64,000 nucleotides of DNA from Nonomuraea guangzhouensis (lineage in GTDB: Bacteria > Actinomycetota > Actinomycetes > Streptosporangiales > Streptosporangiaceae): the NCBI RefSeq assembly GCF_019396345.1, contig NZ_JAHKRM010000019.1, positions 186,001 through 250,000 on the forward strand, given 5' to 3'. Positions 1-64,000 of the stretch are shown piece after piece. A program made the position numbers and the translations under genes. Each line of letters starts with the position of its first letter. The stretch's first letter is position 1. The notes under the pieces were generated by a model. The model was not told where the DNA came from and did not search any database. It saw nothing but the letters and a program-made list of their open reading frames with translations.

Positions 1-1
1 C

Positions 2-337
2 GCCGAAGGCGGCTGCCTGGCGCTGCTGGATAAGCGCGCGGCCGGGACGGAACCGCCCGTCCTCGCGCTGGCCACCCTGGAAGAGGATGCGGCCCGGACG
101 GAGATCCTGCTCGCCGGCGTGGTCTCCGAGCACCAGGGCCGCGGCCTGTACGCTCACCTGCTCAAGGCGGTCGAGGACCGCACGCTGGCGCGCGGCGCGG
201 GCGAGGTCGTCATCTCCACCCAGGGACACAACACCCGGGTGCAGCGGGCATGGGCCCGATACGGGTTCGAGCCCGTACGGACGATGCTCACTGTTCATCT
301 GGTCCGGAGCGCGCTCCTGCCTGGGCAGGCACGCTAG
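2..337 (+). CDS. GNAT-family N-acetyltransferase, C-terminal part (5' truncated by window edge)
   Basis: The open frame enters from the left edge and ends at 335-337, giving about 111 residues. It contains a GNAT acetyl-CoA-binding segment (V-V-S-E-H-Q-G-R-G-L-Y-A-H-L-L, fitting the Q/R-x-x-G-x-G/A loop) followed by the late N-T-R-V-Q-R-A-W-A-R-Y-G-F signature seen in sugar-amine and ribosomal-protein acetyltransferases. Its position beside dTDP-sugar and glycosyltransferase genes suggests it could acetylate an amino sugar, but that is inference; the N-terminal half and start are outside the window. Its 3' end overlaps the convergent glycosyltransferase by 50 bp. Confidence 0.75.
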   Translation, partial: AEGGCLALLDKRAAGTEPPVLALATLEEDAARTEILLAGVVSEHQGRGLYAHLLKAVEDRTLARGAGEVVISTQGHNTRVQRAWARYGFEPVRTMLTVHLVRSALLPGQAR

Positions 338-1289
338 AACCGCCGGGACGCGCGTCGGCGGCGGCGCCCGGTTCGACGCGCTCCCGCACGACGTAGGTCG
401 GCCGGCCCATGCCGCTGCCATGAATGCGGCCGATGTACTCCCCGAGGACACCGATGGAGATGAGCTGCGCGGAGGAGAAGAGCGCGACCATCGAGGCGAT
501 GGTCGTGAAGCCCGCCACCGTGGTCTCCCCCGTGGCGAACCGCCACAGCACGACCCCGCCCAGCAGCAGGCCGACGACGCCGACGAGAAATCCGAGATAG
601 CTCGCCGCCCGCAGGGGCGCCGTGCTGTAGCCGAGCAGCATGTTCACCGCGTGCCGGATCAGCAGCCGCGCCGAGTAGTTGGAGCGCCCGTGATCGCGTT
701 CGTTCATGCGCACGCTGACCGACCCCACCTGGGAGGTGGCCCACGACAAAGCCACGTCGACCGAGGCGTGCGGCCCCGACAGCTCTTCGAACCCGTCGCG
801 CAGCCGCGTACGAAAGGCGCGGAAGGCGCTGATCGCCCGGGCGGAGCGGATGCCCAGCGCGCTGGACATCCCGGCCTTCACCGATCGGGAGGCGAAGCTC
901 CGCAGAACCCCGTGCTCCTCGCGGTAGGAGACGCCGTAGACCAGGTCGAGACGGTCGCCCTCAAGTGCGGCCAGCAGGAGCGGAATCTGCTCCGGCGGAT
1001 GCTGCAGGTCGTCATCCATCGTCACGACGACCTCGAAGGCCGCCTCCCTGATGCCGGCGATCAGCGCGTTGTGCTGGCCGTAGTTGCGGGAGAGGTGGAT
1101 CGCTCGTACGGCCTCGTGCCGACGGGCCAGCCCGGCGGCCGTCGCCCAGGTGTCGTCCGGGCTGCCGTCGACGACGAGGATCACCTCGTGACGGACGGAG
1201 GCCTCGCTCATGGTCGACAGGATCCTGGCCACCAGCGCTGGAAGAGTGCGCGCGGATCGGTAACACGGAATTACCACCGACACCGACAT
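288..1289 (-). CDS. Family 2 glycosyltransferase, polyprenyl-phosphate sugar transferase type (GtrB/DPM-like)
   Basis: 333 residues. The N-terminal GT-A domain begins S-V-V-I-P-C-Y, carries V-V-D-G-S-P-D-D-T-W and the metal/nucleotide motif T-M-D-D-D-L-Q-H-P near residue 91. Two hydrophobic segments near residues 230-255 and 265-290 are the usual C-terminal membrane hairpin of enzymes that load a sugar on undecaprenyl phosphate. The ATG at 1289 is preferred over an upstream one because GGGGGA sits just before it on the minus strand. It diverges from a GtrA-like gene, the common partner that flips the lipid-linked sugar, so the pair probably decorates a cell-envelope glycan. The sugar is not known. 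Confidence 0.85.
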   Translation of the reverse strand: MSVSVVIPCYRSARTLPALVARILSTMSEASVRHEVILVVDGSPDDTWATAAGLARRHEAVRAIHLSRNYGQHNALIAGIREAAFEVVVTMDDDLQHPPEQIPLLLAALEGDRLDLVYGVSYREEHGVLRSFASRSVKAGMSSALGIRSARAISAFRAFRTRLRDGFEELSGPHASVDVALSWATSQVGSVSVRMNERDHGRSNYSARLLIRHAVNMLLGYSTAPLRAASYLGFLVGVVGLLLGGVVLWRFATGETTVAGFTTIASMVALFSSAQLISIGVLGEYIGRIHGSGMGRPTYVVRERVEPGAAADARPGGSSVPAQAGARSGPDEQ

Positions 1290-1366
1290 TGATCCCCCGA
1301 TCATCCAGTGTGAGCCGGTTACAATCATGCTGCCCCCACCACGCGACGATCTGGAGTGCGGGCGAC

Positions 1367-1831
1367 ATGGTTGACGTGAAGAGCCACGCCAAAAGCGACA
1401 AGAAACCGCATTTCTGGTGGCGGGCTCTGATCTCCACTTTTGCTGGAAACCGCATCACATACCTAATGGCCGGCGCCATGACGGCAGTTGTCTATTACTG
1501 TCTCCTTGGCCTAGCATTGCTGGCCGCCGAGGATGCCGTGCCCTATCTTGTCCTGGTCGTGACCAGCCACTTCGTGACCGTGGTGATCGTGTACCCGTGG
1601 TATCGGCTGGTGGTGTTCCGGACCTCCGGCGATTCCTGGTTGCGGGGATACCTGCGATTCTATGTGGTCGGCCTGAGCTTCCTCGGGGCGTCCCTCATCA
1701 GCCTGCCGATCCTCGTGAGCGTCGCCGGAATTCCCATCATGATCGCACAGGGGCTGATAATAGTCATAAGTCCACCCCTGAGCTATCTAATACACCGAAC
1801 ATGGACTTTTCGCGATCGCGGAACCATCTAG
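1367..1831 (+). CDS. GtrA-like membrane protein
   Basis: 154 residues with four predicted membrane helices (about residues 25-48, 55-78, 95-117, 122-142) and a basic, aromatic C-terminus (Y-L-I-H-R-T-W-T-F), as in the GtrA/PF04138 family thought to help translocate polyprenyl-linked sugars. The start at 1367 has GGAG about 10 bases upstream; an upstream in-frame ATG at 1289 lies inside the divergent gene's start and is unlikely. Divergent partner of the GT2 gene with a 77-bp shared promoter region. GC content is lower than in neighbours, typical for a membrane gene or for cell-surface loci. Confidence 0.75.
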   Translation: MVDVKSHAKSDKKPHFWWRALISTFAGNRITYLMAGAMTAVVYYCLLGLALLAAEDAVPYLVLVVTSHFVTVVIVYPWYRLVVFRTSGDSWLRGYLRFYVVGLSFLGASLISLPILVSVAGIPIMIAQGLIIVISPPLSYLIHRTWTFRDRGTI

Positions 1832-1966
1832 TCTCGGCAACGTGCCGGGTTTTCTTCGACAAGAGCGCGGAACCACGAAGTTCCCCTGGTCGCGACCCGG
1901 CATAAACTCCAGCGGACAGGCGGCCGTTGCGGCCACGTCCTCTTCGCGGAAGGACTCAGCAAGCGG

Positions 1967-3034
1967 ATGAAGGCTCTCGTTCTAGCGGGTGGCAAGGGGA
2001 CGAGGCTGCGCCCGCTCACCCATACCTCAGCGAAACAGCTGGTCCCCGTGGCCAACAAACCGGTCCTCTTCTACGGACTCGAAGCGCTGCGAGACGCGGG
2101 CATCACCAGCGTGGGCATCATCGTCGGCGACACGGCCCACGAGGTGCGCGAGGCCGTCGGGGACGGCGCCAAGTTCGGCCTCGACATCACCTACATCCCC
2201 CAGCAGGCCCCCTTGGGCCTGGCTCACTGCGTCCTGATCGCCGAAGAGTTCCTCGCCGACGAGCCGTTCGTGATGTACCTCGGCGACAACTTCCTGGTGG
2301 GTGGCATCACCAGCCTGGTCGACGCGTTCCGCGCGGCCGACCATGACGCGCAGATTCTGCTCACCAAGGTCGCCGAACCCCAGTTCTACGGCGTGGCCGA
2401 GCTCGGGTCGGACGGCGAGATCGTCGGGCTGGAGGAGAAGCCGGAGCACCCGCGCAGCGATCTCGCGATCGTCGGCGTCTACATCTTCTCCCCCGTCATC
2501 CACGCGGCCGTCCGGAGCATCACACCGTCCGCGCGCGGCGAGCTGGAGATCACGGACGCCATCACCTGGCTGATCGACAAGGGCTACCGCGTCCACTCCC
2601 ACTTCGTCAGCGGCTACTGGAAGGACACCGGGCGGCTCCAGGACATGCTGGAATGCAACCGGATCATCCTCGAACAGATCGAACCCGACATCAGCGGCAC
2701 CGTGGACGGCCGGAGTGAGATCACCGGTCGGGTCGTCGTCGAGCGGGGCGCGGTGGTGGAGGACTCCGTCCTGCGCGGGCCCATCGTGATCGGGGCGGAC
2801 TCCAAGATCACCTCATCCTATGTCGGCCCCTTCACCTCCATCGGGGCGAGGTGCGAGGTGGCGAACACCGAGATCGAGTACTCCATCGTGCTCGACAGCT
2901 CATCCATCCGCGGCGTCTCGCGCATCGGACACTCCCTGATCGGGCGCAACGTCGAAGTGAACCGGGCGGAAGGCATGCCGAACACCCACGAGCTCATGGT
3001 GGGCGATCACAGCAAGATTCAGGTGCGCTCATGA
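1967..3034 (+). CDS. rmlA: Glucose-1-phosphate thymidylyltransferase, long form (RmlA/StrD type)
   Basis: 355 residues. It makes dTDP-glucose from dTTP and glucose 1-phosphate, the first step to dTDP-deoxysugars. The nucleotidyltransferase signature L-A-G-G-K-G-T-R-L-R-P-L-T lies at residues 6-18, followed by K-Q-L-V-P-V-A-N-K-P and the metal site Y-L-G-D-N. Residues about 250-350 form a left-handed beta-helix repeat (hexapeptide-like V-V-V-E-R-G-A-V-V-E-D), which marks the long form found in actinomycete sugar and antibiotic loci rather than the short rfbA form. Its TGA overlaps the ATG of rmlB (ATGA), so the two are translationally coupled. rmlC and rmlD are not in the window. Confidence 0.93.
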   Translation: MKALVLAGGKGTRLRPLTHTSAKQLVPVANKPVLFYGLEALRDAGITSVGIIVGDTAHEVREAVGDGAKFGLDITYIPQQAPLGLAHCVLIAEEFLADEPFVMYLGDNFLVGGITSLVDAFRAADHDAQILLTKVAEPQFYGVAELGSDGEIVGLEEKPEHPRSDLAIVGVYIFSPVIHAAVRSITPSARGELEITDAITWLIDKGYRVHSHFVSGYWKDTGRLQDMLECNRIILEQIEPDISGTVDGRSEITGRVVVERGAVVEDSVLRGPIVIGADSKITSSYVGPFTSIGARCEVANTEIEYSIVLDSSSIRGVSRIGHSLIGRNVEVNRAEGMPNTHELMVGDHSKIQVRS

Positions 3035-4014
3035 GAATTCTGGTCACCGGCGGCGCCGGATTCATCGGCTCGCACTATGTACGCTCACTGCTGCTCGGCT
3101 CGTATCCGGGCTACGAGTCCGTGCACATCACCGTTCTCGACAAGCTCACCTATGCCGGAAATCTCGGCAATCTCGCACCTGTAGACGGACATCCCGGCTA
3201 CACGTTCATCCACGGAGACATCACCGACCTGCAGCTGCTCGCGGAGATCGTCCCCGAGTGCGAGGTGATCGTGAACTTCGCGGCCGAGACGCACGTCGAC
3301 CGGTCCATCGCGGGAGCCGGCGACTTCGTGACGACGAACGTGCTGGGCACCCAGAGACTCCTGCAGACGGCGCTGGAGTCCGGCGTCCGGACGGTGGTGC
3401 ACGTCTCCACCGACGAGGTGTACGGGTCGATCGAGGATGGATCCTGGTCCGAAACCGAGCCCCTGCTCCCGAACTCGCCGTACTCGGCGGCCAAGGCCGG
3501 CAGCGACCTGCTCTGCCGGGCGTATCACCAGACGTACGGCCTCGACGTCCGGGTGACCCGCTGCTCCAACAACTACGGCCCCTACCAGCACCCCGAGAAG
3601 CTCATCCCGCTGTTCGTCACCAACCTCCTCGACCGCGAGCCGGTCCCCCTCTACGGCGACGGGCTGAACGTACGGGACTGGCTGCACGTCGACGACCACT
3701 GCCGAGGCATTCACCTGGTCCTGGAGAAAGGCTCACCGGGAGAGACGTACAACATCGGCGGCGGCACCGAACTCACCAACCGGGAACTCACCGGGTGGCT
3801 GCTGGCCACGCTCGGGATGGGCTGGGAGATGGTCAGACAGGTACCGGACCGACTCGGACACGACCGCCGCTATTCGGTCGACTACGGCAAACTCCGAGCC
3901 CTGGGCTACGAGCCGCTGACGGGCTTCGCGGACGGCCTGGCGGAGACGGTGCGCTGGTACGAGGACAACCAGCAGTGGTGGCGACCCCTGAAGGCCACAC
4001 CTCTGATCGGGTAA
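3031..4014 (+). CDS. rmlB: dTDP-glucose 4,6-dehydratase
   Basis: 327 residues. Converts dTDP-glucose to dTDP-4-keto-6-deoxyglucose. Visible features: the Rossmann motif T-G-G-A-G-F-I-G-S at residues 5-13, the extended-SDR T-D-E-V-Y-G segment that holds catalytic Asp and Glu, and the Y-S-A-A-K catalytic Tyr/Lys pair. The start at 3031 is fixed by the ATGA overlap with rmlA; an in-frame extension to 2851 would run inside rmlA. Together the pair supplies a 4-keto-6-deoxy sugar to whatever transferases act on it; later pathway genes are not nearby. Confidence 0.95.
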   Translation: MRILVTGGAGFIGSHYVRSLLLGSYPGYESVHITVLDKLTYAGNLGNLAPVDGHPGYTFIHGDITDLQLLAEIVPECEVIVNFAAETHVDRSIAGAGDFVTTNVLGTQRLLQTALESGVRTVVHVSTDEVYGSIEDGSWSETEPLLPNSPYSAAKAGSDLLCRAYHQTYGLDVRVTRCSNNYGPYQHPEKLIPLFVTNLLDREPVPLYGDGLNVRDWLHVDDHCRGIHLVLEKGSPGETYNIGGGTELTNRELTGWLLATLGMGWEMVRQVPDRLGHDRRYSVDYGKLRALGYEPLTGFADGLAETVRWYEDNQQWWRPLKATPLIG

Positions 4015-4080
4015 GCACACCAACGTTCCAGCAACTCGACCACCGATCCGGCCCCACAACACCCGACCCAACCCCGGGAC

Positions 4081-4428
4081 CCCGGGACCTCGGGCGCTCG
4101 GGCGCTCGGGCGCTCGGGCGCTCAAGGGCACCGGGACTCGGAGGGTCCGGGGAGCCAAGTGCTCGGACGCTCGACGGCTCGGGCGCTCGGGCGCTCGGGC
4201 GCTCGGAGGCTCTGGGGCTCACGGACTCCGGACTCACGGACTCGGGGGCTCACGGGCTCGGAGAGTTGGGCTCAGGCGTTCGGGGGCTCAGGCGGGGACT
4301 CGGGCGCTCGGATGCTCCGGGGCTCCGGGGAGGCTCACGGGGCTCGGAGAGTTGGGGCTCAGGCGTTCGGGGCACTCCGGGCTCCCGGGCTCCCGGGCTC
4401 CCGGGCTCCCGGGCTCCCGGGCTCCCGG
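4081..4428. repeat. G/C minisatellite with 8-bp period
   Basis: The 620-bp gap between rmlB and the next gene contains a degenerate array of octamers. Perfect runs are CGGGCGCT x4 at 4091-4122, CGGGCGCT x3 at 4180-4203 (flanked in phase by CGGACGCT, CGACGGCT, CGGAGGCT, CTGGGGCT), and GCTCCCGG x6 at 4381-4428. The intervening sequence keeps variants such as CGGGGGCT and CACGGGCT. Reading frames through it give only Gly/Arg/Ser/Pro low-complexity peptides on both strands, so it is treated as non-coding. Nothing else was seen between 4015 and 4633. Confidence 0.85.
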
Positions 4429-4633
4429 GTGATGGAAGGCGCTCCGGGTGGTGGAAGGGAACGTAGATGGTGACCGTGCGCACGTCGCGGTGGGGTGGCG
4501 GCGCGGCCGGTGAGCGTGACCCTGGAATGCCGGTGACCCGCGACGGCGGGTGGGTCTTCCCGTGCTTGCCGTACAGGATGGGTGGGATTTTGCTTTTTGG
4601 CGAGGCGGGTGGGGGGATGGTCGCGAGGCCCCG

Positions 4634-5698
4634 TCAGTTGATGATTTGCAGCACCGGGTCGGATTTGCTCGGGGCGTGGTGGATCATTGCCTCGTGGTCG
4701 AAGGTGTCGCCACCCAGGTAGACGGCGACGATCCGGTGCTGGCCTCGGTCGAGGCTGGACGTCGTGAACACCGCACGACCGGTGCGGTTGAGGAACACCG
4801 AGCCGAGAGCGGTCGAGCCGTCCTTGAAGACCACCTCGCCGGCCGGGATCAGCTGGCCACTGACCGCTACCACGGTGGCGGTGAACGTGACCGGCTGTCC
4901 CCTCTGGGAGGGGTTGCGGGAGCTGGTCAACGTGGTGGCGGTGGGCGGGTCGTTCGGGATGGCGATGTGCGTGGCCGGGATGCTGTCGGTGCCGGTGGTG
5001 TTGACGGAGCCGTTCAGGGAGAAGATCCGGCCGTCGACGCTGGCGCCGAAGTTCACGGTGACGGTGCGCTGGGCCAGCACGTTGCCGCGGAAGGTGCTGT
5101 AGATCCCCAGCGACGCGGTGTCGCTGAGCTGCCAGAAGACGTTGTCGGCCTGCGCGCCGCGCACCAGGCTGATGTTGCTGACCCTGGTGGTGGTCAGGGT
5201 GTCCGCCCGGAAGATGAAGATCGCGTCCGGGTCTCCCTGCGCGTCGAGGACAAGGGTGCCGTTGATCGCGAACCCGCCGCCGGCGGAGTCGTACAGGCCG
5301 GGCCCCTTGGTCGTGCCGCCCAGTTGCGCCGCCACCGTGGCATCGGCGGTCCGCCCGGCGATGTCGTTGTAGGCGGCGACCACATCAGCCTTGACCGCCG
5401 CCGCGGTCGCGTTGCCCAGTTGCCTGTCACCGTTGATGGTGCCGGGCGGGAAGCCGGTCAGCGTCTTGGCGGGGCTGATCCCCAGATCTCCGGTGACCGT
5501 GGTCAGGTTCGTGTTGTTGACCGACACCCCGGCCACGACCCCGTACGACTCCGCGTCACCGATGTCCACCGGCCGCGTCGCGCTCGCGCCCTCGGTCAGG
5601 GTCACCAGCACACCTACCACCAGCGCGACCGCCGCGATCACCCCCATCCACAACCGACCGGCATTCCCCCAAAGACGGGAAAAATTGATATTAGTCAT
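4634..5698 (-). CDS. Secreted DUF3494 (ice-binding-like) protein with Ig-like domain
   Basis: 354 residues. An N-terminal signal peptide (hydrophobic core about residues 16-37, then A-S-A-T) leads into a DUF3494/ice-binding-protein domain (about 40-245) with the family landmarks G-D-L-G-I-S-P, G-F-P-P-G-T, G-G-T-T-K-G-P-G-L-Y, F-I-F-R-A-D-T-L and F-G-A-S-V-D-G-R-I-F. Residues about 255-345 look like a bacterial Ig-like (Big_3-type) domain. Such beta-solenoid proteins bind ice in some organisms but act as adhesins or have unknown roles in many soil bacteria. ATG 5698 has AAGGAG six bases upstream and is preferred over a TTG at 5704. Paralogue of the adjacent larger gene. Confidence 0.85.
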   Translation of the reverse strand: MTNINFSRLWGNAGRLWMGVIAAVALVVGVLVTLTEGASATRPVDIGDAESYGVVAGVSVNNTNLTTVTGDLGISPAKTLTGFPPGTINGDRQLGNATAAAVKADVVAAYNDIAGRTADATVAAQLGGTTKGPGLYDSAGGGFAINGTLVLDAQGDPDAIFIFRADTLTTTRVSNISLVRGAQADNVFWQLSDTASLGIYSTFRGNVLAQRTVTVNFGASVDGRIFSLNGSVNTTGTDSIPATHIAIPNDPPTATTLTSSRNPSQRGQPVTFTATVVAVSGQLIPAGEVVFKDGSTALGSVFLNRTGRAVFTTSSLDRGQHRIVAVYLGGDTFDHEAMIHHAPSKSDPVLQIIN

Positions 5699-5843
5699 GA
5701 GCAACTCCTTTTATCTGTGATCTGGGATAAATCCCCCGCCGGTCATATGACGCTGGATATTTGACATTAGCGGGCATCGATGCGGTTCCTGAGAAATGAC
5801 ATGCGGCGCGGCCCGTGTCGCGTTCACGATGAGGACATGAAAC

Positions 5844-5889
5844 GGCCCCGCCGCGCAGGCAATGAGACCGTCTGCGCAGCGGGGCCTTT
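5844..5889 (-). terminator. Hairpin between the two DUF3494 genes
   Basis: GGCCCCGCCGCGCAG at 5844-5858 pairs with CTGCGCAGCGGGGCC at 5872-5886 with one mismatch and a 13-base loop. It lies just 3' of the larger DUF3494 gene (minus strand), where it would end that transcript. The minus-strand tail after the stem is only a short T run, so it is a weak intrinsic terminator. Confidence 0.6.
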
Positions 5890-5938
5890 GGCGGTCGCCC
5901 CGACCTCACGGATCCGCTATGAGGCGGACTCGCGGGTG

Positions 5939-8026
5939 TCAGTCGAATACCGGATCGATCCAGTAGTTGGTGGACTGGTAGGAACTTGTCGGGAAGGTGC
6001 TGGTCGCCCCGTAGGTGTACACCCCGTTCGGGTCCGTGCCGTTCGCCAGAGCGGTGAGCGGCCCGTTCGTGTATGCCGAGGTGAAGTACGGGCGAGTTAC
6101 CGAATAATTTCCCGACGTCGTGTGATACGACGCTATATAGGTGGTATTGGCGGTTATAGAGACAGGCGTCAGGAAGTTCACCTGCTGCCAGCCAGAAGCC
6201 GTCTCGTTGGAGAAGGTCGCGCTCGCGAGCAGCTGACCACCGCTGCTCCACAGGGCTCCGGTATGAGTCCCCGTATTCGAAGCGCCCTTGAAGAACCTGA
6301 GAGCGACGATTTTCCCGTTCGTCGATGCCCGGAACTTCACGCCGACCGTAACAGCCTGCGTATCAGGTTGCGACTGGACGGCCGGAGTGGCCACCGTGTC
6401 CCACAGACTGTCTGACGGCTGGAACACGACGTCGACCCAGTAGTTGGTCGCTTGCATGGAGCTCGTCGGGAAGGTGCTGGTCGCCCCGTAGGTGTACACC
6501 CCGTTCGGGTCCGTACTGTTCGCCAGAGCGGTGAGCGGCCCGTTCGTGAATGCCGAGCTGAAGTACGGGCGAGTTACCGAATAATTTCCCGACGTAGTGT
6601 GATACGACGCTACATAGGTGGTATTAGCGGCGATCGCGACAGGCGTCGAGAAATTCATCTGCTGCCAACCAGAGGCAGTCTCGTTGGAGAACGTCCCGCT
6701 CGCGAGCAACTGACCACTGCTGGTCCACAGGCTTCCGGTATGAGTCCCTGTGTTCAAGGCGCCCTTGAAGAACCTGACGGCGTGGACGACCCCGCTCACT
6801 GATGCCCGGAACTTCACGCCGACCGTGATCGCCTGCGTATCAGGTTGGGACTGGACGGCCGGAGTGGCCTGCTTGTTCCACAGGCTGTCCGACACGTCCT
6901 GAACCACTTCCGGCGAAAAGCTCGGCGCGAAGTGGATCAGTGCCTCGTGGTCGAAGACGTCGCCGCCCAGGTAGACGGCGGTGAGGTGGTGTGCCCCAGC
7001 GCTGAAGTTCGGGATCGTGATCCTGGCCACGTCGTCGTCGTCCTGGTTGCTCGAGCCGATTATGGTCGAGCCGTCCTTGAAGACCACTTCGCCGGCGGGG
7101 ACCACGGTGCCGCTGACCTGCGCCACGACGGCGGTGAGGGTAACCGGTTCCCCTCTCCAGGAGGGGTCGTCCGAGGTGGTCAGGGTGGTGGTCGTGGGCG
7201 GGTCGTTGGGCACGGTGATACGCGTGGCCGGGACGCTGTCGGTGCCGGTGATGTGCACGAAATCGTTGAGTGCGAAGATCCGGCCGTTGACGCTGGCGCC
7301 GAAGTTCACCGTGACGTTGTCCTGGGCCAGCACGTTGCCGCGGAAGGTGCTGTAGGTGCCCAGCGCCACGGTGTCGTTGAACTGCCAGAAGACGTTGTTG
7401 GCCTGCGCACCGCGCGCCAGGGCGATGTTGGAGACGTTGGCGGTGGTCAGGGTGTTCGCCCGGAAGATGAAGACGGCGTTCGGGTCCCCCTGCGCGTCGA
7501 GGGTGAGTGTGCCGCTGATCGTGAACGCGTTGGTGTTGGAGGTGTACAGGCCGGGCCCCTTGGTCGTGCCACCCAGCTGCGCCGCCACCGTGAAATCGGC
7601 CGTCCGCCCGGCGATGTCGTTGTAGGCGGCCACCAGATCGGCCTTGACGTTGGCCGCGGTCGCGTTGCCCAGGTCCCGGTCACCGTTGATGGTGCCGGGT
7701 GGGAAGCCGGTCAGCGTATTGCCGGGGCTGACCGCGACATCTCCGGTGACCGTGGTCAGATCCGTGTTGGTGATCTCGTCTCCGGCCACGACCCCGTACG
7801 GCGCCGCGTCACCGATATCCACCGGCCCCGTCGCGCCGGCGGTCTGCGGCAGCCCTACCAGGGTGCCTGCCACCAGCACGACCGCCGTCGCCACCCCCAC
7901 CCACAACCGACCGGCATTTCCCGAAAAACGGGAACATCTGACTTTGCTGGTCGCTTCGTGATTGAGAGTTTCGGGGAAGGCTGTGCCGGCTGTTCGATCG
8001 GGCGCATCGCTATGTGATTTTGACAT
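5939..8026 (-). CDS. Secreted DUF3494 (ice-binding-like) protein with Ig-like and two DUF4082 domains
   Basis: 695 residues. Signal peptide (core about residues 40-60, ending T-A-G-A-T), DUF3494 domain (about 62-270) nearly parallel to the neighbour, an Ig-like domain (about 275-370), then two near-identical DUF4082 modules (about 385-535 and 545-695), each running from a D-S-L-W-x(4)-T-P-A-V-Q-S-Q-P-D-T-Q-A segment to S-T-F-P-T-S-S-x-Q-x-T-N-Y-W. DUF4082 is a beta-sandwich found in secreted carbohydrate-binding proteins. The ATG at 8026 has GAGGAG nine bases upstream; the open frame extends further but without a better start. A cell-surface or extracellular binding role is inferred. Confidence 0.85.
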   Translation of the reverse strand: MSKSHSDAPDRTAGTAFPETLNHEATSKVRCSRFSGNAGRLWVGVATAVVLVAGTLVGLPQTAGATGPVDIGDAAPYGVVAGDEITNTDLTTVTGDVAVSPGNTLTGFPPGTINGDRDLGNATAANVKADLVAAYNDIAGRTADFTVAAQLGGTTKGPGLYTSNTNAFTISGTLTLDAQGDPNAVFIFRANTLTTANVSNIALARGAQANNVFWQFNDTVALGTYSTFRGNVLAQDNVTVNFGASVNGRIFALNDFVHITGTDSVPATRITVPNDPPTTTTLTTSDDPSWRGEPVTLTAVVAQVSGTVVPAGEVVFKDGSTIIGSSNQDDDDVARITIPNFSAGAHHLTAVYLGGDVFDHEALIHFAPSFSPEVVQDVSDSLWNKQATPAVQSQPDTQAITVGVKFRASVSGVVHAVRFFKGALNTGTHTGSLWTSSGQLLASGTFSNETASGWQQMNFSTPVAIAANTTYVASYHTTSGNYSVTRPYFSSAFTNGPLTALANSTDPNGVYTYGATSTFPTSSMQATNYWVDVVFQPSDSLWDTVATPAVQSQPDTQAVTVGVKFRASTNGKIVALRFFKGASNTGTHTGALWSSGGQLLASATFSNETASGWQQVNFLTPVSITANTTYIASYHTTSGNYSVTRPYFTSAYTNGPLTALANGTDPNGVYTYGATSTFPTSSYQSTNYWIDPVFD

Positions 8027-8641
8027 GCGCCACAACTCCTCACTGTATCTTGTGCTGCTCAGGCAATCGGCTGGGCGCCGCAGCCCGCAGCTCGCCAAGG
8101 ATCCATACGGCGATGTTCCACACTCGCCTGGTTCGTCGCGTTTGCCATAAAAGGCGGCTATAAGTCCAGCCGCAAGAGATACGACCCGAATGTCGTCGAT
8201 CCCGGTTAAGACGCTACGACATTCGACAGGAGCATGCCTTGAACGGCATGACACGAAAAACCCATATGAGATCAAGAAGAGCCCAGACTAATGCCCGATT
8301 GGCCAGCTCTTTACCCGCAAATATCCTCCTCCGATACTTACCTGGAGGCTTTAAAGGACTCTCTCACGTGCGGATCGCCTCTTCATGATGCCCGGCCGTC
8401 ATCCATTGACGAAATCCATCCAGCGACCGAACCACCCGCCGGTTTCCCGGCAGGCCGGCTCCACACGCGGAAATATTCCCATTAATACCCTTATGCCTGC
8501 CAAACCGCTGGCCTTGCCGCGGAAAATACTGGACCCTGCCATAAGACGACACGCCGGGGATCGCCATCGAATCGGCGGTATGAGAACTCCGGACTTCTAC
8601 AGTCGGATCGTGTCTCATCTCGATGTAACGGGGGTCCTGAC
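8027..8641. other. 615-bp divergent intergenic region
   Basis: The region separates the larger DUF3494 gene (minus) from the nucleotide-sugar dehydrogenase (plus). It is less G/C-rich than the flanking genes and has only short open frames without credible ribosome-binding sites. It presumably holds both promoters, but no repeat, operator or confident promoter could be picked out by eye. Confidence 0.4.
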
Positions 8642-9901
8642 ATGAGAGAGAAACTGGTGGTCGTCGGCCAGGGATACGTCGGCCTGCCGCTGGCGATGCG
8701 GGCGATCGGCGCGGGATTCGACGTCGTGGGCATCGACGTGGACGAGTGGCGGATCAAGCGGTTGAACGCCGGCGAGTCCTATGTCGAGGACATCGGCGAC
8801 GACGAGTTGACCGCCGCGCACCGCTGCGGCCGCTACCTCGCCACTACCGATTATGCCGACGCCAAGGGATTCGACATCTGTGTGATCACGGTGCCGACGC
8901 CGTTGAGCGAGGGCGTTCCCGATCTCCGTCACATCGCCTCGGCCGCCCGATCCGTCGCGCCGCTGCTACGGCCGGGCGCCACGGTGGTCCTGGAGTCCAC
9001 CACCTATCCCGGCACCACCGAGGAGTACCTCCTGCCGTTGCTGAAGGAGGGCTCCGGGCTGCAGGCACCCGAGGACTTCTTCCTCGGCTACAGCCCGGAA
9101 CGCATCGACCCGGGAAACGCCGTTTGGCGGCTCGACAACACGCCGAAGGTCGTGTCCGGCATCGACGACTCCTCGCTGAAGAAGGTCCAGGCCTTCTACG
9201 AGCGGCTCGTGCACGAGGTCGTTCCCGTCTCCTCGCTCCAGGTGGCCGAGCTGTGCAAGCTCCTGGAGAACACCTTCCGGCACATCAACATCGCCCTGGT
9301 GAACGAGCTGGCCATCTTCGCGCGGCAGTTGGGGATCGACGTCTGGGAGGCCATCGACGCCGCTTCCACCAAGCCGTTCGGCTACATGCGCTTCACCCCC
9401 GGTCCGGGCGTCGGCGGGCACTGCCTGCCGATCGACCCGTCCTACCTGTCGTGGAAGGTCAAGCGCAGTCTGGGGCACAACTTCCGGTTCGTGGAGCTGG
9501 CGAACGACATCAACGACCACATGCCGGACCACGTCATCCACCGGCTGGCCCTCGCGCTGAACCAGCGCTCCAGGTCGATCAAGGGCAGCCGGGTGGTCGT
9601 GCTCGGCCTCGCCTACAAGAAGAACGCGGGAGACTGCCGCGAGTCCCCGGCGATCGAGGTGGCCAGGACTCTGCGCAAGCTGGGCGCGGACGTGCGCGCC
9701 GCCGACCCACACGTGGACCACTTCCTGCTGCCGCACGGCATCGCGATCGTCGACGCCACCCGCCAGGAGCTCGCCAAGGCGGACGCGGTGATGATCCTCA
9801 CCGACCACGACTGCTTCGACTACGAGATGGTCGAGCAGGCGAGCACCTTCGTCTTCGACACGCGCAACCGCTGCCGGGGACCCAACGTCGAACGGCTGTG
9901 A
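8642..9901 (+). CDS. Nucleotide-sugar dehydrogenase (UDP-ManNAc/UDP-GlcNAc 6-dehydrogenase type)
   Basis: 419 residues. Oxidises C6 of a UDP-sugar to the uronic acid using two NAD+. N-terminal Rossmann motif V-G-Q-G-Y-V-G-L-P-L, the substrate-handling Y-S-P-E-R-I-D-P-G segment, and the catalytic cysteine in G-P-G-V-G-G-H-C-L-P-I-D-P near residue 260; the C-terminal UDP-binding half has G-L-A-Y-K-K-N-A-G-D-C-R-E-S-P. Overall motif set resembles WecC/WbpA-type enzymes more than UDP-glucose dehydrogenase, but substrate cannot be fixed from sequence. It complements the sugar genes at 1-4014 and likely feeds envelope polysaccharide synthesis. Confidence 0.9.
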   Translation: MREKLVVVGQGYVGLPLAMRAIGAGFDVVGIDVDEWRIKRLNAGESYVEDIGDDELTAAHRCGRYLATTDYADAKGFDICVITVPTPLSEGVPDLRHIASAARSVAPLLRPGATVVLESTTYPGTTEEYLLPLLKEGSGLQAPEDFFLGYSPERIDPGNAVWRLDNTPKVVSGIDDSSLKKVQAFYERLVHEVVPVSSLQVAELCKLLENTFRHINIALVNELAIFARQLGIDVWEAIDAASTKPFGYMRFTPGPGVGGHCLPIDPSYLSWKVKRSLGHNFRFVELANDINDHMPDHVIHRLALALNQRSRSIKGSRVVVLGLAYKKNAGDCRESPAIEVARTLRKLGADVRAADPHVDHFLLPHGIAIVDATRQELAKADAVMILTDHDCFDYEMVEQASTFVFDTRNRCRGPNVERL

Positions 9902-9910
9902 CGGACTCTC

Positions 9911-9945
9911 AGGGGGCTACCTGCGGTCGAGCGGGTAGCCCCCCT
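9911..9945. terminator. Bidirectional terminator between convergent genes
   Basis: GGGGGCTACC and GGGTAGCCCCC form a stem of about ten base pairs around an 11-base loop. It sits in the 50-bp gap between the 3' ends of the nucleotide-sugar dehydrogenase (plus) and the SDR gene (minus). Confidence 0.8.
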
Positions 9946-9951
9946 GCGTCT

Positions 9952-10824
9952 TTAGAGCATGGCCTTCATCGAGTCGGTGGCCGACAGCACGTAGGGCTGC
10001 TCGGCCATGACCGCGTCCCAGTTGTCCGCGAGCGACTCCGGCGTGAGGTCGTCGGACTTCCAGCCGGGCCCCTCGGCCACGAACACACGCGCCACCCGGC
10101 CGCCGCCGACGCTGAACACCTCACCGCTCGGCGCGCACGACTCGTGAACCAGGTACGCCACCAACGCGCTGACCCGCTCGGGCGTGAACTTGGCCTCGAA
10201 CTCGGCAGGCAGCAGCGACTCGGTCATCCGCGTCCAGGCGATCGGCGCGATGGCGTTGGCCTTGATGCCGTTGCGGGCGCCCTCGATGCCGAGCGTCTTG
10301 GTCAGGCCGACCAGCCCCATCTTGGCGGTGGAGTAGTTGGCCTGGCCGAAGTTGCCGAACAGGCCCGCCGGGCTGGAGGTGTTGACGATGCGGCCGTAGC
10401 CGGCCTCCTTCATGTACGGGTAGGCGGCCTGGGAGACCAGGTAGGAGCCGCGCACGTGGACGGCCAGCACCCCGTCGAAGTCCTCGACCGCCATCTTCCC
10501 GAACGACCTGTCGCGCAGGATGCCCGCGTTGTTGACGACGATGTCGATCTTGCCGAAGGCGTCGATCGCGGCCTGCGCGATCGCCCTGGCCCCTTCCGGC
10601 GTGGCCACATTGTCGGCGTTGGCGATGGCCTGGCCACCGTTCTTGGTGATGAGCTCGACCACCTCGGCGGCGGGACCCGCGGAGGCGCCGGTGCCGTCGA
10701 GCGCGCCGCCCAGGTCGTTCACGACGACCTTGGCACCCCGCTCGGCCAGCAGCAGCGCGTGCGACCTGCCGAGACCGTGCCCGGCTCCCGTAATGATCGC
10801 GACCCTGTCATCGAACCGAAGCAT
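9952..10824 (-). CDS. Short-chain dehydrogenase/reductase, (3R)-hydroxyacyl-CoA dehydrogenase-like
   Basis: 290 residues. The cofactor motif T-G-A-G-H-G-L-G-R-S-H-A near residue 12, N-N-A-G-I-L-R-D-R-S-F and the catalytic S-x(12)-Y-S-T-A-K are laid out as in the dehydrogenase unit of peroxisomal-type multifunctional enzyme 2. A role in beta-oxidation or steroid/lipid side-chain metabolism is likely. ATG 10824 has GGAGG five bases upstream and is preferred over an ATG at 10848. Divergent from a DapB-like dehydrogenase; two GAAC/GTTC palindromes lie between them. Confidence 0.88.
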   Translation of the reverse strand: MLRFDDRVAIITGAGHGLGRSHALLLAERGAKVVVNDLGGALDGTGASAGPAAEVVELITKNGGQAIANADNVATPEGARAIAQAAIDAFGKIDIVVNNAGILRDRSFGKMAVEDFDGVLAVHVRGSYLVSQAAYPYMKEAGYGRIVNTSSPAGLFGNFGQANYSTAKMGLVGLTKTLGIEGARNGIKANAIAPIAWTRMTESLLPAEFEAKFTPERVSALVAYLVHESCAPSGEVFSVGGGRVARVFVAEGPGWKSDDLTPESLADNWDAVMAEQPYVLSATDSMKAML

Positions 10825-10841
10825 CGAACCTCCAGCGCAGG

Positions 10842-10922
10842 AGAACAACGTTCTAGTAATGGCACAATAACCCGAGTCCGCTGCACTGTGACTGATCGTC
10901 GCGGATAGTGATCGAACGGTTC
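10842..10922. promoter_or_regulatory. Candidate operator pair in SDR/DapB-like divergent promoter
   Basis: Two palindromes with the same half-site lie in the 180-bp divergent gap: AGAAC-AAC-GTTCT at 10842-10854 and GAAC-G-GTTC at 10914-10922. The first resembles, with one extra central base, the AAC-N2-GTT core described for the KstR lipid/sterol repressor of mycobacteria. The match in kind with the flanking lipid-type enzymes is suggestive only; no regulator gene is adjacent. Confidence 0.4.
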
Positions 10923-11004
10923 ATTTTCTGCTAGAGTTCTGGGCTCCGCCCGGGCGGCGCCCTCCAGCACCCGTCCGCCCTCCACCGGGCCTGGGAGGCC
11001 GGAC

Positions 11005-12063
11005 ATGCCGGTAAACGTGCCCATTCGCGTGGTTCAGTGGGCCACCGGAGCCGTCGGCCGCTACGCACTGCGCAGCGTGCTCAGCAGGCCGGGGCTGGAG
11101 CTCGCGGGGGTCCTGGTCTATGACCCCGACAAGATCGGCAAGGACGCCGGCGAACTGGTCGGCCTGCCCTATACGGGCGTCTGCTGCACGGACGACCCGG
11201 AACGCGTCATGGCCATCGAAGCCGACTGCGTCCTGCACATGCCGCTGCCGGCCTCCTTCTTCGGCCCGGACCGGACCCTCGACCTGGAGACCATCTGCGC
11301 GCTGCTCGCCTCGGGCAAGAACGTCATCACGACCACCGGCTTCGTCTACCCCAAGTCATACGGCCCGCGGGTGGTGGAGCGCATCGAGGCCGCCTGCGCC
11401 AAGGGCGGCACCACGCTCCACGGCACCGGCATCAACCCGGGCTTCATGAGCGACTTCCTGCCGCTGGCGCTGACCGGACTCGCCGACCGGGTCGACCACA
11501 TCTACGTGCGCGAATCATCGGACTTCCGCGGCCACCCGTCCCGCCAGGTCGTCGTGGACCTGATCGGATTCACCCGCACGGCCAAGGACTACACGGCCGC
11601 GGTCCGGCCGTTCCGGACGTTCCAGCGCACGCTCTTCGCCGAGAGCGTGCAACTCGTGGCCGACGCACTCGACGTGCACCTCGACGAGGTGGAGGAGCGG
11701 GACGAGTTCGAGGTGGCCGGCCAGGCGTTCGAGATCGCGGCCGGCCTGGTCGAGGAGGGCGCGGTGTGCGCGTCGCGCTGGGTGTTCTCGGGCCTGGTGC
11801 GGGGGCGGCCGTTCATGACGGTCGAGGTGATCTACAAGGCCGACGCGAGAAAGGTGGAGCGCTGGCCGGATCCGGGCTTCGCGATCCACATCGAGGGGGT
11901 GCCGCACATGACCATGGCCATCGACGAGGTCTCCCACGGCCTCGCCGCCGCAGCCGCCCACGCCATCAACGCCATCCCCTCCGTGTGCGCCGCCCCACCC
12001 GGCATCTGCACCATCCTCGATCTCCCGCTCCCCACCGCCCGTGCCAGGGTCCGCACGAAATAG
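11005..12063 (+). CDS. DapB-like NAD(P)-dependent dehydrogenase (2,4-diaminopentanoate dehydrogenase family)
   Basis: 352 residues. N-terminal Rossmann segment R-V-V-Q-W-A-T-G-A-V-G at residues 8-18 and a central G-T-G-I-N-P-G-F-M-S-D motif, as in actinobacterial proteins annotated as dihydrodipicolinate-reductase-like. These are not true DapB (too long and lacking its tetrapyridine-binding signature) and their substrates are mostly unknown. GGGAGG lies just upstream of the ATG. Divergent from the SDR gene, so both may serve one lipid or amine degradation route. Confidence 0.78.
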   Translation: MPVNVPIRVVQWATGAVGRYALRSVLSRPGLELAGVLVYDPDKIGKDAGELVGLPYTGVCCTDDPERVMAIEADCVLHMPLPASFFGPDRTLDLETICALLASGKNVITTTGFVYPKSYGPRVVERIEAACAKGGTTLHGTGINPGFMSDFLPLALTGLADRVDHIYVRESSDFRGHPSRQVVVDLIGFTRTAKDYTAAVRPFRTFQRTLFAESVQLVADALDVHLDEVEERDEFEVAGQAFEIAAGLVEEGAVCASRWVFSGLVRGRPFMTVEVIYKADARKVERWPDPGFAIHIEGVPHMTMAIDEVSHGLAAAAAHAINAIPSVCAAPPGICTILDLPLPTARARVRTK

Positions 12064-12135
12064 AGATATTTTTCTTTCTTGCGATCGATGCCGCCACACG
12101 CAACTTCTTCTTCTTCTTTTTCTTTTTCTTTTTCT

Positions 12136-12235
12136 TTTACGGCCTGCATGGGCCAGCCCCACCCGCTGTACGGGGCTGGGCCCTGTCCAGGGATACGCTC
12201 CTGAGGTGCGCGGGGTCGGCCACCGCGACGAGACG
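12136..12235 (+). repeat. Intergenic repeat family, copy A
   Basis: Starts TTTACGGCCTGCATGG after a T/C-rich tract (12105-12138) that follows the stop of the DapB-like gene. CCAGCCCC (12153-12160) and GGGGCTGG (12172-12179) form a perfect 8-bp stem with an 11-base loop; a less conserved G/C-rich tail follows. It aligns with copies B (21891), C (12378, inverted) and D (56437). The sense orientation is the same as the gene it follows. Confidence 0.75.
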
Positions 12236-12377
12236 GTGAGACCACGGCCACCCCCAAGCAAAACCCACCTCCCTCCGAGACAAGCCGCTCCCTGCCTCCC
12301 TCTTGTCGAGCCGGAGCCATCTGCTCACGAATGGCCGGAGACACCTGCTCACGAGTGACGGCAGCCCTGGTCAACGA

Positions 12378-12486
12378 TACGCACGTCACGGCGACCAGCC
12401 CGCTCCACCGGAGAAGCGTGCCCCTGGACAGAGACCAGCCCCGTGCGGCGGATGGGGCTGGCCACTGCCGGCCGTAAAAAGAAAAG
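12378..12486 (-). repeat. Intergenic repeat family, copy C (inverted relative to A)
   Basis: On the minus strand it reads T-rich tract, then TTTTTACGGCCGGC, CCAGCCCC (complement of 12454-12461) and GGGGCTGG (complement of 12435-12442), then a tail that matches copy B over about 100 bp at roughly 85 percent by eye. It follows the stop of the flavin reductase gene in that gene's sense direction. Copies A and C thus sit head to head around a 142-bp centre (12236-12377) in which nothing else was recognised except a short imperfect direct repeat with core CTGCTCACGA. Confidence 0.75.
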
Positions 12487-12507
12487 TAGTTCTGCTTTTA
12501 GAAGGAG

Positions 12508-12996
12508 TTAGTTATGCGGCAAGAATCTCCCGTACTGGCCGCGGTGATAGAGGAGCGGGCGGGCGGGCGTGGTGGAGGCGGCGGTGACGAGGCCGACCAC
12601 CAGCGTGTGGTCGCCTATTTCCACGGTGGTGTGCGGGATGCAGATCAGGTGCGCTGAGACGTCCTCCAGCAGCGGCGTCTCGTGCGGCCCGGGGCGCCAC
12701 CGCGTAGGTGTGGCGAAGCGGTCGATGCCTCGGCGGGCGAAGCGGGTGGCCAGGTCGTGCTGGTGGCCGGCCAGGACGTTCACCGCGAAATGGTCGGCCA
12801 GCCGGAGCCAGGGCCACGTGGTGGACGATTGGTCGACATAGAAGGACACCAGCGGCGGATCGAGGCTGACCGAGGAGAACGAGGTCGCCGTGAGGCCCAC
12901 CGGGACGCCCTCCGGCTTGGCCGTCACGATCACCACTCCGGCGGCGTGCTGGGCCAGGGCCGTGCGGAACTGGTCGGTGTCCAGGGAAATGGTCAT
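12508..12996 (-). CDS. Flavin reductase (FMN-binding split-barrel) domain protein
   Basis: 162 residues with the flavin-reductase-like pattern F-R-x-A-L-A-x-H-A-A-G-V-V-I-V-T near residue 10, V-G-L-T-A-T-S-F-S-S-V-S-L-D-P-P near 32-47 and a late G-D-H-T-L-V-V-G. Such proteins supply reduced FMN or FAD to a partner monooxygenase using NAD(P)H. The ATG at 12996 overlaps the TGA of the upstream FMN reductase (ATGA). Last gene of the six-gene operon, where the LLM-type monooxygenase at 13502 is the obvious partner. Confidence 0.85.
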   Translation of the reverse strand: MTISLDTDQFRTALAQHAAGVVIVTAKPEGVPVGLTATSFSSVSLDPPLVSFYVDQSSTTWPWLRLADHFAVNVLAGHQHDLATRFARRGIDRFATPTRWRPGPHETPLLEDVSAHLICIPHTTVEIGDHTLVVGLVTAASTTPARPLLYHRGQYGRFLPHN

Positions 12997-13505
12997 CTCA
13001 GGGCCCCTTCCCTGGCGGCTATCTGCGGCACGACCTGATCCGCCCACTGAGCCAAGGGCTCGGCGCCTGGTAGTTCCGACTCCAGCAGTGCCAGGCCCGG
13101 GGTGGGGACGAAGGCGCCCAGTTCCACCAGGAGGGGGCGGAAGTGGACCTCCACCGCCAGCGCGTGCTTGGGGTGGCCCATGACGAGGATCGGCAGGGCC
13201 GCCGTGCCGGCCAGGGCGTTCGGGGGCAGCCGGTCCAGGAAGGCCTTGAGCAGGCCCGTGTAAGTCGCCTTGTAGGTGGGGCTGGCCACGACGGCCACCG
13301 AGGCGCTGGTGAGGAGTTCGAGGGCGAACTCCACGCTCGCGTCGGCCTCCGGCTGCAGCAGCTTCGAGGCGAGGGTCGACAGGTCGATGACGTCCCTCGC
13401 GCCCGTGTGACCGAGCCGGGCGGCGATGGCGTCGGTGGCCGCGACCGCCGCCCCCAGCGTGCGAGACCCGGGACGCGGGTTGCCGACGACGGTGACGATG
13501 CTCAC
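12993..13505 (-). CDS. NADPH-dependent FMN reductase (SsuE/MsuE type)
   Basis: 170 residues with a flavodoxin-like fold: start V-T-V-V-G-N-P-R-P-G-S-R-T (phosphate loop for FMN), then S-P-T-Y-K-A-T-Y-T-G-L-L-K-A-F-L-D, which is the signature of the SsuE family. It reduces FMN for a two-component sulfonate-type monooxygenase. Overlaps the monooxygenase stop by 4 bases and the next gene by ATGA, so all are co-translated. Having two different flavin reductases in one operon is uncommon and suggests either redundancy or two oxygenase steps. Confidence 0.88.
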   Translation of the reverse strand: MSIVTVVGNPRPGSRTLGAAVAATDAIAARLGHTGARDVIDLSTLASKLLQPEADASVEFALELLTSASVAVVASPTYKATYTGLLKAFLDRLPPNALAGTAALPILVMGHPKHALAVEVHFRPLLVELGAFVPTPGLALLESELPGAEPLAQWADQVVPQIAAREGALR

Positions 13506-14818
13506 GCGGACACTCCTGACGTCACGACGTTCTTCGGGGCGGCTCCCAGTCCGTAGTGGTCGCGGAGCGTGCGGGCCTCGTAGTCCTTGCGGAACAGGCC
13601 GCGGATCTGCAGCTCGGGGACCACCTGGTCAACGAAGTCCGCGAGGCCGCCGGGCAGGTACGGGGGCATGATGTTGAAGCCGTCGGCCGCGCCGTTCTCG
13701 TACCACTCCTGGAGCTGGTCGGCGATCTGCTCGGGGGTGCCCGCGACGACCCGGTGGCCGCGGCCGCCGGCGAGCTTGTTGATGATCTCGCGGATCGACA
13801 GGTCGCCGCGGCCCGCCAGGTCCTTGATCAGCTTGATGCGGCTCTGCTGGCCGTCCGGGTTGGGAGGAATATCGGGCAATGGGCCGTCCAACGGGTAGGC
13901 GGTGAGGTCCACGCCGAGGATGTTCGAGAGCTGCTGCACCCCGTACGCCGGGACGATCAGGTCCTCCAGCTCCTTCTCCAGCCGCAGCGCCTCGCGTTCG
14001 GTCGAGCCGATGATGGGCGAGATGCCGGGCAGGATCTTGAGCTGGTACGGCGACCGCCCGTACGCGGGAAGCCTGCCCTTGAGGTCGGCGTAGAACTCCT
14101 GGGCGTCTTCGAGGGTCTGCTGCGCGGTGAACACCGCCTCCGCGAACCTCGCCGCGAACTCCTTACCGTCCTCCGACGACCCGGCCTGGACGAGGAGGGG
14201 GCGGCCCTGGGGTGAGCGCTGGATGTTCAGCGGGCCCTGCACCTTGAAGTGCGTGCCCTCGTGGTCGATCGGCTTGATCCGCGAGACGTCGGCGTAGACG
14301 CCGCTTCGCCGGTCACCGACGACCGCTCCTTCCGCCCAGCTCTCCCAGAGCGCGTTCGCCACCTCCAGGAACTCCTCGGCCCGGTGGTAGCGCTCGCCGT
14401 GCGGCGGGCGTTCGATGCCGAAGTTGCGGGCCTCGGCCTCGCCGGCGGAGGTGACGATGTTCCAGCCCGCCCGGCCGCCGCTGATGTGGTCCAGCGAGGC
14501 GAACTTGCGCGCCACGTGGAACGGCTCGTTGTACGTCGTGGACACGGTGGCGATCAGGCCGATGTGGTCGGTGACGGCGGCCAGGGCGGCGAGGAGGGTG
14601 AGGGGCTCCAGCCCGCCCAGCGCGTTGTGCCGGACATTTCCCCATAGGGCGAGGCCGTCGGCGAGGAACACCGAGTCCAGCTTGCCGCGTTCGGCGATCC
14701 GGGCCAGCTCCTGGAAGTGGCGGATGTCGGTGATGCGGCTCGGCTCGGTCAGCGGGTGCCGCCACGCGGCCTCGTGGTGTCCGACGCCCATGAGGAAGGC
14801 GTTCAGGTGCATGGTCAC
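13502..14818 (-). CDS. LLM-class flavin-dependent monooxygenase (NtaA/SnaA/DszA-like)
   Basis: 438 residues. Bacterial-luciferase-like TIM barrel: N-terminal M-H-L-N-A-F-L-M-G-V-G-H-H, S-T-T-Y-N-E-P-F-H-V-A-R-K-F-A-S-L-D-H-I-S-G-G-R-A-G-W-N-I-V-T-S fits (residues about 100-130), and a late I-A-D-Q-L-Q-E-W. Enzymes of this group use FMNH2 to cleave C-S bonds (dibenzothiophene sulfone, dimethyl sulfone, methanesulfonate) or to oxidise chelators. GTG at 14818 overlaps the permease stop (GTGA) and has GGAGG five bases upstream. The exact substrate is not visible. Confidence 0.87.
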   Translation of the reverse strand: MTMHLNAFLMGVGHHEAAWRHPLTEPSRITDIRHFQELARIAERGKLDSVFLADGLALWGNVRHNALGGLEPLTLLAALAAVTDHIGLIATVSTTYNEPFHVARKFASLDHISGGRAGWNIVTSAGEAEARNFGIERPPHGERYHRAEEFLEVANALWESWAEGAVVGDRRSGVYADVSRIKPIDHEGTHFKVQGPLNIQRSPQGRPLLVQAGSSEDGKEFAARFAEAVFTAQQTLEDAQEFYADLKGRLPAYGRSPYQLKILPGISPIIGSTEREALRLEKELEDLIVPAYGVQQLSNILGVDLTAYPLDGPLPDIPPNPDGQQSRIKLIKDLAGRGDLSIREIINKLAGGRGHRVVAGTPEQIADQLQEWYENGAADGFNIMPPYLPGGLADFVDQVVPELQIRGLFRKDYEARTLRDHYGLGAAPKNVVTSGVSA

Positions 14819-15696
14819 GTGGTCCTCCAGGTGGAGAAGCGGCGCTCCAGGCGCACGAGGAGCAGGTTGAACAGCAGACCGAGCACCGAGATCGTGATGA
14901 TCCCCGCGTACATGTCGGGCACCCGGAAGTTGAACTGCGCGTAGTTGATGAGGTAGCCGAGCCCCGCCTTGGCACCGACCATCTCGGCGGCGACCAGCAC
15001 GAGGATCGAGTACGCCCCGGCCAGGCGGATGCCGGTGAAGATGGTGGGCACCGCCGCGGGCAGGATGACCTTCTGGAACAACCGGAACGGCCCGAGCCCC
15101 AGTGACCTCGCCGACTTGATCAGGAGCGGGTCGACGCCTTTGACGCCCGCGATGGTGTTGAGCAGGATCGGCCAGGCGCAGGCGTACAGGATGATCGAGA
15201 TCTTGGACGTCTCCCCCAGCCCCAGGACCAGCACGAACACCGGCAGCAGGGCCAGGGCGGCGGTGTTGCGGAAGAGCTCCAGGACCGGGTTCAGGAAGTC
15301 GGCCACCGGGCGATACCAGCCGATCAGCAGGCCCAGCGGGGTGGCGGTCAGGATGGCCAGCCCGAACCCCGCCAGTGACCTGGCCAGGGAGGCTTGGGCG
15401 TGGTCCACCAGCTCGCCCCCTCGGAGCAGGTCGTACCAGGCGGACAGGACGTCGCTCAGCGGCGGCAGGAAGGTGGGGTCCACCACCTGGGCCCTGGGGA
15501 GGATCTCCCAGACGGCGGCCAGCACGATGATCGCGGCGGACGCGTTGAACACCCGGCGGGCGACGCCCCAGAGGCTACGGCGTCGAGCCGGGGCCTGAGG
15601 GACCGGTGTGAGGGTCGTGACGGCGGACGGGTGGAGGTGGTCGTCGTCAAGCGGGGAGGCCGAGAGGCCGGCCGTGCTGAGTGAGGGTCTGGCCAA
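14815..15696 (-). CDS. ABC transporter permease (SsuC/TauC type)
   Basis: 293 residues. About six membrane helices after a 45-residue cytoplasmic tail, with the ATPase-coupling EAA-like loop S-A-R-S-L-G-L-G-P-F-R-L-F-Q-K-V-I-L-P-A-A at about 190-210. The family moves sulfonates, taurine, nitrate or pyrimidine precursors. The chosen start at 15696 is TTG with GAGGAGGTG eight bases upstream and overlaps the ATPase gene by 50 bp. Confidence 0.88.
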   Translation of the reverse strand: MARPSLSTAGLSASPLDDDHLHPSAVTTLTPVPQAPARRRSLWGVARRVFNASAAIIVLAAVWEILPRAQVVDPTFLPPLSDVLSAWYDLLRGGELVDHAQASLARSLAGFGLAILTATPLGLLIGWYRPVADFLNPVLELFRNTAALALLPVFVLVLGLGETSKISIILYACAWPILLNTIAGVKGVDPLLIKSARSLGLGPFRLFQKVILPAAVPTIFTGIRLAGAYSILVLVAAEMVGAKAGLGYLINYAQFNFRVPDMYAGIITISVLGLLFNLLLVRLERRFSTWRTT

Positions 15697-16459
15697 CGGA
15701 GCTCACCTCCTCGCGCAGCAGCGTCCAGATCGCGTGCCGGTACTCGCCGAACACCGGATCCGCCCGCAGATCCCCTTCACGGGAGGCGAACGAAACCGGC
15801 ACCACGGCCCGGATGCGGCCGGGGCTGGGCGTCATGACGGCGACCCGCTGCCCGAGATAGACCGCCTCGTCGATGCCGTGGGTGATGAACACGATGGTCT
15901 TGCCGGTCTTGTTCCAGATGCGGAGCAGTTCTTCCTGCAGGGACTCGCGGGTCTGGGCATCCAGGGCGGCGAAGGGCTCGTCCATGAGCAGGATGTCCGG
16001 GTCGTAGGCGAGGCTGCGGGCGATGGCGACCCGCTGCCTCATGCCGCCCGAGAGCTCGTGCGGGTAGCGCTCGTCGAAGCCGCGCAGCCCGACCAGGTCG
16101 AGGTAGCCGCGGGCGCGCTCACGGCGTTCGCGCCGCGGCACCCCCTTGGCCTCCAGCCCGAACTCCACGTTCGCCACCGCGGTACGCCAGGGGAACAGCG
16201 CGTACTGCTGGAAGACGATGCCCCGATCGAGTCCCGGACCCGTGACGGGCACGCCGTCGATGCGGATCTCCCCGCGAGTGGGCAGGGTCAGGCCGGTGAG
16301 CAGGTCGAGGAGGGTGGACTTGCCGCACCCGCTGGGGCCGACGAGCGTGAGGAACTCCCCCTCCGCCACGTCCAGCGAGATGTCGGACACGGCGGCGAAG
16401 GGCCGGTCGGAGCCGCGCACGGCGAACTCCTTGGTCACGGACACGAACTCGATCTTCAT
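15647..16459 (-). CDS. ABC transporter ATP-binding protein (SsuB/TauB type)
   Basis: 270 residues. Walker A G-P-S-G-C-G-K-S-T at about 41-49, Q-loop F-Q-Q-Y-A-L-F-P-W-R, ABC signature L-S-G-G-M-R-Q-R, Walker B I-L-L-M-D-E-P-F-A-A-L-D and H-loop T-H-G-I-D-E-A. The W-R after the Q-loop and the G-M-R-Q-R signature are typical of the nitrate/sulfonate/taurine group. ATG overlaps the stop of the substrate-binding protein (ATGA), with GGGAGG six bases upstream. Confidence 0.92.
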   Translation of the reverse strand: MKIEFVSVTKEFAVRGSDRPFAAVSDISLDVAEGEFLTLVGPSGCGKSTLLDLLTGLTLPTRGEIRIDGVPVTGPGLDRGIVFQQYALFPWRTAVANVEFGLEAKGVPRRERRERARGYLDLVGLRGFDERYPHELSGGMRQRVAIARSLAYDPDILLMDEPFAALDAQTRESLQEELLRIWNKTGKTIVFITHGIDEAVYLGQRVAVMTPSPGRIRAVVPVSFASREGDLRADPVFGEYRHAIWTLLREEVSSVGQTLTQHGRPLGLPA

Positions 16460-17460
16460 CGGGAGCCTCCCGAGGCGAACGGGTTGTAGGCGTTGGTGTA
16501 GACGTCCTGGGCCTTGACCTGGCCGGGCTTGATCTCGCCGGCGTCCTCCAGCCAGGTGATCCACCGCTGGAACTCCTGCGGCTCGATCACCCCGCCCTTG
16601 GTGGCGACGCCGCTGCTCTTCCAGAAGCCGACGGCGGTGGCGTCCTCGTTCCTGCCGCGCTTGGCGATGATCTTCTTGAACTCGGCCACGACCTCGTCCC
16701 GGCTGTGCGTCTGGGTCCACTGGATGGCCTTGGCAGTGGCCTCGACGAACTTCCTGGCCGTGTTCGGGTTCTGCTTGATGAAGCGGTCGGTGAGCACGTA
16801 CGTCCCGGCCGAGAAGTTGCCGAACAGGTCGACGTCCTTGAACAGGGCCTTGAGACCGCCGCGCGCCAGCGCCTTGTCACGCAGGAGGCCGCCGAGCACG
16901 GCCACGTCGATCTGTTTCTGGCGCAGCGACTGCTCGGTGCTGACGGGTGGCACGGCGACCAGTTCGACCTGCTTGATCTCGGCCGGGGTCAGGCCGCCGC
17001 GCTTGAGGTATTCCTTCAGCACGGCTTCGGCGTGGGCGCCCAGGGTGTTCATGCCGACCTTCTTGCCGATCAGGTCGCGGGCGGTGTGGATCGGGCTGTC
17101 CTGGAGGGTGAAGAAGCCCTGGTAGGAGTACTGGTCGCTGCCGTAGTAGCTGACCACCGCCTTGATCGGGGCCTTGGCGGCGACGAGCTTGACCACGGCG
17201 CCGTTGAACGCGCCGCCGAAGTCGCTCTGTCCCGTGGCGGCCGTCTGGATGTCCTGTGGTCCGCTGGTCGTGTTGCCGATCCACTTGAGCTTGACGGGTT
17301 TGAGATAGCCGAGCTCCTCGGCCAGCTCGGGGAAGGTGACGTTGCCGACACTGCCCTGGTAACGCAGCTCCTGGGTTTCGGTGGAGCCCTGGGCGGTGCC
17401 GCACGCCGTAAGAGTCGTTACGGCAAGGAGGATGGGAACGAGGGAAAGGGGTCTGATCAC
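16456..17460 (-). CDS. ABC transporter substrate-binding lipoprotein (SsuA/TauA/NMT1-like)
   Basis: 334 residues. GTG start; hydrophobic leader ending in the lipobox L-T-A-C (Cys 20) for lipid anchoring. The mature part follows the aliphatic sulfonate/NMT1-like pattern: a Q-S-D-F-G-G-A segment in the ligand cleft, V-G-M-N-T-L-G and a C-terminal two-lobed repeat. It begins an operon of SBP, ATPase, permease, monooxygenase, FMN reductase and flavin reductase, all overlapping by 4-50 bases, which fits scavenging of an organosulfur compound as sulfur source. Nitrogen- or carbon-source alternatives are not excluded. Confidence 0.88.
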   Translation of the reverse strand: MIRPLSLVPILLAVTTLTACGTAQGSTETQELRYQGSVGNVTFPELAEELGYLKPVKLKWIGNTTSGPQDIQTAATGQSDFGGAFNGAVVKLVAAKAPIKAVVSYYGSDQYSYQGFFTLQDSPIHTARDLIGKKVGMNTLGAHAEAVLKEYLKRGGLTPAEIKQVELVAVPPVSTEQSLRQKQIDVAVLGGLLRDKALARGGLKALFKDVDLFGNFSAGTYVLTDRFIKQNPNTARKFVEATAKAIQWTQTHSRDEVVAEFKKIIAKRGRNEDATAVGFWKSSGVATKGGVIEPQEFQRWITWLEDAGEIKPGQVKAQDVYTNAYNPFASGGSR

Positions 17461-17578
17461 GAGATGTCCTCAAATAAGGGGGGGACGGGGACTAAGTCGT
17501 GATCAGTGACACTGTGCGCTGACGACGCGGCAGAAGTCGACATGCGCGCGCCGGGTCAGATCCGGGCTCATGCAGACG

Positions 17579-17607
17579 ACGCTACGCAGGCTCGCGCCAA
17601 AAGTCAA
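17579..17607 (-). promoter_or_regulatory. Sigma-70-like promoter for the organosulfur-type operon
   Basis: On the minus strand TTGACT (complement of 17602-17607), a 17-base spacer and TAGCGT (complement of 17579-17584, fitting TANNNT) stand 119 bp before the GTG of the substrate-binding protein. This is the best promoter-like match in the 188-bp gap. Confidence 0.5.
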
Positions 17608-17648
17608 CATTTCCTACTTGGTTTACATGAAATTATGAAGGCCGCAGG

Positions 17649-18713
17649 TCAGGCGCCCGCGAACCACAGGTCCGGTTCGCCCGGAACGTGCCGCGCCCGC
17701 CCCCGCGACTCCAGCCACACCAGGTGCGCCAGCGTCTCGTTGTTGGCCGCCCGGCGCATGAACGGCGGGATCGTCTCCCAGGGCCGCGCCCACGTCAGGC
17801 CGGTCGCGATGTCCCAGCAGCAGATCCCGCCGGAGGCGGCCCCGATCGCCCGCTCGATCTCCCCCAGCCGCTCCTCGTGATGCGCGATCACGTAGTCGAC
17901 CCGTTCGGCCAGTTCGAGGAAGCGGTACTCGTGCGCGGGCAGCACCTCCTCCACGTCCAGCTTCCGTACGGCGGCCAGCGCGTCGAGGTAGTCGGCCAGC
18001 GGGTTGGGCGCGGACTGCGGGTGCACGGCCACCATCGGCGTGATCTTGGCCAGCACGTGATCGCCGGAGAACAGCAGCTTCCTGGACGGCGACACGAAGC
18101 AGAGATGGCCGGGCGAGTGCCCGGGAGTCCAGACGGCTCGCAGGTCCCAGCCGGGCAGGTCCAGCCGGTCTCCGTCCTCGACCAGCCGGTCGGGCTTGGC
18201 CATCGACACCATGTGCCTGATCATCATCGAGGCGCCGGCCAGCTCGTCCAGGGTCAGCTCGGGCACCCCCGACCGGACGAGCAGCGCCCGTTCGCGCTGG
18301 ACCAGCGAGTCGATGGCGCTGTCGTCATACCGCTCGTGGACCAGGCGCGCGTCGGCGGGGTGCAGGGCGATCCACGCGCCCGACATCTCCCGGACCCGCC
18401 CCGCCAGGCCGTAGTGATCGGGGTGGATGTGGGTGACCAGGACGCCCTTGACATCGGTGATCGCGTACCCGGCGACCCGCAGTCCCGCGACGAGCGCCTC
18501 GTAGGCCTCGTCGGTGTTCCATCCGGCATCGACGATGGCGACCCCGTCCGGCAGTTCCAGCACGTAGACCAGCACGTAACGCAGGGGGTTCACCGGGATC
18601 GGCACCGGGACCGACCACAGTCCGGGCCGCACCCGCTCGACCTCGGGAATCGTTCCGCCGAGCCACGCCGCGCGCTGGGTCTCGCTGGATGGAGTCACCA
18701 CGAACTTCGCCAT
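17649..18713 (-). CDS. MBL-fold metallohydrolase
   Basis: 354 residues. Metallo-beta-lactamase fold with the zinc motif T-H-I-H-P-D-H near residue 95, V-W-T-P-G-H-S-P-G-H (second metal site) and F-S-G-D-H-V-L. It resembles the glyoxalase-II/RNase Z-like hydrolase families with a C-terminal helical extension, often annotated as thioesterase or lactonase; the substrate is unknown. The start at 18713 has no clear ribosome-binding site, which fits a leaderless transcript. Only 37 bp separate it from the divergent GST gene. Confidence 0.82.
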   Translation of the reverse strand: MAKFVVTPSSETQRAAWLGGTIPEVERVRPGLWSVPVPIPVNPLRYVLVYVLELPDGVAIVDAGWNTDEAYEALVAGLRVAGYAITDVKGVLVTHIHPDHYGLAGRVREMSGAWIALHPADARLVHERYDDSAIDSLVQRERALLVRSGVPELTLDELAGASMMIRHMVSMAKPDRLVEDGDRLDLPGWDLRAVWTPGHSPGHLCFVSPSRKLLFSGDHVLAKITPMVAVHPQSAPNPLADYLDALAAVRKLDVEEVLPAHEYRFLELAERVDYVIAHHEERLGEIERAIGAASGGICCWDIATGLTWARPWETIPPFMRRAANNETLAHLVWLESRGRARHVPGEPDLWFAGA

Positions 18714-18750
18714 GCAGAGCATTGTGCCCGAACCATGTTCTACTGAAGAG

Positions 18751-19611
18751 ATGAAGCTGGCACGAGAAATCGCCGGTGACGGGCGCTTTGTCCGGCAGCC
18801 GAACCGTTTCACCGACCGCCTGGGCCCGCCGGAGCCGGGCCGCTACCGGCTCTACGCCTCCTATGCCTGCCCGTGGGCGCAGCGGGTGCTGATCGTCCGC
18901 AAGCTCCTCGGGCTGGAGGACCTGCTGGACGTGACGATCGTGGACCCGATCCGCGACGAGAAGGGCTGGCGGGTGCCCGGCGGCGAGTATCTGTCGGAGT
19001 TGTACCTGGCCACCGATCCCGAATACGCGGGCCGCTACACCGTCCCCTGCGTCTGGGACACCGTGGACAAGCGCATCGTCACCAACGACTTCCCCCAGAT
19101 CACGCTAGATCTTGAAATGACGTGGTCCACCTCCCCCGACCTCTATCCGCAGCACCTCAGAGCCGACATCGACGCGATGAACGACCGGCTCTACCACGGG
19201 CTCAACAACGCCGTCTATGAGGCGGGGTTCGCCCGTGACCAGGGGGCGTACGAGGAGGCGGTGTCGCGGGTCTTCGCCACCCTCGACTTCCTGGAGGCCC
19301 GGCTGGCAGGGTCGGCGTACCTGTTCGACACGCTGACCGAGAGCGACGTCCGCCTGTACACCACCCTGGCCAGGTTCGACGCGGTGTACTACGGGCATTT
19401 CAAGTGCTCGATCAGGCGGCTGAGCGACTATCCGGCGCTGTGGGCGTACGCGCGGAGGCTGTACGCGATCCCGGCCTTCGCCGAGACCACGGACTTCGAC
19501 CACATCAAACGCCACTACTACGTCACGCAGACGAACATCAACCCCAGCCAGATCGTCCCGGTGGGCCCGCTGCTCGACTGGAACGAGCCTGATCTCAGTC
19601 GGCGGCCGTGA
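18751..19611 (+). CDS. Xi-class glutathione-S-transferase-like protein (glutathionyl-hydroquinone reductase family)
   Basis: 286 residues. The hallmark S-Y-A-C-P-W-A-Q-R sits at about 42-50, where the Cys of C-P-W is the catalytic thiol of Xi-class enzymes (YqjG/ECM4). The C-terminal helical domain includes T-E-S-D-V-R-L-Y. In Gram-negative bacteria these reduce glutathionyl-hydroquinones; actinomycetes generally make mycothiol instead of glutathione, so the real thiol partner here is probably different. Start 18751 lacks a strong ribosome-binding site. The 3' end overlaps the convergent anti-sigma-like gene by 17 bp. Confidence 0.85.
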   Translation: MKLAREIAGDGRFVRQPNRFTDRLGPPEPGRYRLYASYACPWAQRVLIVRKLLGLEDLLDVTIVDPIRDEKGWRVPGGEYLSELYLATDPEYAGRYTVPCVWDTVDKRIVTNDFPQITLDLEMTWSTSPDLYPQHLRADIDAMNDRLYHGLNNAVYEAGFARDQGAYEEAVSRVFATLDFLEARLAGSAYLFDTLTESDVRLYTTLARFDAVYYGHFKCSIRRLSDYPALWAYARRLYAIPAFAETTDFDHIKRHYYVTQTNINPSQIVPVGPLLDWNEPDLSRRP

Positions 19612-20353
19612 GCCCTTCGGCGATCTTCTTCAGCTCGCGGGTCGTCTTGGCGGCCCCGAGCTTCTTGGCATAGAGCGGGCTGATCATCACCTCGGCCCGC
19701 CGCCCCTCGCCCATGTTCAGGAAGAGAGTCGGGGTTCCCTTCCCACCGTCCTCGCCGACCCATTGCACGATCAGGTAGCCGGTCCGGTCGCCGATGGCCA
19801 CCTCTTCGCCCTTCTTCTCGTCGCGGTAGTCCTGTGTGCGTTCATCGACCTCCTGGACGGCCTGGCCTTCGTACACGAAGATCTGGACGCAGTAGAAACC
19901 GTGCTTGTCACCGTCGTAGTTCCATGAGGTCGTGTAACTGTCACCGTGGTCCAGAGACCAGTGGCCCCACTGCAGCCCATCGGGCAGGTAACCCACCTTG
20001 ACGCGCCCGAAGGCCCTTCCGTCGCCCAGGTCCCCGAGATCGCGGGTCGGGGACGGGAGGGGTGGGGTGTCGTCGATGGCGGGGACGTCCGGCTGCGACG
20101 TCTCCGAGGCCACGGCAGGGTCGCCGGGGCCGGGTGCCGGCCCCTGCACAGCCACGGAGCTCGGGCCGAGGACCAGGTAGGCGGGCACCACGGCAGCGGC
20201 GACGGCCACCGACGTGGCCAGGGCGGCGAACCTGACCCGGTGCTTCCTCCTCCGGCCGGACCGGATCACCCGGTCCACGAGGTCGGGCGCGGCCCGCAAC
20301 GTCGCGGTCTCGTCCGCCATGATCTGGCGAAGGTGGTCCTCAAGCGTGGACAT
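19595..20353 (-). CDS. Membrane-anchored partner of the SigE-type sigma factor (putative anti-sigma factor)
   Basis: 252 residues: a basic cytoplasmic N-terminus (about 1-40), one membrane helix (about 43-66), a Pro-rich linker and an extracytoplasmic domain of about 150 residues with no motif I recognise. The topology and the 14-bp overlap with the upstream sigma gene fit an anti-sigma or sensor partner. No zinc-binding HxxxCxxC motif is present, so it is not a ZAS-type anti-sigma factor. The pairing is inferred from position. Confidence 0.65.
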   Translation of the reverse strand: MSTLEDHLRQIMADETATLRAAPDLVDRVIRSGRRRKHRVRFAALATSVAVAAAVVPAYLVLGPSSVAVQGPAPGPGDPAVASETSQPDVPAIDDTPPLPSPTRDLGDLGDGRAFGRVKVGYLPDGLQWGHWSLDHGDSYTTSWNYDGDKHGFYCVQIFVYEGQAVQEVDERTQDYRDEKKGEEVAIGDRTGYLIVQWVGEDGGKGTPTLFLNMGEGRRAEVMISPLYAKKLGAAKTTRELKKIAEGLTAAD

Positions 20354-20855
20354 TCCTGATCACTCCTTCCACTGTTCCGTCGCCGAGCGCCGTACGGAGC
20401 TTGGCCATCGCCTTCGACGCCTGACTTTTCACCGTGCCCACCGAGCAGCCGAGGATCTCGGCCGTCTGCGTCTCGCCGAGGTCCTCCCAGTACCGCAGGA
20501 CGATCACCGCGCGCTGCCGGGGAGGCAGGGCGCGCAGGGCGTCCATGAGCAGTCGGCGCAGGTCGATGTCGGTCTCCGGCGCCGCCGACTCCGGCGGGGT
20601 GTGCACCGGGATGATGTGCAGGATCGCCCGGCGCCGGGCCCGGCTGATGGCGGTGTTGACGATCACCCGGCGGATGTAGGGCTCGGGGTTGGCGTACCGC
20701 ACCCGGTCCCAGTTTCGGTATGTGCGTTCCAGCGCCGTCTGCAGCAGGTCTTCCGCCTCAGCCTCGTTGCCGCAGGTGAGGTAGGCGACCCGCAGCAGGC
20801 TCGTGCCGCGTGCGGCCACGAACGCGGCGAATTCCTGTTCCTCGGCGCCGCTCAC
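20340..20855 (-). CDS. SigE-family ECF RNA polymerase sigma factor
   Basis: 171 residues with region 2 (about 5-75: R-V-A-Y-L-T-C-G-N-E-A-E-A-E-D-L-L-Q) and region 4 (about 110-160: L-P-P-R-Q-R-A-V-I-V-L-R-Y-W-E-D-L, E-I-L-G-C-S-V-G-T-V-K-S-Q), no region 3. GTG 20855 gives the usual length; the frame stays open upstream across the divergent promoter region without another good start. It is divergent from a CU044_5270-family gene, and both have the same GGCAAC-N17-CGTAT promoter, implying that this sigma drives both. Confidence 0.9.
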   Translation of the reverse strand: MSGAEEQEFAAFVAARGTSLLRVAYLTCGNEAEAEDLLQTALERTYRNWDRVRYANPEPYIRRVIVNTAISRARRRAILHIIPVHTPPESAAPETDIDLRRLLMDALRALPPRQRAVIVLRYWEDLGETQTAEILGCSVGTVKSQASKAMAKLRTALGDGTVEGVIRNVHA

Positions 20856-20883
20856 GCCTGTCCGTCCGATTTCACGCCTCCTA

Positions 20884-20911
20884 ATACGCCTGGGCCGCGC
20901 CAGGCGTTGCC
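20884..20911 (-). promoter_or_regulatory. ECF-type promoter of the sigma factor gene
   Basis: On the minus strand GGCAAC (complement of 20906-20911), exactly 17 bases, then CGTAT (complement of 20884-20888). It is the mirror image of the plus-strand promoter at 20935-20962. The surrounding sequence forms an inverted repeat (12 perfect bp, about 24 near-perfect) between 20872-20895 and 20951-20974. Confidence 0.7.
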
Positions 20912-20934
20912 TCGCGCCGAAGCGCTGTCTCACA

Positions 20935-20962
20935 GGCAACCCCGCGGCTCGCCCAGGCGTAT
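20935..20962 (+). promoter_or_regulatory. ECF-type promoter of the CU044_5270-family gene
   Basis: GGCAAC at 20935-20940, a 17-base spacer and CGTAT at 20958-20962. Transcription would begin about 7-10 bases later, almost on the start codon, suggesting a leaderless message. Identical element order and spacing to the divergent sigma-gene promoter. Confidence 0.7.
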
Positions 20963-20973
20963 AGGGAGGCGTG

Positions 20974-21888
20974 ATGAAACTCGTGACCACCCCGATCCGG
21001 GCGATGATCGCCGTCGGGACCGGACTGACCGCGGTGAGCGCCATCGCTCTGCTGAGCCCGCCGGCCGCGCCCGGCCTCCTGGACGCGCCGGACCTGCGGC
21101 TCACCGCCACGGTGACAACTCCGGCGGAAGGCGCTTACTGGCATACGAGGACGCTGTGGAAGACCACCCATCCCCGGCAGCTCGGGAGCGGCTCGAACCG
21201 CTACTGGGTGGAGGAGCAGCGACTCGACGAGTTGTGGACCTCGCGCGATGGAAAGGCCTGGATCGGGTTCCGGACGCTGGGGACACGTCCGAAGAGCGCG
21301 GCCGACGAGAAGGCCTGGCGCCGCGACGGCTCGCCGGCCAAGTGGAGCCGCACGGCTGACGGCAGGACCGTGGACCTGTCCACCAAGCCGGACAAGGGCC
21401 GCGTCCGCGCCGTGAAGGGGCCGGGCACGTTCTTCCTGGACGGGCAGCAGCTGACGTTCGAGGAGGTCCAGAAGCTGCCCGCGGACCCGAGCGGGCTGAA
21501 GACCTGGCTCGGGAAGGCCGCGCGGGTCTCAAGGGTTCCGGAGGATCGGGTCGAGGAGAACGTGAGAGGGGCGCTGCCCACTCTGCTGAGCGACCTTCCC
21601 GCGCCGAAGGAGGTTCGCACCGCTGCTTACCAGGCGTTGCTGACGATGCCCGGCGTCCGCTCCCTGGGGACGGCCAAGGACAGCCTGGGCAGGACCGGCG
21701 TGAAGGTCTCCATCGACGAGGACTCGGTCGTAACCGAGCTGATCGTCGACCCGGACGAGATGGTGCTGCTGGCCCAGAACCAGACGACCACACTCAACGG
21801 CAAGCCCTTCCCGAACAAGACCTACACCAAGACCCTGTTCCAGGCCGGCTGGACCGACGCTGCTCCCTCGGTGCCCGCTCTCCCCTGA
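20974..21888 (+). CDS. CU044_5270-family secreted or membrane-anchored protein
   Basis: 304 residues with an N-terminal hydrophobic segment (about 8-32) that may be a signal peptide or anchor, followed by a soluble domain with Y-W-H-T-R-T-L, W-V-E-E-Q-R-L-D-E-L-W and W-x(4)-G motifs typical of proteins labelled CU044_5270. Function unknown; members often neighbour SigE-type sigma factors. ATG 20974 is preferred over GTG 20971, though either could be used. The divergent sigma gene and matched promoters suggest it belongs to that sigma's regulon. Confidence 0.7.
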   Translation: MKLVTTPIRAMIAVGTGLTAVSAIALLSPPAAPGLLDAPDLRLTATVTTPAEGAYWHTRTLWKTTHPRQLGSGSNRYWVEEQRLDELWTSRDGKAWIGFRTLGTRPKSAADEKAWRRDGSPAKWSRTADGRTVDLSTKPDKGRVRAVKGPGTFFLDGQQLTFEEVQKLPADPSGLKTWLGKAARVSRVPEDRVEENVRGALPTLLSDLPAPKEVRTAAYQALLTMPGVRSLGTAKDSLGRTGVKVSIDEDSVVTELIVDPDEMVLLAQNQTTTLNGKPFPNKTYTKTLFQAGWTDAAPSVPALP

Positions 21889-21890
21889 TG

Positions 21891-21995
21891 TCTTACGGCC
21901 GGCATGGGCCAGCCCCACCCTCCGTGCGGGGCTGGTCTCCCTCCAGGGGAACGCTCCCCCGGTTCACGGGGCTGGGCGCCGTGACGTGCGCATCC
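21891..21995 (+). repeat. Intergenic repeat family, copy B
   Basis: Begins TCTTACGGCCGGCATGGG three bases after the stop of the CU044_5270 gene. CCAGCCCC (21909-21916) and GGGGCTGG (21928-21935) form a perfect 8-bp stem. The antisense strand of this copy is read through by the MFS gene and forms its last 30 or so codons. Best match is copy C. Confidence 0.8.
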
Positions 21996-23308
21996 TTGAC
22001 CGGAGCGCCCCCATTCGTGAGCCGGTGGGGTTCGGTCAGCGGGGGCATGCGGACGAACAGCAGCGCCGAGGCCAGCACCACCGCGGCGGCGAGCGACCAG
22101 GTGGCCGAGAGACCGGCGTGGGTGGCCAGTGTGCCGAACATCACATTGGACAGCCCCGCCCCCGCCTGCAGTGACAGGGAGCTCGTCGAGGTCACCGTCG
22201 TGCGCTGGGCGGCCGTGACGGCCTTGTGTGTCATCTCCAAGCACAGGAGCCCCGTCATCGACAGCCCCGAGAACATGACGACATAGGCCAGCCCGGTGGC
22301 CGCGAAACCGGGTGCCCCGTCCACACCGGCCGTGGCGGCCAGGGCGGCGATGGCCAGCGCGGTCAGGACGGCGCCCGCGACCGCGCCACGCACCGAACCG
22401 CCCGTCAACCAGGCCACCCGGGGCGCTGTCGCGCTGCCCACCGCGCTGCCCGCGAACCCGAGCGCCGCCACGACGGCGTAACCGGTGCTGCCCAGCTCCG
22501 CCGTACCCGCCAGCGCCGCCAACCGGCCGGGGGTGAGCAGTTCGACGGCGGCCAGCGCGACGCCCGAAGAGGCGGCGGCCAGCATCAGGCGGCGCAGCAC
22601 GGCGGCCCCCGCCACCAGCCGCACCCCGCCCGCCACGGTTACGGGCACGTCCCGGAACACCCGTGCTAATGACCAGGCCCCAGCTGGCTGATGAGCGCGC
22701 GATGGCTCGGGGAGTGCGAAAAGCACCGACACCAGGAGCACGAGCCCGGCCGTCGCGCCCATCAGCGGCGGCACCGCGAGAGGCGTCATCACCCCAGGCG
22801 GCACCACGACCGGGACGAACCCGCCCACCAGGGCGCCCAGGCACAGCGCCACCGACTCCATCGCGCCGCCGCGTGCCAACCCCGGCTTGAGGTCGGCGCC
22901 CGGGCCTTCGAGGTCGTGCAGCGTGTCGACGTACCAGGCGGTGGCGGGGCCGCTGGACAGGGCGCGGGCGACGGCCTTGAGCACCCAGGTGGCCAGGAAC
23001 ATCCAGAACGTGGTCGACACCGCCATCAGCGCGAGCGAGACGACGTTGAACGCGGCCGAGATCGCCAGGACCGTCCGGCGGCCGATCACGTCGGCCAGGC
23101 CGCCGGTGGGCAGTTCGAGGCCGAGGGTGACCATTGAGAACACCATGGTGGCGAGCCCGACCTGGGCCAGGCTGAGACCCCTCTCGGTCATCAGCAGCAC
23201 CGTGACGGACATCGTCAGGCCAATCGGCAGCCAGGTCAGGAAACTGACCAGCAGGTAACGGCGCAGCGCGGACCGGGGCGTCATCGGCCTGTCACCCCTA
23301 CCTGACAT
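21893..23308 (-). CDS. MFS transporter, probable drug or metabolite exporter
   Basis: 471 residues with about 12 membrane helices; the loop 2-3 motif G-L-A-D-V-I-G-R-R is the MFS motif A. ATG 23308 overlaps the stop of the ArsR-type regulator (TGATG), so regulator and pump are coupled and the pump's substrate is likely sensed by that regulator. The last 34 or so residues (from about A-P-V-K-D-A-H-V) are encoded by the antisense of repeat copy B and are probably not part of the original protein. Confidence 0.85.
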   Translation of the reverse strand: MSGRGDRPMTPRSALRRYLLVSFLTWLPIGLTMSVTVLLMTERGLSLAQVGLATMVFSMVTLGLELPTGGLADVIGRRTVLAISAAFNVVSLALMAVSTTFWMFLATWVLKAVARALSSGPATAWYVDTLHDLEGPGADLKPGLARGGAMESVALCLGALVGGFVPVVVPPGVMTPLAVPPLMGATAGLVLLVSVLFALPEPSRAHQPAGAWSLARVFRDVPVTVAGGVRLVAGAAVLRRLMLAAASSGVALAAVELLTPGRLAALAGTAELGSTGYAVVAALGFAGSAVGSATAPRVAWLTGGSVRGAVAGAVLTALAIAALAATAGVDGAPGFAATGLAYVVMFSGLSMTGLLCLEMTHKAVTAAQRTTVTSTSSLSLQAGAGLSNVMFGTLATHAGLSATWSLAAAVVLASALLFVRMPPLTEPHRLTNGGAPVKDAHVTAPSPVNRGSVPLEGDQPRTEGGAGPCRP

Positions 23309-23880
23309 CAGCTCTCCCGCCCTTCCTGCGGCGCGCGCGGGAAGACCGCCGACCAGACGCTCATCGGCACGGCGCCGGGGTCGTCCGCGTACCGGTCGGC
23401 AAGCTCCCGCACCAGCTCGTCGACGCGCTCACTGAACTCACGGACGGCCGTCGCCGGCAGCCGGACCAGATGGTCGCTCATCCCGGAGACCTCGACCAGC
23501 TCAGCGGGCCACTCCCCCGCCTCGAACGCCTCGAACGCCCGCCCCAACGCCTCCAACTGGCGCAGCTGCATGATCCGGACGGCCTCCTGTCCCTCGGGCG
23601 TGGCCGCCATCTCCAGGTTGTCCCAGGAGGTGTAGCGGTGGCGGGCCCGCCAGCGGCGTTCCCGGCCGTCGCGGCGCTCCGGGTCCTCCTCGATGAAGCC
23701 GTACTTGGCCAGCTCGCGCAGGTGATAGCTGGTCGAGCCGGAGCTCTCCCCCACCTCGCGCCCCAGCTCGCTGGCCGTCGCGGGCCCGTGGGCGCGCAGG
23801 AGGCCGAGCAGCCGCACCCGCAGGGGGTGCGCCACCACCTTGAGCACCCGAGGATCGCTGATCTTGAACCTCTCTTCCAT
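23308..23880 (-). CDS. ArsR/winged-helix transcriptional regulator
   Basis: 190 residues. N-terminal wHTH (about 8-90): V-L-K-V-V-A-H-P-L-R-V-R-L-L-G-L-L, then S-G-S-T-S-Y-H-L-R-E-L recognition helix; no CxC metal site, so not a metal sensor of the classical ArsR kind. The C-terminal half is helical and unassigned. ATG 23880 has no clear ribosome-binding site. Coupled to the MFS gene and divergent from the B3/B4 gene across two tandem 14-bp repeats that may be its operator. Confidence 0.85.
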   Translation of the reverse strand: MEERFKISDPRVLKVVAHPLRVRLLGLLRAHGPATASELGREVGESSGSTSYHLRELAKYGFIEEDPERRDGRERRWRARHRYTSWDNLEMAATPEGQEAVRIMQLRQLEALGRAFEAFEAGEWPAELVEVSGMSDHLVRLPATAVREFSERVDELVRELADRYADDPGAVPMSVWSAVFPRAPQEGRES

Positions 23881-23898
23881 ATCCGAAGAGTAGATCCC

Positions 23899-23926
23899 AA
23901 AGACAATTTTGCAAAGGGAATTTTGC
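23899..23926. promoter_or_regulatory. Tandem 14-bp direct repeat, candidate ArsR operator
   Basis: AAAGACAATTTTGC (23899-23912) is followed directly by AAAGGGAATTTTGC (23913-23926); 12 of 14 bases agree. It is an A/T-rich island in the 75-bp gap between the divergent ArsR and B3/B4 genes. Confidence 0.6.
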
Positions 23927-23955
23927 GATCTCCCGAGGCGAATAAGCTGGGACGC

Positions 23956-24600
23956 ATGCTTGACGACATCTGGGTGGACGAGGCGGTCTTCGCCCTGCGT
24001 CCCGACTTCGCGGTGCTGGTCATGACGGCGTACGACCTGCGCAACGGGCCGACCGACGACCGTTCCCGCGCCTGGCTCGCGGAGGCCGCGGAGCAGCCCG
24101 TACAGACCGAGAAGATCGACGCGTGGAAGGACGCCTACCGTGCGTTCGGCGCCAAGCCGCAGAAGACCAGGCCCTCCGTCGACGCCCTGACCCGCAGGCT
24201 TCCGCTGCCGGAGATCAACCAGGCCGTGGACGCGTACAACTCGATCAGTGTGAAGCACGCGCTGCCGATCGGCGGCGAGGACCTCGACCGCTATGTAGGC
24301 CCGGCGCGGCTGCTCAGGGCCGGCGGTGGCGAGGAGTCGGAAGAGGCGCTCGGGCAGCCGGAGCCCGGCGAGGTGATCTGGCGCGACGACCTCGGCGTCA
24401 CCTGCCGCCGGTGGAACTGGCGCCAGGGGGCGCGCACCCGGCTCACCGAGGAGACCACCAACGCGATCTTCCTCCTGGAGCGGCTGGAGCCGATGTCCCT
24501 GGAGGAGCTCAAGGAGGCGGGCGAGGAGCTGGCGGACCTGCTGACCGAGCTGTCCCCTGAGGTGCGGATCACCACAAGAGTGGTATCTGACGGTAAATAA
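23956..24600 (+). CDS. B3/B4 domain protein (phenylalanyl-tRNA synthetase beta editing-like)
   Basis: 214 residues covering the B3/B4 fold: P-D-F-A-V-L-V near 14-20, Y-R-A-F-G-A-K-P-Q-K-T-R-P-S near 61-74, N-A-V/Y-N-S-I-S-V-K-H-A-L-P-I-G-G-E-D-L-D near 96-115. Free-standing B3/B4 proteins may clear mischarged tRNA or bind amino acids; the role is not established. ATG 23956 gives full family length. Divergent from the ArsR/MFS pair. Confidence 0.8.
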   Translation: MLDDIWVDEAVFALRPDFAVLVMTAYDLRNGPTDDRSRAWLAEAAEQPVQTEKIDAWKDAYRAFGAKPQKTRPSVDALTRRLPLPEINQAVDAYNSISVKHALPIGGEDLDRYVGPARLLRAGGGEESEEALGQPEPGEVIWRDDLGVTCRRWNWRQGARTRLTEETTNAIFLLERLEPMSLEELKEAGEELADLLTELSPEVRITTRVVSDGK

Positions 24601-24804
24601 ACCTACCGCCTCACTGTTGATACCAAACGGTGATAATTGTGGGACCACCTGGATTGACTAGGGGGTCGTGACCTCTTCGGACTCTCCTGGGAGGATCAGA
24701 CGAGGCAGCATGGCCTCTCCTGCGCGCGTCACCGAGCAAGACGAGTAACCTTGGACAGGTTCTCTAACATCAACGCCGATCTGCGGAAGAGGGCGATTTC
24801 CGCC

Positions 24805-28452
<3,648 letters not shown>

Positions 28453-28466
28453 ATCAGGCATCACCC

Positions 28467-28500
28467 AGCGAGGCCCCCGCCGTCAGGTGGGGGCCTCGCT
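28467..28500 (+). terminator. Terminator of kgd
   Basis: AGCGAGGCCCCC (28467-28478) and GGGGGCCTCGCT (28489-28500) form a perfect 12-bp stem with a 10-base loop, 14 bases after the kgd stop. Confidence 0.85.
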
Positions 28501-28502
28501 GC

Positions 28503-28558
28503 TAAAATTGGCAGTTACTAGCAGCTAATTAGCTGCTAGTAACTACTAAATTTGGCAG
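28503..28558. promoter_or_regulatory. Perfect 32-bp palindrome flanked by 12-bp direct repeats, upstream of Fic gene
   Basis: 28513-28544 is a loopless perfect palindrome: AGTTACTAGCAGCTAA followed by its reverse complement. TAAAATTGGCAG (28503-28514) and TAAATTTGGCAG (28547-28558) flank it with one mismatch. The block is A/T-rich within G/C-rich surroundings and ends just before the Fic start at 28564. It looks like a dimeric repressor site or a cruciform; the binding protein is unknown. Confidence 0.75.
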
Positions 28559-28563
28559 GAACG

Positions 28564-29880
28564 ATGCGGCGGCCACAGGACCCGCCTCCCTGGCGGAAGC
28601 TCTGGCTCGAGGCCGACAGTCTCTGGCTGCTCTCGGCGGTCGACTCGGCGGAGCGCTACCTCCCCTGGGACGAGGTCCGGCGACGCACCCCGCCGGCGGG
28701 GCTCACGCACGAGCAGTGGTGGCTCGGACTCAAGATGGCCCGGCTGGGCATGCGCCGTGACCTGCCGCTGGTCGACGCCGGCGGCCTGTCGTTCACGTAC
28801 GCGCTGCCGGATGAGGTCCTTCGTGGAGTCGAGGCGCTCAACCGGGACCTGAGCGGTCGCATCGGCATCCCCGAACCGGTCACCGACCCGCTGACGCGCG
28901 ACCGCTACCTGGTCAGCTCGCTGATCGAGGAGGCCATCACCTCCAGCCAGCTCGAAGGCGCGGCGACCACCTACCTGGTGGCCAAGGACATGCTCCGCAG
29001 CGGCCGGAAACCCCGGACCGTCGACGAGACCATGATCCGTAACAACTACGTCGCCATGCGCCGGATCGGCGAGCTACGCGACGAACCGCTCACCCCCGCC
29101 CTGATCTGCGAGATCCAGCGGATCGTCACCGAAGGCACCCTGCGCAACCCGGCGGCGGCCGGGCGCTTCCAGCTCCCGGGCGAGGAGCGCGTGGTCGTCG
29201 CCGACACCTACGGCGAGGTCCTCCACACGCCGCCGCCGGCCGAGCAGCTCCCCGAGCGGGTGAGACGGCTCTGCGACTTCGCCAACGGCGTGTCGCAGGC
29301 GGCCTACATCCCGCCGGTGATCAGGGCGATCGCCGTGCACTTCATGCTCGCCTACGACCACCCGTTCGAGGACGGCAACGGCAGGACCGCGCGGGCCCTG
29401 TTCTACTGGTCGATGCTCAATCAGGACTACTGGCTGACCGAGTTCATCTCCATCTCGCGCATCCTGAAGAACGCCCCCGCCCGCTACGGGCGCAGCTTCC
29501 TCCACGTCGAACAGGACGAGAACGACCTCACCTACTTCGTCCTGTGCCAGCTCGGCGTGCTGAGAAGGGCCGTCGACGATCTCCACGCCTACCTCGGCAG
29601 GAAGGCCGAGCAGGCCCGTGAGGTGCGGGCGAGTCTGGCCAGAGGGCGGACCGGGGCGTTCAACGGCCGCCAGATCGCCCTGCTGACGCATGCCGGCAGC
29701 CATCCCGTGGCCGAGTACACCGTCGCCGGTCATGCGGCCAGCCACCAGGTCGTCCTGCAGACGGCCCGGACCGACCTACGCGATCTCGAGCAGCGCGGAC
29801 TCCTGACTAAAGTCAGACGTGGGCGTGCCGACGCCTGGATCCCAGCCGACGACCTGACGTCGCGGCTGCGCAATCAATGA
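28564..29880 (+). CDS. Fic-domain protein (probable AMP-transferase) with C-terminal winged helix
   Basis: 438 residues. The Fic core motif H-P-F-E-D-G-N-G-R-T-A-R lies near 260-271 and would transfer AMP (or another nucleotide) to a Ser/Thr/Tyr hydroxyl. An inhibitory helix of the [S/T]xxxE[G/N] type is present before the core (S-S-Q-L-E-G near 121-126), so this is a self-inhibited class II Fic protein. The last 70 residues look like a winged helix (T-D-L-R-D-L-E-Q-R-G-L-L). ATG 28564 follows AGGA; a TTG at 28552 is less likely. Target unknown; the adjoining palindrome suggests tight transcriptional control. Confidence 0.88.
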   Translation: MRRPQDPPPWRKLWLEADSLWLLSAVDSAERYLPWDEVRRRTPPAGLTHEQWWLGLKMARLGMRRDLPLVDAGGLSFTYALPDEVLRGVEALNRDLSGRIGIPEPVTDPLTRDRYLVSSLIEEAITSSQLEGAATTYLVAKDMLRSGRKPRTVDETMIRNNYVAMRRIGELRDEPLTPALICEIQRIVTEGTLRNPAAAGRFQLPGEERVVVADTYGEVLHTPPPAEQLPERVRRLCDFANGVSQAAYIPPVIRAIAVHFMLAYDHPFEDGNGRTARALFYWSMLNQDYWLTEFISISRILKNAPARYGRSFLHVEQDENDLTYFVLCQLGVLRRAVDDLHAYLGRKAEQAREVRASLARGRTGAFNGRQIALLTHAGSHPVAEYTVAGHAASHQVVLQTARTDLRDLEQRGLLTKVRRGRADAWIPADDLTSRLRNQ

Positions 29881-29891
29881 ATGGGAGCACG

Positions 29892-30068
29892 ATGTACTTC
29901 ACCGACCGGGGGATCGAGGAGCTGGTCGAGCGGCGTGGCGAGGAAGAGGTCAGCCTGCTGTGGCTGGGTGAGCGGCTGCGTGAGTTCGTCGATCTGAACC
30001 CCGAGTTCGAGACCCCGATCGAGCGCCTGGCCACCTGGCTGGCCCGGCTCGACGACGAGGACGACTGA
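29892..30068 (+). CDS. DUF6104-like small protein
   Basis: 58 residues starting M-Y-F-T-D-R-G-I-E-E-L and ending L-A-T-W-L-A-R-L-D-D-E-D-D, the pattern of a short acidic protein widespread in Streptomycetales and Streptosporangiales. Function unknown. GGGAG precedes the ATG at 29892; an upstream ATG at 29877 that overlaps the Fic stop is possible but would add residues not usual for the family. Confidence 0.75.
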   Translation: MYFTDRGIEELVERRGEEEVSLLWLGERLREFVDLNPEFETPIERLATWLARLDDEDD

Positions 30069-30136
30069 CGCGACATACCCATCACCCGCCAGACGCGATA
30101 CATCTTGAGTTTTCGACAGACGCGACATATCGTGTC
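30067..30136. promoter_or_regulatory. Three spaced GACGCGA repeats, candidate PadR operator
   Basis: GACGCGACATAC at 30067-30078, GACGCGATACAT at 30092-30103 and GACGCGACATATCGTGTC at 30119-30136; spacings 25 and 27. The third copy is an imperfect palindrome (GACGCGACA/TATCGTGTC). They precede the DUF4097-PadR operon, whose own PadR protein is the natural candidate binder. Confidence 0.6.
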
Positions 30137-30172
30137 TCATGTGCAGACGTGTCGGCAGAAGGGGTGGGGATC

Positions 30173-30973
30173 ATGCAGCAGTGGGCGATCGAGGGGCCGG
30201 AGCAGCTCACGTTCGGTTCAGTGACCGCGCTCGACGTGCGGATCGTCGCCGGACGGGTGGACGTGCTGGCCAGCGACGGGCCACCGACGCTGGAGGTGGC
30301 CGAGATCGACTCCGCGCCACTGATCGTGACCTACGACGAGGAGAGCGGGGAGTTGAGCGTCGCCTACAAGGACCTCACCTGGGACGGGTTACTCGGCTGG
30401 CTGCGGCGTGACCGGCGCAAGAGCGTCCTGACGCTCACGGTGCCCAAGAGGTGCACCATCAACACCGGAGTCGTCTCCGCCTCGGCGGTCGTGGCCGGGT
30501 TCGAGAAGACGACCCAGGTCAGGAGCGTCTCCGGGGACATCGTGCTCGACGGTGTGAGCGGCGACGTGAGCGCCACCACCGTCTCCGGCGACGTCGAGTG
30601 CCGGGCGATGGACGGCGACCTGACGTTCACGAGCGCCTCAGGTGAGCTCACAGTCGCCGACGGAACGCCGCGCCGGCTCAGGGCCAACACCGTGTCCGGG
30701 CGGATCACCGCCGACTTGGAGCTGCGCCCGACCGGATATGTGACCTTTCACAGCGTGTCCGGTGACATCCTGGTCAGGCTGCCCGAGAACGTGGAGGCGG
30801 ACGTCAGCATGAGGTCCACCTCCGGCAGGCTGGTCAGCACATTCGAAAACCTGTCAGACGCGAGCCGCCCAGGTGCCAAGTCGATGTCCGGGCGGCTGGG
30901 TGGCGGCATGGCCTCGGTGTCGGCGACGACGGTCTCCGGCGAGGTCACGCTGCTCAAGGGAGAGAAGCGATGA
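30173..30973 (+). CDS. DUF4097-family beta-repeat protein
   Basis: 266 residues, no signal peptide or membrane helix. Repeated short strands with V-S-G-D (S-V-S-G-D-I, T-V-S-G-D-V, S-A-S-G-E-L, T-V-S-G-R-I, S-V-S-G-D-I, S-T-S-G-R-L, S-M-S-G-R-L, T-V-S-G-E-V) form the DUF4097 right-handed beta-helix-like domain. Cytoplasmic; role unknown. GGGGTGGGG stands just before ATG 30173. Stop overlaps the PadR start (ATGA), so the two proteins are made together. Confidence 0.85.
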   Translation: MQQWAIEGPEQLTFGSVTALDVRIVAGRVDVLASDGPPTLEVAEIDSAPLIVTYDEESGELSVAYKDLTWDGLLGWLRRDRRKSVLTLTVPKRCTINTGVVSASAVVAGFEKTTQVRSVSGDIVLDGVSGDVSATTVSGDVECRAMDGDLTFTSASGELTVADGTPRRLRANTVSGRITADLELRPTGYVTFHSVSGDILVRLPENVEADVSMRSTSGRLVSTFENLSDASRPGAKSMSGRLGGGMASVSATTVSGEVTLLKGEKR

Positions 30974-31710
30974 GCCCTGTCTTCGGTCACGGCCGGCTCC
31001 GGCTGTACCTGCTGAAGCTGCTGGAGGAGAGCCCGCGGCACGGCTACGAGGTCATCCGCCTGCTGCAGGACCGCTTCCTCGGCGTTTACTCGCCCTCCCC
31101 CGGCACGATCTACCCGCGCCTGGCCCGCCTGGAGGAGGAAGGGCTGGTGACGCACGAGGTGGTCGAGGGCAAGAAGGTGTTCTCGATCACCGACAGGGGC
31201 CGCGACGAGCTCAACGCCCGCCTCGACGAGCTCGACGACCTGGAGCAGGAGATCTCCGCCTCGGTGCGCGACATCGCGCGCGAGGTGAAGGAGGACGTCC
31301 GCGACACGGTCAAGTCGCTGCGCGACGAGCTCACCAGGATGGCCAAGGACGTCCGCACCGGCGCCGTCGACGACCCCAAGCGCATGCGCGATCAGCAGAA
31401 GGAGAACCTCAAGCGGCTCAAGGAGCAGCAGAAGCGCCAGTGGATGGAGCACGCCACGCACTGGCAGGACCACGGCGAGCGGCTCGGCGGCGAGTGGCGC
31501 AGGATCTGGTCCGAGGTCTGGAGCACGCTGGGCGGCGCATCGCCCAGCCGCGCCGAGCTGGACGCCGAGCTGGGCGAGCGCCTGGCCGACTTCGTCGCCC
31601 AGGTACGCCGCGAGGCGTCGGCCGCCCCGCTCACCCGCAAGGCCATCGACGAGGTACGCGCCACGCTCGACGAGGCCGCCCGGCAGATCCGCGACTCCCT
31701 GAAGCCATGA
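30970..31710 (+). CDS. PadR-family transcriptional regulator with long helical C-terminus
   Basis: 246 residues. PadR winged helix at about 8-85 (L-R-L-Y-L-L-K-L-L-E-E-S-P-R-H-G-Y-E-V-I fits the family start, then S-P-G-T-I-Y-P-R-L-A-R-L-E-E-E-G-L-V). The C-terminal 150 residues are charged, heptad-like and likely coiled-coil, much longer than in minimal PadR proteins. ATGA-coupled to the DUF4097 gene. Probably autoregulates the operon through the GACGCGA repeats. Confidence 0.88.
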   Translation: MSPVFGHGRLRLYLLKLLEESPRHGYEVIRLLQDRFLGVYSPSPGTIYPRLARLEEEGLVTHEVVEGKKVFSITDRGRDELNARLDELDDLEQEISASVRDIAREVKEDVRDTVKSLRDELTRMAKDVRTGAVDDPKRMRDQQKENLKRLKEQQKRQWMEHATHWQDHGERLGGEWRRIWSEVWSTLGGASPSRAELDAELGERLADFVAQVRREASAAPLTRKAIDEVRATLDEAARQIRDSLKP

Positions 31711-31733
31711 TCATGATCAGGTGGGGCCGGCAG

Positions 31734-32591
31734 CTATGCCCAGCGAAGAGCCCGTTCCAGGCCCCGCAGCCGCCGGGCGGCCTTCCGCGCGTGATAGGGC
31801 ATCGGCATATACCTCAACCGCTCCGGCAGCCGCGGGACGAGCATCGCCACCGCCCGCCCGAGGTGCCGCAGCCGCCGCTCGTCCCGCGCCGACCAGGGTA
31901 GATCCAGCTTCTCCCGTACGGCGGGCGGCAGCGTCCCCACGGTCACGAAGTAGTTGACCTCCCCCGACCCGGCGCCCACCGGCGCCCAGAGCGGCCGCAG
32001 CGGCCGGGGCAGCCCGGGCGGCATCGGGGTCCCCCGCATGACGGTGAGCACGTCGAGCGCCGTCGGATGCGGTTCCAGCCGATCGGCCACCATCTCGTCG
32101 AAGTAGGACCAGAACTCCTCGACGGTCGGCGGCATCTCCCGCTCCGGCACCCGCAGGATCGCGCCGAGCTGCCGGGTCTCCGCGTAGAGCCGGCGTTCAC
32201 CGTCTTCGGTGTAGGGGGTGCCGAAGTAGCGGTTGAGGGTGACGAAGCGCTCGAACAGCGACAGGTGCACCCAGGCCCAGGCCGCACCGTTCAGCGCGTG
32301 GTAGCACCTGCCCTGCTCGTCCACCCCGCTGATCGGCTTGTGCAGCTCCCGCAGCCGCGCACCCTCGGCCAGGCCGTCGGCTCCGCCGTACACCCAGGTG
32401 TGGATCGAGGCGAGCGTGCGGTTGAGCCGGCCCCACGGGTCCTGCTTGTACACGGAGTGCTCGGCGACGGCCGCGCCCACCGCCGGGTGCATGGTCTGGA
32501 GGACCAGCGCGCTGCCCGCCACGAGCAGGTTGCGGTATTCACCGGCGGTTTCCCAGTGCAACGAGCCTGGGGCGAACGGCTCGACGTCCAT
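31734..32591 (-). CDS. MpaB-like oxygenase (DUF2236 family)
   Basis: 285 residues. Family landmarks: L-V-A-G-S-A-L-V-L-Q-T-M-H-P-A-V-G near 24-40, S-V-Y-K-Q-D-P-W-G-R, T-W-V-Y-G-G near 65-70, and H-L-S-L-F-E-R-F-V. DUF2236 proteins include the rubber oxygenase Lcp and fungal MpaB; many bind heme via conserved His. Start 32591 has GGGAGG seven bases upstream. A 12-bp-arm inverted repeat covers the leader. The natural substrate is unknown. Confidence 0.82.
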   Translation of the reverse strand: MDVEPFAPGSLHWETAGEYRNLLVAGSALVLQTMHPAVGAAVAEHSVYKQDPWGRLNRTLASIHTWVYGGADGLAEGARLRELHKPISGVDEQGRCYHALNGAAWAWVHLSLFERFVTLNRYFGTPYTEDGERRLYAETRQLGAILRVPEREMPPTVEEFWSYFDEMVADRLEPHPTALDVLTVMRGTPMPPGLPRPLRPLWAPVGAGSGEVNYFVTVGTLPPAVREKLDLPWSARDERRLRHLGRAVAMLVPRLPERLRYMPMPYHARKAARRLRGLERALRWA

Positions 32592-32604
32592 GACGGTGCC
32601 TCCC

Positions 32605-32639
32605 GGGGTGATACAACCTCACCTTCTTTGTATCACCCC
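32605..32639. promoter_or_regulatory. Perfect inverted repeat before the MpaB-like gene
   Basis: GGGGTGATACAA (32605-32616) and TTGTATCACCCC (32628-32639) are exact reverse complements separated by 11 bases. The repeat touches the GGGAGG ribosome-binding site (complement of 32599-32604), so bound protein would block either transcription or initiation. The arm sequence has the look of a TetR-type operator. The other 28 bp to the upstream gene hold nothing notable. Confidence 0.7.
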
Positions 32640-32667
32640 AAGTGCACATAAGTAACCCTTCACTTAT

Positions 32668-33624
32668 TCATCGGGTAAAGACGATTTTTCCGAAAATGTC
32701 ACCATCGGCTAGGGCGGCGAAGCCGTCACGGGCGTCCGACAGTGGCATCGTCCTGTCGATGACCGGCCGCAGCCCGGTCTGCTCCAGGAACACGGCCAGC
32801 CGCTGGAGCTGGTCGCGCGTGCCCATCGTGGAGCCGATCACCGAGAGCTGCAGGAAGAACACCCGGTTCAGGTCGGCGGGCGGGACCGCGCCGCTGGTGG
32901 CGCCGCAGACCACGATGCGCCCGCCGGGCTTGAGCGACTTGAGCGAATGGTCCCAGGTGGCCTGGCCGACGGTCTCCATAACGGCGTCGACCCGCTCGGG
33001 CAGCCGCGCGCCGGGCTCGAAGACCTGGTCGGCGCCGAGCTTCACGGCCTGCTCCCGCTTGGCGGCCGAGCGGCTGGTCGCCCAGACCCGGTAGCCACCC
33101 GCCCGGCCGAGCGCGATCAGCGCGGTGGCCACCCCGCCGCCCGCCCCCTGCACGAGCACGGTGGAGCCGGGCTCGAGACCCGCCTTGTCGAACAGCATGC
33201 GGTAAGCGGTCAGCCAGGCCGTGGGCAGGCAGGCGGCCTCCTCGAAGGTGAGCGCGGCCGGCTTGGGCACCAGGTTGCGACGCGGCACGGCGACCCGCTC
33301 GGCGAACGTGCCGTCGTGAACCTCCGACAGCAGCGAACGCTTCGGGTCGAGCGTCTCGTCGGCACCGGAGCCGATCACCGCGTGCACGATGACCTCGTTG
33401 CCGTCGGCGTCCACTCCGGCCGCGTCGCAGCCGAGCACGATCGGCAGCCGGTCCTGCCTGATGCCCACGCCTTTGAGCGTCCACAGGTCGTGATGGTTGA
33501 GTGCGGTCGCCCGTACCGTGACGGTCGTCCAGCCATCCGGGACCTGCGGCTCCGGATGCTCGCCGAGCGTCAGCCCGGCGAGAGGGTTGTCGGGATCGGT
33601 CTGTGTGGCGGTTACGGCGAACAT
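32668..33624 (-). CDS. Zinc-independent medium-chain dehydrogenase/quinone oxidoreductase-like
   Basis: 318 residues. MDR fold: N-L-H-H/N-H-H-D-L-W near 44-49, V-L-G-C-D-A-A-G-V-D near 63-72, nucleotide-binding V-Q-G-A-G-G-G-V-A-T near 159-168, and a C-terminal I-F-G-K-I-V-F. The Cys/His ligands for structural and catalytic zinc are absent, so it is a QOR-like, NADPH-dependent reductase. Substrate unknown. It lies 76 bp upstream of the MpaB gene on the same strand but is separated by that gene's own operator. Confidence 0.85.
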   Translation of the reverse strand: MFAVTATQTDPDNPLAGLTLGEHPEPQVPDGWTTVTVRATALNHHDLWTLKGVGIRQDRLPIVLGCDAAGVDADGNEVIVHAVIGSGADETLDPKRSLLSEVHDGTFAERVAVPRRNLVPKPAALTFEEAACLPTAWLTAYRMLFDKAGLEPGSTVLVQGAGGGVATALIALGRAGGYRVWATSRSAAKREQAVKLGADQVFEPGARLPERVDAVMETVGQATWDHSLKSLKPGGRIVVCGATSGAVPPADLNRVFFLQLSVIGSTMGTRDQLQRLAVFLEQTGLRPVIDRTMPLSDARDGFAALADGDIFGKIVFTR

Positions 33625-33633
33625 GGCCGCACC

Positions 33634-34527
33634 TTACTTCAGCGTGATCCGGATCCCGGCGATGGCGTGCTCGATGAAATAACGCGAGCCCGAGGCGGCG
33701 ATCTGCACGTCACCCCTGCACACGACCTGGGCGGGCCGGCCACGGCCGTCGACCGCCGACGGTGTCCTTGCGGCCTTCTGGCAGTCGGGGGTGGGAATGA
33801 GCGCGACCATGTCGCCGACGCCACCACCGAACCAGAGCTGCGGCCCGACCGGGTCGCCCCGGGCCGTCTCGCCGGGCTCCGCCAGGCGGATCGCGTCTCC
33901 GCTGCCGCTCAGAACGAGGTAGCCGTCCTTGCCGACCTTCCCGCGCAGGCTCTTGGCCGCCGCCAGTCGCTCCTCGAAGGTCAGCCCCTCGGGCAGGTCG
34001 TTCATCGCCAGCCGCCACTTGCCGAACGCGAACATCAGCACCTGCCCGTTCGGTCCGCCGCCGGGCAGGCGCGGCCAGAGGGTGACGTTCGGGGTGAGGT
34101 TCCTGATCGGCAGGCCGCCCCTGGAGATCTCCATCTCACCGCCGTAGGGGGCGTAGAGCCCGCGATAGTGACCCGCCACCCAGGCGCCCACGAACGGGCG
34201 CGCGCCCAGCTCGTTGAGCCGCAGCACGGCGGGGTAGCGGACATCCGCGTGCCGCCCGTCGGGGAACACCACCGGGATGACCTCGTCGCCGCCCTTGACC
34301 TTGGCCGGCGCGCGTACGACATTGGGCGCGCCCTCGATCCTGGTCAACGACCGGATGGGCCCGGGCACCGGCACGGCGCTCGGCAGTGGCACCTGCCCCG
34401 GCTCGGGGTCGCGACTCGCGAGCAGGCTGACGACGCAGATCGCCAGCAACGCCAGCACCACCCCGATCCCGATCCACCGACGCCGGCCACGCTGGCCTGC
34501 CTCGATGACGTCGAACTGATCGACCAC
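33634..34527 (-). CDS. Single-pass membrane protein of unknown function
   Basis: 297 residues. A short cytoplasmic N-terminus, one membrane helix (about 17-38), then an external domain of about 255 residues rich in Gly/Pro with one Cys pair (A-L-I-P-T-P-D-C-Q and V-V-C-R-G-D). No family recognised. GTG 34527 with AGGGGA upstream. It ends 9 bp before the MDR gene, so these two may be co-transcribed. Confidence 0.65.
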   Translation of the reverse strand: MVDQFDVIEAGQRGRRRWIGIGVVLALLAICVVSLLASRDPEPGQVPLPSAVPVPGPIRSLTRIEGAPNVVRAPAKVKGGDEVIPVVFPDGRHADVRYPAVLRLNELGARPFVGAWVAGHYRGLYAPYGGEMEISRGGLPIRNLTPNVTLWPRLPGGGPNGQVLMFAFGKWRLAMNDLPEGLTFEERLAAAKSLRGKVGKDGYLVLSGSGDAIRLAEPGETARGDPVGPQLWFGGGVGDMVALIPTPDCQKAARTPSAVDGRGRPAQVVCRGDVQIAASGSRYFIEHAIAGIRITLK

Positions 34528-34572
34528 GGTGATCCCCTGCCGAGTAGTGCGGCTGGCGTATCCGCCCTCAGT

Positions 34573-35001
34573 TCAGTTGAGCGGGTGCCGCCAGCGCAAG
34601 CCCTGGAACTTGGCGAAATCGGCGTCGCAGGTCACGAATTCACAACCGTGCTCGATGGCCAGTGCGGCGAGGTACGTATCGGGGACAAGGTTCCCCTTCG
34701 CCCCCCTTTGGCTGCCCAGCCGGGTGAAGATCTCCCAGTGCCTGTCCTTGCCGTCGATCAGGACGGCATGCGACTGGTTGCGGTAGGACTGCGCGAACTC
34801 CACAGCACGGTCGAGCGGATCGGGGTCGAGGTAGATCCTGCGGTTGGTCACTACCCGGATGAAGCCGTTGACGACGAAGTCGCTGACCGCGTAGCTCGAA
34901 TCGCCATTGATCATCTCGTCGACGAAGGCCAGGTAACGCTTCTGGTCGGGGACCTCGTGCCGGAACGCGTTGACGAGAACATTGGTGTCAGCGAGCAGCA
35001 T
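34573..35001 (-). CDS. vapC: PIN-domain toxin (VapC type)
   Basis: 142 residues. PIN nuclease pattern: first acidic residue in L-L-A-D-T-N-V-L-V-N near 2-11, central D/E residues, and a late P-D-T-Y-L-A-A-L-A-I-E-H-G-C-E-F-V-T-C-D-A-D-F motif carrying two further catalytic Asp. Likely a ribonuclease acting on tRNA or rRNA when freed from its antitoxin. GGAGG lies six bases before ATG 35001; the gene overlaps the antitoxin by 14 bp. Confidence 0.9.
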   Translation of the reverse strand: MLLADTNVLVNAFRHEVPDQKRYLAFVDEMINGDSSYAVSDFVVNGFIRVVTNRRIYLDPDPLDRAVEFAQSYRNQSHAVLIDGKDRHWEIFTRLGSQRGAKGNLVPDTYLAALAIEHGCEFVTCDADFAKFQGLRWRHPLN

Positions 35002-35272
35002 CGGGCACCTCCAGCTCGAAGTCGAGGTCGTACATGATGTGCTCGAGCTTCTCGCCCGCATCGAGCCTTCGCTGGACGTCCGGCTGGTAACCCGGCCGCG
35101 CGCGGGAGGTGATCAGCTCCACTCGGGGCCGCTCGGCCGCCTCCGTGGAGCGGTTGAGTAGTTGTCGCAAGGCATCCTCCATCACCGAGGTGAGACTGCG
35201 TCCGTTTCGTGCCGCGTACGCCTTGGCCTCGTTGAGGAGTGCGTCGTCGATCCGCACCGTGGTCCTCCGCAT
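34988..35272 (-). CDS. vapB: Ribbon-helix-helix antitoxin (VapB type)
   Basis: 94 residues. N-terminal R-T-T-V-R-I-D-D-A-L-L is the beta-strand of an RHH (CopG/Arc-like) DNA-binding domain, and the C-terminal part from about 50 on would wrap the toxin. Start 35272 chosen at the RHH strand; the open frame extends upstream without a good start. Precedes and overlaps vapC as in canonical TA operons, with a palindrome 19 bp upstream. Confidence 0.85.
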   Translation of the reverse strand: MRRTTVRIDDALLNEAKAYAARNGRSLTSVMEDALRQLLNRSTEAAERPRVELITSRARPGYQPDVQRRLDAGEKLEHIMYDLDFELEVPDAAR

Positions 35273-35290
35273 GACACCAGCGTCCGCCGC

Positions 35291-35306
35291 TGACATAAAA
35301 ATGTCA
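35291..35306. promoter_or_regulatory. Candidate VapB operator
   Basis: TGACAT-AAAA-ATGTCA, a 6-bp-arm palindrome 19 bp before the vapB start. RHH antitoxins bind such short palindromes to autoregulate their operon. Confidence 0.55.
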
Positions 35307-35354
35307 ACAGCAGATAGTAGTCGCGCGATCACAATCCTTGCACAGTTTTTAATC

Positions 35355-36794
35355 TCACCACCGCGCCACATTGACCTTCCCGTCGGACACCAGCCGCACC
35401 CGCCGGCCGACCAGTTCCCTGGACATCGCGTCCGCCAGGAGTTCCTCCTCCAGCACGTGAGCATGGGCCCGGCCCCCGCCGGGCAGGTCGACGACGAGGA
35501 TGCCCTTCTCCGCGACACCGTCGCGGCCATGCGCCACCGTGTAGCCGGCCACCGTGGCGGGGCCGTCGTACAGGGCGACGATCTCCACCGGATCGGCGGT
35601 GAAGACGGGCGTCGCATCGCCCAGCGTGCCGCCCGGGTCCGTGGACCAGATCGCGTACGTGTGCTTGGTCAGGTGCATGCCGACGCCCGTCACCAGCCCA
35701 TGGCCCTGCTGGGCGCGCAGCAGCCCCGCCATGGTGGCCGTCGAGTGCAGGACGTAGTCGCTGGAGGGACCGCCCGCGTACGGCAGGCCGCCGGTGACCG
35801 TCAGGCCGCGCCGGTCGAGCGGGTCCAGCTTGATCGCGTCGCACGCCTGCCGCAGCGCGATCGCGAAGCAGCTGTAGAGGTCGAGCGCGTGAATGTCGTC
35901 CAGGCCCAGCCCGGCCCGCGCGAACGCGGCCTCGGCGGTGCGCCCGATGGCCTGCGAGGCGCCGAGCGCGGGCCGGGCCGCCACCTCCCACGTGTCCTCG
36001 CCGTAGGCCCATCCGCGCAGGTAGACCCGCTGGTCGTCCGGTACGCCGAGCCGGTCGGCGAGTCCGGCCGACACCAGGACGACGGCCGCGGCCTGGTCGA
36101 CCTCCCCCACGGCCACGGTGTCGCGGGTGTACGGCCAGCCGATGAAGCGGTGGCCGGTGGCCAGTTCCTCCGGGGTGCGGGGGGTACGCCGCCAGGCGTG
36201 TGGGTTCGCGGCGGCGACCTCGGTCATCGGCGCCATCATCCGCCCCCGGTCCACCATTTCCTCATTTATCGACATACCGAGGGACGCGCGGCGGGCGGTC
36301 TCCATGATCGCGTAGGTGTGGAGCGGCAGGAACAGGTCGTGGGCCAGCTCCGCCGGGTGCGGCGGTCGGTCCCAGCCGTAGGGCGGCTTGGGGTCGGCCG
36401 GATGGCTCCATGCCACATGCTCGCCCGCCTGCCGGTAGGCCCGGCGCGTGGCCAGCGCCTCGGCGCCGGCGATCAGGGCCGAGTCGAGCTCCCCCGCCGC
36501 GATCCTGCCCGCGGCCTCACCGATGAGCAGCTGCGGTGCCGTACCGCTGACCCTGGAGTACGCCCGGTGCCGGGGCGCGGCGCCCAGGCGGTCGGCGAGC
36601 CGGCCGACCGGGGAGTCGTACTGCCAGGAGTCGGTGTAGACGAGCTGGATCGAGTCGAGCCGCTCGACCGGCAGCCGCGCCTCGCGAGCCGCCTCGCGCG
36701 CGACGTGCTCCCACAGGTCGAGTGGTTCCGGGCCCGGCTGCTCGCGAACGGTGCGCTGGGCCGTGCCGATGAGACAGGGGGTGCGTGGATCCAT
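35355..36794 (-). CDS. Thiolase-superfamily protein (acetyl-CoA acetyltransferase/lipid-transfer type) with OB-like tail
   Basis: 479 residues. The N-terminal half has G-T-A-Q-R-T near 10-15 and A-L-I-A-G-A-E-A-L near 105; the second half has the thiolase-like A-L-D-L-Y-S-C-F-A-I-A near 310 and G-G-L-P-Y-A-G-G-P-S-S-D-Y near 340, then a roughly 85-residue C-terminal domain resembling the DUF35/OB extension of this group. The usual N-terminal nucleophilic Cys of biosynthetic thiolases is not evident, so it may act in steroid side-chain or acyl-CoA breakdown like the SCP-x family. Start 36794 preferred over 36803. Confidence 0.75.
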   Translation of the reverse strand: MDPRTPCLIGTAQRTVREQPGPEPLDLWEHVAREAAREARLPVERLDSIQLVYTDSWQYDSPVGRLADRLGAAPRHRAYSRVSGTAPQLLIGEAAGRIAAGELDSALIAGAEALATRRAYRQAGEHVAWSHPADPKPPYGWDRPPHPAELAHDLFLPLHTYAIMETARRASLGMSINEEMVDRGRMMAPMTEVAAANPHAWRRTPRTPEELATGHRFIGWPYTRDTVAVGEVDQAAAVVLVSAGLADRLGVPDDQRVYLRGWAYGEDTWEVAARPALGASQAIGRTAEAAFARAGLGLDDIHALDLYSCFAIALRQACDAIKLDPLDRRGLTVTGGLPYAGGPSSDYVLHSTATMAGLLRAQQGHGLVTGVGMHLTKHTYAIWSTDPGGTLGDATPVFTADPVEIVALYDGPATVAGYTVAHGRDGVAEKGILVVDLPGGGRAHAHVLEEELLADAMSRELVGRRVRLVSDGKVNVARW

Positions 36795-36803
36795 GCCACC
36801 CAT

Positions 36804-37078
36804 CTAACCAGAATAACATTCGGTTGATAAGTAGTGGCTTTTGATAATCACTGTTACCGGTGATGTCGGAGGAAATATACACGCACTCCCACCTGCGGAA
36901 ATGCCTTCTCGGAATATATGCGGTCTGGTTATTTCCATAACAGAACGGGACCGGGCCAGACTTTTTCGTACCGCTTCGCGGCTGCCGGGTCGCGCCATTC
37001 ATTAGCGTGCCGAGCGTTTTCCTGGCCCATCGGGGCGCCGCACCCTGCTCTGGGCCGCCGAGAACCAAGAGGAGCTTC
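36804..37078. other. Divergent gap between thiolase-like gene and protease array
   Basis: 275 bp, A/T-richer than neighbours. It holds two TTGATAA direct repeats 17 bp apart (36824-36830, 36841-36847), a weak ATCAC-N8-GTGAT palindrome at 36847-36864, and TGCGGAAA at 36894-36901, which also occurs (as TGCGGAAACGA) before two later genes of the array. No certain promoter. Confidence 0.4.
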
Positions 37079-38078
37079 ATGTATTCCCGAGCAAGGCGCA
37101 TCACGATCCCGCTCGCCGGTCTGCCGGCCATCGGCCTGGCCGCGGGGATGTTCGGCGGCACCGCCGCCGGCGCGACCCCACCCTCCGACGTCGTGTCCAA
37201 GAACGCGACCACTCCCGCGGAGCAGGCGGTCCGGTTCTGGACGCCCGACCGCGTCAAGCTGGCGGCCGACCACGACACGAACCTCGACGCCCGGTCCAAC
37301 GGCGTCAAGGGCGGCAACTCCACCCCCGACGGCCCGCCCGGATCCATCCCCCCGATCGGCGGGGAGAAGACCAAGCCCGTCAAGAGCAAGCAGGTCAACC
37401 TACCCAACACGGTCGGACGCGTGTTCTTCACACTGCCAGGATCGAACCCGGCGAAACCGGCGAGCTGGCGGCACTGCTCGGCCAGTTCCGTACAGGGCAA
37501 ATACCGCAAACCTGGTGGCCACCTCGGCCCACTGCGTCTACGACACCAGGAAGGACGCCTTCTACGACAACTGGATCTTCATCCCGTCGTACTGGGACGG
37601 CGACAACGCCTGGGAGGGCAAGGCGCCCTACGGCATCTACGCCGCCAAGACGTTCAACGCGCATGACGACTTCGTGGTGAAGGAGGACCACGACTACGAC
37701 TACGCGTTCGTCAACGTCTACAACGGCATCAAGGTCACGTGGGAGAAGGTCAACGGCAAGTGGCAGTGGACGCGGAAGAACGACGGCCGCCGAAGTGGTG
37801 CTACGGCAGGACGGCTCCGATGCCCGCCGCGCCGGAAGTACAACCTGCAGGAGCACATCGGCCTCAAGTGCGCCTTCACCGCCGGCGCCAGCGGTGGACC
37901 GCTCCTGTACAGCTACAGGAGCTCGACCCGCACCGGATACCTGATCGGCGTCAACAGCGTCGCGTGGGACACCGACGGCAACGACCGCTACGACCACGTC
38001 TCGTCGCCGTACTTCAACACGGACACCTACAAGGTCTACAAGGCCGCCGCGAACCGGTGGACCGGCAACATGCCGTAA
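37079..38078 (+). pseudogene. Trypsin-fold serine protease homologue P1, broken by frameshifts and a deletion
   Basis: Starts with a good ribosome-binding site (GAGGAG) and signal peptide (A-A-G-A-T end) and matches its paralogues up to S-S-V-Q-G-K-Y-R. One extra A in the AAA at 37508-37510 shifts the frame; the catalytic-His segment V-A-T-S-A-H-C and Asp segment D-Y-D-Y-A-F-V continue in another frame. About 50 codons (D-V-G-R-L-G-D to F-G-Y-P region of the paralogues) are missing near 37785, W-C-Y-G-R-T is in yet another frame (37787-37833), and G-A-S-G-G-P-L-L with the catalytic Ser returns to the earlier frame. At least three frame changes, so unlikely to make active enzyme; assembly error at the first site cannot be ruled out but not for all. 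Confidence 0.8.
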
Positions 38079-38083
38079 GCAGG

Positions 38084-38111
38084 GGCCCCGGCCGCTCCTC
38101 CGGCCGGGGCC
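38084..38111 (+). terminator. Terminator after P1
   Basis: GGCCCCGGCCG (38084-38094), 6-base loop, CGGCCGGGGCC (38101-38111); perfect 11-bp stem, weak T tail. Confidence 0.75.
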
Positions 38112-38385
38112 TTCTCGCACTCGTGCACTGATCAAGAAAGGCACTCGGGAAAAGCCGGGTGGACATCGAAGTCGCGTCATGTACTATGCCTGTGACGTGC
38201 GGAAACGACCTTCACATGAGATCGGGGCCGCAATCCGGATGGCGCCCTTGACGCACTCCTTATGAGGTACAAGTCACGCTTGATCTGATAACGAATCGCC
38301 ATCCGTGCTGCAATACAGTGAGTGATCTGGAAAAATCCATCGTTACACCCCCAGAACGACTAACCCCCAAAGGCAAGGCATTTCC
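38112..38385. other. Upstream region of protease P2
   Basis: 274 bp. Contains TGCGGAAACGA (38198-38208), identical to an 11-mer before P5 at a similar distance from the start, and CTGATAACG near 38284, shared with the P4 upstream region. No terminator-like or palindromic operator was seen. Confidence 0.45.
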
Positions 38386-39462
38386 ATGATCCCCCGGGTC
38401 CGGCACCTGGTAGCGGCTGCCCTCAGCGCGCTGCTGCTGCTGCCTGCCCTCGTGGGGACCGCCTCGGCCTCGGCCAACAGCCGCGTCTACTCGGTCACGC
38501 TGGCCAAGACGGTGGCGGACATGAAGAAGGTCGCCGCCTACTGGCAGCCCGACCGGCTCAAGAAGGCCGACAACTACAGCCCCGCCACGCCGGCCTCGCA
38601 GTCCTCGCCCACCGCCACGGCGGCGGCCGGGGCGAGTCAGATCGTCACGCTGAAGCGCCCGCAGGGCCCGCTGAGCGTCGCACCTGTCCTCCCGCGCAAC
38701 AGCACGGCCGCCAAGACCATGGGCAAGGTCTTCTTCCGCTTCGGCGACAAGGAGTACTGGTGCTCGGCCAGCGCGGTCGCGGCCAAGAACCGCAGCGTGG
38801 TGGCCACCGCCGGGCACTGCGCGTACGACTCGCGCCAGGCCAGGCCCGCCGATTACTGGATCTTCGTCCCCAACCCGGGTCCCGGCGGGGAGACGCCTGA
38901 CGGCATCTACGTCGGCGCCGCGATCAGCATGCACGAGGACTGGCCGGGCAAGGGCGACTACGACTTCGACTACGCCTTCGTCACCGTGCACCGCGGCTTC
39001 AAGTGGGTGGAGAAGAACGGCCAGCTCGCGATGCAGGACGTCGGCCGCCTGCAGGACAACGTCGGCGGGCAGGGCCTGACGATCGGCAAGGGACTGGCCA
39101 TCTCGATCTCCGCCTTCGGCTACCCGGCGGGCCCACAGCCCGACGGCACCCGGCCGTTCGACGGCAAGACGCTGAAGGCGTGCTCGGGCACCACGAGACG
39201 CACCGTGGCCCCCAGTCTCGACCTGCAGTACGGCGTGCAGCTCCAGCCGTGCGAGTTCAGCGCCGGCGCCAGCGGCGGCCCCTGGCTGATCAACTACCAG
39301 CCCGTCCAGAAGGTCGGATACCTCAACGGGATCAACAGTCTGACCTGGAACAGAGACGCCAAGGGCGGCTACGACGCGGTGTCCTCGCCCACCTTCAACA
39401 CCACGACCGGCGACGTCTACCGACGCGCCGCAGCGCTCACAACACCGCAAAATGTGACGTAA
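38386..39462 (+). CDS. Secreted trypsin-fold serine protease P2 with complete catalytic triad
   Basis: 358 residues. Signal peptide (hydrophobic about 8-27, A-S-A end), a pro-like N-terminal region of about 80 residues, then a chymotrypsin-fold domain: W-C-S-A-S near 124, catalytic His in V-A-T-A-G-H-C, Asp in D-F-D-Y-A-F-V, and Ser in S-A-G-A-S-G-G-P-W. It is the only member of the six-gene array that keeps all three triad residues in an intact frame. Specificity cannot be read. Likely extracellular; possibly the active enzyme whose relatives downstream are inactive. Confidence 0.9.
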   Translation: MIPRVRHLVAAALSALLLLPALVGTASASANSRVYSVTLAKTVADMKKVAAYWQPDRLKKADNYSPATPASQSSPTATAAAGASQIVTLKRPQGPLSVAPVLPRNSTAAKTMGKVFFRFGDKEYWCSASAVAAKNRSVVATAGHCAYDSRQARPADYWIFVPNPGPGGETPDGIYVGAAISMHEDWPGKGDYDFDYAFVTVHRGFKWVEKNGQLAMQDVGRLQDNVGGQGLTIGKGLAISISAFGYPAGPQPDGTRPFDGKTLKACSGTTRRTVAPSLDLQYGVQLQPCEFSAGASGGPWLINYQPVQKVGYLNGINSLTWNRDAKGGYDAVSSPTFNTTTGDVYRRAAALTTPQNVT

Positions 39463-39468
39463 GTTACA
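39453..39468. promoter_or_regulatory. CRP-like site before P3 (one mismatch)
   Basis: TGTGACGTAAGTTACA fits TGTGA-N6-TCACA except C to T in the second half. It overlaps the stop codon of P2 and lies about 183 bp before the P3 start. Confidence 0.45.
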
Positions 39469-39614
39469 CGTACCGTATCGCCACCCCGAGTGATCAGCCG
39501 GTTTCAGATCTCGGGATGGTCACGGGCATGATCGTCGCGCTTGACCGCGCCAACAGGTAATTCACAGGACCAGAGTCAGACCGATAGGTTCCCGCCTGTC
39601 CGTTTGCTGTATCT

Positions 39615-39633
39615 GGGGCGCACGAGGCGCCCC
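39615..39633 (+). other. Leader hairpin of P3
   Basis: GGGGCGC-ACGAG-GCGCCCC, a perfect 7-bp stem that ends about 17 bases before the TTG start. Position matches the leader hairpins of P4 and P5, although the sequence differs. Confidence 0.55.
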
Positions 39634-39650
39634 GCGTCTGGAGTTTTACC

Positions 39651-40817
39651 TTGAAGCGCATCCTTCTCCCGGCCGGTGGCGCCGTTCTGGCGACCGGCCT
39701 CCTGGCCGCCGGCCTGGCAGGCACCGCTCAGGCACAGGGCGACGTCGCCACCGACCCCATGGCCCGTACGACACAGCAGGCCTCCTCGGTCGCGTCCTTC
39801 TGGGCCGCGTCCAACTTCGCCGCCCTCCGCTCCGCCACCGCCTACACCTGGGACGCCAAAGAGGTCAGGAAGGTCGTCTCGAAGGGCGGCTACAGCCCTG
39901 ACGGCAATCCGGGAAGCGCCACTCCCATCGGGGAGGAGAAGAAGGCCCCGGGCAAGGTTCAGAACGTGAACATGCCCAAAACCCTCGGCAAGGTCTTCTT
40001 CGTCGACGGCCAGGGCAAGTTCCGCTACTGCTCGGCCACGTCCATCCAGTCGAACTACCGCAACCTGGTCGCCACCGCCGGCCACTGCGTCTACGACACC
40101 GACAGCAACAAGGACCTGCTGAACAACTGGGTCTTCGTGCCCGCCTACTACGAAGGCAAGGCGCCGTTCGGCATCTTCGTGGGCAAGCAGGCCTTCACCC
40201 ACTACGACTTCGACACCTACGAGGACTACGACCGCGACTACGCGTTCGTGACCGTGTACAACGGCATCTCCTTCAACGGTGTGAAGCAGGTGGACCGCAA
40301 GGACTACGACCGCTTCGTCGGTCCGAAGCGGAACTGGGGCGGGCGCTACTACATCCTGCTGTCCAAGGACGCCGGCCGGCTCGGTGACGTCGTCGGCGGC
40401 CAGGGCGTGGCCTGGAACCAGCCCACCGGCAAGCCCGTCCGCGCCTTCGGCTACCCCGCGGGCCCGCACCCCGACGGCAACAAGCCCTACAGCGGCGTGA
40501 CGCCCAAGTGGTGCTACAACAAGACCACCGCCAAGGCCGTGGGCGCACCGTGGCTCAAGATCGAAGAGCACATCGGCCTCAAGTGCGCCGTAACGCCCGG
40601 CTTCGACGGCGGCCCCTGGCTGTCCAACTACAGCAACGGCAAGCGTCTGGGCTACGTCAACGGCGTGACCAGCACGTTCGCCGACCAGGACGGCAACGAC
40701 CGCATCGACTACATCACCTCGCCGTACTTCGACGGTGAGACGGCCGCGGTGTACAACTCGGCCAAGAACGTGTGGTCCGGCAAGATCGTCGGTCCGAACG
40801 GCGAGCTCTACAAGTAA
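39651..40817 (+). CDS. Secreted trypsin-fold pseudoprotease P3 (Ser replaced by Asp)
   Basis: 388 residues from a TTG start with GGAG seven bases upstream. Signal peptide K-R-I-L-L-P-A-G-G then a Leu/Ala core ending A-Q-A. Keeps W/Y-C-S-A-T-S, catalytic His (V-A-T-A-G-H-C) and Asp (D-R-D-Y-A-F-V) but the nucleophile motif is G-F-D-G-G-P-W: Ser is replaced by Asp. A short insert between the Asp strand and D-A-G-R-L-G-D (about 35 residues) precedes the last barrel. Probably a non-enzymatic binding or inhibitory protein. Confidence 0.88.
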   Translation: MKRILLPAGGAVLATGLLAAGLAGTAQAQGDVATDPMARTTQQASSVASFWAASNFAALRSATAYTWDAKEVRKVVSKGGYSPDGNPGSATPIGEEKKAPGKVQNVNMPKTLGKVFFVDGQGKFRYCSATSIQSNYRNLVATAGHCVYDTDSNKDLLNNWVFVPAYYEGKAPFGIFVGKQAFTHYDFDTYEDYDRDYAFVTVYNGISFNGVKQVDRKDYDRFVGPKRNWGGRYYILLSKDAGRLGDVVGGQGVAWNQPTGKPVRAFGYPAGPHPDGNKPYSGVTPKWCYNKTTAKAVGAPWLKIEEHIGLKCAVTPGFDGGPWLSNYSNGKRLGYVNGVTSTFADQDGNDRIDYITSPYFDGETAAVYNSAKNVWSGKIVGPNGELYK

Positions 40818-40830
40818 CACTCGTCACCCC

Positions 40831-40867
40831 AAAAGGGGCCCAGCCGGGTTCGGCTGGGCCCCTTTTT
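40831..40867 (+). terminator. Intrinsic terminator after P3
   Basis: AAAAGGGGCCCAGCC pairs with GGCTGGGCCCCTTTTT around GGGTTC; the stem is followed by a run of five T, a textbook intrinsic terminator. Confidence 0.95.
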
Positions 40868-40934
40868 CGTGCTTTTCCAAGATCATTACGGCGGATTCGG
40901 GAGTATTAGACGGAGCTCGCGCCAATCTGGTTCC

Positions 40935-40950
40935 TGTGATCTGAGTCACA
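40935..40950. promoter_or_regulatory. Perfect CRP-like site before P4
   Basis: TGTGATCTGAGTCACA matches TGTGA-N6-TCACA exactly, 260 bp before the P4 start. The remaining region to 41136 has CTGATAACG and CTGCGGAGA motifs shared loosely with P1, P2 and P5 upstream regions. Confidence 0.7.
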
Positions 40951-41136
40951 TTGGCGCCGCCACGAAGCGTGTCGCACCCCTTACGACCCTTCCGCCATGC
41001 CCCCTTCATACCCAGCGAAAACGTGGCAATTCGATCACCCTCCGCTAAGATCTCTGACTGATAACGGAAAGGTCACGACGGTAAGGGTGGCTTCCAGATG
41101 GGGCAGAACGGCTTTTACCTGCGGAGATCACCACGC

Positions 41137-41210
41137 TATGTTCCTTGCTATCCCTTTACTGACGCATGGGACGCATGTTGTGTCCCACGACAGAGCAAGG
41201 AGCAGTTCCC
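41137..41210 (+). promoter_or_regulatory. Conserved structured leader of P4
   Basis: A block starting TATGTTCCTTGCTATCCC continues through TTTACTGACGCATGGG and is nearly identical (37 of 39 positions over its first part) to the P5 leader at 43082. TGGGAC (41167-41172) pairs with GTCCCA (41182-41187). AAGGAG lies nine bases before the TTG start. The first part may be promoter and the second part mRNA leader. Confidence 0.6.
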
Positions 41211-42719
41211 TTGAAGCGCATCCTCATCCCCGCCGGTGGCGCCATCCTGGCTACCGGTCTTCTGGCCGCCGGCCTCGCCGGTACGGCCACGGCCGCCAGT
41301 GACGTAGCCTCCGACCCGATGGCGAAGAGCGCCGCTGACGCGAAGGCCATCGCGGACTTCTGGTCGGCCACCAACAACGCCGCCCTCAAGGCGGCGAAGG
41401 AGTCCAACGTCTGGGACGCCGGCGACGTCACCAAGCTGCAGAGCAAGGGTGGCTACAGCGCGGACAGCAAGCCCGGATCCTCCGTGCCGATCGGCCAGGA
41501 GAAGAAGACCACCGTCAAGGTTCAGAACGTGAACCTGCCGAAGACCATCGGCAAGGTGTTCTTCGTCAACAGCAAGGGCGAGAAGAAGTGGTGCTCGGCC
41601 ACTTCGGTCCAGTCGAAGTACCGCAACCTGGTCGCCACGGCCGGTCACTGCGTCTACGACACCGCGACCAACTCGGACGTCATGTCCAAGTGGGTCTTCG
41701 TGCCCGGCTACTACCAGGGCAAGACGCCGTTCGGGATCTACGTGGGTAAGCAGGCCTTCACCCACTACGACTTCGACGTGTACGAGGACTACGACCGCGA
41801 CTACGCGTTCGTGACCGTGTACAACGGCATCCAGCTCGGTGGCGGTACCGCCAAGCAGGTCTCCAAGGCCGAGTTCGACAAGTACCAGGGCATCAAGGAT
41901 GCCAAGGACGTGCCGATCACCCAGGCCGAGTACCAGAAGTGCAAGGACCTCAACGGCGGCGAGACGCCTGACTGCTGGGCCAAGACGGACAGCAAGATCG
42001 ACGTCGTGGGCCCGGACTACGCCGGCGCCATCAAGGCCCTGACCGAGGTCACCAAGGAGCAGTACGACGCTGCTGCCACTGGCAAGGCCAATGGCACCAA
42101 GGCGCCCGCCGCCACCAAGACGGAGAACGTCACCAAGTCCGAGTACGAGGCCTACAAGGGCCCGGGCTACCGGAAGATTGACGAAAAGGGCAACTTCACG
42201 ATCACCCACTACTTCGTCAAGAACTGGGTGAAGAAGACAGACATCAAGGGCTACTACAAGACTGTCTTCTACATCGTCGAAGGCGCTGCCAAGGACGTCG
42301 GTCGCCTCGGTGACGTCGTCGGCGGCCAGGGCGTGTCCTGGAACCAGCCCACGGGCAAGTACGTCCGCGTGTTCGGCTACCCGGCCGCCCCGCACCCCGA
42401 CGGCCACAAGAACTACACGGGCATCACGCCCAAGTGGTGCTACGGCAAGACCAGCAAGAAGGTCGTCGGCTCGGCTGCCAAGAAGATCGAAGAGCACGTC
42501 GCGCTCAAGTGCGCGATGACCGAGGGCGCCGACGGTGGTCCTTGGCTGCTCAACTACAGCAACAGCAAGCGTCTCGGCTACGTGAACGGTGTCACCAGCA
42601 CCTTCAACGACCAGGACGGCAACAAGCGTGTCGACTACATCTCCTCGCCGTACTTCGACGGTGAGACCGCTGCGGTGTACAAGTCCGCGGCGAACGTGTG
42701 GTCCGGCAAGATCCTCTAA
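41211..42719 (+). CDS. Secreted trypsin-fold pseudoprotease P4 with insert domain (Ser replaced by Asp)
   Basis: 502 residues, TTG start with AAGGAG nine bases upstream; the frame extends upstream only into the conserved leader. Signal peptide K-R-I-L-I-P-A-G-G ending T-A-T-A-A. His (V-A-T-A-G-H-C) and Asp (D-R-D-Y-A-F-V) kept; nucleophile motif is G-A-D-G-G-P-W. Between the Asp strand and D-V-G-R-L-G-D is an insert of about 150 residues with K-C-K-D-L-N-G-G-E-T-P-D-C-W (a likely disulfide loop) and repeats of an E-Y/F-x(2)-Y-x-G type, shared with P5 and P6. Confidence 0.9.
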   Translation: MKRILIPAGGAILATGLLAAGLAGTATAASDVASDPMAKSAADAKAIADFWSATNNAALKAAKESNVWDAGDVTKLQSKGGYSADSKPGSSVPIGQEKKTTVKVQNVNLPKTIGKVFFVNSKGEKKWCSATSVQSKYRNLVATAGHCVYDTATNSDVMSKWVFVPGYYQGKTPFGIYVGKQAFTHYDFDVYEDYDRDYAFVTVYNGIQLGGGTAKQVSKAEFDKYQGIKDAKDVPITQAEYQKCKDLNGGETPDCWAKTDSKIDVVGPDYAGAIKALTEVTKEQYDAAATGKANGTKAPAATKTENVTKSEYEAYKGPGYRKIDEKGNFTITHYFVKNWVKKTDIKGYYKTVFYIVEGAAKDVGRLGDVVGGQGVSWNQPTGKYVRVFGYPAAPHPDGHKNYTGITPKWCYGKTSKKVVGSAAKKIEEHVALKCAMTEGADGGPWLLNYSNSKRLGYVNGVTSTFNDQDGNKRVDYISSPYFDGETAAVYKSAANVWSGKIL

Positions 42720-42767
42720 GTAACGCACCGCGACCGTTCCAGGACGGTGCGCACAGCGGTAACTCGC

Positions 42768-42794
42768 GAAGGGCCCGGCATCGCCGGGCCCTTC
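42768..42794 (+). terminator. Terminator after P4
   Basis: GAAGGGCCCGGC-ATC-GCCGGGCCCTTC, perfect 12-bp stem, 49 bp after the P4 stop, no long T run. Confidence 0.8.
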
Positions 42795-42861
42795 GGCGTT
42801 CTCGGGCAAATCTGAAGGGCGTTTTGACGCATGGGGCGTCCAGACGGTGCCATCAAGTCGG

Positions 42862-42877
42862 TGTGATCTGCGTCACA
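42862..42877. promoter_or_regulatory. Perfect CRP-like site before P5
   Basis: TGTGATCTGCGTCACA matches TGTGA-N6-TCACA exactly, 276 bp before the P5 start, about the same distance as the site before P4. The gap also contains TGCGGAAACGA (42950-42960), shared with the P2 upstream region. Confidence 0.7.
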
Positions 42878-43081
42878 TCAGGCGAACGGCCGCCGAGGGG
42901 GCGGCACTCTCGCCACCGCAGCAACACTGACAACTTCCTTATGTTGATCTGCGGAAACGATGTCATCCGGCACTTCCGGCAAGTCATCCTCTATCGCCGT
43001 TTAAACATCACGGAACGATCACGCCCGACTTAGCGCCCTTTTTCCCGTCAAAGCAGCTACCCGAGTTCAAGATCCACACTG

Positions 43082-43152
43082 TATGTTCCTGGCTATCCCT
43101 TTACTGACGCATGGGGCGCAAGAAGCTCCCCACGACAGCGCAAGGAGTTACC
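43082..43152 (+). promoter_or_regulatory. Conserved structured leader of P5
   Basis: Near copy of the P4 leader (TATGTTCCTGGCTATCCC through TTTACTGACGCATGGG). TGGGG (43112-43116) pairs with CCCCA (43128-43132); against P4 the fifth pair changes from A-T to G-C, a compensatory change that supports a real stem. AAGGAG lies five bases before the TTG start. Confidence 0.6.
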
Positions 43153-44658
43153 TTGAAGCGCATCCTCCTCCCCGCCGGTGGCGCCATTCTGGCCACCGGT
43201 CTGCTGGCTGCCGGCCTCGCCGGCACCGCTCAGGCCGCTGGCGACGTCGCGAGCGACCCGCTCGCGAAGACCGCCGCCCAGGCTGCTGAGACGCTGGACT
43301 TCTGGACCAAGTCCAACAACGCGGCCCTCAAGCAGGCTGTGGCCTTCAACCCCGACTCGCTCGAGGTTGAGAAGATCTCCCGTGGTGGCGGCTATAGCGC
43401 CGACACCAAGCCCGGCTCCTCCGTGCCGATCGGCGAGGAGAAGAAGGTCGCCGTCAAGTCCCAGAACGTCAACCTGCCGAGGACCATCGGCAAGGTCTTC
43501 TTCGAGGGCCGCGACGGCAAGCTGTACTACTGCTCGGGCACCTCGGTCCAGTCGCAGTACCGTAACCTGGTGGCCACGGCCGGCCACTGCGTCTACGACA
43601 TCGCCGGCAACGACGAGGTCGTTTCGCGCTGGGTCTTCGTCCCCGGTTACTACCAGGGCAAGACGCCTTACGGCTTGTACGTGGGCAAGCAGGCCTTCAC
43701 CCACTACGACTTCGACGTGTACGAGGACTTCGACCGCGACTACGCGTTCGCCACCGTGTACAACGGCATCGGCGGCACGCTGAACTCGTCGAAGCAGGTC
43801 AACAAGGCTGAGTACGACGCGTACCAGGGTGAGAAGTACACCAAGGACGTGGCGATCAGCCAGGCTGACTACCTGAAGTGCAAGGACCTCAACGGCGGAG
43901 AGACCTCCGACTGCTGGGCCAAGGTCACGAAGATCGAGGACCTGGCTGGCCCTGACCACCCTGACTCCGTCAAGGTGCTCAAGGAAGTCACCAAGGAGCA
44001 GTACGACGCCGCGCCCACGGGCAACGTGAACGGCGGCAAGTCTCCCTGGATCTCCACCGAGCAGGTCACGGAGTCGCAGTACAAGGCGTACACCGGCCCG
44101 GGCTACCGCAAGATCGACGAAAAGGGCAACTTCACCATCACCCACTACCGTCTCCGGTACTGGGTGAAGAAGTCGGCCAAGGTCGAGTACTTCCGCACCG
44201 AGTTCTTCGTTGTCGGTCACGCTGTCAAGGACGTCGGTCGCCTCGGTGACAACGTCGGTGGCCAGGGTGTCGCGTGGAACCAGGCTGCGGGCAAGGTCGT
44301 TCGTACCTTCGGGTACCCCTACGGCCCCAACCCGGACGGTTCCAAGCCCTACACCGGTGTTACGCCGAAGTGGTGCTACGGCAAGACCGCCAGCAAGGTC
44401 GTCAAGATCCCGGCCCGCAAGGTCGAGGAGCAGCAGTCGCTGAAGTGCGCCGTCACCGCCGGTTACGACGGTGGACCGTGGCTGGCGAACTACAGCAACG
44501 CGAAGCGTCTTGGCTACGTCACCGGCGTCACCAGCCTCATCGTGGACGTCGATGGCAACAAGCGCTACGACACGATCACCTCGCCGATCTTCGACGGTGA
44601 GACCGCTGCGATCTACAAGGCCGCTGCGGCCTCGTGGTCCGGCAAGCTCATCCCGTAG
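43153..44658 (+). CDS. Secreted trypsin-fold pseudoprotease P5 with insert domain (Ser replaced by Asp)
   Basis: 501 residues, TTG start with AAGGAG close upstream. Signal peptide K-R-I-L-L-P-A-G-G ending A-Q-A-A. His (V-A-T-A-G-H-C) and Asp (D-R-D-Y-A-F-A) kept; nucleophile motif is G-Y-D-G-G-P-W. Carries the same insert as P4, with K-C-K-D-L-N-G-G-E-T-S-D-C-W. Closest relative of P4, evidently a recent tandem duplicate including part of the leader. Confidence 0.9.
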   Translation: MKRILLPAGGAILATGLLAAGLAGTAQAAGDVASDPLAKTAAQAAETLDFWTKSNNAALKQAVAFNPDSLEVEKISRGGGYSADTKPGSSVPIGEEKKVAVKSQNVNLPRTIGKVFFEGRDGKLYYCSGTSVQSQYRNLVATAGHCVYDIAGNDEVVSRWVFVPGYYQGKTPYGLYVGKQAFTHYDFDVYEDFDRDYAFATVYNGIGGTLNSSKQVNKAEYDAYQGEKYTKDVAISQADYLKCKDLNGGETSDCWAKVTKIEDLAGPDHPDSVKVLKEVTKEQYDAAPTGNVNGGKSPWISTEQVTESQYKAYTGPGYRKIDEKGNFTITHYRLRYWVKKSAKVEYFRTEFFVVGHAVKDVGRLGDNVGGQGVAWNQAAGKVVRTFGYPYGPNPDGSKPYTGVTPKWCYGKTASKVVKIPARKVEEQQSLKCAVTAGYDGGPWLANYSNAKRLGYVTGVTSLIVDVDGNKRYDTITSPIFDGETAAIYKAAAASWSGKLIP

Positions 44659-44705
44659 TTCACTGCGGATCGAACGAAGACTTAGGTCGTCGTTCACCAG
44701 CTTTA

Positions 44706-44744
44706 CCGAAGGGCCCGGCATCCTGCCGGGCCCTTCGGCCTTTT
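44706..44744 (+). terminator. Terminator after P5
   Basis: CCGAAGGGCCCGGCA-TCC-TGCCGGGCCCTTCGG, 15-bp stem followed by CCTTTT, 47 bp after the stop. Confidence 0.88.
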
Positions 44745-44864
44745 CCGGGGTCTGACCTGGGCCTCCAGCATCTTCCGTAACATTCCAGCACAATCTGTTA
44801 CCAGAGTGACCAGAGGGTCGATAGGGTCTTTACACCTCGCTTGTTAACGTTGTGGAGATCTTCA

Positions 44865-46349
44865 GTGAAGCGCCTGCTCGTCCCCCTGACCGCCGCCAGC
44901 CTGAGCGCCGCCGCCCTCACCCTCCCCGCCAACGCCGCCCCCGACTGGGTCCAGGACCCGCTCGCTCCCAAGGCGGCCGAGGCCTATAGCAACGCCTACT
45001 TCTGGCTCGACGCCAACGGTGCCGCGCTCAAGAAGGCCACGCAGTACAACGTCGATGCCAAGGACGTTCAGAAGCTGGTCTCCACCCAGGCCAAGACGCC
45101 CGACGGCAAGCCGGGCTCGGCCTCCCCCACCGGCACGACGCCCCCCGTGGCCAAGTCCACGGCGGTGAACCTGCCCAGGTCCATCGGCAAGGTCTTCTTC
45201 CTCGACAGCGCCGGCAACTACCGCTGGTGCTCGGCGACGTCCGTCCAGTCCAGGAACCGCAACCTGATCGCCACCGCGGGCCACTGCGTCTACGAGCGCG
45301 GCAAGGACGTCTTCGCCAAGTGGGTGTTCGTCCCCGGCTACTACCAGGGCAAGGCGCCGTTCGGCGTGTACGCGGGCGCCTACGCCTTCACCAGCTACGA
45401 CCTCGACACCTACGACGACTACGACGGCGACTTCGCGTTCGTGGCCGTGCACAACGGCTTCGCGCTCCCCAACGACAAGAAGGTGTCGTTCAAGGAGTTC
45501 CAGGCGTGGCGGGGCGACAAGTGGGTCAAGCCGGTTGAGATCAGCCCGGCCGAGTACGCCAAGTGCGTGCTCACCCTCGGCCACTGCTGGTCCGAGGGCG
45601 CCGACACCCCGGCCGACAAGGTGGGTCCCGACTTCCCCGGCGCGGTCCTGGAGAAGGTCGAGGCGAGCGAGAAGGAGTACACGGACGCCAAGACCGGCAA
45701 GGGCAACGGCTTCAAGCTCGGCGAGCCCGAGACCGTGCCCGTCACCCTGCCGGAGTACACCGCCTACAAGGGCCCCGGCAAGAAGACCATCGACAAGTCC
45801 GGCAACTACCTCATCACCCACTACTACACGCAAAAGTGGGTCAAGCCAGGATTGTCGCGCAAGTACTACATGGCCGAGTACGTCATCGGCATCGCCAAGG
45901 ACCTGGGCCGGCTCGGTGACGCCGTCGGCGGCCAGGGCGTCGCCTGGAACCAGCCCATGGGCCAGAACGTCACCGCCTTCGGCTACCCCAGCGCCCCGCA
46001 CCCCGACGGCGACAAGGCCTTCACCGGTGTGACGCCCAAGTGGTGCAGCGGCAAGACCGGTACGAAGACCTACCAGGTCAACACGTTCAAGGTCGAGACG
46101 CACCAGGTGCTGAAGTGCTCGATGACCCCCGGCGCCGACGGCGCCCCCTGGCTGATGAAGTACGACAACAACAAGCGCACCGGCTACGTCAACGGCGTGA
46201 CGAGCATGTTCCACGACCAGGACGGCAACGGCCGGATCGACTTCATCAGCTCCGCCTACTTCGACGGCGAGACCGCTGACGTCTACAACAAGGCCCAGTA
46301 CGCGGCGACCAAGTCGATCGTCGGCCCCAACGGCGAGATGATGCAGTAG
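44865..46349 (+). CDS. Secreted trypsin-fold pseudoprotease P6 with insert domain (Ser replaced by Asp)
   Basis: 494 residues, GTG start with GGAG eight bases upstream. Signal peptide (core about 8-22, N-A-A end). Keeps His (I-A-T-A-G-H-C) and the Asp strand (D-G-D-F-A-F-V); nucleophile motif is G-A-D-G-A-P-W, losing also one Gly of the oxyanion region. The insert is present but more diverged, with Cys spacing C-x6-C (K-C-V-L-T-L-G-H-C-W). Upstream region lacks the CRP-like site and conserved leader of P4/P5, so it may be regulated differently. Confidence 0.88.
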   Translation: MKRLLVPLTAASLSAAALTLPANAAPDWVQDPLAPKAAEAYSNAYFWLDANGAALKKATQYNVDAKDVQKLVSTQAKTPDGKPGSASPTGTTPPVAKSTAVNLPRSIGKVFFLDSAGNYRWCSATSVQSRNRNLIATAGHCVYERGKDVFAKWVFVPGYYQGKAPFGVYAGAYAFTSYDLDTYDDYDGDFAFVAVHNGFALPNDKKVSFKEFQAWRGDKWVKPVEISPAEYAKCVLTLGHCWSEGADTPADKVGPDFPGAVLEKVEASEKEYTDAKTGKGNGFKLGEPETVPVTLPEYTAYKGPGKKTIDKSGNYLITHYYTQKWVKPGLSRKYYMAEYVIGIAKDLGRLGDAVGGQGVAWNQPMGQNVTAFGYPSAPHPDGDKAFTGVTPKWCSGKTGTKTYQVNTFKVETHQVLKCSMTPGADGAPWLMKYDNNKRTGYVNGVTSMFHDQDGNGRIDFISSAYFDGETADVYNKAQYAATKSIVGPNGEMMQ

Positions 46350-46364
46350 TAATAAGGACAACGT

Positions 46365-46394
46365 CGCGGGCCCGTCTCTGGAGACGGGCCCGCG
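46365..46394. terminator. Bidirectional terminator between P6 and the TPR regulator
   Basis: CGCGGGCCCGTCTC (46365-46378) and GAGACGGGCCCGCG (46381-46394) form a long perfect stem between two convergent 3' ends. Confidence 0.8.
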
Positions 46395-46403
46395 GCGTGC
46401 GGC

Positions 46404-47750
46404 CTAGACGGCCGACAGCTCGCGCAGCGCCCGCACGGCGGGCTCGCTCTTGTACGGCTCCAGCCTCCTGCGCAGATCGGCCGCGTACGAGCGAGAACGA
46501 GCCGACTGGAGCTCACCCGCCAGCTTGAGCGCGGTCCCCGCCACCTGGCACGCCTCCTCGAGCTCCCCGCACTGCAGCAGCCCGGCCGCCAGGAGCGACA
46601 GGTTGAACATCCGCCCCCGCACGTAGCGACCGTCCATGTCGAGCGAGCGACGCGCCTGCCGGACCACCCGCTCCCCCTCCCCCAGGTCGCGGAAGCAGTG
46701 GGCGAACTTGGCCGACAGATACGCCTCGTCGAAGTAGCTCAGCCAGGCCGGCTCGTCGCCGGGTGCCCGCGTGTCGAAGGCGACCTCGGCGGCGTGCAGC
46801 GCCTTGCCGCAGGAGCGGGCGTCACCGAGGCCCGCGTGGGCGTGCGCCTCCTGCACCAGGCTCGAGCACAGGAGGGTGTGGACGCCCGCTCGGCGGGCCG
46901 ACAGCTGGGCGGCTCTGGCCAGGTCGAGCGCGTGGGCGTGCTGGCCCATGTAGCTGGCCTGGTGCGCCATGCCGGCCAGGATCTCGCCGCCCAGCGCGTG
47001 GTCGTCGGCCCCTCTGGCCAGGCGCAGTGCCTGGATCAGGTAACGCTGGGCCAGGCCGTGCTGCTCCAGGTCGTAGGCCATCCACCCGGCCAGGCGGGTC
47101 AGCTCCGCGGCGGCCGCGGCCAGCTGCCTGCCGGTGGCCTCCCCGTAGGTGCCCTCTTTGAGCAGCGGCGAGACCGCGGTGTCGAGGTATTTGATGACGG
47201 ACGCGCGGACGCGTCCGCTGCCGAACCGGTTGTCGAGCTCACCGAAGGAGCGGGTGACCTCATGGATCGCGGTGATGTCGGCCCGGCCGACCCGGCGCGA
47301 GCCGGCGCCGCCGGGGTGTTCCTCCGGCGGGGACGTCAGCCAGCGGACGGCCCCTACCGAGCCCGCACCTATCGCGAAAGTCGAATCGATCAGGAATCGC
47401 CGTCTCTCCATATCGGCCCGCCACAGCGCCGTCACGGTCGCGACCCCTTCCTTCCACGTGTGCGTGAACTCCTGCCCGAGATCAAGGGGCGAGACGATGG
47501 CCGGCATGCCCACCTCCACAGGGGAGAAAGGCCTGCCGAGCCGTAGCGCGAAAATCTCGGTAAGGAGGCACGGCACAGGGTCCCGAGGCCGCTGACCGCC
47601 TATCCAGCGCAGCACGGAGCTGTGGTCGTACTTCAGGCCGGGGGCGCCGCGCGCGGCTCCCAGGTCGTTGAGGCACCTGGCCAGCCCCTTGTGGGAGAAG
47701 CCCGCCTCCGCGATCAGCTGCTGTAGCAGTCGATTGGGCTCGCGTTCCAT
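46404..47750 (-). CDS. TPR-containing helix-turn-helix-like regulator of the streptomycete developmental type
   Basis: 448 residues. N-terminal HTH-like start E-P-N-R-L-L-Q-Q-L-I-A-E-A-G-F-S-H-K-G-L-A-R (4-25) followed by H-S-S-V-L-R-W-I-G-G near 43-52, then from about 165 a series of TPR-like helices (L-A-A-A-A-A-E-L-T-R-L-A-G-W-M-A-Y-D, Q-R-Y-L-I-Q-A-L-R-L-A, A-L-D-L-A-R-A-A-Q-L). The same opening occurs in many Streptomyces and Streptosporangium regulators thought to affect sporulation or secondary metabolism. A specific role is not established. ATG 47750 follows GAGGAG. Confidence 0.72.
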   Translation of the reverse strand: MEREPNRLLQQLIAEAGFSHKGLARCLNDLGAARGAPGLKYDHSSVLRWIGGQRPRDPVPCLLTEIFALRLGRPFSPVEVGMPAIVSPLDLGQEFTHTWKEGVATVTALWRADMERRRFLIDSTFAIGAGSVGAVRWLTSPPEEHPGGAGSRRVGRADITAIHEVTRSFGELDNRFGSGRVRASVIKYLDTAVSPLLKEGTYGEATGRQLAAAAAELTRLAGWMAYDLEQHGLAQRYLIQALRLARGADDHALGGEILAGMAHQASYMGQHAHALDLARAAQLSARRAGVHTLLCSSLVQEAHAHAGLGDARSCGKALHAAEVAFDTRAPGDEPAWLSYFDEAYLSAKFAHCFRDLGEGERVVRQARRSLDMDGRYVRGRMFNLSLLAAGLLQCGELEEACQVAGTALKLAGELQSARSRSYAADLRRRLEPYKSEPAVRALRELSAV

Positions 47751-47852
47751 CGCTCTCCTCGCGGCAACCGGAAGCCCGCTTCCTTACAGAGAGCCCTCTT
47801 TATAGCACGGAGAGTAAAGAAAGATTGGCGATTTCCCAAGGGGGCCGAGGGA

Positions 47853-49055
47853 CTACAGACGGGCGACCCCGTCGGCGCGGGCCTGGGCGGCCACGGCGGC
47901 GGTCACCGCGGGCGCCACGCGCTTGTCGAACGGGCTGGGGATGACGTACTCGGCCGTGATGTCGTCGCCCACCACCCCGGCGAGCGCGGCGGCCGCCGCG
48001 ACCTTCATGTTCTCGGTGATCGTGGTGGCCCGGACGTCGAGCGCGCCGCGGAAGACGCCGGGGAAGGCCAGCACGTTGTTGATCTGGTTGGGGAAGTCGG
48101 AGCGGCCGGTCGCGACCACCCTGGCGTGCTTGGCGGCCACCTCGGGATGCACTTCGGGGGTGGGGTTGGACAGGGCGAACACGATCGAGTCCGCGGCCAT
48201 CGAGGCGATGGCCGCCTCCGGCACGGTCGAGCCGGACAGGCCGAGGAAGACGTCGGCGCCCGCCAGGGCCTCCTCGGTCGAGCCCTTGTGACCCGCCTTG
48301 TTGGTGTCGCGGGCCAGGGCGTCCTTGACCGGGTTGAGCCCTTCCCTGCCGCTGTAGAGCATGCCCTTGGAGTCGGCGACCGCGATGTCACCGATGCCGG
48401 CCTCCAGGAGGATCCTGGTGACCGCGACCCCGGACGCGCCGGCGCCGGCCACCACGGCACGCAGGTCGCCCAGGGAGCGTCCGGTCAGCCGGGCCGCGTT
48501 GGTCAGCGCGGCGAGGGCCACGATGGCGGTGCCGTGCTGGTCGTCGTGGAAGACGGGGATGTCGAGCAGGGCGCGCAGCCGGTCTTCGACCTCGAAGCAG
48601 CGGGGCGCGCTGATGTCCTCGAGGTTGATGCCGCCGAACGAGGGCGCCAGCCGCACGACGGTCTCGACCAGGGCGTCGACGTCGGTGCAGTCGAGGCAGA
48701 TCGGGACGGCGTCGACGCCCCCGAACTCCTTGAACAGCAGCGCCTTGCCCTCCATCACGGGCATGGCCGCGGCAGGGCCGATGTCGCCGAGGCCGAGCAC
48801 GGCCGTGCCGTCGGAGACGACGGCGACCACGTTGGACACCCAGGTGTAGTCATTGACGAGTGACGGCGTGTCGGCGATCGCGGTGCAGACGCGGGCGACC
48901 CCGGGGGTGTAGGCAAGGGAAAGGTCGTCGGCGTTACGGACCGGAATGGTGGATCGGACCTCGAGTTTGCCTCCGCGGTGCAATGCGAAGGCGGGATCGA
49001 GATCGAGGGATTCGACGGAAGTGGGTGTGGTAGTCACAGCGACCCCAGTAGTCAT
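47853..49055 (-). CDS. NAD(P)-dependent malic enzyme
   Basis: 400 residues. Oxidative decarboxylation of malate to pyruvate. Malic-enzyme N-terminal domain with L-A-Y-T-P-G-V-A (about 50-57), [20 protein letters not shown] fitting residues about 95-115, [11 protein letters not shown] and H-D-D-Q-H-G-T-A (about 160-190), and an NAD(P)-binding [11 protein letters not shown]. This is the short bacterial form. ATG 49055 gives the normal family length; an in-frame extension to 49178 or beyond looks non-coding. Confidence 0.9.
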
Positions 49056-49316
49056 CGGACGGATGAGACCTTCGGCAGACGGCGCGAGAGGCCTGGCTTC
49101 GGTAGCCGCCAGGATCCCCTCTTCGATCGTCTCGTGCGAGGGGTTACGGGGGTCACCCGTGGCTCCATAGTGCCACATGGTGAGATCAGGTCCGTCTCGA
49201 GACCGACTCCGTTCTGTTGACGCATTGTTAATTGTCGGATGACGGTCTGCAGCAAAAACCCACTTAAACTGCACAAAAACCAACTTTCCTTACATATCAC
49301 TTGAGGAGGCCCACTC

Positions 49317-50186
49317 ATGGCCCTCTGGCCCAGAACGCGCCGTGGCTATGCCACTGGCGCGCTCGCTCTGACCGCCGCCTTGGCACTGTCCGCCTGCGGC
49401 AGCTCCACTCAGACGGGCACCACCGGTGCCACGTCCTCCGCACCCGCCACGGCGGCGGGCGGAGTCACGCTGGTCTCCCCCGGCAAGCTGACCACCTGCA
49501 CCAACCTGCCGTACCCGCCGTTCCAGGCCAAGGACGCCAGCGGCAAGGTCGTCGGGTTCGACGTGGACATGATCGACCTGGTCGCCAAGAAGCTGGGCGT
49601 CACGCAGGACATCGTGGACATCGACTTCGACTCGATCAAGGGTGGTGCCGCGCTCAGCGCCGGCAAGTGCGACGTCGCCGCGGCCGGTATGACGATCACC
49701 GAAGACCGCAAGCAGCATCTCGACTTCTCCAGCCCGTACTTCGACGAGGTGCTCGGCCTGGTGACCAAGAAGGGCGCGGGCGTGCCCACGCTCGAGGCCG
49801 CCAAGTCCAAGAACCTGAGCGTCGGCGTGCAGGCCGGTACGACCAGCCTCACGCTGGCCAAGAGCGCGGGCATCGAGGCCAAGGAGTTCAAGGACTCCGG
49901 CAAGCTGCTGCTCGCGCTGCAGTCCGGCCAGGTCGACATGGTCATCCAGGACCTGCCGGTCGTCGTCGACTGGATGAAGAAGCCGGCCGTCTCCTCGGCC
50001 TATGAGCTGTCCGGCCAGGTGCCGACCCACGCGCAGTACGGCTTCGCCGTCAAGAAGGGCAACGCCGCGCTGCTCAAGATCATCAACGAGTCGCTGTCCG
50101 AGGCCATCAAGGACGGCACCTGGTCCAAGGAGTACCAGCAGTGGATGGGCGCCGCGCCCGTCACGACACCGACGCCCACCTCCTGA
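49317..50186 (+). CDS. Polar amino acid ABC transporter substrate-binding lipoprotein
   Basis: 289 residues. Leader with lipobox L-S-A-C (Cys 27); family-3 solute-binding domain with N-L-P-Y-P-P-F (64-70), G-F-D-V-D-M-I-D-L-V near 80, A-A-A-G-M-T-I-T-E-D-R near 120, and V-G-V-Q-A-G-T-T-S. First of three genes (SBP, permease 2 bp later, ATPase overlapping), the usual glutamine/glutamate/arginine-type importer. GAGGAGG lies eight bases before the ATG. Confidence 0.92.
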   Translation: MALWPRTRRGYATGALALTAALALSACGSSTQTGTTGATSSAPATAAGGVTLVSPGKLTTCTNLPYPPFQAKDASGKVVGFDVDMIDLVAKKLGVTQDIVDIDFDSIKGGAALSAGKCDVAAAGMTITEDRKQHLDFSSPYFDEVLGLVTKKGAGVPTLEAAKSKNLSVGVQAGTTSLTLAKSAGIEAKEFKDSGKLLLALQSGQVDMVIQDLPVVVDWMKKPAVSSAYELSGQVPTHAQYGFAVKKGNAALLKIINESLSEAIKDGTWSKEYQQWMGAAPVTTPTPTS

Positions 50187-50188
50187 TC

Positions 50189-51019
50189 ATGACGACCACG
50201 CCGACCACCGCTGAGCCCGCTCGCAGCGGGCTCAGCCCCCGCCAGCGCCGCAGGATCAGTCTCGGTATCCAGTACGCCGTCTTCGTGCTCGTCCTCGTCG
50301 GGGTGATCCTGCTCGCGGACTGGCCGAAGATCTTCGAGAACTTCCTGAACGGCAAGGTCGCGGCGGGGATGTTCCCCACGCTGTTCACGGTCGCGCTGAA
50401 GAACACGCTGATCTTCACCGTGGCCGGCTATGTGATCGGCTTCCTGCTCGGTCTCGTGCTGGCGCTGATGCGGTTGTCCTCCGTGACGCCGTACCGGGTG
50501 GTCGCCCTCGTCTACATCGAGGTCTTCCGCGGCCTGCCCGCGCTGATCATCTTCCTGCTGCTCGGGTTCGGTCTGCCGATCGCGTTCCCCGGGTTCAAGC
50601 TCCCCGGAGACGTCTACGGCACGGTGGCGCTCGCGCTGGGCCTGGTGGCCGCCGCCTACATGGCCGAGTCGTTCCGGGCGGGCATCCAGGCGGTGCCCAA
50701 GGGGCAGATGGAGGCGGCCAGGTCGCTCGGCATGAAGCCGGGCCGGGCGATGCTCTCGATCATCCTGCCGCAGGCCATCAGGATCGTGATCCCGCCGCTC
50801 ACCAACGAGCTGATCCTGCTGTTCAAGGACTCCTCGCTGGTCTTCACGCTGGGCGTGACGGCGGCGACCACCGAGCTGACCAAGTTCGGCTCCGACACCA
50901 CGATCGACCAGGCCAACAGCACGCCGCTGATCGTGGCGGGGGCCACCTACCTGCTGATCACGATCCCGCTCGGGTTCGTCGTACGCCGCCTCGAAGCGCG
51001 CCAGGGGAGGAAACGGTGA
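50189..51019 (+). CDS. Polar amino acid ABC transporter permease
   Basis: 276 residues, about five membrane helices, with the HEAA/EAA loop ([21 protein letters not shown] near 185-205) and an early T-L-x(3)-A-L-K-N-T-L motif. Single permease gene, so probably a homodimer. Start 50189 is two bases after the SBP stop. It overlaps the ATPase start by 4 bases. Confidence 0.92.
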
Positions 51020-51759
51020 CCCACGCCGTAGAGATCAGGGACCTGCACAAGTACTTCGGCGACAACGAGGTGCTCAAGGGCATCGACTTCACCGTCGAGC
51101 CCGGCCAGGTGGTCTGCGTCATCGGCCCGTCAGGGTCGGGCAAGTCGACGCTGCTGCGCTGCGTGAACCTGCTGGAGACGCCCACCAAGGGCAAGGTGTT
51201 CGTCAACGGCCGCGAGCTGACCCATCCCGACGCCGACATCGACGCCACCCGGCGGCAGGTCGGCATGGTGTTCCAGCAGTTCAACCTCTTCCCGCACCTG
51301 ACCGCGCTGCAGAACGTGATGATCGCCCAGCAGCGGGTGCTGAACCGGAGCAAGGCGGAGGCCGAGATCGTCGCCAGGGAGAACCTGGACAAGGTCGGCG
51401 TCGCCGACAAGTGCCACGAATATCCCGGCAAGCTCTCCGGTGGGCAGCAGCAGCGGGTGGCCATCGCCAGGGCCCTGGCCATGAACCCGGCCCTGATGCT
51501 CTTCGACGAGCCCACCTCGGCGCTCGACCCCGAACTGGTCGGCGACGTGCTCGCCGTCATGCGCAAGCTGGCGGAGGAGGGCATGACCATGCTGGTGGTC
51601 ACCCACGAGATGGGCTTCGCCCGCGAGGTGGCCGACCGTGTGGTGTTCATGGACGGCGGGGTGATCGTCGAGGACGGGACGCCCGCCCAGGTGGTCGGCG
51701 ACCCGCAGCAGGAACGCACCCGCTCCTTCCTCAGGCGCGTCCTGCACCCCGAGGGCTGA
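51016..51759 (+). CDS. Polar amino acid ABC transporter ATP-binding protein (GlnQ type)
   Basis: 247 residues. Walker [10 protein letters not shown] (about 37-45), [10 protein letters not shown], signature L-S-G-G-Q-Q-Q-R, Walker [14 protein letters not shown]-loop T-H-E-M-G. The H-E-M-G-F-A-R-E sequence is characteristic of the amino acid subfamily. GTG start overlapping TGA (GTGA), with GGGAGG upstream. Confidence 0.94.
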
Positions 51760-51873
51760 CCGCCACCAGGCGGCCGACGCGGGCGAGGCGTCCAAGGTCG
51801 CCCGGCGCGTGAGCGCCGAGCACGGCGGGGTGTCCGGTCTCCGGGCGCCCCGCCGCTCGTGTAATACTCCGGC

Positions 51874-52317
51874 ATGGACCTCACCTCTTACGCCGAGTGG
51901 GCGGTCCGGTTGGTCAACGATCCGCACCCGCCACCCGAGCTCACAGGGCTGCGCGACGAACTGGCGGCCGTCTTCGACGGGACCGGTGACGAGGAAGCCG
52001 TCGTGGCGCGGCTGAACGCGCTGCTCGTCCGCCATCCGGTGCGCCCGCAGCTGTCGGGCCACGACGGGCAGCGCTGGCACCTCCACCTGGCTGTGAGCGC
52101 CGACGGCACCGATGACGCCGCCGCCGGCGCCGTGATGGGCCTGGCCGCGGTCGTCGCCGAGCTGGGCGCCGACCGGCTCGGCCGCTGCCAGGAGCCGCGC
52201 TGCCTGCGGGCCTTCCTCGACACCTCCTCCAACCGCTCGCGCCGCTACTGTTCCGCCCGGTGCGCCAGCAGGGCCAACGTGGCCGCCTACCGCGCCCGCC
52301 TCAGGAGCGGCCAGTAA
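51874..52317 (+). CDS. CGNR-type zinc-finger protein (ABATE-like)
   Basis: 147 residues. The C-terminal zinc finger R-C-x(4)-C ... Y-C-S-A-R-C-A-S-R-A-N-V-A-A-Y-R has four Cys but the CGNR tetrad is C-A-S-R. The N-terminal part is shorter than in the usual 180-200-residue ABATE-CGNR regulators of stress response. Likely a DNA-binding regulator. Its last 31 bases overlap the convergent sodX gene. Confidence 0.72.
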   Translation: MDLTSYAEWAVRLVNDPHPPPELTGLRDELAAVFDGTGDEEAVVARLNALLVRHPVRPQLSGHDGQRWHLHLAVSADGTDDAAAGAVMGLAAVVAELGADRLGRCQEPRCLRAFLDTSSNRSRRYCSARCASRANVAAYRARLRSGQ

Positions 52318-52583
52318 CGCAGCACCACCCGGCCCACGATGTCGCTCACCGGGCCGAAGTCCCAGCTGTCGCGGCGCCCGCTGGCCCGCTGGTTGTCGCT
52401 CTCCAGCCACCAGCCCTCATCGCCATGCCATTGGGCCCGCTTGACGATCAGCCGATCGGGCTCGCCGGGGAGCCGCGCCACGACGAGGTCACCGGGATGG
52501 ACCGGGGCGCCTCGGCGTACGAGAAGCCAGTCTCCATCTACCAGAGCGGGACGCATCGAATCCCCCTCGACACGCACTCTCAT
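52287..52583 (-). CDS. sodX: S24/S26 peptidase, probable Ni-SOD maturation protease
   Basis: 98 residues. Signal-peptidase-like catalytic Ser in V-E-G-D-S-M-R-P near residue 8 and Lys in R-L-I-V-K-R-A near 47. Its partner would be the divergent sodN 90 bp away, whose N-terminal extension must be cut off to expose His1. In Streptomyces sodX usually follows sodN on the same strand; the divergent order here is different. ATG 52583 fits; an upstream TTG at 52643 would add 20 basic residues. Confidence 0.82.
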   Translation of the reverse strand: MRVRVEGDSMRPALVDGDWLLVRRGAPVHPGDLVVARLPGEPDRLIVKRAQWHGDEGWWLESDNQRASGRRDSWDFGPVSDIVGRVVLRYWPLLRRAR

Positions 52584-52673
52584 GGGCTGTGACCCTCTCC
52601 TCCGCGGGCGTTTGGACCCGAGTAAGGTCGGTAGGTGGACCAAGCTGATTCAGCATCAAGGAAGGACTTTCTG

Positions 52674-53075
52674 ATGCTCGCACGACTGCTACGACCCAAG
52701 CATGTCGCTTCTGCACACTGCGACCTGCCCTGTGGGGTGTACGACCCCGCGCAGGCCCGGATCGAGGCGGAGTCGGTCAAGGCCATCATGGAGAAGTACG
52801 CGGCCAACGAGGACCCGATCTTCCGTGCCCGCGCGCTCTCCATCAAGGAGGAGCGGGCCGAGCTCGTGAAGCACCACCTCTGGGTGCTCTGGACCGACTA
52901 CTTCAAGCCCCCGCACCTGGAGCAGTACCCCCAGCTCCACCAGCTCTTCTGGGAGGCCACGAAGCTGGCCGGCGCGGCGGGCGGCAAGGGCACGGTCGAG
53001 GTGGCCAAGGCCGAGGACCTGCTCGGCAAGATTGACGAGATCTCGAAGATCTTCTGGGAGACCAAGGCCGCCTAA
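52674..53075 (+). CDS. sodN: Nickel superoxide dismutase
   Basis: 133 residues. A 14-residue propeptide ending V-A-S-A precedes the nickel hook H-C-D-L-P-C-G-V-Y-D-P-A: after cleavage His1, Cys2 and Cys6 bind Ni and dismutate superoxide in the cytoplasm. The remainder forms the four-helix bundle. GGAAGGA stands eight bases before ATG 52674. Likely controlled by nickel (Nur-type), but no site was identified. Confidence 0.97.
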   Translation: MLARLLRPKHVASAHCDLPCGVYDPAQARIEAESVKAIMEKYAANEDPIFRARALSIKEERAELVKHHLWVLWTDYFKPPHLEQYPQLHQLFWEATKLAGAAGGKGTVEVAKAEDLLGKIDEISKIFWETKAA

Positions 53076-53083
53076 ACCGGCAC

Positions 53084-53121
53084 AAAGGCTCTGTGCGGCG
53101 ACCTTCCGCGCAGAGCCTTTT
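53084..53121 (+). terminator. Intrinsic terminator of sodN
   Basis: AAAGGCTCTGTGCGG pairs with CCGCGCAGAGCCTTTT around a 7-base loop (one G-U type mismatch) with a T4 end. Confidence 0.92.
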
Positions 53122-53201
53122 CCGTCGATGGCGAGTCTGAATCCGCCAACCACCTCCCAGGGGCGGTAAGTTGCAGTCAGCGTCATAACGCGAGGAGGAA
53201 C

Positions 53202-53627
53202 GTGACCGAGGAAACCGAGACGCGGGCTGAGGGCGTGGCCGGCATCCGTGACGTGGTGAGCATCAGGCTCCCCGCCGCGAGTGCCTACCTGTCTGTGCTG
53301 CGTACGGCCACCGCCGGGCTGGCCGCACGGCTCGACTTCACGCTGGACGAGATCGAGGATCTGCGGATCGCGGTCGACGAAGCGTGCGCGATGCTGCTGA
53401 GTGAGGCTGTGCCCGGGACCGACCTGACCGCCGAATTCGAGCTGACCGGACAGGAGATGCAGGTCCGCGTCGAGGTGGCGACGGTCGGCAGCTCCGCGCC
53501 CAAGAGGGACGACTTCGCCTGGATGGTACTGACCGCCCTGGCAGACGATGTGGAAGCGGTGATCGACTCTCCCGATCGCATGGCGATCGTCCTGCGTAAG
53601 CGCCGAGGCACGGCGAGGCCGGCGTGA
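53202..53627 (+). CDS. RsbW-like anti-sigma regulatory kinase-fold protein
   Basis: 141 residues of the HATPase_c_2 fold. The N-box region I-E-D-L-R-I-A-V-D-E-A-C-A-M-L-L has Met where RsbW/SpoIIAB kinases carry the metal-binding Asn, so ATP binding may be altered. Directly before, and 17 bp from, a SigB/F-type sigma gene, which it probably holds inactive until an anti-anti-sigma factor intervenes. GTG start preceded by AGGAGG. Confidence 0.85.
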   Translation: MTEETETRAEGVAGIRDVVSIRLPAASAYLSVLRTATAGLAARLDFTLDEIEDLRIAVDEACAMLLSEAVPGTDLTAEFELTGQEMQVRVEVATVGSSAPKRDDFAWMVLTALADDVEAVIDSPDRMAIVLRKRRGTARPA

Positions 53628-53644
53628 CGGAAAGGACTGGAGCC

Positions 53645-54424
53645 ATGGCCACCAGCGACCACGCCGTGCCCGACAGGGTGCGCGCCCGCATCCTCTTCGC
53701 CGAGCTGGCCGAGCTGGGTCCCGATGAGCCGCGTCGGCAGCGCATCAGGGACGAGCTGGTCGAGCTTCACCTTCCGCTGGTCGAATACCTGGCCCGCCGC
53801 TTCCGCAACCGCGGCGAGTGGCTCGACGACCTCACTCAGGTCGCCACCATCGGGCTGATCAAGTCGATCGACCGCTTCGACCTCAACCGCGGCGTGGAGT
53901 TCTCCACCTACGCCACGCCCACGATCGTCGGCGAGATCAAGCGCCACTTCCGCGACAAGGGCTGGGCGGTGCGCGTGCCGCGCCGCCTGCAGGAGCTCAA
54001 GCTGTCGCTGACCAAGGCGATCAGCGAGCTGTCGCAGCGTGAGGGCCGGGCGCCGACCGTCGCGGAGCTGGCCGCCTACTTGAAGATGACCGAGGAGGAG
54101 GTGCTCGAGGGCCTGGAGTCGGCCAACGCCTACTCCACCGTGTCCCTGGACGCGCCGGACTCCGGCGACGACGACGCGCCCGCCGTGTCCGACTCGCTGG
54201 GCATCGTGGACGAGTCCCTCGAAGGCGTCGAATACCGTGAGTCGCTCAAGCCGCTGCTCGAACGGCTGCCACCCCGCGAGAAGCGCATCCTGCTGCTGCG
54301 GTTCTTCGGCAACATGACCCAGTCGCAGATCGCCACCGAGCTGGGCATCTCACAGATGCACGTGTCTCGGCTGCTGGCCCGCACGCTGGCTCAACTACGC
54401 GAGGGCCTGACGGCGGACGACTAA
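53645..54424 (+). CDS. SigB/SigF/SigG-family RNA polymerase sigma factor
   Basis: 259 residues with region 2 (about 50-115: L-V-E-Y-L-A-R-R-F-R-N-R, D-L-T-Q-V-A-T-I-G-L-I-K-S-I-D-R-F-D), region 3 (about 120-185) and region 4 (about 205-255: E-R-L-P-P-R-E-K-R-I-L-L-L-R-F-F, T-Q-S-Q-I-A-T-E-L-G-I-S-Q-M-H-V-S-R). Group III general stress or developmental sigma. ATG 53645 with AAAGGA eight bases upstream is preferred over GTG 53624, though that one overlaps the RsbW stop. Confidence 0.93.
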   Translation: MATSDHAVPDRVRARILFAELAELGPDEPRRQRIRDELVELHLPLVEYLARRFRNRGEWLDDLTQVATIGLIKSIDRFDLNRGVEFSTYATPTIVGEIKRHFRDKGWAVRVPRRLQELKLSLTKAISELSQREGRAPTVAELAAYLKMTEEEVLEGLESANAYSTVSLDAPDSGDDDAPAVSDSLGIVDESLEGVEYRESLKPLLERLPPREKRILLLRFFGNMTQSQIATELGISQMHVSRLLARTLAQLREGLTADD

Positions 54425-54813
54425 TCTTTCTGAGAGTCCTCGCCATACAGTGCGTGGGTGGTGGGGGGCGCGAGCAACGTGCCGAGGCCGGCGACGGCCA
54501 CCACGATCAACGGGATCCCATAGAGCGGCTCGTCCGACTGGATGAGCGTGACCGCGACAGGGAGCACGAAGATCTGGGCCAGCACGCTGGGCGATCTCCC
54601 CCATCGCTCCATCTTGAGCAGGCCGCCCCAGGCGACCCAGAGCAGTCCGGCGCCGATCAGCATCCCGAACGCCGCCTCGGCCAGCGCGCTGGTGAGGTCA
54701 TCCGCGGCGCCGGTCAACGTCTGCACGCCGACATAGAGGCCGAGGCCGAGCGCCACCAGGCCCTCCAGGGCGACGACGAGCGCGGCGACGAGAAGCGTCC
54801 AAGGTCGGTTCAC
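54421..54813 (-). CDS. Small four-helix membrane protein of unknown function
   Basis: 130 residues with four hydrophobic segments (about 5-28, 42-65, 74-90, 97-115), no recognised family motif. The GTG at 54813 is preceded by TAGGGT seven bases upstream, a good -10 element for a leaderless transcript. Its stop overlaps the sigma factor stop by 4 bases (convergent). Confidence 0.7.
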   Translation of the reverse strand: MNRPWTLLVAALVVALEGLVALGLGLYVGVQTLTGAADDLTSALAEAAFGMLIGAGLLWVAWGGLLKMERWGRSPSVLAQIFVLPVAVTLIQSDEPLYGIPLIVVAVAGLGTLLAPPTTHALYGEDSQKD

Positions 54814-54903
54814 GCCCCAAACCCTATCGGTGCCCCCTGCCGCCTCCTGATTCCGACTTATGGCTGATAAGCCAGATATCGGACACCGGCTACGCTGAAC
54901 GAC

Positions 54904-55869
54904 ATGCGCGCGATGCTCCTGGTCAACCCCAAGGCGACGACCACGAATGCCCGCCGGCGCGACGTGCTGATCCGCGCGCTCGGCGCCACCGTCGAGCTGA
55001 CCGTGGAGCAGACCCGATACCGGGGGCACGCGGCGACGCTGGCCGGCACCGCCCGTGCCAAGGGCTACGACGTGGTGGCGGTGCTCGGCGGCGACGGGAC
55101 GATCAACGAGGCCGTGAACGGCCTGCTCAACGCCATCAACGGCGACGACGCCGCGCACCTGGACGATCCCAGCTCCGGACGGCCCGCGCTCCTCGTCATC
55201 CCAGGGGGCAGCGCGAACGTGTTCGCCCGCGCCCTGGGCCTGCCGAACGACCCGGTCGAGGCCACGGGCGCGGTGCTGGAGGCGCTGCGCGACGGCCGCC
55301 GCAGGACCGTGGGGCTGGGGCAGGCCCTGTGGGAGGGCGAGAGCCGATATTTCACCTTCTGCTCGGGGATGGGGTACGACGCCGAAGTCGTCCGGGCGGT
55401 CGAGGGGCTCCGCGGCTCGGGCAGGAAGGCGACACCGACGCGTTATGTGAACACCGCGTTGCGCCACTACCTCGCCACCGACAAGCACCACCCGGCGATG
55501 ACGCTGGCGGGCCCCGGCATCCCCGCCGCCAAGGGCGTCTACATGGCGATCATCTCCAACACCTCGCCGTGGACCTATGTCGGCAACCGGCCGGTCTGCC
55601 CCACGCCCTGGGCCGGCTTCGAAACCGGGCTCGACCTGCTGGGGCTCCAGCGGATGGGCCTGATCTCGATGCTTCCCGTCATCCGGCAGATCCTTACGGA
55701 GCGTGACAGTCTTCCGTCAGGCCGACACCTCGTCCAGCTACACGACGAGCCCGAGTTCACCCTCACGGCGGAGCGCCCAGTGGCCTTCCAGCTGGACGGC
55801 GACTACCTGGGAGAACGGGAGTCGGTAACGTTCCGATCTATCCCGAACGCGTTACAAGTTCTGGTCTAG
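54904..55869 (+). CDS. Diacylglycerol/lipid kinase family protein (DagK-like)
   Basis: 321 residues. Catalytic nucleotide motif V-L-G-G-D-G-T-I-N-E near 60-69 and the later P-G-G-S-A-N-V-F-A-R near 100-109, as in DagK/YegS/LCB kinases that phosphorylate diacylglycerol or related lipids. C-terminal beta-sandwich with F-Q-L-D-G-D. In M. tuberculosis a similar gene also lies near whiB1. ATG 54904 without a strong ribosome-binding site. Confidence 0.9.
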   Translation: MRAMLLVNPKATTTNARRRDVLIRALGATVELTVEQTRYRGHAATLAGTARAKGYDVVAVLGGDGTINEAVNGLLNAINGDDAAHLDDPSSGRPALLVIPGGSANVFARALGLPNDPVEATGAVLEALRDGRRRTVGLGQALWEGESRYFTFCSGMGYDAEVVRAVEGLRGSGRKATPTRYVNTALRHYLATDKHHPAMTLAGPGIPAAKGVYMAIISNTSPWTYVGNRPVCPTPWAGFETGLDLLGLQRMGLISMLPVIRQILTERDSLPSGRHLVQLHDEPEFTLTAERPVAFQLDGDYLGERESVTFRSIPNALQVLV

Positions 55870-56076
55870 CTGGTTACATTCGGTCATTGTGTGACGCATC
55901 CGACATCCATCCCAGCCAAAACTTCCCACCAACCCCCTTGCGTGCACTCTCCGTGGCTGACAGGCTCAACTTTGACGTCGGAACGTAGGACCTTTAACAA
56001 GCCTTACCGGTCCGCTCCGGCGTACGGCGAGCAATCCCGGTCCCCCACAGGATCCGGGTCATTGCTCGCGCGAGTT

Positions 56077-56092
56077 AGTGAAACTCTTCACA
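56077..56092. promoter_or_regulatory. CRP-like site before whiB1
   Basis: AGTGAAACTCTTCACA fits TGTGA-N6-TCACA with one mismatch, 54 bp before the whiB1 start. Mycobacterial whiB1 is a known Crp target with a site starting AGTGA. The rest of the 277-bp gap (from 55870) holds no other clear element. Confidence 0.65.
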
Positions 56093-56146
56093 AAGTAGTA
56101 GCCGCACGGAGCCAACCTGAGGTTCCATCTACTAAGGAGTGAACGC

Positions 56147-56401
56147 ATGGACTGGCGCCACAGAGCTGCCTGCCGTGACGTCGACCCCGAGCTGTTCTTC
56201 CCGATCGGCAACACCGGCCCGGCACTCTCGCAGATCGACGAGGCCAAGCAGGTGTGCCGCTCGTGTTCGGCGGTCGACCTGTGCCTGAAGTGGGCTCTGG
56301 AGTCCGGCCAGGACGCCGGCGTCTGGGGTGGCCTGAGCGAGGACGAGCGCAGGGCCCTGAAGCGCCGCAGCGCCCGTGCCCGCGCTCGCGCCTCCGCCTG
56401 A
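56147..56401 (+). CDS. whiB1: WhiB-family iron-sulfur regulator (WhiB1/WblE)
   Basis: 84 residues. Opening W-R-H-R-A-A-C and four cluster ligands Cys 9, 37, 40 and 46 (C-x2-C-x5-C), then the G-V-W-G-G-L turn and a basic tail. The N-terminal D-P-E-L-F-F-P-I-G is typical of WhiB1/WblE, an essential 4Fe-4S nitric-oxide-sensitive partner of the primary sigma factor. AAGGAG lies seven bases before ATG. pdtaS lies convergent next to it, as in M. tuberculosis. Confidence 0.95.
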   Translation: MDWRHRAACRDVDPELFFPIGNTGPALSQIDEAKQVCRSCSAVDLCLKWALESGQDAGVWGGLSEDERRALKRRSARARARASA

Positions 56402-56436
56402 CGAAACGCCTGACGAAACCGCCTGACGACCCGATC

Positions 56437-56525
56437 TCGTACGGCGGGCATGGGCGGGCCTCACACGCCGTACGCGGCTGGGGGTCCGCAGGGACATGCC
56501 CGCGGAACCCGCACGTGACGGGCCG
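56437..56525 (+). repeat. Intergenic repeat family, copy D (diverged)
   Basis: Starts GTACGGCGGGCATGGG 36 bp after the whiB1 stop and matches copies A and B in the core (C-A-T-G-G-G-C-G-G-G-C-C and GCGGCTGGGG) but the stem is imperfect. Same orientation relative to the gene it follows. Less sure than A-C. Confidence 0.5.
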
Positions 56526-56558
56526 CCGACACGCGCGCCCCTCGACAAGGGCACGCCG

Positions 56559-58031
56559 TCAGGCGGCCGGTAGCGGGATGGAGAGCGTCACTTCTGTGCC
56601 GCCCTCCAGACGAGGGGCGATCGCGAGCTTGCCCGAGAGTTCGCCCACCACGAGCGTGCGGACGATCTGCAGGCCCAGGCTCGTGGAGTTGTCCAGGTCG
56701 AAGCTGTCGGGCAGGCCCTGGCCGTCGTCCCAGACGGTCACGCGGAGCCTGTCCGGAGTTGGTTCCACGACCACTTGCAGGTGTTTGGGGCGGCCGTGTT
56801 GCAAGGCGTTCTGCAGGAGCTCGGTGAGGGCCATCGCCAGGGGTGTGGCGATGAGCGACGGGAGAGTGCCGAAACTGCCTATCCGGCGTGGGGTGACCGC
56901 CGCCTCCGCCGCCGACACCTCGCCCGCCATCGCGATCACGCGGTCGGCGATGTCGTCGAAGTCGACGAACTCCTCCGGCGCGTGAGAGAGCGTCTCGTGC
57001 ACGATCGCGATCGAGCCCACCCGCCGAACCGCCTCCTCCAGCGCCTCCCGCCCCTCGGGCACGCGCAGGCGCCGCGCCTGGAGCCGGAGCAGGGCCGCCA
57101 CCGTCTGCAGGTTGTTCTTGACCCGGTGGTGGATCTCGCGGATCGTCGCGTCCTTGGTCATCAGCTCGCGTTCGCGGCGGCGCAGCTCGGTGACGTCGCG
57201 GATGAGCACCAGCGCCCCGATGCGGCCGCCGCCGACGATCAGCGGGATCGCCCGGAGCTGCACGATCGTCCCGCCGGACTCGACCTCGGTCTCCTTGGCC
57301 GCCCGCCCGCTGGCCACGATCATCAGGTCCTCGTTGATCGGCTCGTCGGAGTAGCAGAGCGTGGCGGTCACCCGGCCCAGCTCGGCTCCGACCAGATCCG
57401 CGTGCAGGCCAAGCCGCCGGTAGGCCGACAGGGCGTTCGGCGACGCGTACGTGACGCGGCCCGCCCGGTCGAGCCGCAGCAGGCCGTCACCGACCCGCGG
57501 GGAACGGACCAGGATCGGCTCCTCGCCGGAGAACGGGAAGCGTCCCTCCGCCACCATCTGAGCCAGGTCGGAGGCGCTCTGCAGGTAGGTGAGCTCCAGG
57601 CGCGAGGGGGTGCGTGCCGAGGACAGGTTCGTGGAGCGCTGGATCACCGCGAGGAAGCGGGCCTCGCCGACCGGGACCGCCCGGCGTACGGGGATGGTCT
57701 CCTCGCGGACGGGCACGCCCGTCGACCAGTCGGGGTCGCCCTCGCGGCAGATGCGCCGCTCGTTCCACGCCGTGTCGATCAGGTAGCGCTCGCCCTTGGC
57801 CGCGACGGTGCCGACGATGTCGTCGTGGTAGACGGTGGGTCCGGTGGTCGGGCGCATCTGCGCGATCGCGATCCAGCCGCCGCCCTCGCCCTGGAGCGGC
57901 GCCCACAGGATGAGGTCGGCGAACGACAGGTCGGCCAGCAGCTGCCAGTCGGAGACCAGCGAGTGCAGCCAGTCGAGGTCCGCCGCGTCGAGAGCGGTGT
58001 GGCGGACGACGAGGTCGCTGAGAGTCGGCAC
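56559..58031 (-). CDS. pdtaS: Sensor histidine kinase, PdtaS type
   Basis: 490 residues: N-terminal GAF-like domain (about 10-150; W-Q-L-L-A-D-L-S-F-A-D is shared with Rv3220c), PAS domain (about 180-290; Y-A-S-P-N-A-L-S-A-Y-R), HisKA_2 phospho-acceptor I-H-H-R-V-K-N-N-L-Q-T-V-A near 310 and HATPase with E-L-L-Q-N-A and D-D-G-Q-G-L-P. Cytoplasmic; its usual partner is the ANTAR RNA-binding regulator PdtaR, not seen in the window. GTG 58031 is chosen by comparison with mycobacterial PdtaS; no strong ribosome-binding site. Confidence 0.9.
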   Translation of the reverse strand: MPTLSDLVVRHTALDAADLDWLHSLVSDWQLLADLSFADLILWAPLQGEGGGWIAIAQMRPTTGPTVYHDDIVGTVAAKGERYLIDTAWNERRICREGDPDWSTGVPVREETIPVRRAVPVGEARFLAVIQRSTNLSSARTPSRLELTYLQSASDLAQMVAEGRFPFSGEEPILVRSPRVGDGLLRLDRAGRVTYASPNALSAYRRLGLHADLVGAELGRVTATLCYSDEPINEDLMIVASGRAAKETEVESGGTIVQLRAIPLIVGGGRIGALVLIRDVTELRRRERELMTKDATIREIHHRVKNNLQTVAALLRLQARRLRVPEGREALEEAVRRVGSIAIVHETLSHAPEEFVDFDDIADRVIAMAGEVSAAEAAVTPRRIGSFGTLPSLIATPLAMALTELLQNALQHGRPKHLQVVVEPTPDRLRVTVWDDGQGLPDSFDLDNSTSLGLQIVRTLVVGELSGKLAIAPRLEGGTEVTLSIPLPAA

Positions 58032-58175
58032 GAGTGCATCATGCGTGCTTTCCCGCGGAACAACCAAACCGGCGTCCCAGCCCGCGCCGCCCGCCGGCCT
58101 GCCCGCCGGACCTCGAAGGCCGGTGAACACGGGCGTGTCATCGTGCGGTCAACCGGCTATTTTCGGGAATCTCAC

Positions 58176-58484
58176 ATGGTGATAACCGTCACACCGTCCC
58201 GCGGGGGCGGGACCGTACTGAGCACTGCGGAGGTGATCGACACGTTGCTCGTCGTCGGCGCGGCCTCGGTTGCGGCCACGCGTGCCCCTGTGTATATCCT
58301 TCACAATCAACCTGAGCTGCCCGAACTGGCATGTATCACGGCGGGCGAGCCCGGTCTGACGACGAGCGAGCCCGTGCGCGTGTCGTGCCGGTGGTTGACC
58401 GCTCGGGCCAATCTGAGTTCCGATGATCTCGCGGTGATCAGACACGCCCTCACCGCCGTGGCAGAAGTGAAGGTGAGAGCGTGA
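58176..58484 (+). CDS. Small hypothetical protein coupled to the DasR-like gene
   Basis: 102 residues without recognised motif; composition and codon use look coding. Its TGA overlaps the GTG of the GntR gene (GTGA), the main reason to accept it as real. No membrane helix. Confidence 0.45.
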
Positions 58485-59200
58485 CGGACGACGGCCCTCG
58501 CGTACCGAAGTACTACGACGTGAAACGGAGCCTGCTCGAGCTCACCAAGAGCCTGTCCGCCGGTACGGCGCTGCCCCCTGAGCGGGCGCTGGCCGTACGC
58601 TTCGAGACCTCGCGCACCACGGTCCGTCAGGCGCTGACCGAGCTGGTCGTCGAGGGGCGGCTGCTGCGCATCCAGGGCAAGGGCACGTTCGTCGCCCAGC
58701 CGAAGGTGGCGCAGGTGCTCCAGCTCACGTCGTACATCGGAGATCTGCGCACGGCCGGCCTGGAGCCCGACACCAAGATCCTGGAGATCGGCTACATCAC
58801 CGCCGACGAGCCGCTCGCGCGGCGGCTAGCCATCAACCCCGGCGGGCGCGTCCTGCGCATCCACCGCCTGCGCCTGGCCAACGGAGAGCCGGTCTCGATA
58901 GACACCACCCACCTGTCGGCCCGCCGCTTCCCCCGGCTGCGGCGCGAGCTGGAGGTGCACGCGTCGCTGTACGAGACGCTGCACAACGCCTACAACGTGC
59001 GGCTCACCGACGCCGAGGAGATCATCGAGACCGTCCTGGCCACCCCGTACGACGCCAAGGCCCTGGGCGTGGACGTAGGCCTGCCGATGCTGCTCCTGAC
59101 CCGGCACGCCTTCGACGCCGACGGGAACCCGGTCGAGTGGGCGCAGTCGCTCTACCGCGGCGACCGGTACAAGTTCGTCACCCGCCTGCGCCGCCCCTAG
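58481..59200 (+). CDS. GntR-family regulator with UTRA domain (DasR-like)
   Basis: 239 residues. N-terminal wHTH (about 10-75: [30 protein letters not shown]) and UTRA ligand domain ([30 protein letters not shown]). Very close in layout to DasR of Streptomyces, which senses glucosamine-6-phosphate and controls chitin use and development. GTG start. No dre site was recognised nearby. Confidence 0.9.
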
Positions 59201-59778
59201 CAGGCGGTTTTGGGCAGGTCACACACTTTGGCCGTCATCCGCTCCGCCTGATCGATGAGGCCCTTGAAGCGCTTGAGCGGCAGGCTCTTCGTGGGCCAGC
59301 CCGATTCGCCAACGACATAGACGGTCGCGCCGTTGCGTACGACAACCGTCTGTTCGCCGTTCTCGAAGAACCGGCTACCGGCCCGCAGAGCGTCGTCGCC
59401 CACCTTGAGTGGCTTGGTGTAGTAGTGGTGGCGGTCGGGGCCCTTGCCGTAGTTCGCGCAGCGGGACAGGTCCGCGCGCAGCCCCCGCATGGCCTCGCGG
59501 GCGGCGGAGACGCTCTTGTAGACGACGAGCTGCTCGTACTTGACCGTGTCTTCCGATTGGTAGTGGACGGCCCGGGTCGCCCGGCGGTCGGCGGTCGAGG
59601 CCGTACGACGCTCGCACGGGTTCAGCCGGAGCGGGAGTGCCTTCGACTCGGTGATCTTGTAGGTCTCCCATTTCTTGGCCGGTGGGTGAGTCTCCAGGAA
59701 GAGCGTCCCGTCGGGCAGGGGGCCCGCTCCCATCGACATCACCGCGGCGGCGGCCACGGCTATTCCCATATGCAACAT
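59197..59778 (-). CDS. Secreted hypothetical protein
   Basis: 193 residues. Signal-like N-terminus (core about 5-18) and a mature domain with a possible Cys pair (N-P-C-E-R-R and L-S-R-C-A-N) plus a C-terminal C-D-L-P-K-T-A-C. It resembles the extracellular sensor domains of some mycobacterial PknH-type proteins only loosely. GGAGG five bases before ATG 59778. Convergent with the GntR gene by 4 bases. Confidence 0.65.
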
Positions 59779-59877
59779 CTGGCCTCCATGTCATTCCTCA
59801 TCCCATGAGACGTCCATCAATAGCGAATCGTTCAGCTATTCCGGGACTTGTCGCCATAACGGGGTGATGATGACGGC

Positions 59878-60846
59878 ATGGCAAAGGCGATCGAACAACC
59901 CGTTCCCGGCATCACGGTCGGCCACGCTCTCCTCGCCCGCTCCAAGGGCACGGCCCAGCCGGTGGACAAGATCGTGCATGACGGCGACACGATCAACATC
60001 GCGGCCGACGGCAACTTCGGCGTGCGCCTGCTCGGTGTCGACGCTCCCGAGGTCAGCTTCGAGTTACCGCGTAACCCGAACTTCCCCGACTTCCCCAAGG
60101 GCTTCGTCTCCATCGACAAGCCCGCCTGGACGACCTTCCTCACCGACCCGTTCGAGAAGGGCTACCAGGAGCTCACGCTCCGCACGGCCCTGCACAACAA
60201 CCTGCTGGCCAGGCTGGGCCCGGCGGCCGCGCCCAACCACGCCGCCCACGCGGCCCCGGCCACCCAAGCGCTCAAGACCATGATCCAGCTCGACATCACC
60301 GAGCAGGCACTCACCGACGAGACGTTCAAGATCAGGCTGGCCTTCGCGCACGAGATCCTCGACAGGTACGGCAGGCTCCTCTGCTACGTCAACCGCGACC
60401 AGCGCGAGAAGCCCCGCCCCGACCCCTACAACGAGCGGCTGCTCGCGGCCGGGCACGTGATCCCGTACTTCATCTGGCCCAACGTCGACCCCTTCGTACG
60501 CCAGGAAGGCCGGTTGGCCGACGCCGTGCCGTCCCCGGGCAGTGCCAGGACGGTCGCCGAGGCAGGCGCGCTGGGCCGGGCCAGGCAGGCCGTACGGCGG
60601 GCCCGCGAGGCGGGGCTGGGCCTCTGGGACCACGCGAACCCGCTCGCCGTCCTGCCGTTCGAGCTGCGCTTCCTGGCCCAGCGCCGGGCGCCTGACCGCT
60701 ACGTGCTCGACCTGTCGGACAACGCCAGGGAGTTGCTGCATCCGCAGAGCTACTTCCGCATCCCCAACCCCGAGGACCGGCTGTTCATCAACGCCGAGCA
60801 CGCCCCGCTGTTCGGCGAGAAGGGCTGGTCCGTCCCGCCGCTATGA
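59878..60846 (+). CDS. SNase-like (thermonuclease-fold) protein
   Basis: 322 residues without signal peptide. Residues about 30-58 give V-H-D-G-D-T-I-N-I-A and V-R-L-L-G-V-D-A-P-E, the OB-fold/active-site signature of staphylococcal nuclease (Asp and Arg of the active site). The rest is longer than the roughly 150-residue nuclease core, and a second catalytic Arg is not obvious, so activity is open. Probably cytoplasmic. Confidence 0.72.
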   Translation: MAKAIEQPVPGITVGHALLARSKGTAQPVDKIVHDGDTINIAADGNFGVRLLGVDAPEVSFELPRNPNFPDFPKGFVSIDKPAWTTFLTDPFEKGYQELTLRTALHNNLLARLGPAAAPNHAAHAAPATQALKTMIQLDITEQALTDETFKIRLAFAHEILDRYGRLLCYVNRDQREKPRPDPYNERLLAAGHVIPYFIWPNVDPFVRQEGRLADAVPSPGSARTVAEAGALGRARQAVRRAREAGLGLWDHANPLAVLPFELRFLAQRRAPDRYVLDLSDNARELLHPQSYFRIPNPEDRLFINAEHAPLFGEKGWSVPPL

Positions 60847-60847
60847 A

Positions 60848-60873
60848 GTGGGGTGGGGCTAGCCCCACCCCAC
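60848..60873 (+). terminator. Palindromic terminator after the SNase-like gene
   Basis: GTGGGGTGGGGCT followed by AGCCCCACCCCAC, perfect 26-bp palindrome beginning two bases after the stop codon. No T run. Confidence 0.6.
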
Positions 60874-60927
60874 AGGCGCACACCAAGCCCATGTCGCGCA
60901 TCCCCGTAGGTCAATACGGTTGGTCGC

Positions 60928-62088
60928 ATGAAAGTCCCCCGCCCGTGGTCGGCACGCGCCTGGCTCGACACGGCGCACGTCGTAATCGGGCTGCCCGTCG
61001 GCATGGTCCTCGCCGGGTTGACCGTCACGTGCGCCGTGGCGCCGCCCCTGATGCGCCGCGGCCTGCCGCACTTCACCCGGGTGCAGCGCTCCCGGTTCGA
61101 GGCGTTCCTCGGGGTGCGCATCCCGCCGGTGCGCTCACCGATCAGCTACCGCAGCCACATCACCTGGCGGCAGATCGGCTACCACGTGCTCTCGCCGCTG
61201 GTGGGGCTGGCCGGGGCCGTCCTGGTCGCGTTCGCGTGGGGGGCGGCCGTGGTGGGGCTGACGGCGTTCCTGCAGCCGATGCTGCAGGAACCGCCGCTGG
61301 TGTTCCGGTTCAACCTGCGGAATCCGTACGTGGTCTCCGCCTACATGGTTGTCGGGTGCGCCCTGCTGCTGGTGGCCCCGATCTTGGCCCGGGCGATGGC
61401 GCACCTCGACCTGGCGGTGGCGCGCACGCTGCTCGGCCCCAGCCGCCACGAGCTGGGACAGCGGATCGAGACGCTGACCGAGAGCCGCGCCGGGGTGATC
61501 GACGCGGCCGACGCCGAACGACGGCGCATCGAGCGCGACCTGCATGACGGCGCCCAGCAGCGGCTGGTCTCCCTGGCCATGAACCTCGGGCTGGCCCGCG
61601 CCACGCTGACCGACCTGCCCGAGCCCGCCCGCGAGGCGATCGAGCAGGCGCACGAGGAGTCCAAACAGGCGCTCAAAGAGCTGCGCGACTTCGTCCGGGG
61701 CCTGCACCCGGCCGTGCTCAACGACCAAGGGCTCGACGCGGCGCTGTCCGGCATCGCCGCGCGCGCCCCCATCCCGGTGCGGCTCCGCGTCGACATCGGC
61801 CTGCGCACTTCTCCTACCATCGAGGCGGTGGCGTTCTTCATCGTGTCCGAGGCACTCACCAACATCGCCAAGCACGCGGCGGCCACCAGAGCCCAGGTGA
61901 GCGTGGTGCGCGAGCGCGACCGGCTGTCCCTGCACATCTTCGACGACGGCTGCGGCGGCGCCACGCTCGACGGCGGCACCGGGCTGCGCGGCCTGGTCCA
62001 GCGGATCGACTCGGTCGACGGAACGCTCCGCCTGTCCAGCCCGCTCGGCGGGCCGACCACGATCGAGGTGGACCTGCCGTGCGAGTAG
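60928..62088 (+). CDS. NarL-type sensor histidine kinase
   Basis: 386 residues. Three or four membrane helices in the first 165 residues (about 15-37, 88-115, 140-162), then HisKA_3 dimerisation with R-R-I-E-R-D-L-H-D-G-A-Q-Q-R (His near 205) and HATPase with N-I-A-K-H-A and G-G-T-G-L-R-G-L. Partner is the response regulator overlapping by 10 bases. Stimulus unknown. Confidence 0.9.
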   Translation: MKVPRPWSARAWLDTAHVVIGLPVGMVLAGLTVTCAVAPPLMRRGLPHFTRVQRSRFEAFLGVRIPPVRSPISYRSHITWRQIGYHVLSPLVGLAGAVLVAFAWGAAVVGLTAFLQPMLQEPPLVFRFNLRNPYVVSAYMVVGCALLLVAPILARAMAHLDLAVARTLLGPSRHELGQRIETLTESRAGVIDAADAERRRIERDLHDGAQQRLVSLAMNLGLARATLTDLPEPAREAIEQAHEESKQALKELRDFVRGLHPAVLNDQGLDAALSGIAARAPIPVRLRVDIGLRTSPTIEAVAFFIVSEALTNIAKHAAATRAQVSVVRERDRLSLHIFDDGCGGATLDGGTGLRGLVQRIDSVDGTLRLSSPLGGPTTIEVDLPCE

Positions 62089-62732
62089 TGCTGGCGGAAG
62101 ACTCCGTGCTCCTGCGCGAGGGGCTGGTCCGGCTGCTCGACGCGGCCGGCATGCGGGTGGTGGCGGCCGTGGACGACGCTGAGAGCCTGCTGCGCGCCGC
62201 CGAGGAGCACCTGCCCGACCTAGTGGTCACGGACGTGCGTATGCCGCCCACCCACACGGATGAGGGCCTGCGGGCGGCCCTCGTGCTGCGCCGCGAGCAC
62301 CCCGGCATGTCCGTGCTGGTCCTCTCGCAGTACGTGGAGGAGCGCTACGCGGCCCGGCTGCTCGCCTCGGCGAGCGGTGGCGTCGGTTACCTGCTCAAGG
62401 ACCGGGTCGCCGACGTGACCGACTTCATCGACGCGCTGCGCAGAGTGGCGACCGGCGGCACCGCGCTGGACCCGGAGGTCGTCTCCCAGTTGCTGCTGCG
62501 CGGCCACAGCGACCCGCTGGACCGGCTGACGCCGAGAGAGGGCGAGGTGCTCAAGCTGATGGCGGAAGGTCGCTCCAACGCGGGCATCGGCCAGGAGCTC
62601 GTGCTCAGCGAGGGAGCGGTCGGCAAGCACATCGGCAACATCTTCAGCAAGCTCGACCTGTCCCCTGCCGAGGGCGACCACCGGCGGGTCCTCGCCGTCC
62701 TGCAATTCCTCAAGATCAGGAGTCTGCCATGA
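62079..62732 (+). CDS. LuxR-family response regulator
   Basis: 217 residues. Receiver domain with acidic pocket A-E-D and phospho-acceptor in V-V-T-D-V-R-M-P-P (Asp near 52), then C-terminal LuxR HTH (L-T-P-R-E-G-E-V-L-K-L-M-A-E-G-R-S-N, E-G-A-V-G-K-H-I). GTG start inside the kinase stop region. Stop overlaps the DUF4097 gene (ATGA). Confidence 0.92.
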   Translation: MRVVLAEDSVLLREGLVRLLDAAGMRVVAAVDDAESLLRAAEEHLPDLVVTDVRMPPTHTDEGLRAALVLRREHPGMSVLVLSQYVEERYAARLLASASGGVGYLLKDRVADVTDFIDALRRVATGGTALDPEVVSQLLLRGHSDPLDRLTPREGEVLKLMAEGRSNAGIGQELVLSEGAVGKHIGNIFSKLDLSPAEGDHRRVLAVLQFLKIRSLP

Positions 62733-63502
62733 GGGCCATCTGGCTGAGCGCGGGCGCCATGGCGACCGTGGTCGCACTGCTGATCACCAGCGGCGTGCTC
62801 TGGGACGCGTTCGCCCGCGCCCGTCCACCGATAGAGACCACCAGCAGGAGCATCCCGTTCAAGCTGTCGCAGTTGAAGGTGATCGTGGCGCGCGGAAACG
62901 TGAATGTCAGCATCCAGCCCGGCGAGGCCGGCGAGCTGTTTCTCGAACGGTCGCTGCACTGGTCGAAGCAGAAGCCGGGCGTCAAGGAGGACTGGGACGA
63001 GCAGCGGAGGCTGCGGATCGAGGTGTCCTGCCCTGGCATGGACCAGCCGGACGCGCCGATCTGTCAGGCCGACTACACGCTGTTCGTGCCGGAGGAGACC
63101 GATATCGAGGCGGAGTCGGCCAATGGCGACCTCGATGTCAGCGACATCTTCGGCGACGTCCGGATGACCTCCGAGTCGGGTGCGCTGCGGGTTTACCGGA
63201 CCTCGGGCAAGGTCTGGGCCAGGAGTGGTTCCGGCGATGTCAGGGGGATCGGGCTGACCGGCGGCGAGGCCGACATGGAGACCGGCGCGGGTCACGTAGA
63301 TCTGTCCTTCGACGCCGCTCCGACAAAGGTCCGCGCGGTCGTCAGGACCAGAGGGGACGTCGTCTTGATGGTCCCCGACCTGGGCTACGACGTGACGGCC
63401 AACGCCAAGCGGGCCGACATCAACGTCAAGAAGGAACCCACCTCGCCAAGAAAGATCACCATACAGGCGCAGAACGCTCTCGTGATGCCCTGCTGCGAGT
63501 GA
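62729..63502 (+). CDS. DUF4097-like membrane-anchored protein
   Basis: 257 residues. One N-terminal membrane helix (about 5-27) followed by a beta-rich domain with short repeats of S-x-S/N-G-D type (E-S-A-N-G-D-L-D-V, S-E-S-G-A-L, T-S-G-K-V, S-G-S-G-D-V, E-T-G-A-G-H-V). ATGA-coupled to the response regulator, so probably an output or feedback component of this two-component system. Function unknown. Confidence 0.72.
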   Translation: MRAIWLSAGAMATVVALLITSGVLWDAFARARPPIETTSRSIPFKLSQLKVIVARGNVNVSIQPGEAGELFLERSLHWSKQKPGVKEDWDEQRRLRIEVSCPGMDQPDAPICQADYTLFVPEETDIEAESANGDLDVSDIFGDVRMTSESGALRVYRTSGKVWARSGSGDVRGIGLTGGEADMETGAGHVDLSFDAAPTKVRAVVRTRGDVVLMVPDLGYDVTANAKRADINVKKEPTSPRKITIQAQNALVMPCCE

Positions 63503-63565
63503 CTCTCCGGGGACCCGAGCGTTTACATCTGTTTACTCGGGTGACTCGTTGGTAGGTTCCCGGGC

Positions 63566-64000
63566 ATGGAGTCTGCGAAGCACGCCGGTGACGCCGCCGT
63601 CGCCGTGTCCAAGGCCTACGGTGTCGAGACCATGTTCACTCTGTCGGGAGGGCACGTCTTCCCGCTCTACGACGGCGCCGTGCACGAGGGCATGCGGATC
63701 CTCGACGTACGCCACGAGCAGAGCGCCGTGTTCGCCGCGGAGGCCACTGCCCGGCTGACCAGGACACCCGGGCTGGCCGCCCTGACCGCGGGGCCCGGCA
63801 TCACCAACGGGATCAGCGGCGTCGCGACCGCGCACTTCAACGGCTCTCCAGTGGTGGTCATGGGCGGGCGGGCGCCCCGCTCGCGCTGGGGCAGCGGCGC
63901 CCTGCAGGAGATGGACCACCCGCCCCTGCTCGGGCCGATCACCAAGCTGTCGTTCACCGCGAGCGGAGCCGACTCGATCGGCCAGGATGTCGAGGCGGCC
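63566..64000 (+). CDS. Thiamine-diphosphate enzyme, acetolactate-synthase-like (3' truncated by window edge)
   Basis: First 145 codons: A-Y-G-V-E-T-M-F-T-L-S-G-G-H-V-F near 17-32, the TPP-activating Glu in D-V-R-H-E-Q-S-A-V-F-A-A-E-A, and G-P-G-I-T-N-G-I-S-G near 87-96. This is the pyrimidine-binding domain of acetolactate synthase or a related benzaldehyde lyase/oxalyl-CoA decarboxylase. Which one cannot be told without the rest. Confidence 0.85.
   Translation, partial: MESAKHAGDAAVAVSKAYGVETMFTLSGGHVFPLYDGAVHEGMRILDVRHEQSAVFAAEATARLTRTPGLAALTAGPGITNGISGVATAHFNGSPVVVMGGRAPRSRWGSGALQEMDHPPLLGPITKLSFTASGADSIGQDVEAA

What the first reader, a model, noticed from the sequence alone, without database searches (positions are those of the whole stretch)
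37079..46349. Tandem array of six secreted trypsin-fold genes in which four have the catalytic Ser replaced by Asp
All six share signal peptide, His (A-T-A/S-x-H-C) and Asp (D-x-A-F-V/A) motifs. The Ser motif is G-A-S-G-G-P in P1 and P2 but G-F-D-G-G-P, G-A-D-G-G-P, G-Y-D-G-G-P and G-A-D-G-A-P in P3-P6; the codon reads GAC in each of the four. Ser-to-Asp at the nucleophile removes peptidase activity while the fold and other residues are conserved, so P3-P6 look like maintained pseudoproteases made alongside one intact enzyme (P2). They may bind peptides, inhibit or regulate P2, or serve as surface/matrix proteins.
Basis: partly seen in the sequence, partly recalled or inferred. Interest (0 to 1): 0.85.

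Follow-up and report, generated by a model that had tools for sequence, protein, structure and literature searches.

The report
Dead proteases carrying matched, swapping inserts
A soil bacterium and its relatives keep a row of secreted protease look-alikes whose cutting residue has been replaced, and three of them carry an exchangeable middle segment that tends to change type together between species while the rest of each protein stays almost the same, as if the three must match to work.

Summary
Five intact genes (P2-P6) and one broken gene (P1) encode apparently secreted trypsin-fold proteins; P3-P6 have a GAC (Asp) codon at the nucleophile position. Related arrays share conserved neighbour genes in several genera. 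The Asp change is old and kept: 146 of 150 Asp195 proteins retain both other triad residues, against 31 of 70 Leu/Ile195 relatives.

P4, P5 and P6 carry an insert of about 150-240 residues between the two barrels. Its type switches while flanking cores stay nearly identical. In 32 Nonomuraea genomes the P4 and P5 inserts are of one type in 32 of 32 and P6 agrees in 25 of 28, over at least 13 type changes; 14 of 14 left-out loci with both genes agree too. P4 and P5 insert similarity correlates at r 0.88; P2, P3, the P6 core and the inserts' own flanks hardly follow it. Most likely P4-P6 are dead-protease scaffolds presenting a matched, polymorphic set of recognition or assembly segments. Regulation of P2 is not supported. 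What they bind is unknown.

The parts
37079..38078 (+). P1, broken S195-type protease gene
   Evidence: ORF split over two frames; out of frame and 124 bases short against the intact copy in L054, 94% identical where aligned
38386..39462 (+). P2, intact H57-D102-S195 protease, short linker
39651..40817 (+). P3, Asp195 protein, short linker (~40 aa), slowly evolving
41166..42719 (+). P4, Asp195 protein with long insert (start codon not certain; likeness to P3 suggests a start near 41211, not tested)
41821..42305 (+). P4 polymorphic insert, type B in this strain (approximate limits)
43111..44658 (+). P5, Asp195 protein with long insert
43761..44245 (+). P5 polymorphic insert, type B in this strain (approximate limits)
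44841..46349 (+). P6, Asp195 protein with long insert, G-A-D-G-A-P motif
45451..45915 (+). P6 polymorphic insert, type A in this strain (does not match the P4/P5 type; approximate limits)
46404..47750 (-). NsdA-family TPR-like regulator beside the array; functional link not shown
   Evidence: NF053720, 452.8 bits, cut-off 75; a relative in 44 of 78 loci
47853..49283 (-). malic enzyme, right flank (synteny marker only)
   Evidence: Pfam; a relative in 48 of 78 loci
35355..36803 (-). thiolase-like protein, left flank (synteny marker only)
   Evidence: a relative in 32 of 78 loci

Best explanation
P3-P6 are secreted trypsin-fold proteins without peptidase activity, used as scaffolds. Asp195 replaces the nucleophile, and the His57-Asp102 pair is kept, probably as a buried charge network with Asp195 (inferred). 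P4, P5 and P6 each display, from the linker between the two barrels, an insert of one of a few old types. The inserts work as a set: they bind each other in a mixed assembly outside the cell, or they bind the same variable partner. A strain that changes one insert is therefore selected to change the others. The types are kept in circulation across species by recombination into conserved cores and by selection for variety, as in recognition or antagonism loci. Shown by computation: sequence, predicted fold, retained His/Asp, conserved neighbourhood, cassette-like replacement, matched types. Inferred: secretion, inactivity, assembly, recognition role, and the kind of selection.
For: Fold: the P3 model has mean pLDDT 90.6 and best matches 3wy8 Z 28.3 (rmsd 2.1, 216 aligned) and 3cp7 Z 28.0. 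Maintenance: 146 of 150 Asp195 rows keep both H57 and D102, against 31 of 70 Leu/Ile195 rows. In the Asp clade (156 tips, tree length 21.96) H57 changed 4 times and D102 never; in the clade that holds the 70 Leu/Ile rows (98 tips, 24 of them Ser195, length 13.51) 7 and 8 times (pooled p 0.0003, H57 alone p 0.08, D102 alone p 0.0004). Cassette: against the nearest relative, L053, the P4 and P5 flanks are 95-99% identical in DNA and the 391 bases between the genes 94%, but the P4 insert is 71% and the P5 insert 58%, with sharp edges. Matching: P4 = P5 type in 32 of 32 genomes and P6 in 25 of 28, with 13 type changes on the core tree against a shuffled mean of 15.0; in the loci left out of that set, the P4-place and P5-place inserts have the same nearest type in 14 of 14. 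P4-P5 insert similarity r 0.88, partial r 0.89; against the P4 insert: P6 insert 0.77, P6 core 0.11, P2 core 0.05, P2 pro-region 0.09, P3 core 0.01. One change of the P4/P5 label on the core tree, 11 on the insert tree; AU test rejects all P4 inserts as one clade, p 3e-7. Pairs with all three inserts switched and most cores near-identical: L077/L173, and L169/L170, the latter both from single-contig genomes.
Against: No expression, secretion, binding or activity data. This strain itself, with L054 and L058, has a P6 of another type than its P4/P5, so matching of P6 is not absolute; and P6 agreement rests on the deep groups of the insert tree, since in a plain clustering most P6 inserts form clusters of their own. 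Types A-D were read by eye from the insert tree. In type C the P4 and P5 inserts of one genome are more alike (0.68) than those of different genomes (0.50), as gene conversion would give; hardly so in types A (0.52, 0.48) and B (0.63, 0.62). Linkers of 60 or more residues also occur on 20 of 149 Ser195 proteins, so the insert is not tied to the dead site. No gene pair tested had dN above dS (25 pairs), so positive selection on the inserts is not shown. The core tree comes from the same genes, not from independent markers; partial Mantel p values are approximate.
Confidence: 0.5

Rival explanations
1. Concerted evolution without matched function: the linker tolerates almost any sequence, and gene conversion between neighbouring genes copies a newly imported insert from one gene to the next.
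For: Type C shows an excess of P4-P5 likeness within a genome; in L058 and L073 the P4 and P5 inserts of one genome are more alike than the mean of their core parts.
Against: In types A and B there is hardly any such excess, and P4, P5 and P6 inserts of these types fall mostly into separate sub-clades, so whole sets look old; the type changes at least 13 times on the core tree with P4 and P5 in step.
Confidence: 0.2
2. Escape variation: the inserts are the exposed part attacked by a phage, predator or rival's protein, and alike types are favoured because the attacker sees all three proteins.
For: Insert groups shared across genera and loose linkage to phylogeny fit frequency-dependent selection.
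Against: No attacker known; soluble proteins without an evident anchor (by eye) are unusual receptors.
Confidence: 0.15
3. One reading: P3-P6 inhibit, regulate or shield the substrate of the intact protease P2.
For: In most arrays at least one Ser195 gene accompanies the altered ones.
Against: P2 pro-region and core do not co-vary with the P4 insert (partial r 0.09 and 0.05, n=26).
Confidence: 0.12
4. P4-P6 are diverged receptor-binding subunits of an umbrella-toxin particle (UmbA-like): a dead trypsin fold as adaptor plus a variable recognition part.
For: UmbA proteins are inactive trypsin-like domains with variable lectins (passages of PMC11062931 and PMC13274773). The same genome holds a UmbA-like gene next to an ALF-repeat UmbC-like gene on contig C117.
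Against: P3 has no significant similarity to that UmbA-like protein (best E 2.6). No C-terminal lectin found in P2-P6 by Pfam. The 7 ALF matches listed for the genome all lie on C117, none on the array's contig C39 (150 of 345 candidates were scored).
Confidence: 0.08
5. Asp195 is a new catalytic residue: an Asp-His-Asp site in the trypsin fold, as Ser and Asp nucleophiles replace each other in alpha/beta hydrolases (recalled).
For: H57 and D102 stay conserved in the Asp lineage far better than in the Leu/Ile lineage.
Against: Asn replaces Asp in 6 of 156 members of the clade, and Gly, Thr and Ser in one each, so the residue is not strictly needed.
Confidence: 0.04

Closest known systems
AL20 (3cp7) and Anisep (3wy8), bacterial S1-fold serine proteases
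   Same: Same fold and clear sequence relationship; P2 keeps the full triad
   Different: P3-P6 have Asp for the nucleophile; P4-P6 have a long insert; tandem array
UmbA of Streptomyces umbrella toxin particles (PMC11062931, PMC13274773; passages read)
   Same: Secreted actinobacterial proteins in which an inactive trypsin fold serves as a binding scaffold beside a highly variable recognition part
   Different: UmbA has C-terminal lectins and UmbB/UmbC partners; the UmbA-like protein of this genome has Ser in the His57 motif and Ala in the Ser195 motif; here the variable part is internal and switches in step in several genes
TraA self-recognition receptor of myxobacteria (PMC6372800; abstract and outline read)
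   Same: Polymorphic types, there shown to decide recognition, spread across a wide phylogenetic range
   Different: TraA is one cell-surface receptor locus; here three paralogues carry matched types, with no evident anchor and no shown recognition
Catalytically inactive serine protease homologues (PMC2605481, passages read; human protein Z with Asp at this site is recalled)
   Same: Triad residues lost in members of a protease family
   Different: Old clade that keeps the rest of the triad, in a conserved neighbourhood, with swapped inserts

Membership tests
S1 trypsin-fold, AL20/Anisep relatives | Two-barrel chymotrypsin-like fold | tested here: met
   Predicted models: P3 Z 28.3 and P4 Z 28.7 to 3wy8
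S1 trypsin-fold, AL20/Anisep relatives | His57-Asp102-Ser195 triad | tested here: not met
   Met in P2; P3-P6 have Asp at 195
[quoted passage not shown]
   Nucleophile lost in the same general fold, but no sequence similarity to the UmbA-like protein of this genome (best E 2.6)
UmbA of umbrella toxins | C-terminal lectin domain | tested here: not met
   The proteins end just after the trypsin fold (models); no lectin in Pfam scans of P2-P6 or of three inserts
UmbA of umbrella toxins | Linked UmbC (ALF repeats) | tested here: not met
   The 7 ALF matches listed for the genome all lie on contig C117, the array on C39
UmbA of umbrella toxins | Binds UmbB in the substrate cleft | not testable with these tools
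   needs protein
Polymorphic self-recognition receptors (TraA-like) | Polymorphic types in a variable segment with conserved flanks | tested here: met
Polymorphic self-recognition receptors (TraA-like) | Cell-surface location | tested here: inconclusive
   Signal peptide and lack of an anchor judged by eye; no tool run for it
Polymorphic self-recognition receptors (TraA-like) | Type-specific recognition between cells | not testable with these tools
   needs strains
Protease regulator of P2 | Sequence co-variation with the protease | tested here: not met
   partial r 0.05 (core) and 0.09 (pro-region) with the P4 insert, n=26

The most novel reading that the evidence does not exclude
A multi-gene allotype locus: a bacterial counterpart of a histocompatibility or mating-type locus, in which three secreted dead proteases carry interlocking polymorphic cassettes that must match within a strain. 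It decides which mycelia, or which neighbours, are treated as self, and it has kept a few old types alive across genera.
Probability: 0.28. Interest if true: 0.92.

Novelty: new variant of a known kind. Interest (0 to 1): 0.8.

Why it matters
Dead enzymes are usually found by a lost residue and then left as 'function unknown'. Here comparative data give a testable clue: neighbouring genes exchange a middle cassette and keep it matched, while the DNA between the cassettes stays nearly identical. Such linked switching across separate genes is strong evidence that the proteins work together and that their specificity matters. The array also offers a natural experiment on enzyme death: one lineage took Asp and kept His and Asp, another took Leu or Ile and keeps losing them.

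Tried and rejected
Regulation of P2: tested by co-variation and not supported. One long imported tract from the P4 insert to the P5 insert: rejected for this strain against L053, because the DNA between the inserts stays 94-99% identical; in general the flanking cores hardly follow the insert type. Plain drift in a loose loop: does not explain matched types. Within-genome gene conversion as the sole cause: not supported in types A and B, possible in type C. Assembly error: unlikely, since the L169/L170 pair comes from single-contig genomes. The secreted Chp/Pat-1 S1 proteins of Clavibacter came up in a search; the passages read call one of them unlikely to be a pseudoprotease (PMC11290698), so they are no closer.

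An insert search of the own genome found only P4, P5 and P6. A first regex extraction of linkers missed 181 of 402 rows and kept no Leu/Ile row; it was replaced by alignment-anchored extraction, 385 of 402. Paper searches for trypsin-fold pseudoproteases with Asp, or for such arrays in Nonomuraea, listed nothing that I recognised as this array (listings only, open-licence papers only); that is not proof of absence.

Of 402 ORFs, 15 were left out of the tree. Of 31 Nonomuraea loci with long-insert genes, the window included, 22 had both P4 and P5 assigned. Of 23 further genomes, 3 were duplicates and 10 had no P5 by my motif and likeness rule, among them L172 and L188, whose gene in the P5 place has Ala at 195. 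I went back to these left-out loci: 14 hold genes in both the P4 and P5 place, and in 14 of 14 the two inserts have the same nearest type; L175 and L176 fit type C only weakly (0.39-0.40), and L191 is the same contig as L074. Pair counts use only linkers of 60 or more residues, differing by at most 60 in length, between loci.
Full report
Observation. The window lies in a 13.7 Mb genome whose closest named relatives are Nonomuraea. The array holds a broken gene P1 and five intact genes P2-P6, all on the + strand. P2 has H57-D102-S195; P3-P6 have His57, Asp102 and a GAC codon at residue 195. A profile of the family finds two solved relatives, 3wy8 and 3cp7, both named proteases with Ser in that slot. 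The P3 and P4 models (mean pLDDT 90.6 and 86.0) match them at Z 28 to 28.7. In the sequence alignment no Ser stands at the nucleophile position of P3-P6; side-chain geometry of the models was not inspected.

Distribution. A P3 search matched 36 of 36 genomes of the genus and 0 of 23 others in a first set (E 1e-20). It matched 151 of 341 genomes of the family (E 1e-15) and 18 of 394 across the class, 16 of these in the same family (E 1e-18). The neighbourhood is conserved: relatives of the NsdA-family regulator and of the malic enzyme lie in 44 and 48 of 78 related loci, in genera from Nonomuraea to Microbispora. Some loci end before the flank.

Residue 195. Of 387 family members in the tree, 150 have Asp (146 HDD, 2 HND, 1 RDD, 1 LDD), 70 have Leu or Ile and 150 have Ser; the rest are Ala, Asn, Gly or Thr. 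One clade of 156 holds 147 Asp, 6 Asn and 1 each of Gly, Ser and Thr (support 94) and spans Nonomuraea, Thermoactinospora, Streptosporangium, Planobispora, Planomonospora, Herbidospora, Sinosporangium and others. Two Sinosporangium HND rows and one Microtetraspora row stand outside it. The 70 Leu/Ile rows lie in another clade of 98, with 24 Ser rows among them, in Microbispora, Microtetraspora, Herbidospora, Acrocarpospora and Planotetraspora. There His57 and Asp102 change 7 and 8 times; in the Asp clade 4 and 0 times, and in a Ser clade of 95 never. The pooled difference has p 0.0003; for His57 alone it is p 0.08. So with Asp the remaining triad stays under constraint, with Leu/Ile less so. 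A structural His-Asp-Asp network is my inference.

The insert. P2 and P3 have short linkers between the barrels; P4-P6 have about 150-240 residues there in Nonomuraea. Against L053, the nearest relative, DNA identity along the array is 0.985 (P4 front), 0.710 (P4 insert), 0.988 (P4 back), 0.944 (gap), 0.946 (P5 front), 0.582 (P5 insert), 0.952 (P5 back), 0.972 (P6 front), 0.955 (P6 insert) and 0.986 (P6 back). Synonymous and non-synonymous divergence both jump inside the P4 and P5 inserts, as replacement would give, rather than selection on point mutations alone. L067 and L061 differ by 1% in the P5 core and by 72% in its insert. Over 603 pairs of Asp195 genes with core identity of 0.85 or more and long linkers, median core identity is 0.89 and median insert identity 0.38. 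Leu/Ile genes show the same in shorter linkers (131 pairs, 0.87 and 0.38). Long-linker Ser195 genes are less variable in the pairs at hand (26 pairs, 0.92 and 0.78), with exceptions such as L092 against L093 (0.98 and 0.28).

Matched sets. I first saw matching in 22 genomes and then added genomes to reach 32. The P4 and P5 insert distances correlate at 0.88; each correlates with its own flanks only at 0.17-0.21. Given the four cores, partial r is 0.89 (permutation p 0.0002). The same test of the P4 insert against other parts gives: P6 insert 0.77 (n=28), P6 core 0.11 (p 0.056), P2 pro-region 0.09, P2 core 0.05 (n=26), P3 pro-region -0.03, P3 core 0.01 (n=30), P4 and P5 pro-regions 0.03 and 0.01. 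On the insert tree I read four groups by eye: types A (14 genomes), B (6), C (11) and D (1). In A and B, P4, P5 and P6 inserts fall mostly into their own sub-clades. P4 and P5 agree in 32 of 32 genomes; P6 agrees in 25 of 28, the exceptions being this strain, L054 and L058. An automatic clustering of the first set also put P4 and P5 of each genome together, but set most P6 inserts apart. Loci left out of the 32 agree for P4 and P5 in 14 of 14. On a tree of P4 and P5 cores the type changes at least 13 times, near the shuffled mean of 15.0 (range 11-18, 200 shuffles). On the core tree the P4/P5 label changes once; on the insert tree 11 times, and one clade of P4 inserts is rejected at p 3e-7. 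Inserts of other genera fall among these groups. In Streptosporangium a Ser195 gene (core 0.98, insert 0.28) and an Asp195 gene (core 0.92, insert 0.34) both differ between L092 and L093; whether the two L092 inserts belong to one type is unclear (identity 0.33).

Meaning. Linked switching of separate cassettes, with the DNA between them unchanged, asks for a reason to match. The simplest is that the inserts meet each other, or one ligand, outside the cell. The mismatched P6 of this strain suggests stepwise change and some tolerance. Gene conversion seems to play a part in type C. Whole-gene dN/dS stays below 1 in all 25 pairs tested (P3 0.13-0.30; P4-P6 0.21-0.87, the highest where inserts differ in type or the best match in a cut-off locus was not the orthologue, such as P5 and P6 against L055). 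Some 40-codon stretches have dN above dS, for instance residues 81-120 of P2 against L054 and of P6 against L053, and parts of the P5 insert against L053; these counts are small, and in the insert the two copies are of different types.

Known systems. The umbrella-toxin papers describe inactive trypsin-like UmbA domains with variable lectins that bind UmbB in the substrate cleft (passages read). This genome has such a locus on another contig, but P3 is not detectably similar to its UmbA-like protein and the architecture differs. Works like: plausible. Member of: defining features not met. Polymorphic recognition by TraA in myxobacteria (abstract read) is the nearest analogy for the population pattern.

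Limits. No protein was tested. Genomes are mostly one per species. The core tree is not an independent species tree. The retrieval pattern favours His57 in seed genes. The fold of the insert is unknown.

Noticed in passing
L201:3286-9919 (own genome, contig C117): Separate umbrella-toxin-like locus: a UmbA-like trypsin fold with Ser in the His57 motif and Ala in the Ser195 motif, next to a 1418-aa ALF-repeat protein whose end matches the DddA-like deaminase family in Pfam.
   Followed up: partly
P3 residues 345-353 (window 40683-40709) and equivalents in P4-P6: A D-x-D-x-N-x-R-x-D stretch, each named residue 96-100% conserved in the Asp195 clade, looks like a calcium-binding loop (P6 matches EF-hand only weakly, E 0.08 and under the cut-off).
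   Followed up: no
window:38386-38720: The P2 pro-region evolves fast (median identity 0.46 among 26 genomes against 0.72 for its protease core).
   Followed up: no
L087:11479 and L087:14249: Two tandem Asp195 genes with cores 0.99 identical but inserts only 0.60 identical within one genome: it looks like a recent duplication followed by insert change.
   Followed up: no
L097, L126, L127, L129 (Herbidospora): Arrays with several Leu195 proteins, some of which have also lost His57 and Asp102 (S-N-L), beside a Ser195 and an Asp195 gene.
   Followed up: partly
window:46404-47750: An NsdA-family regulator lies beside the array here and in many related loci (44 of 78 hold a relative); in Streptomyces NsdA is known as a repressor of sporulation and antibiotic production (recalled), so a developmental role is worth a look.
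   Followed up: no
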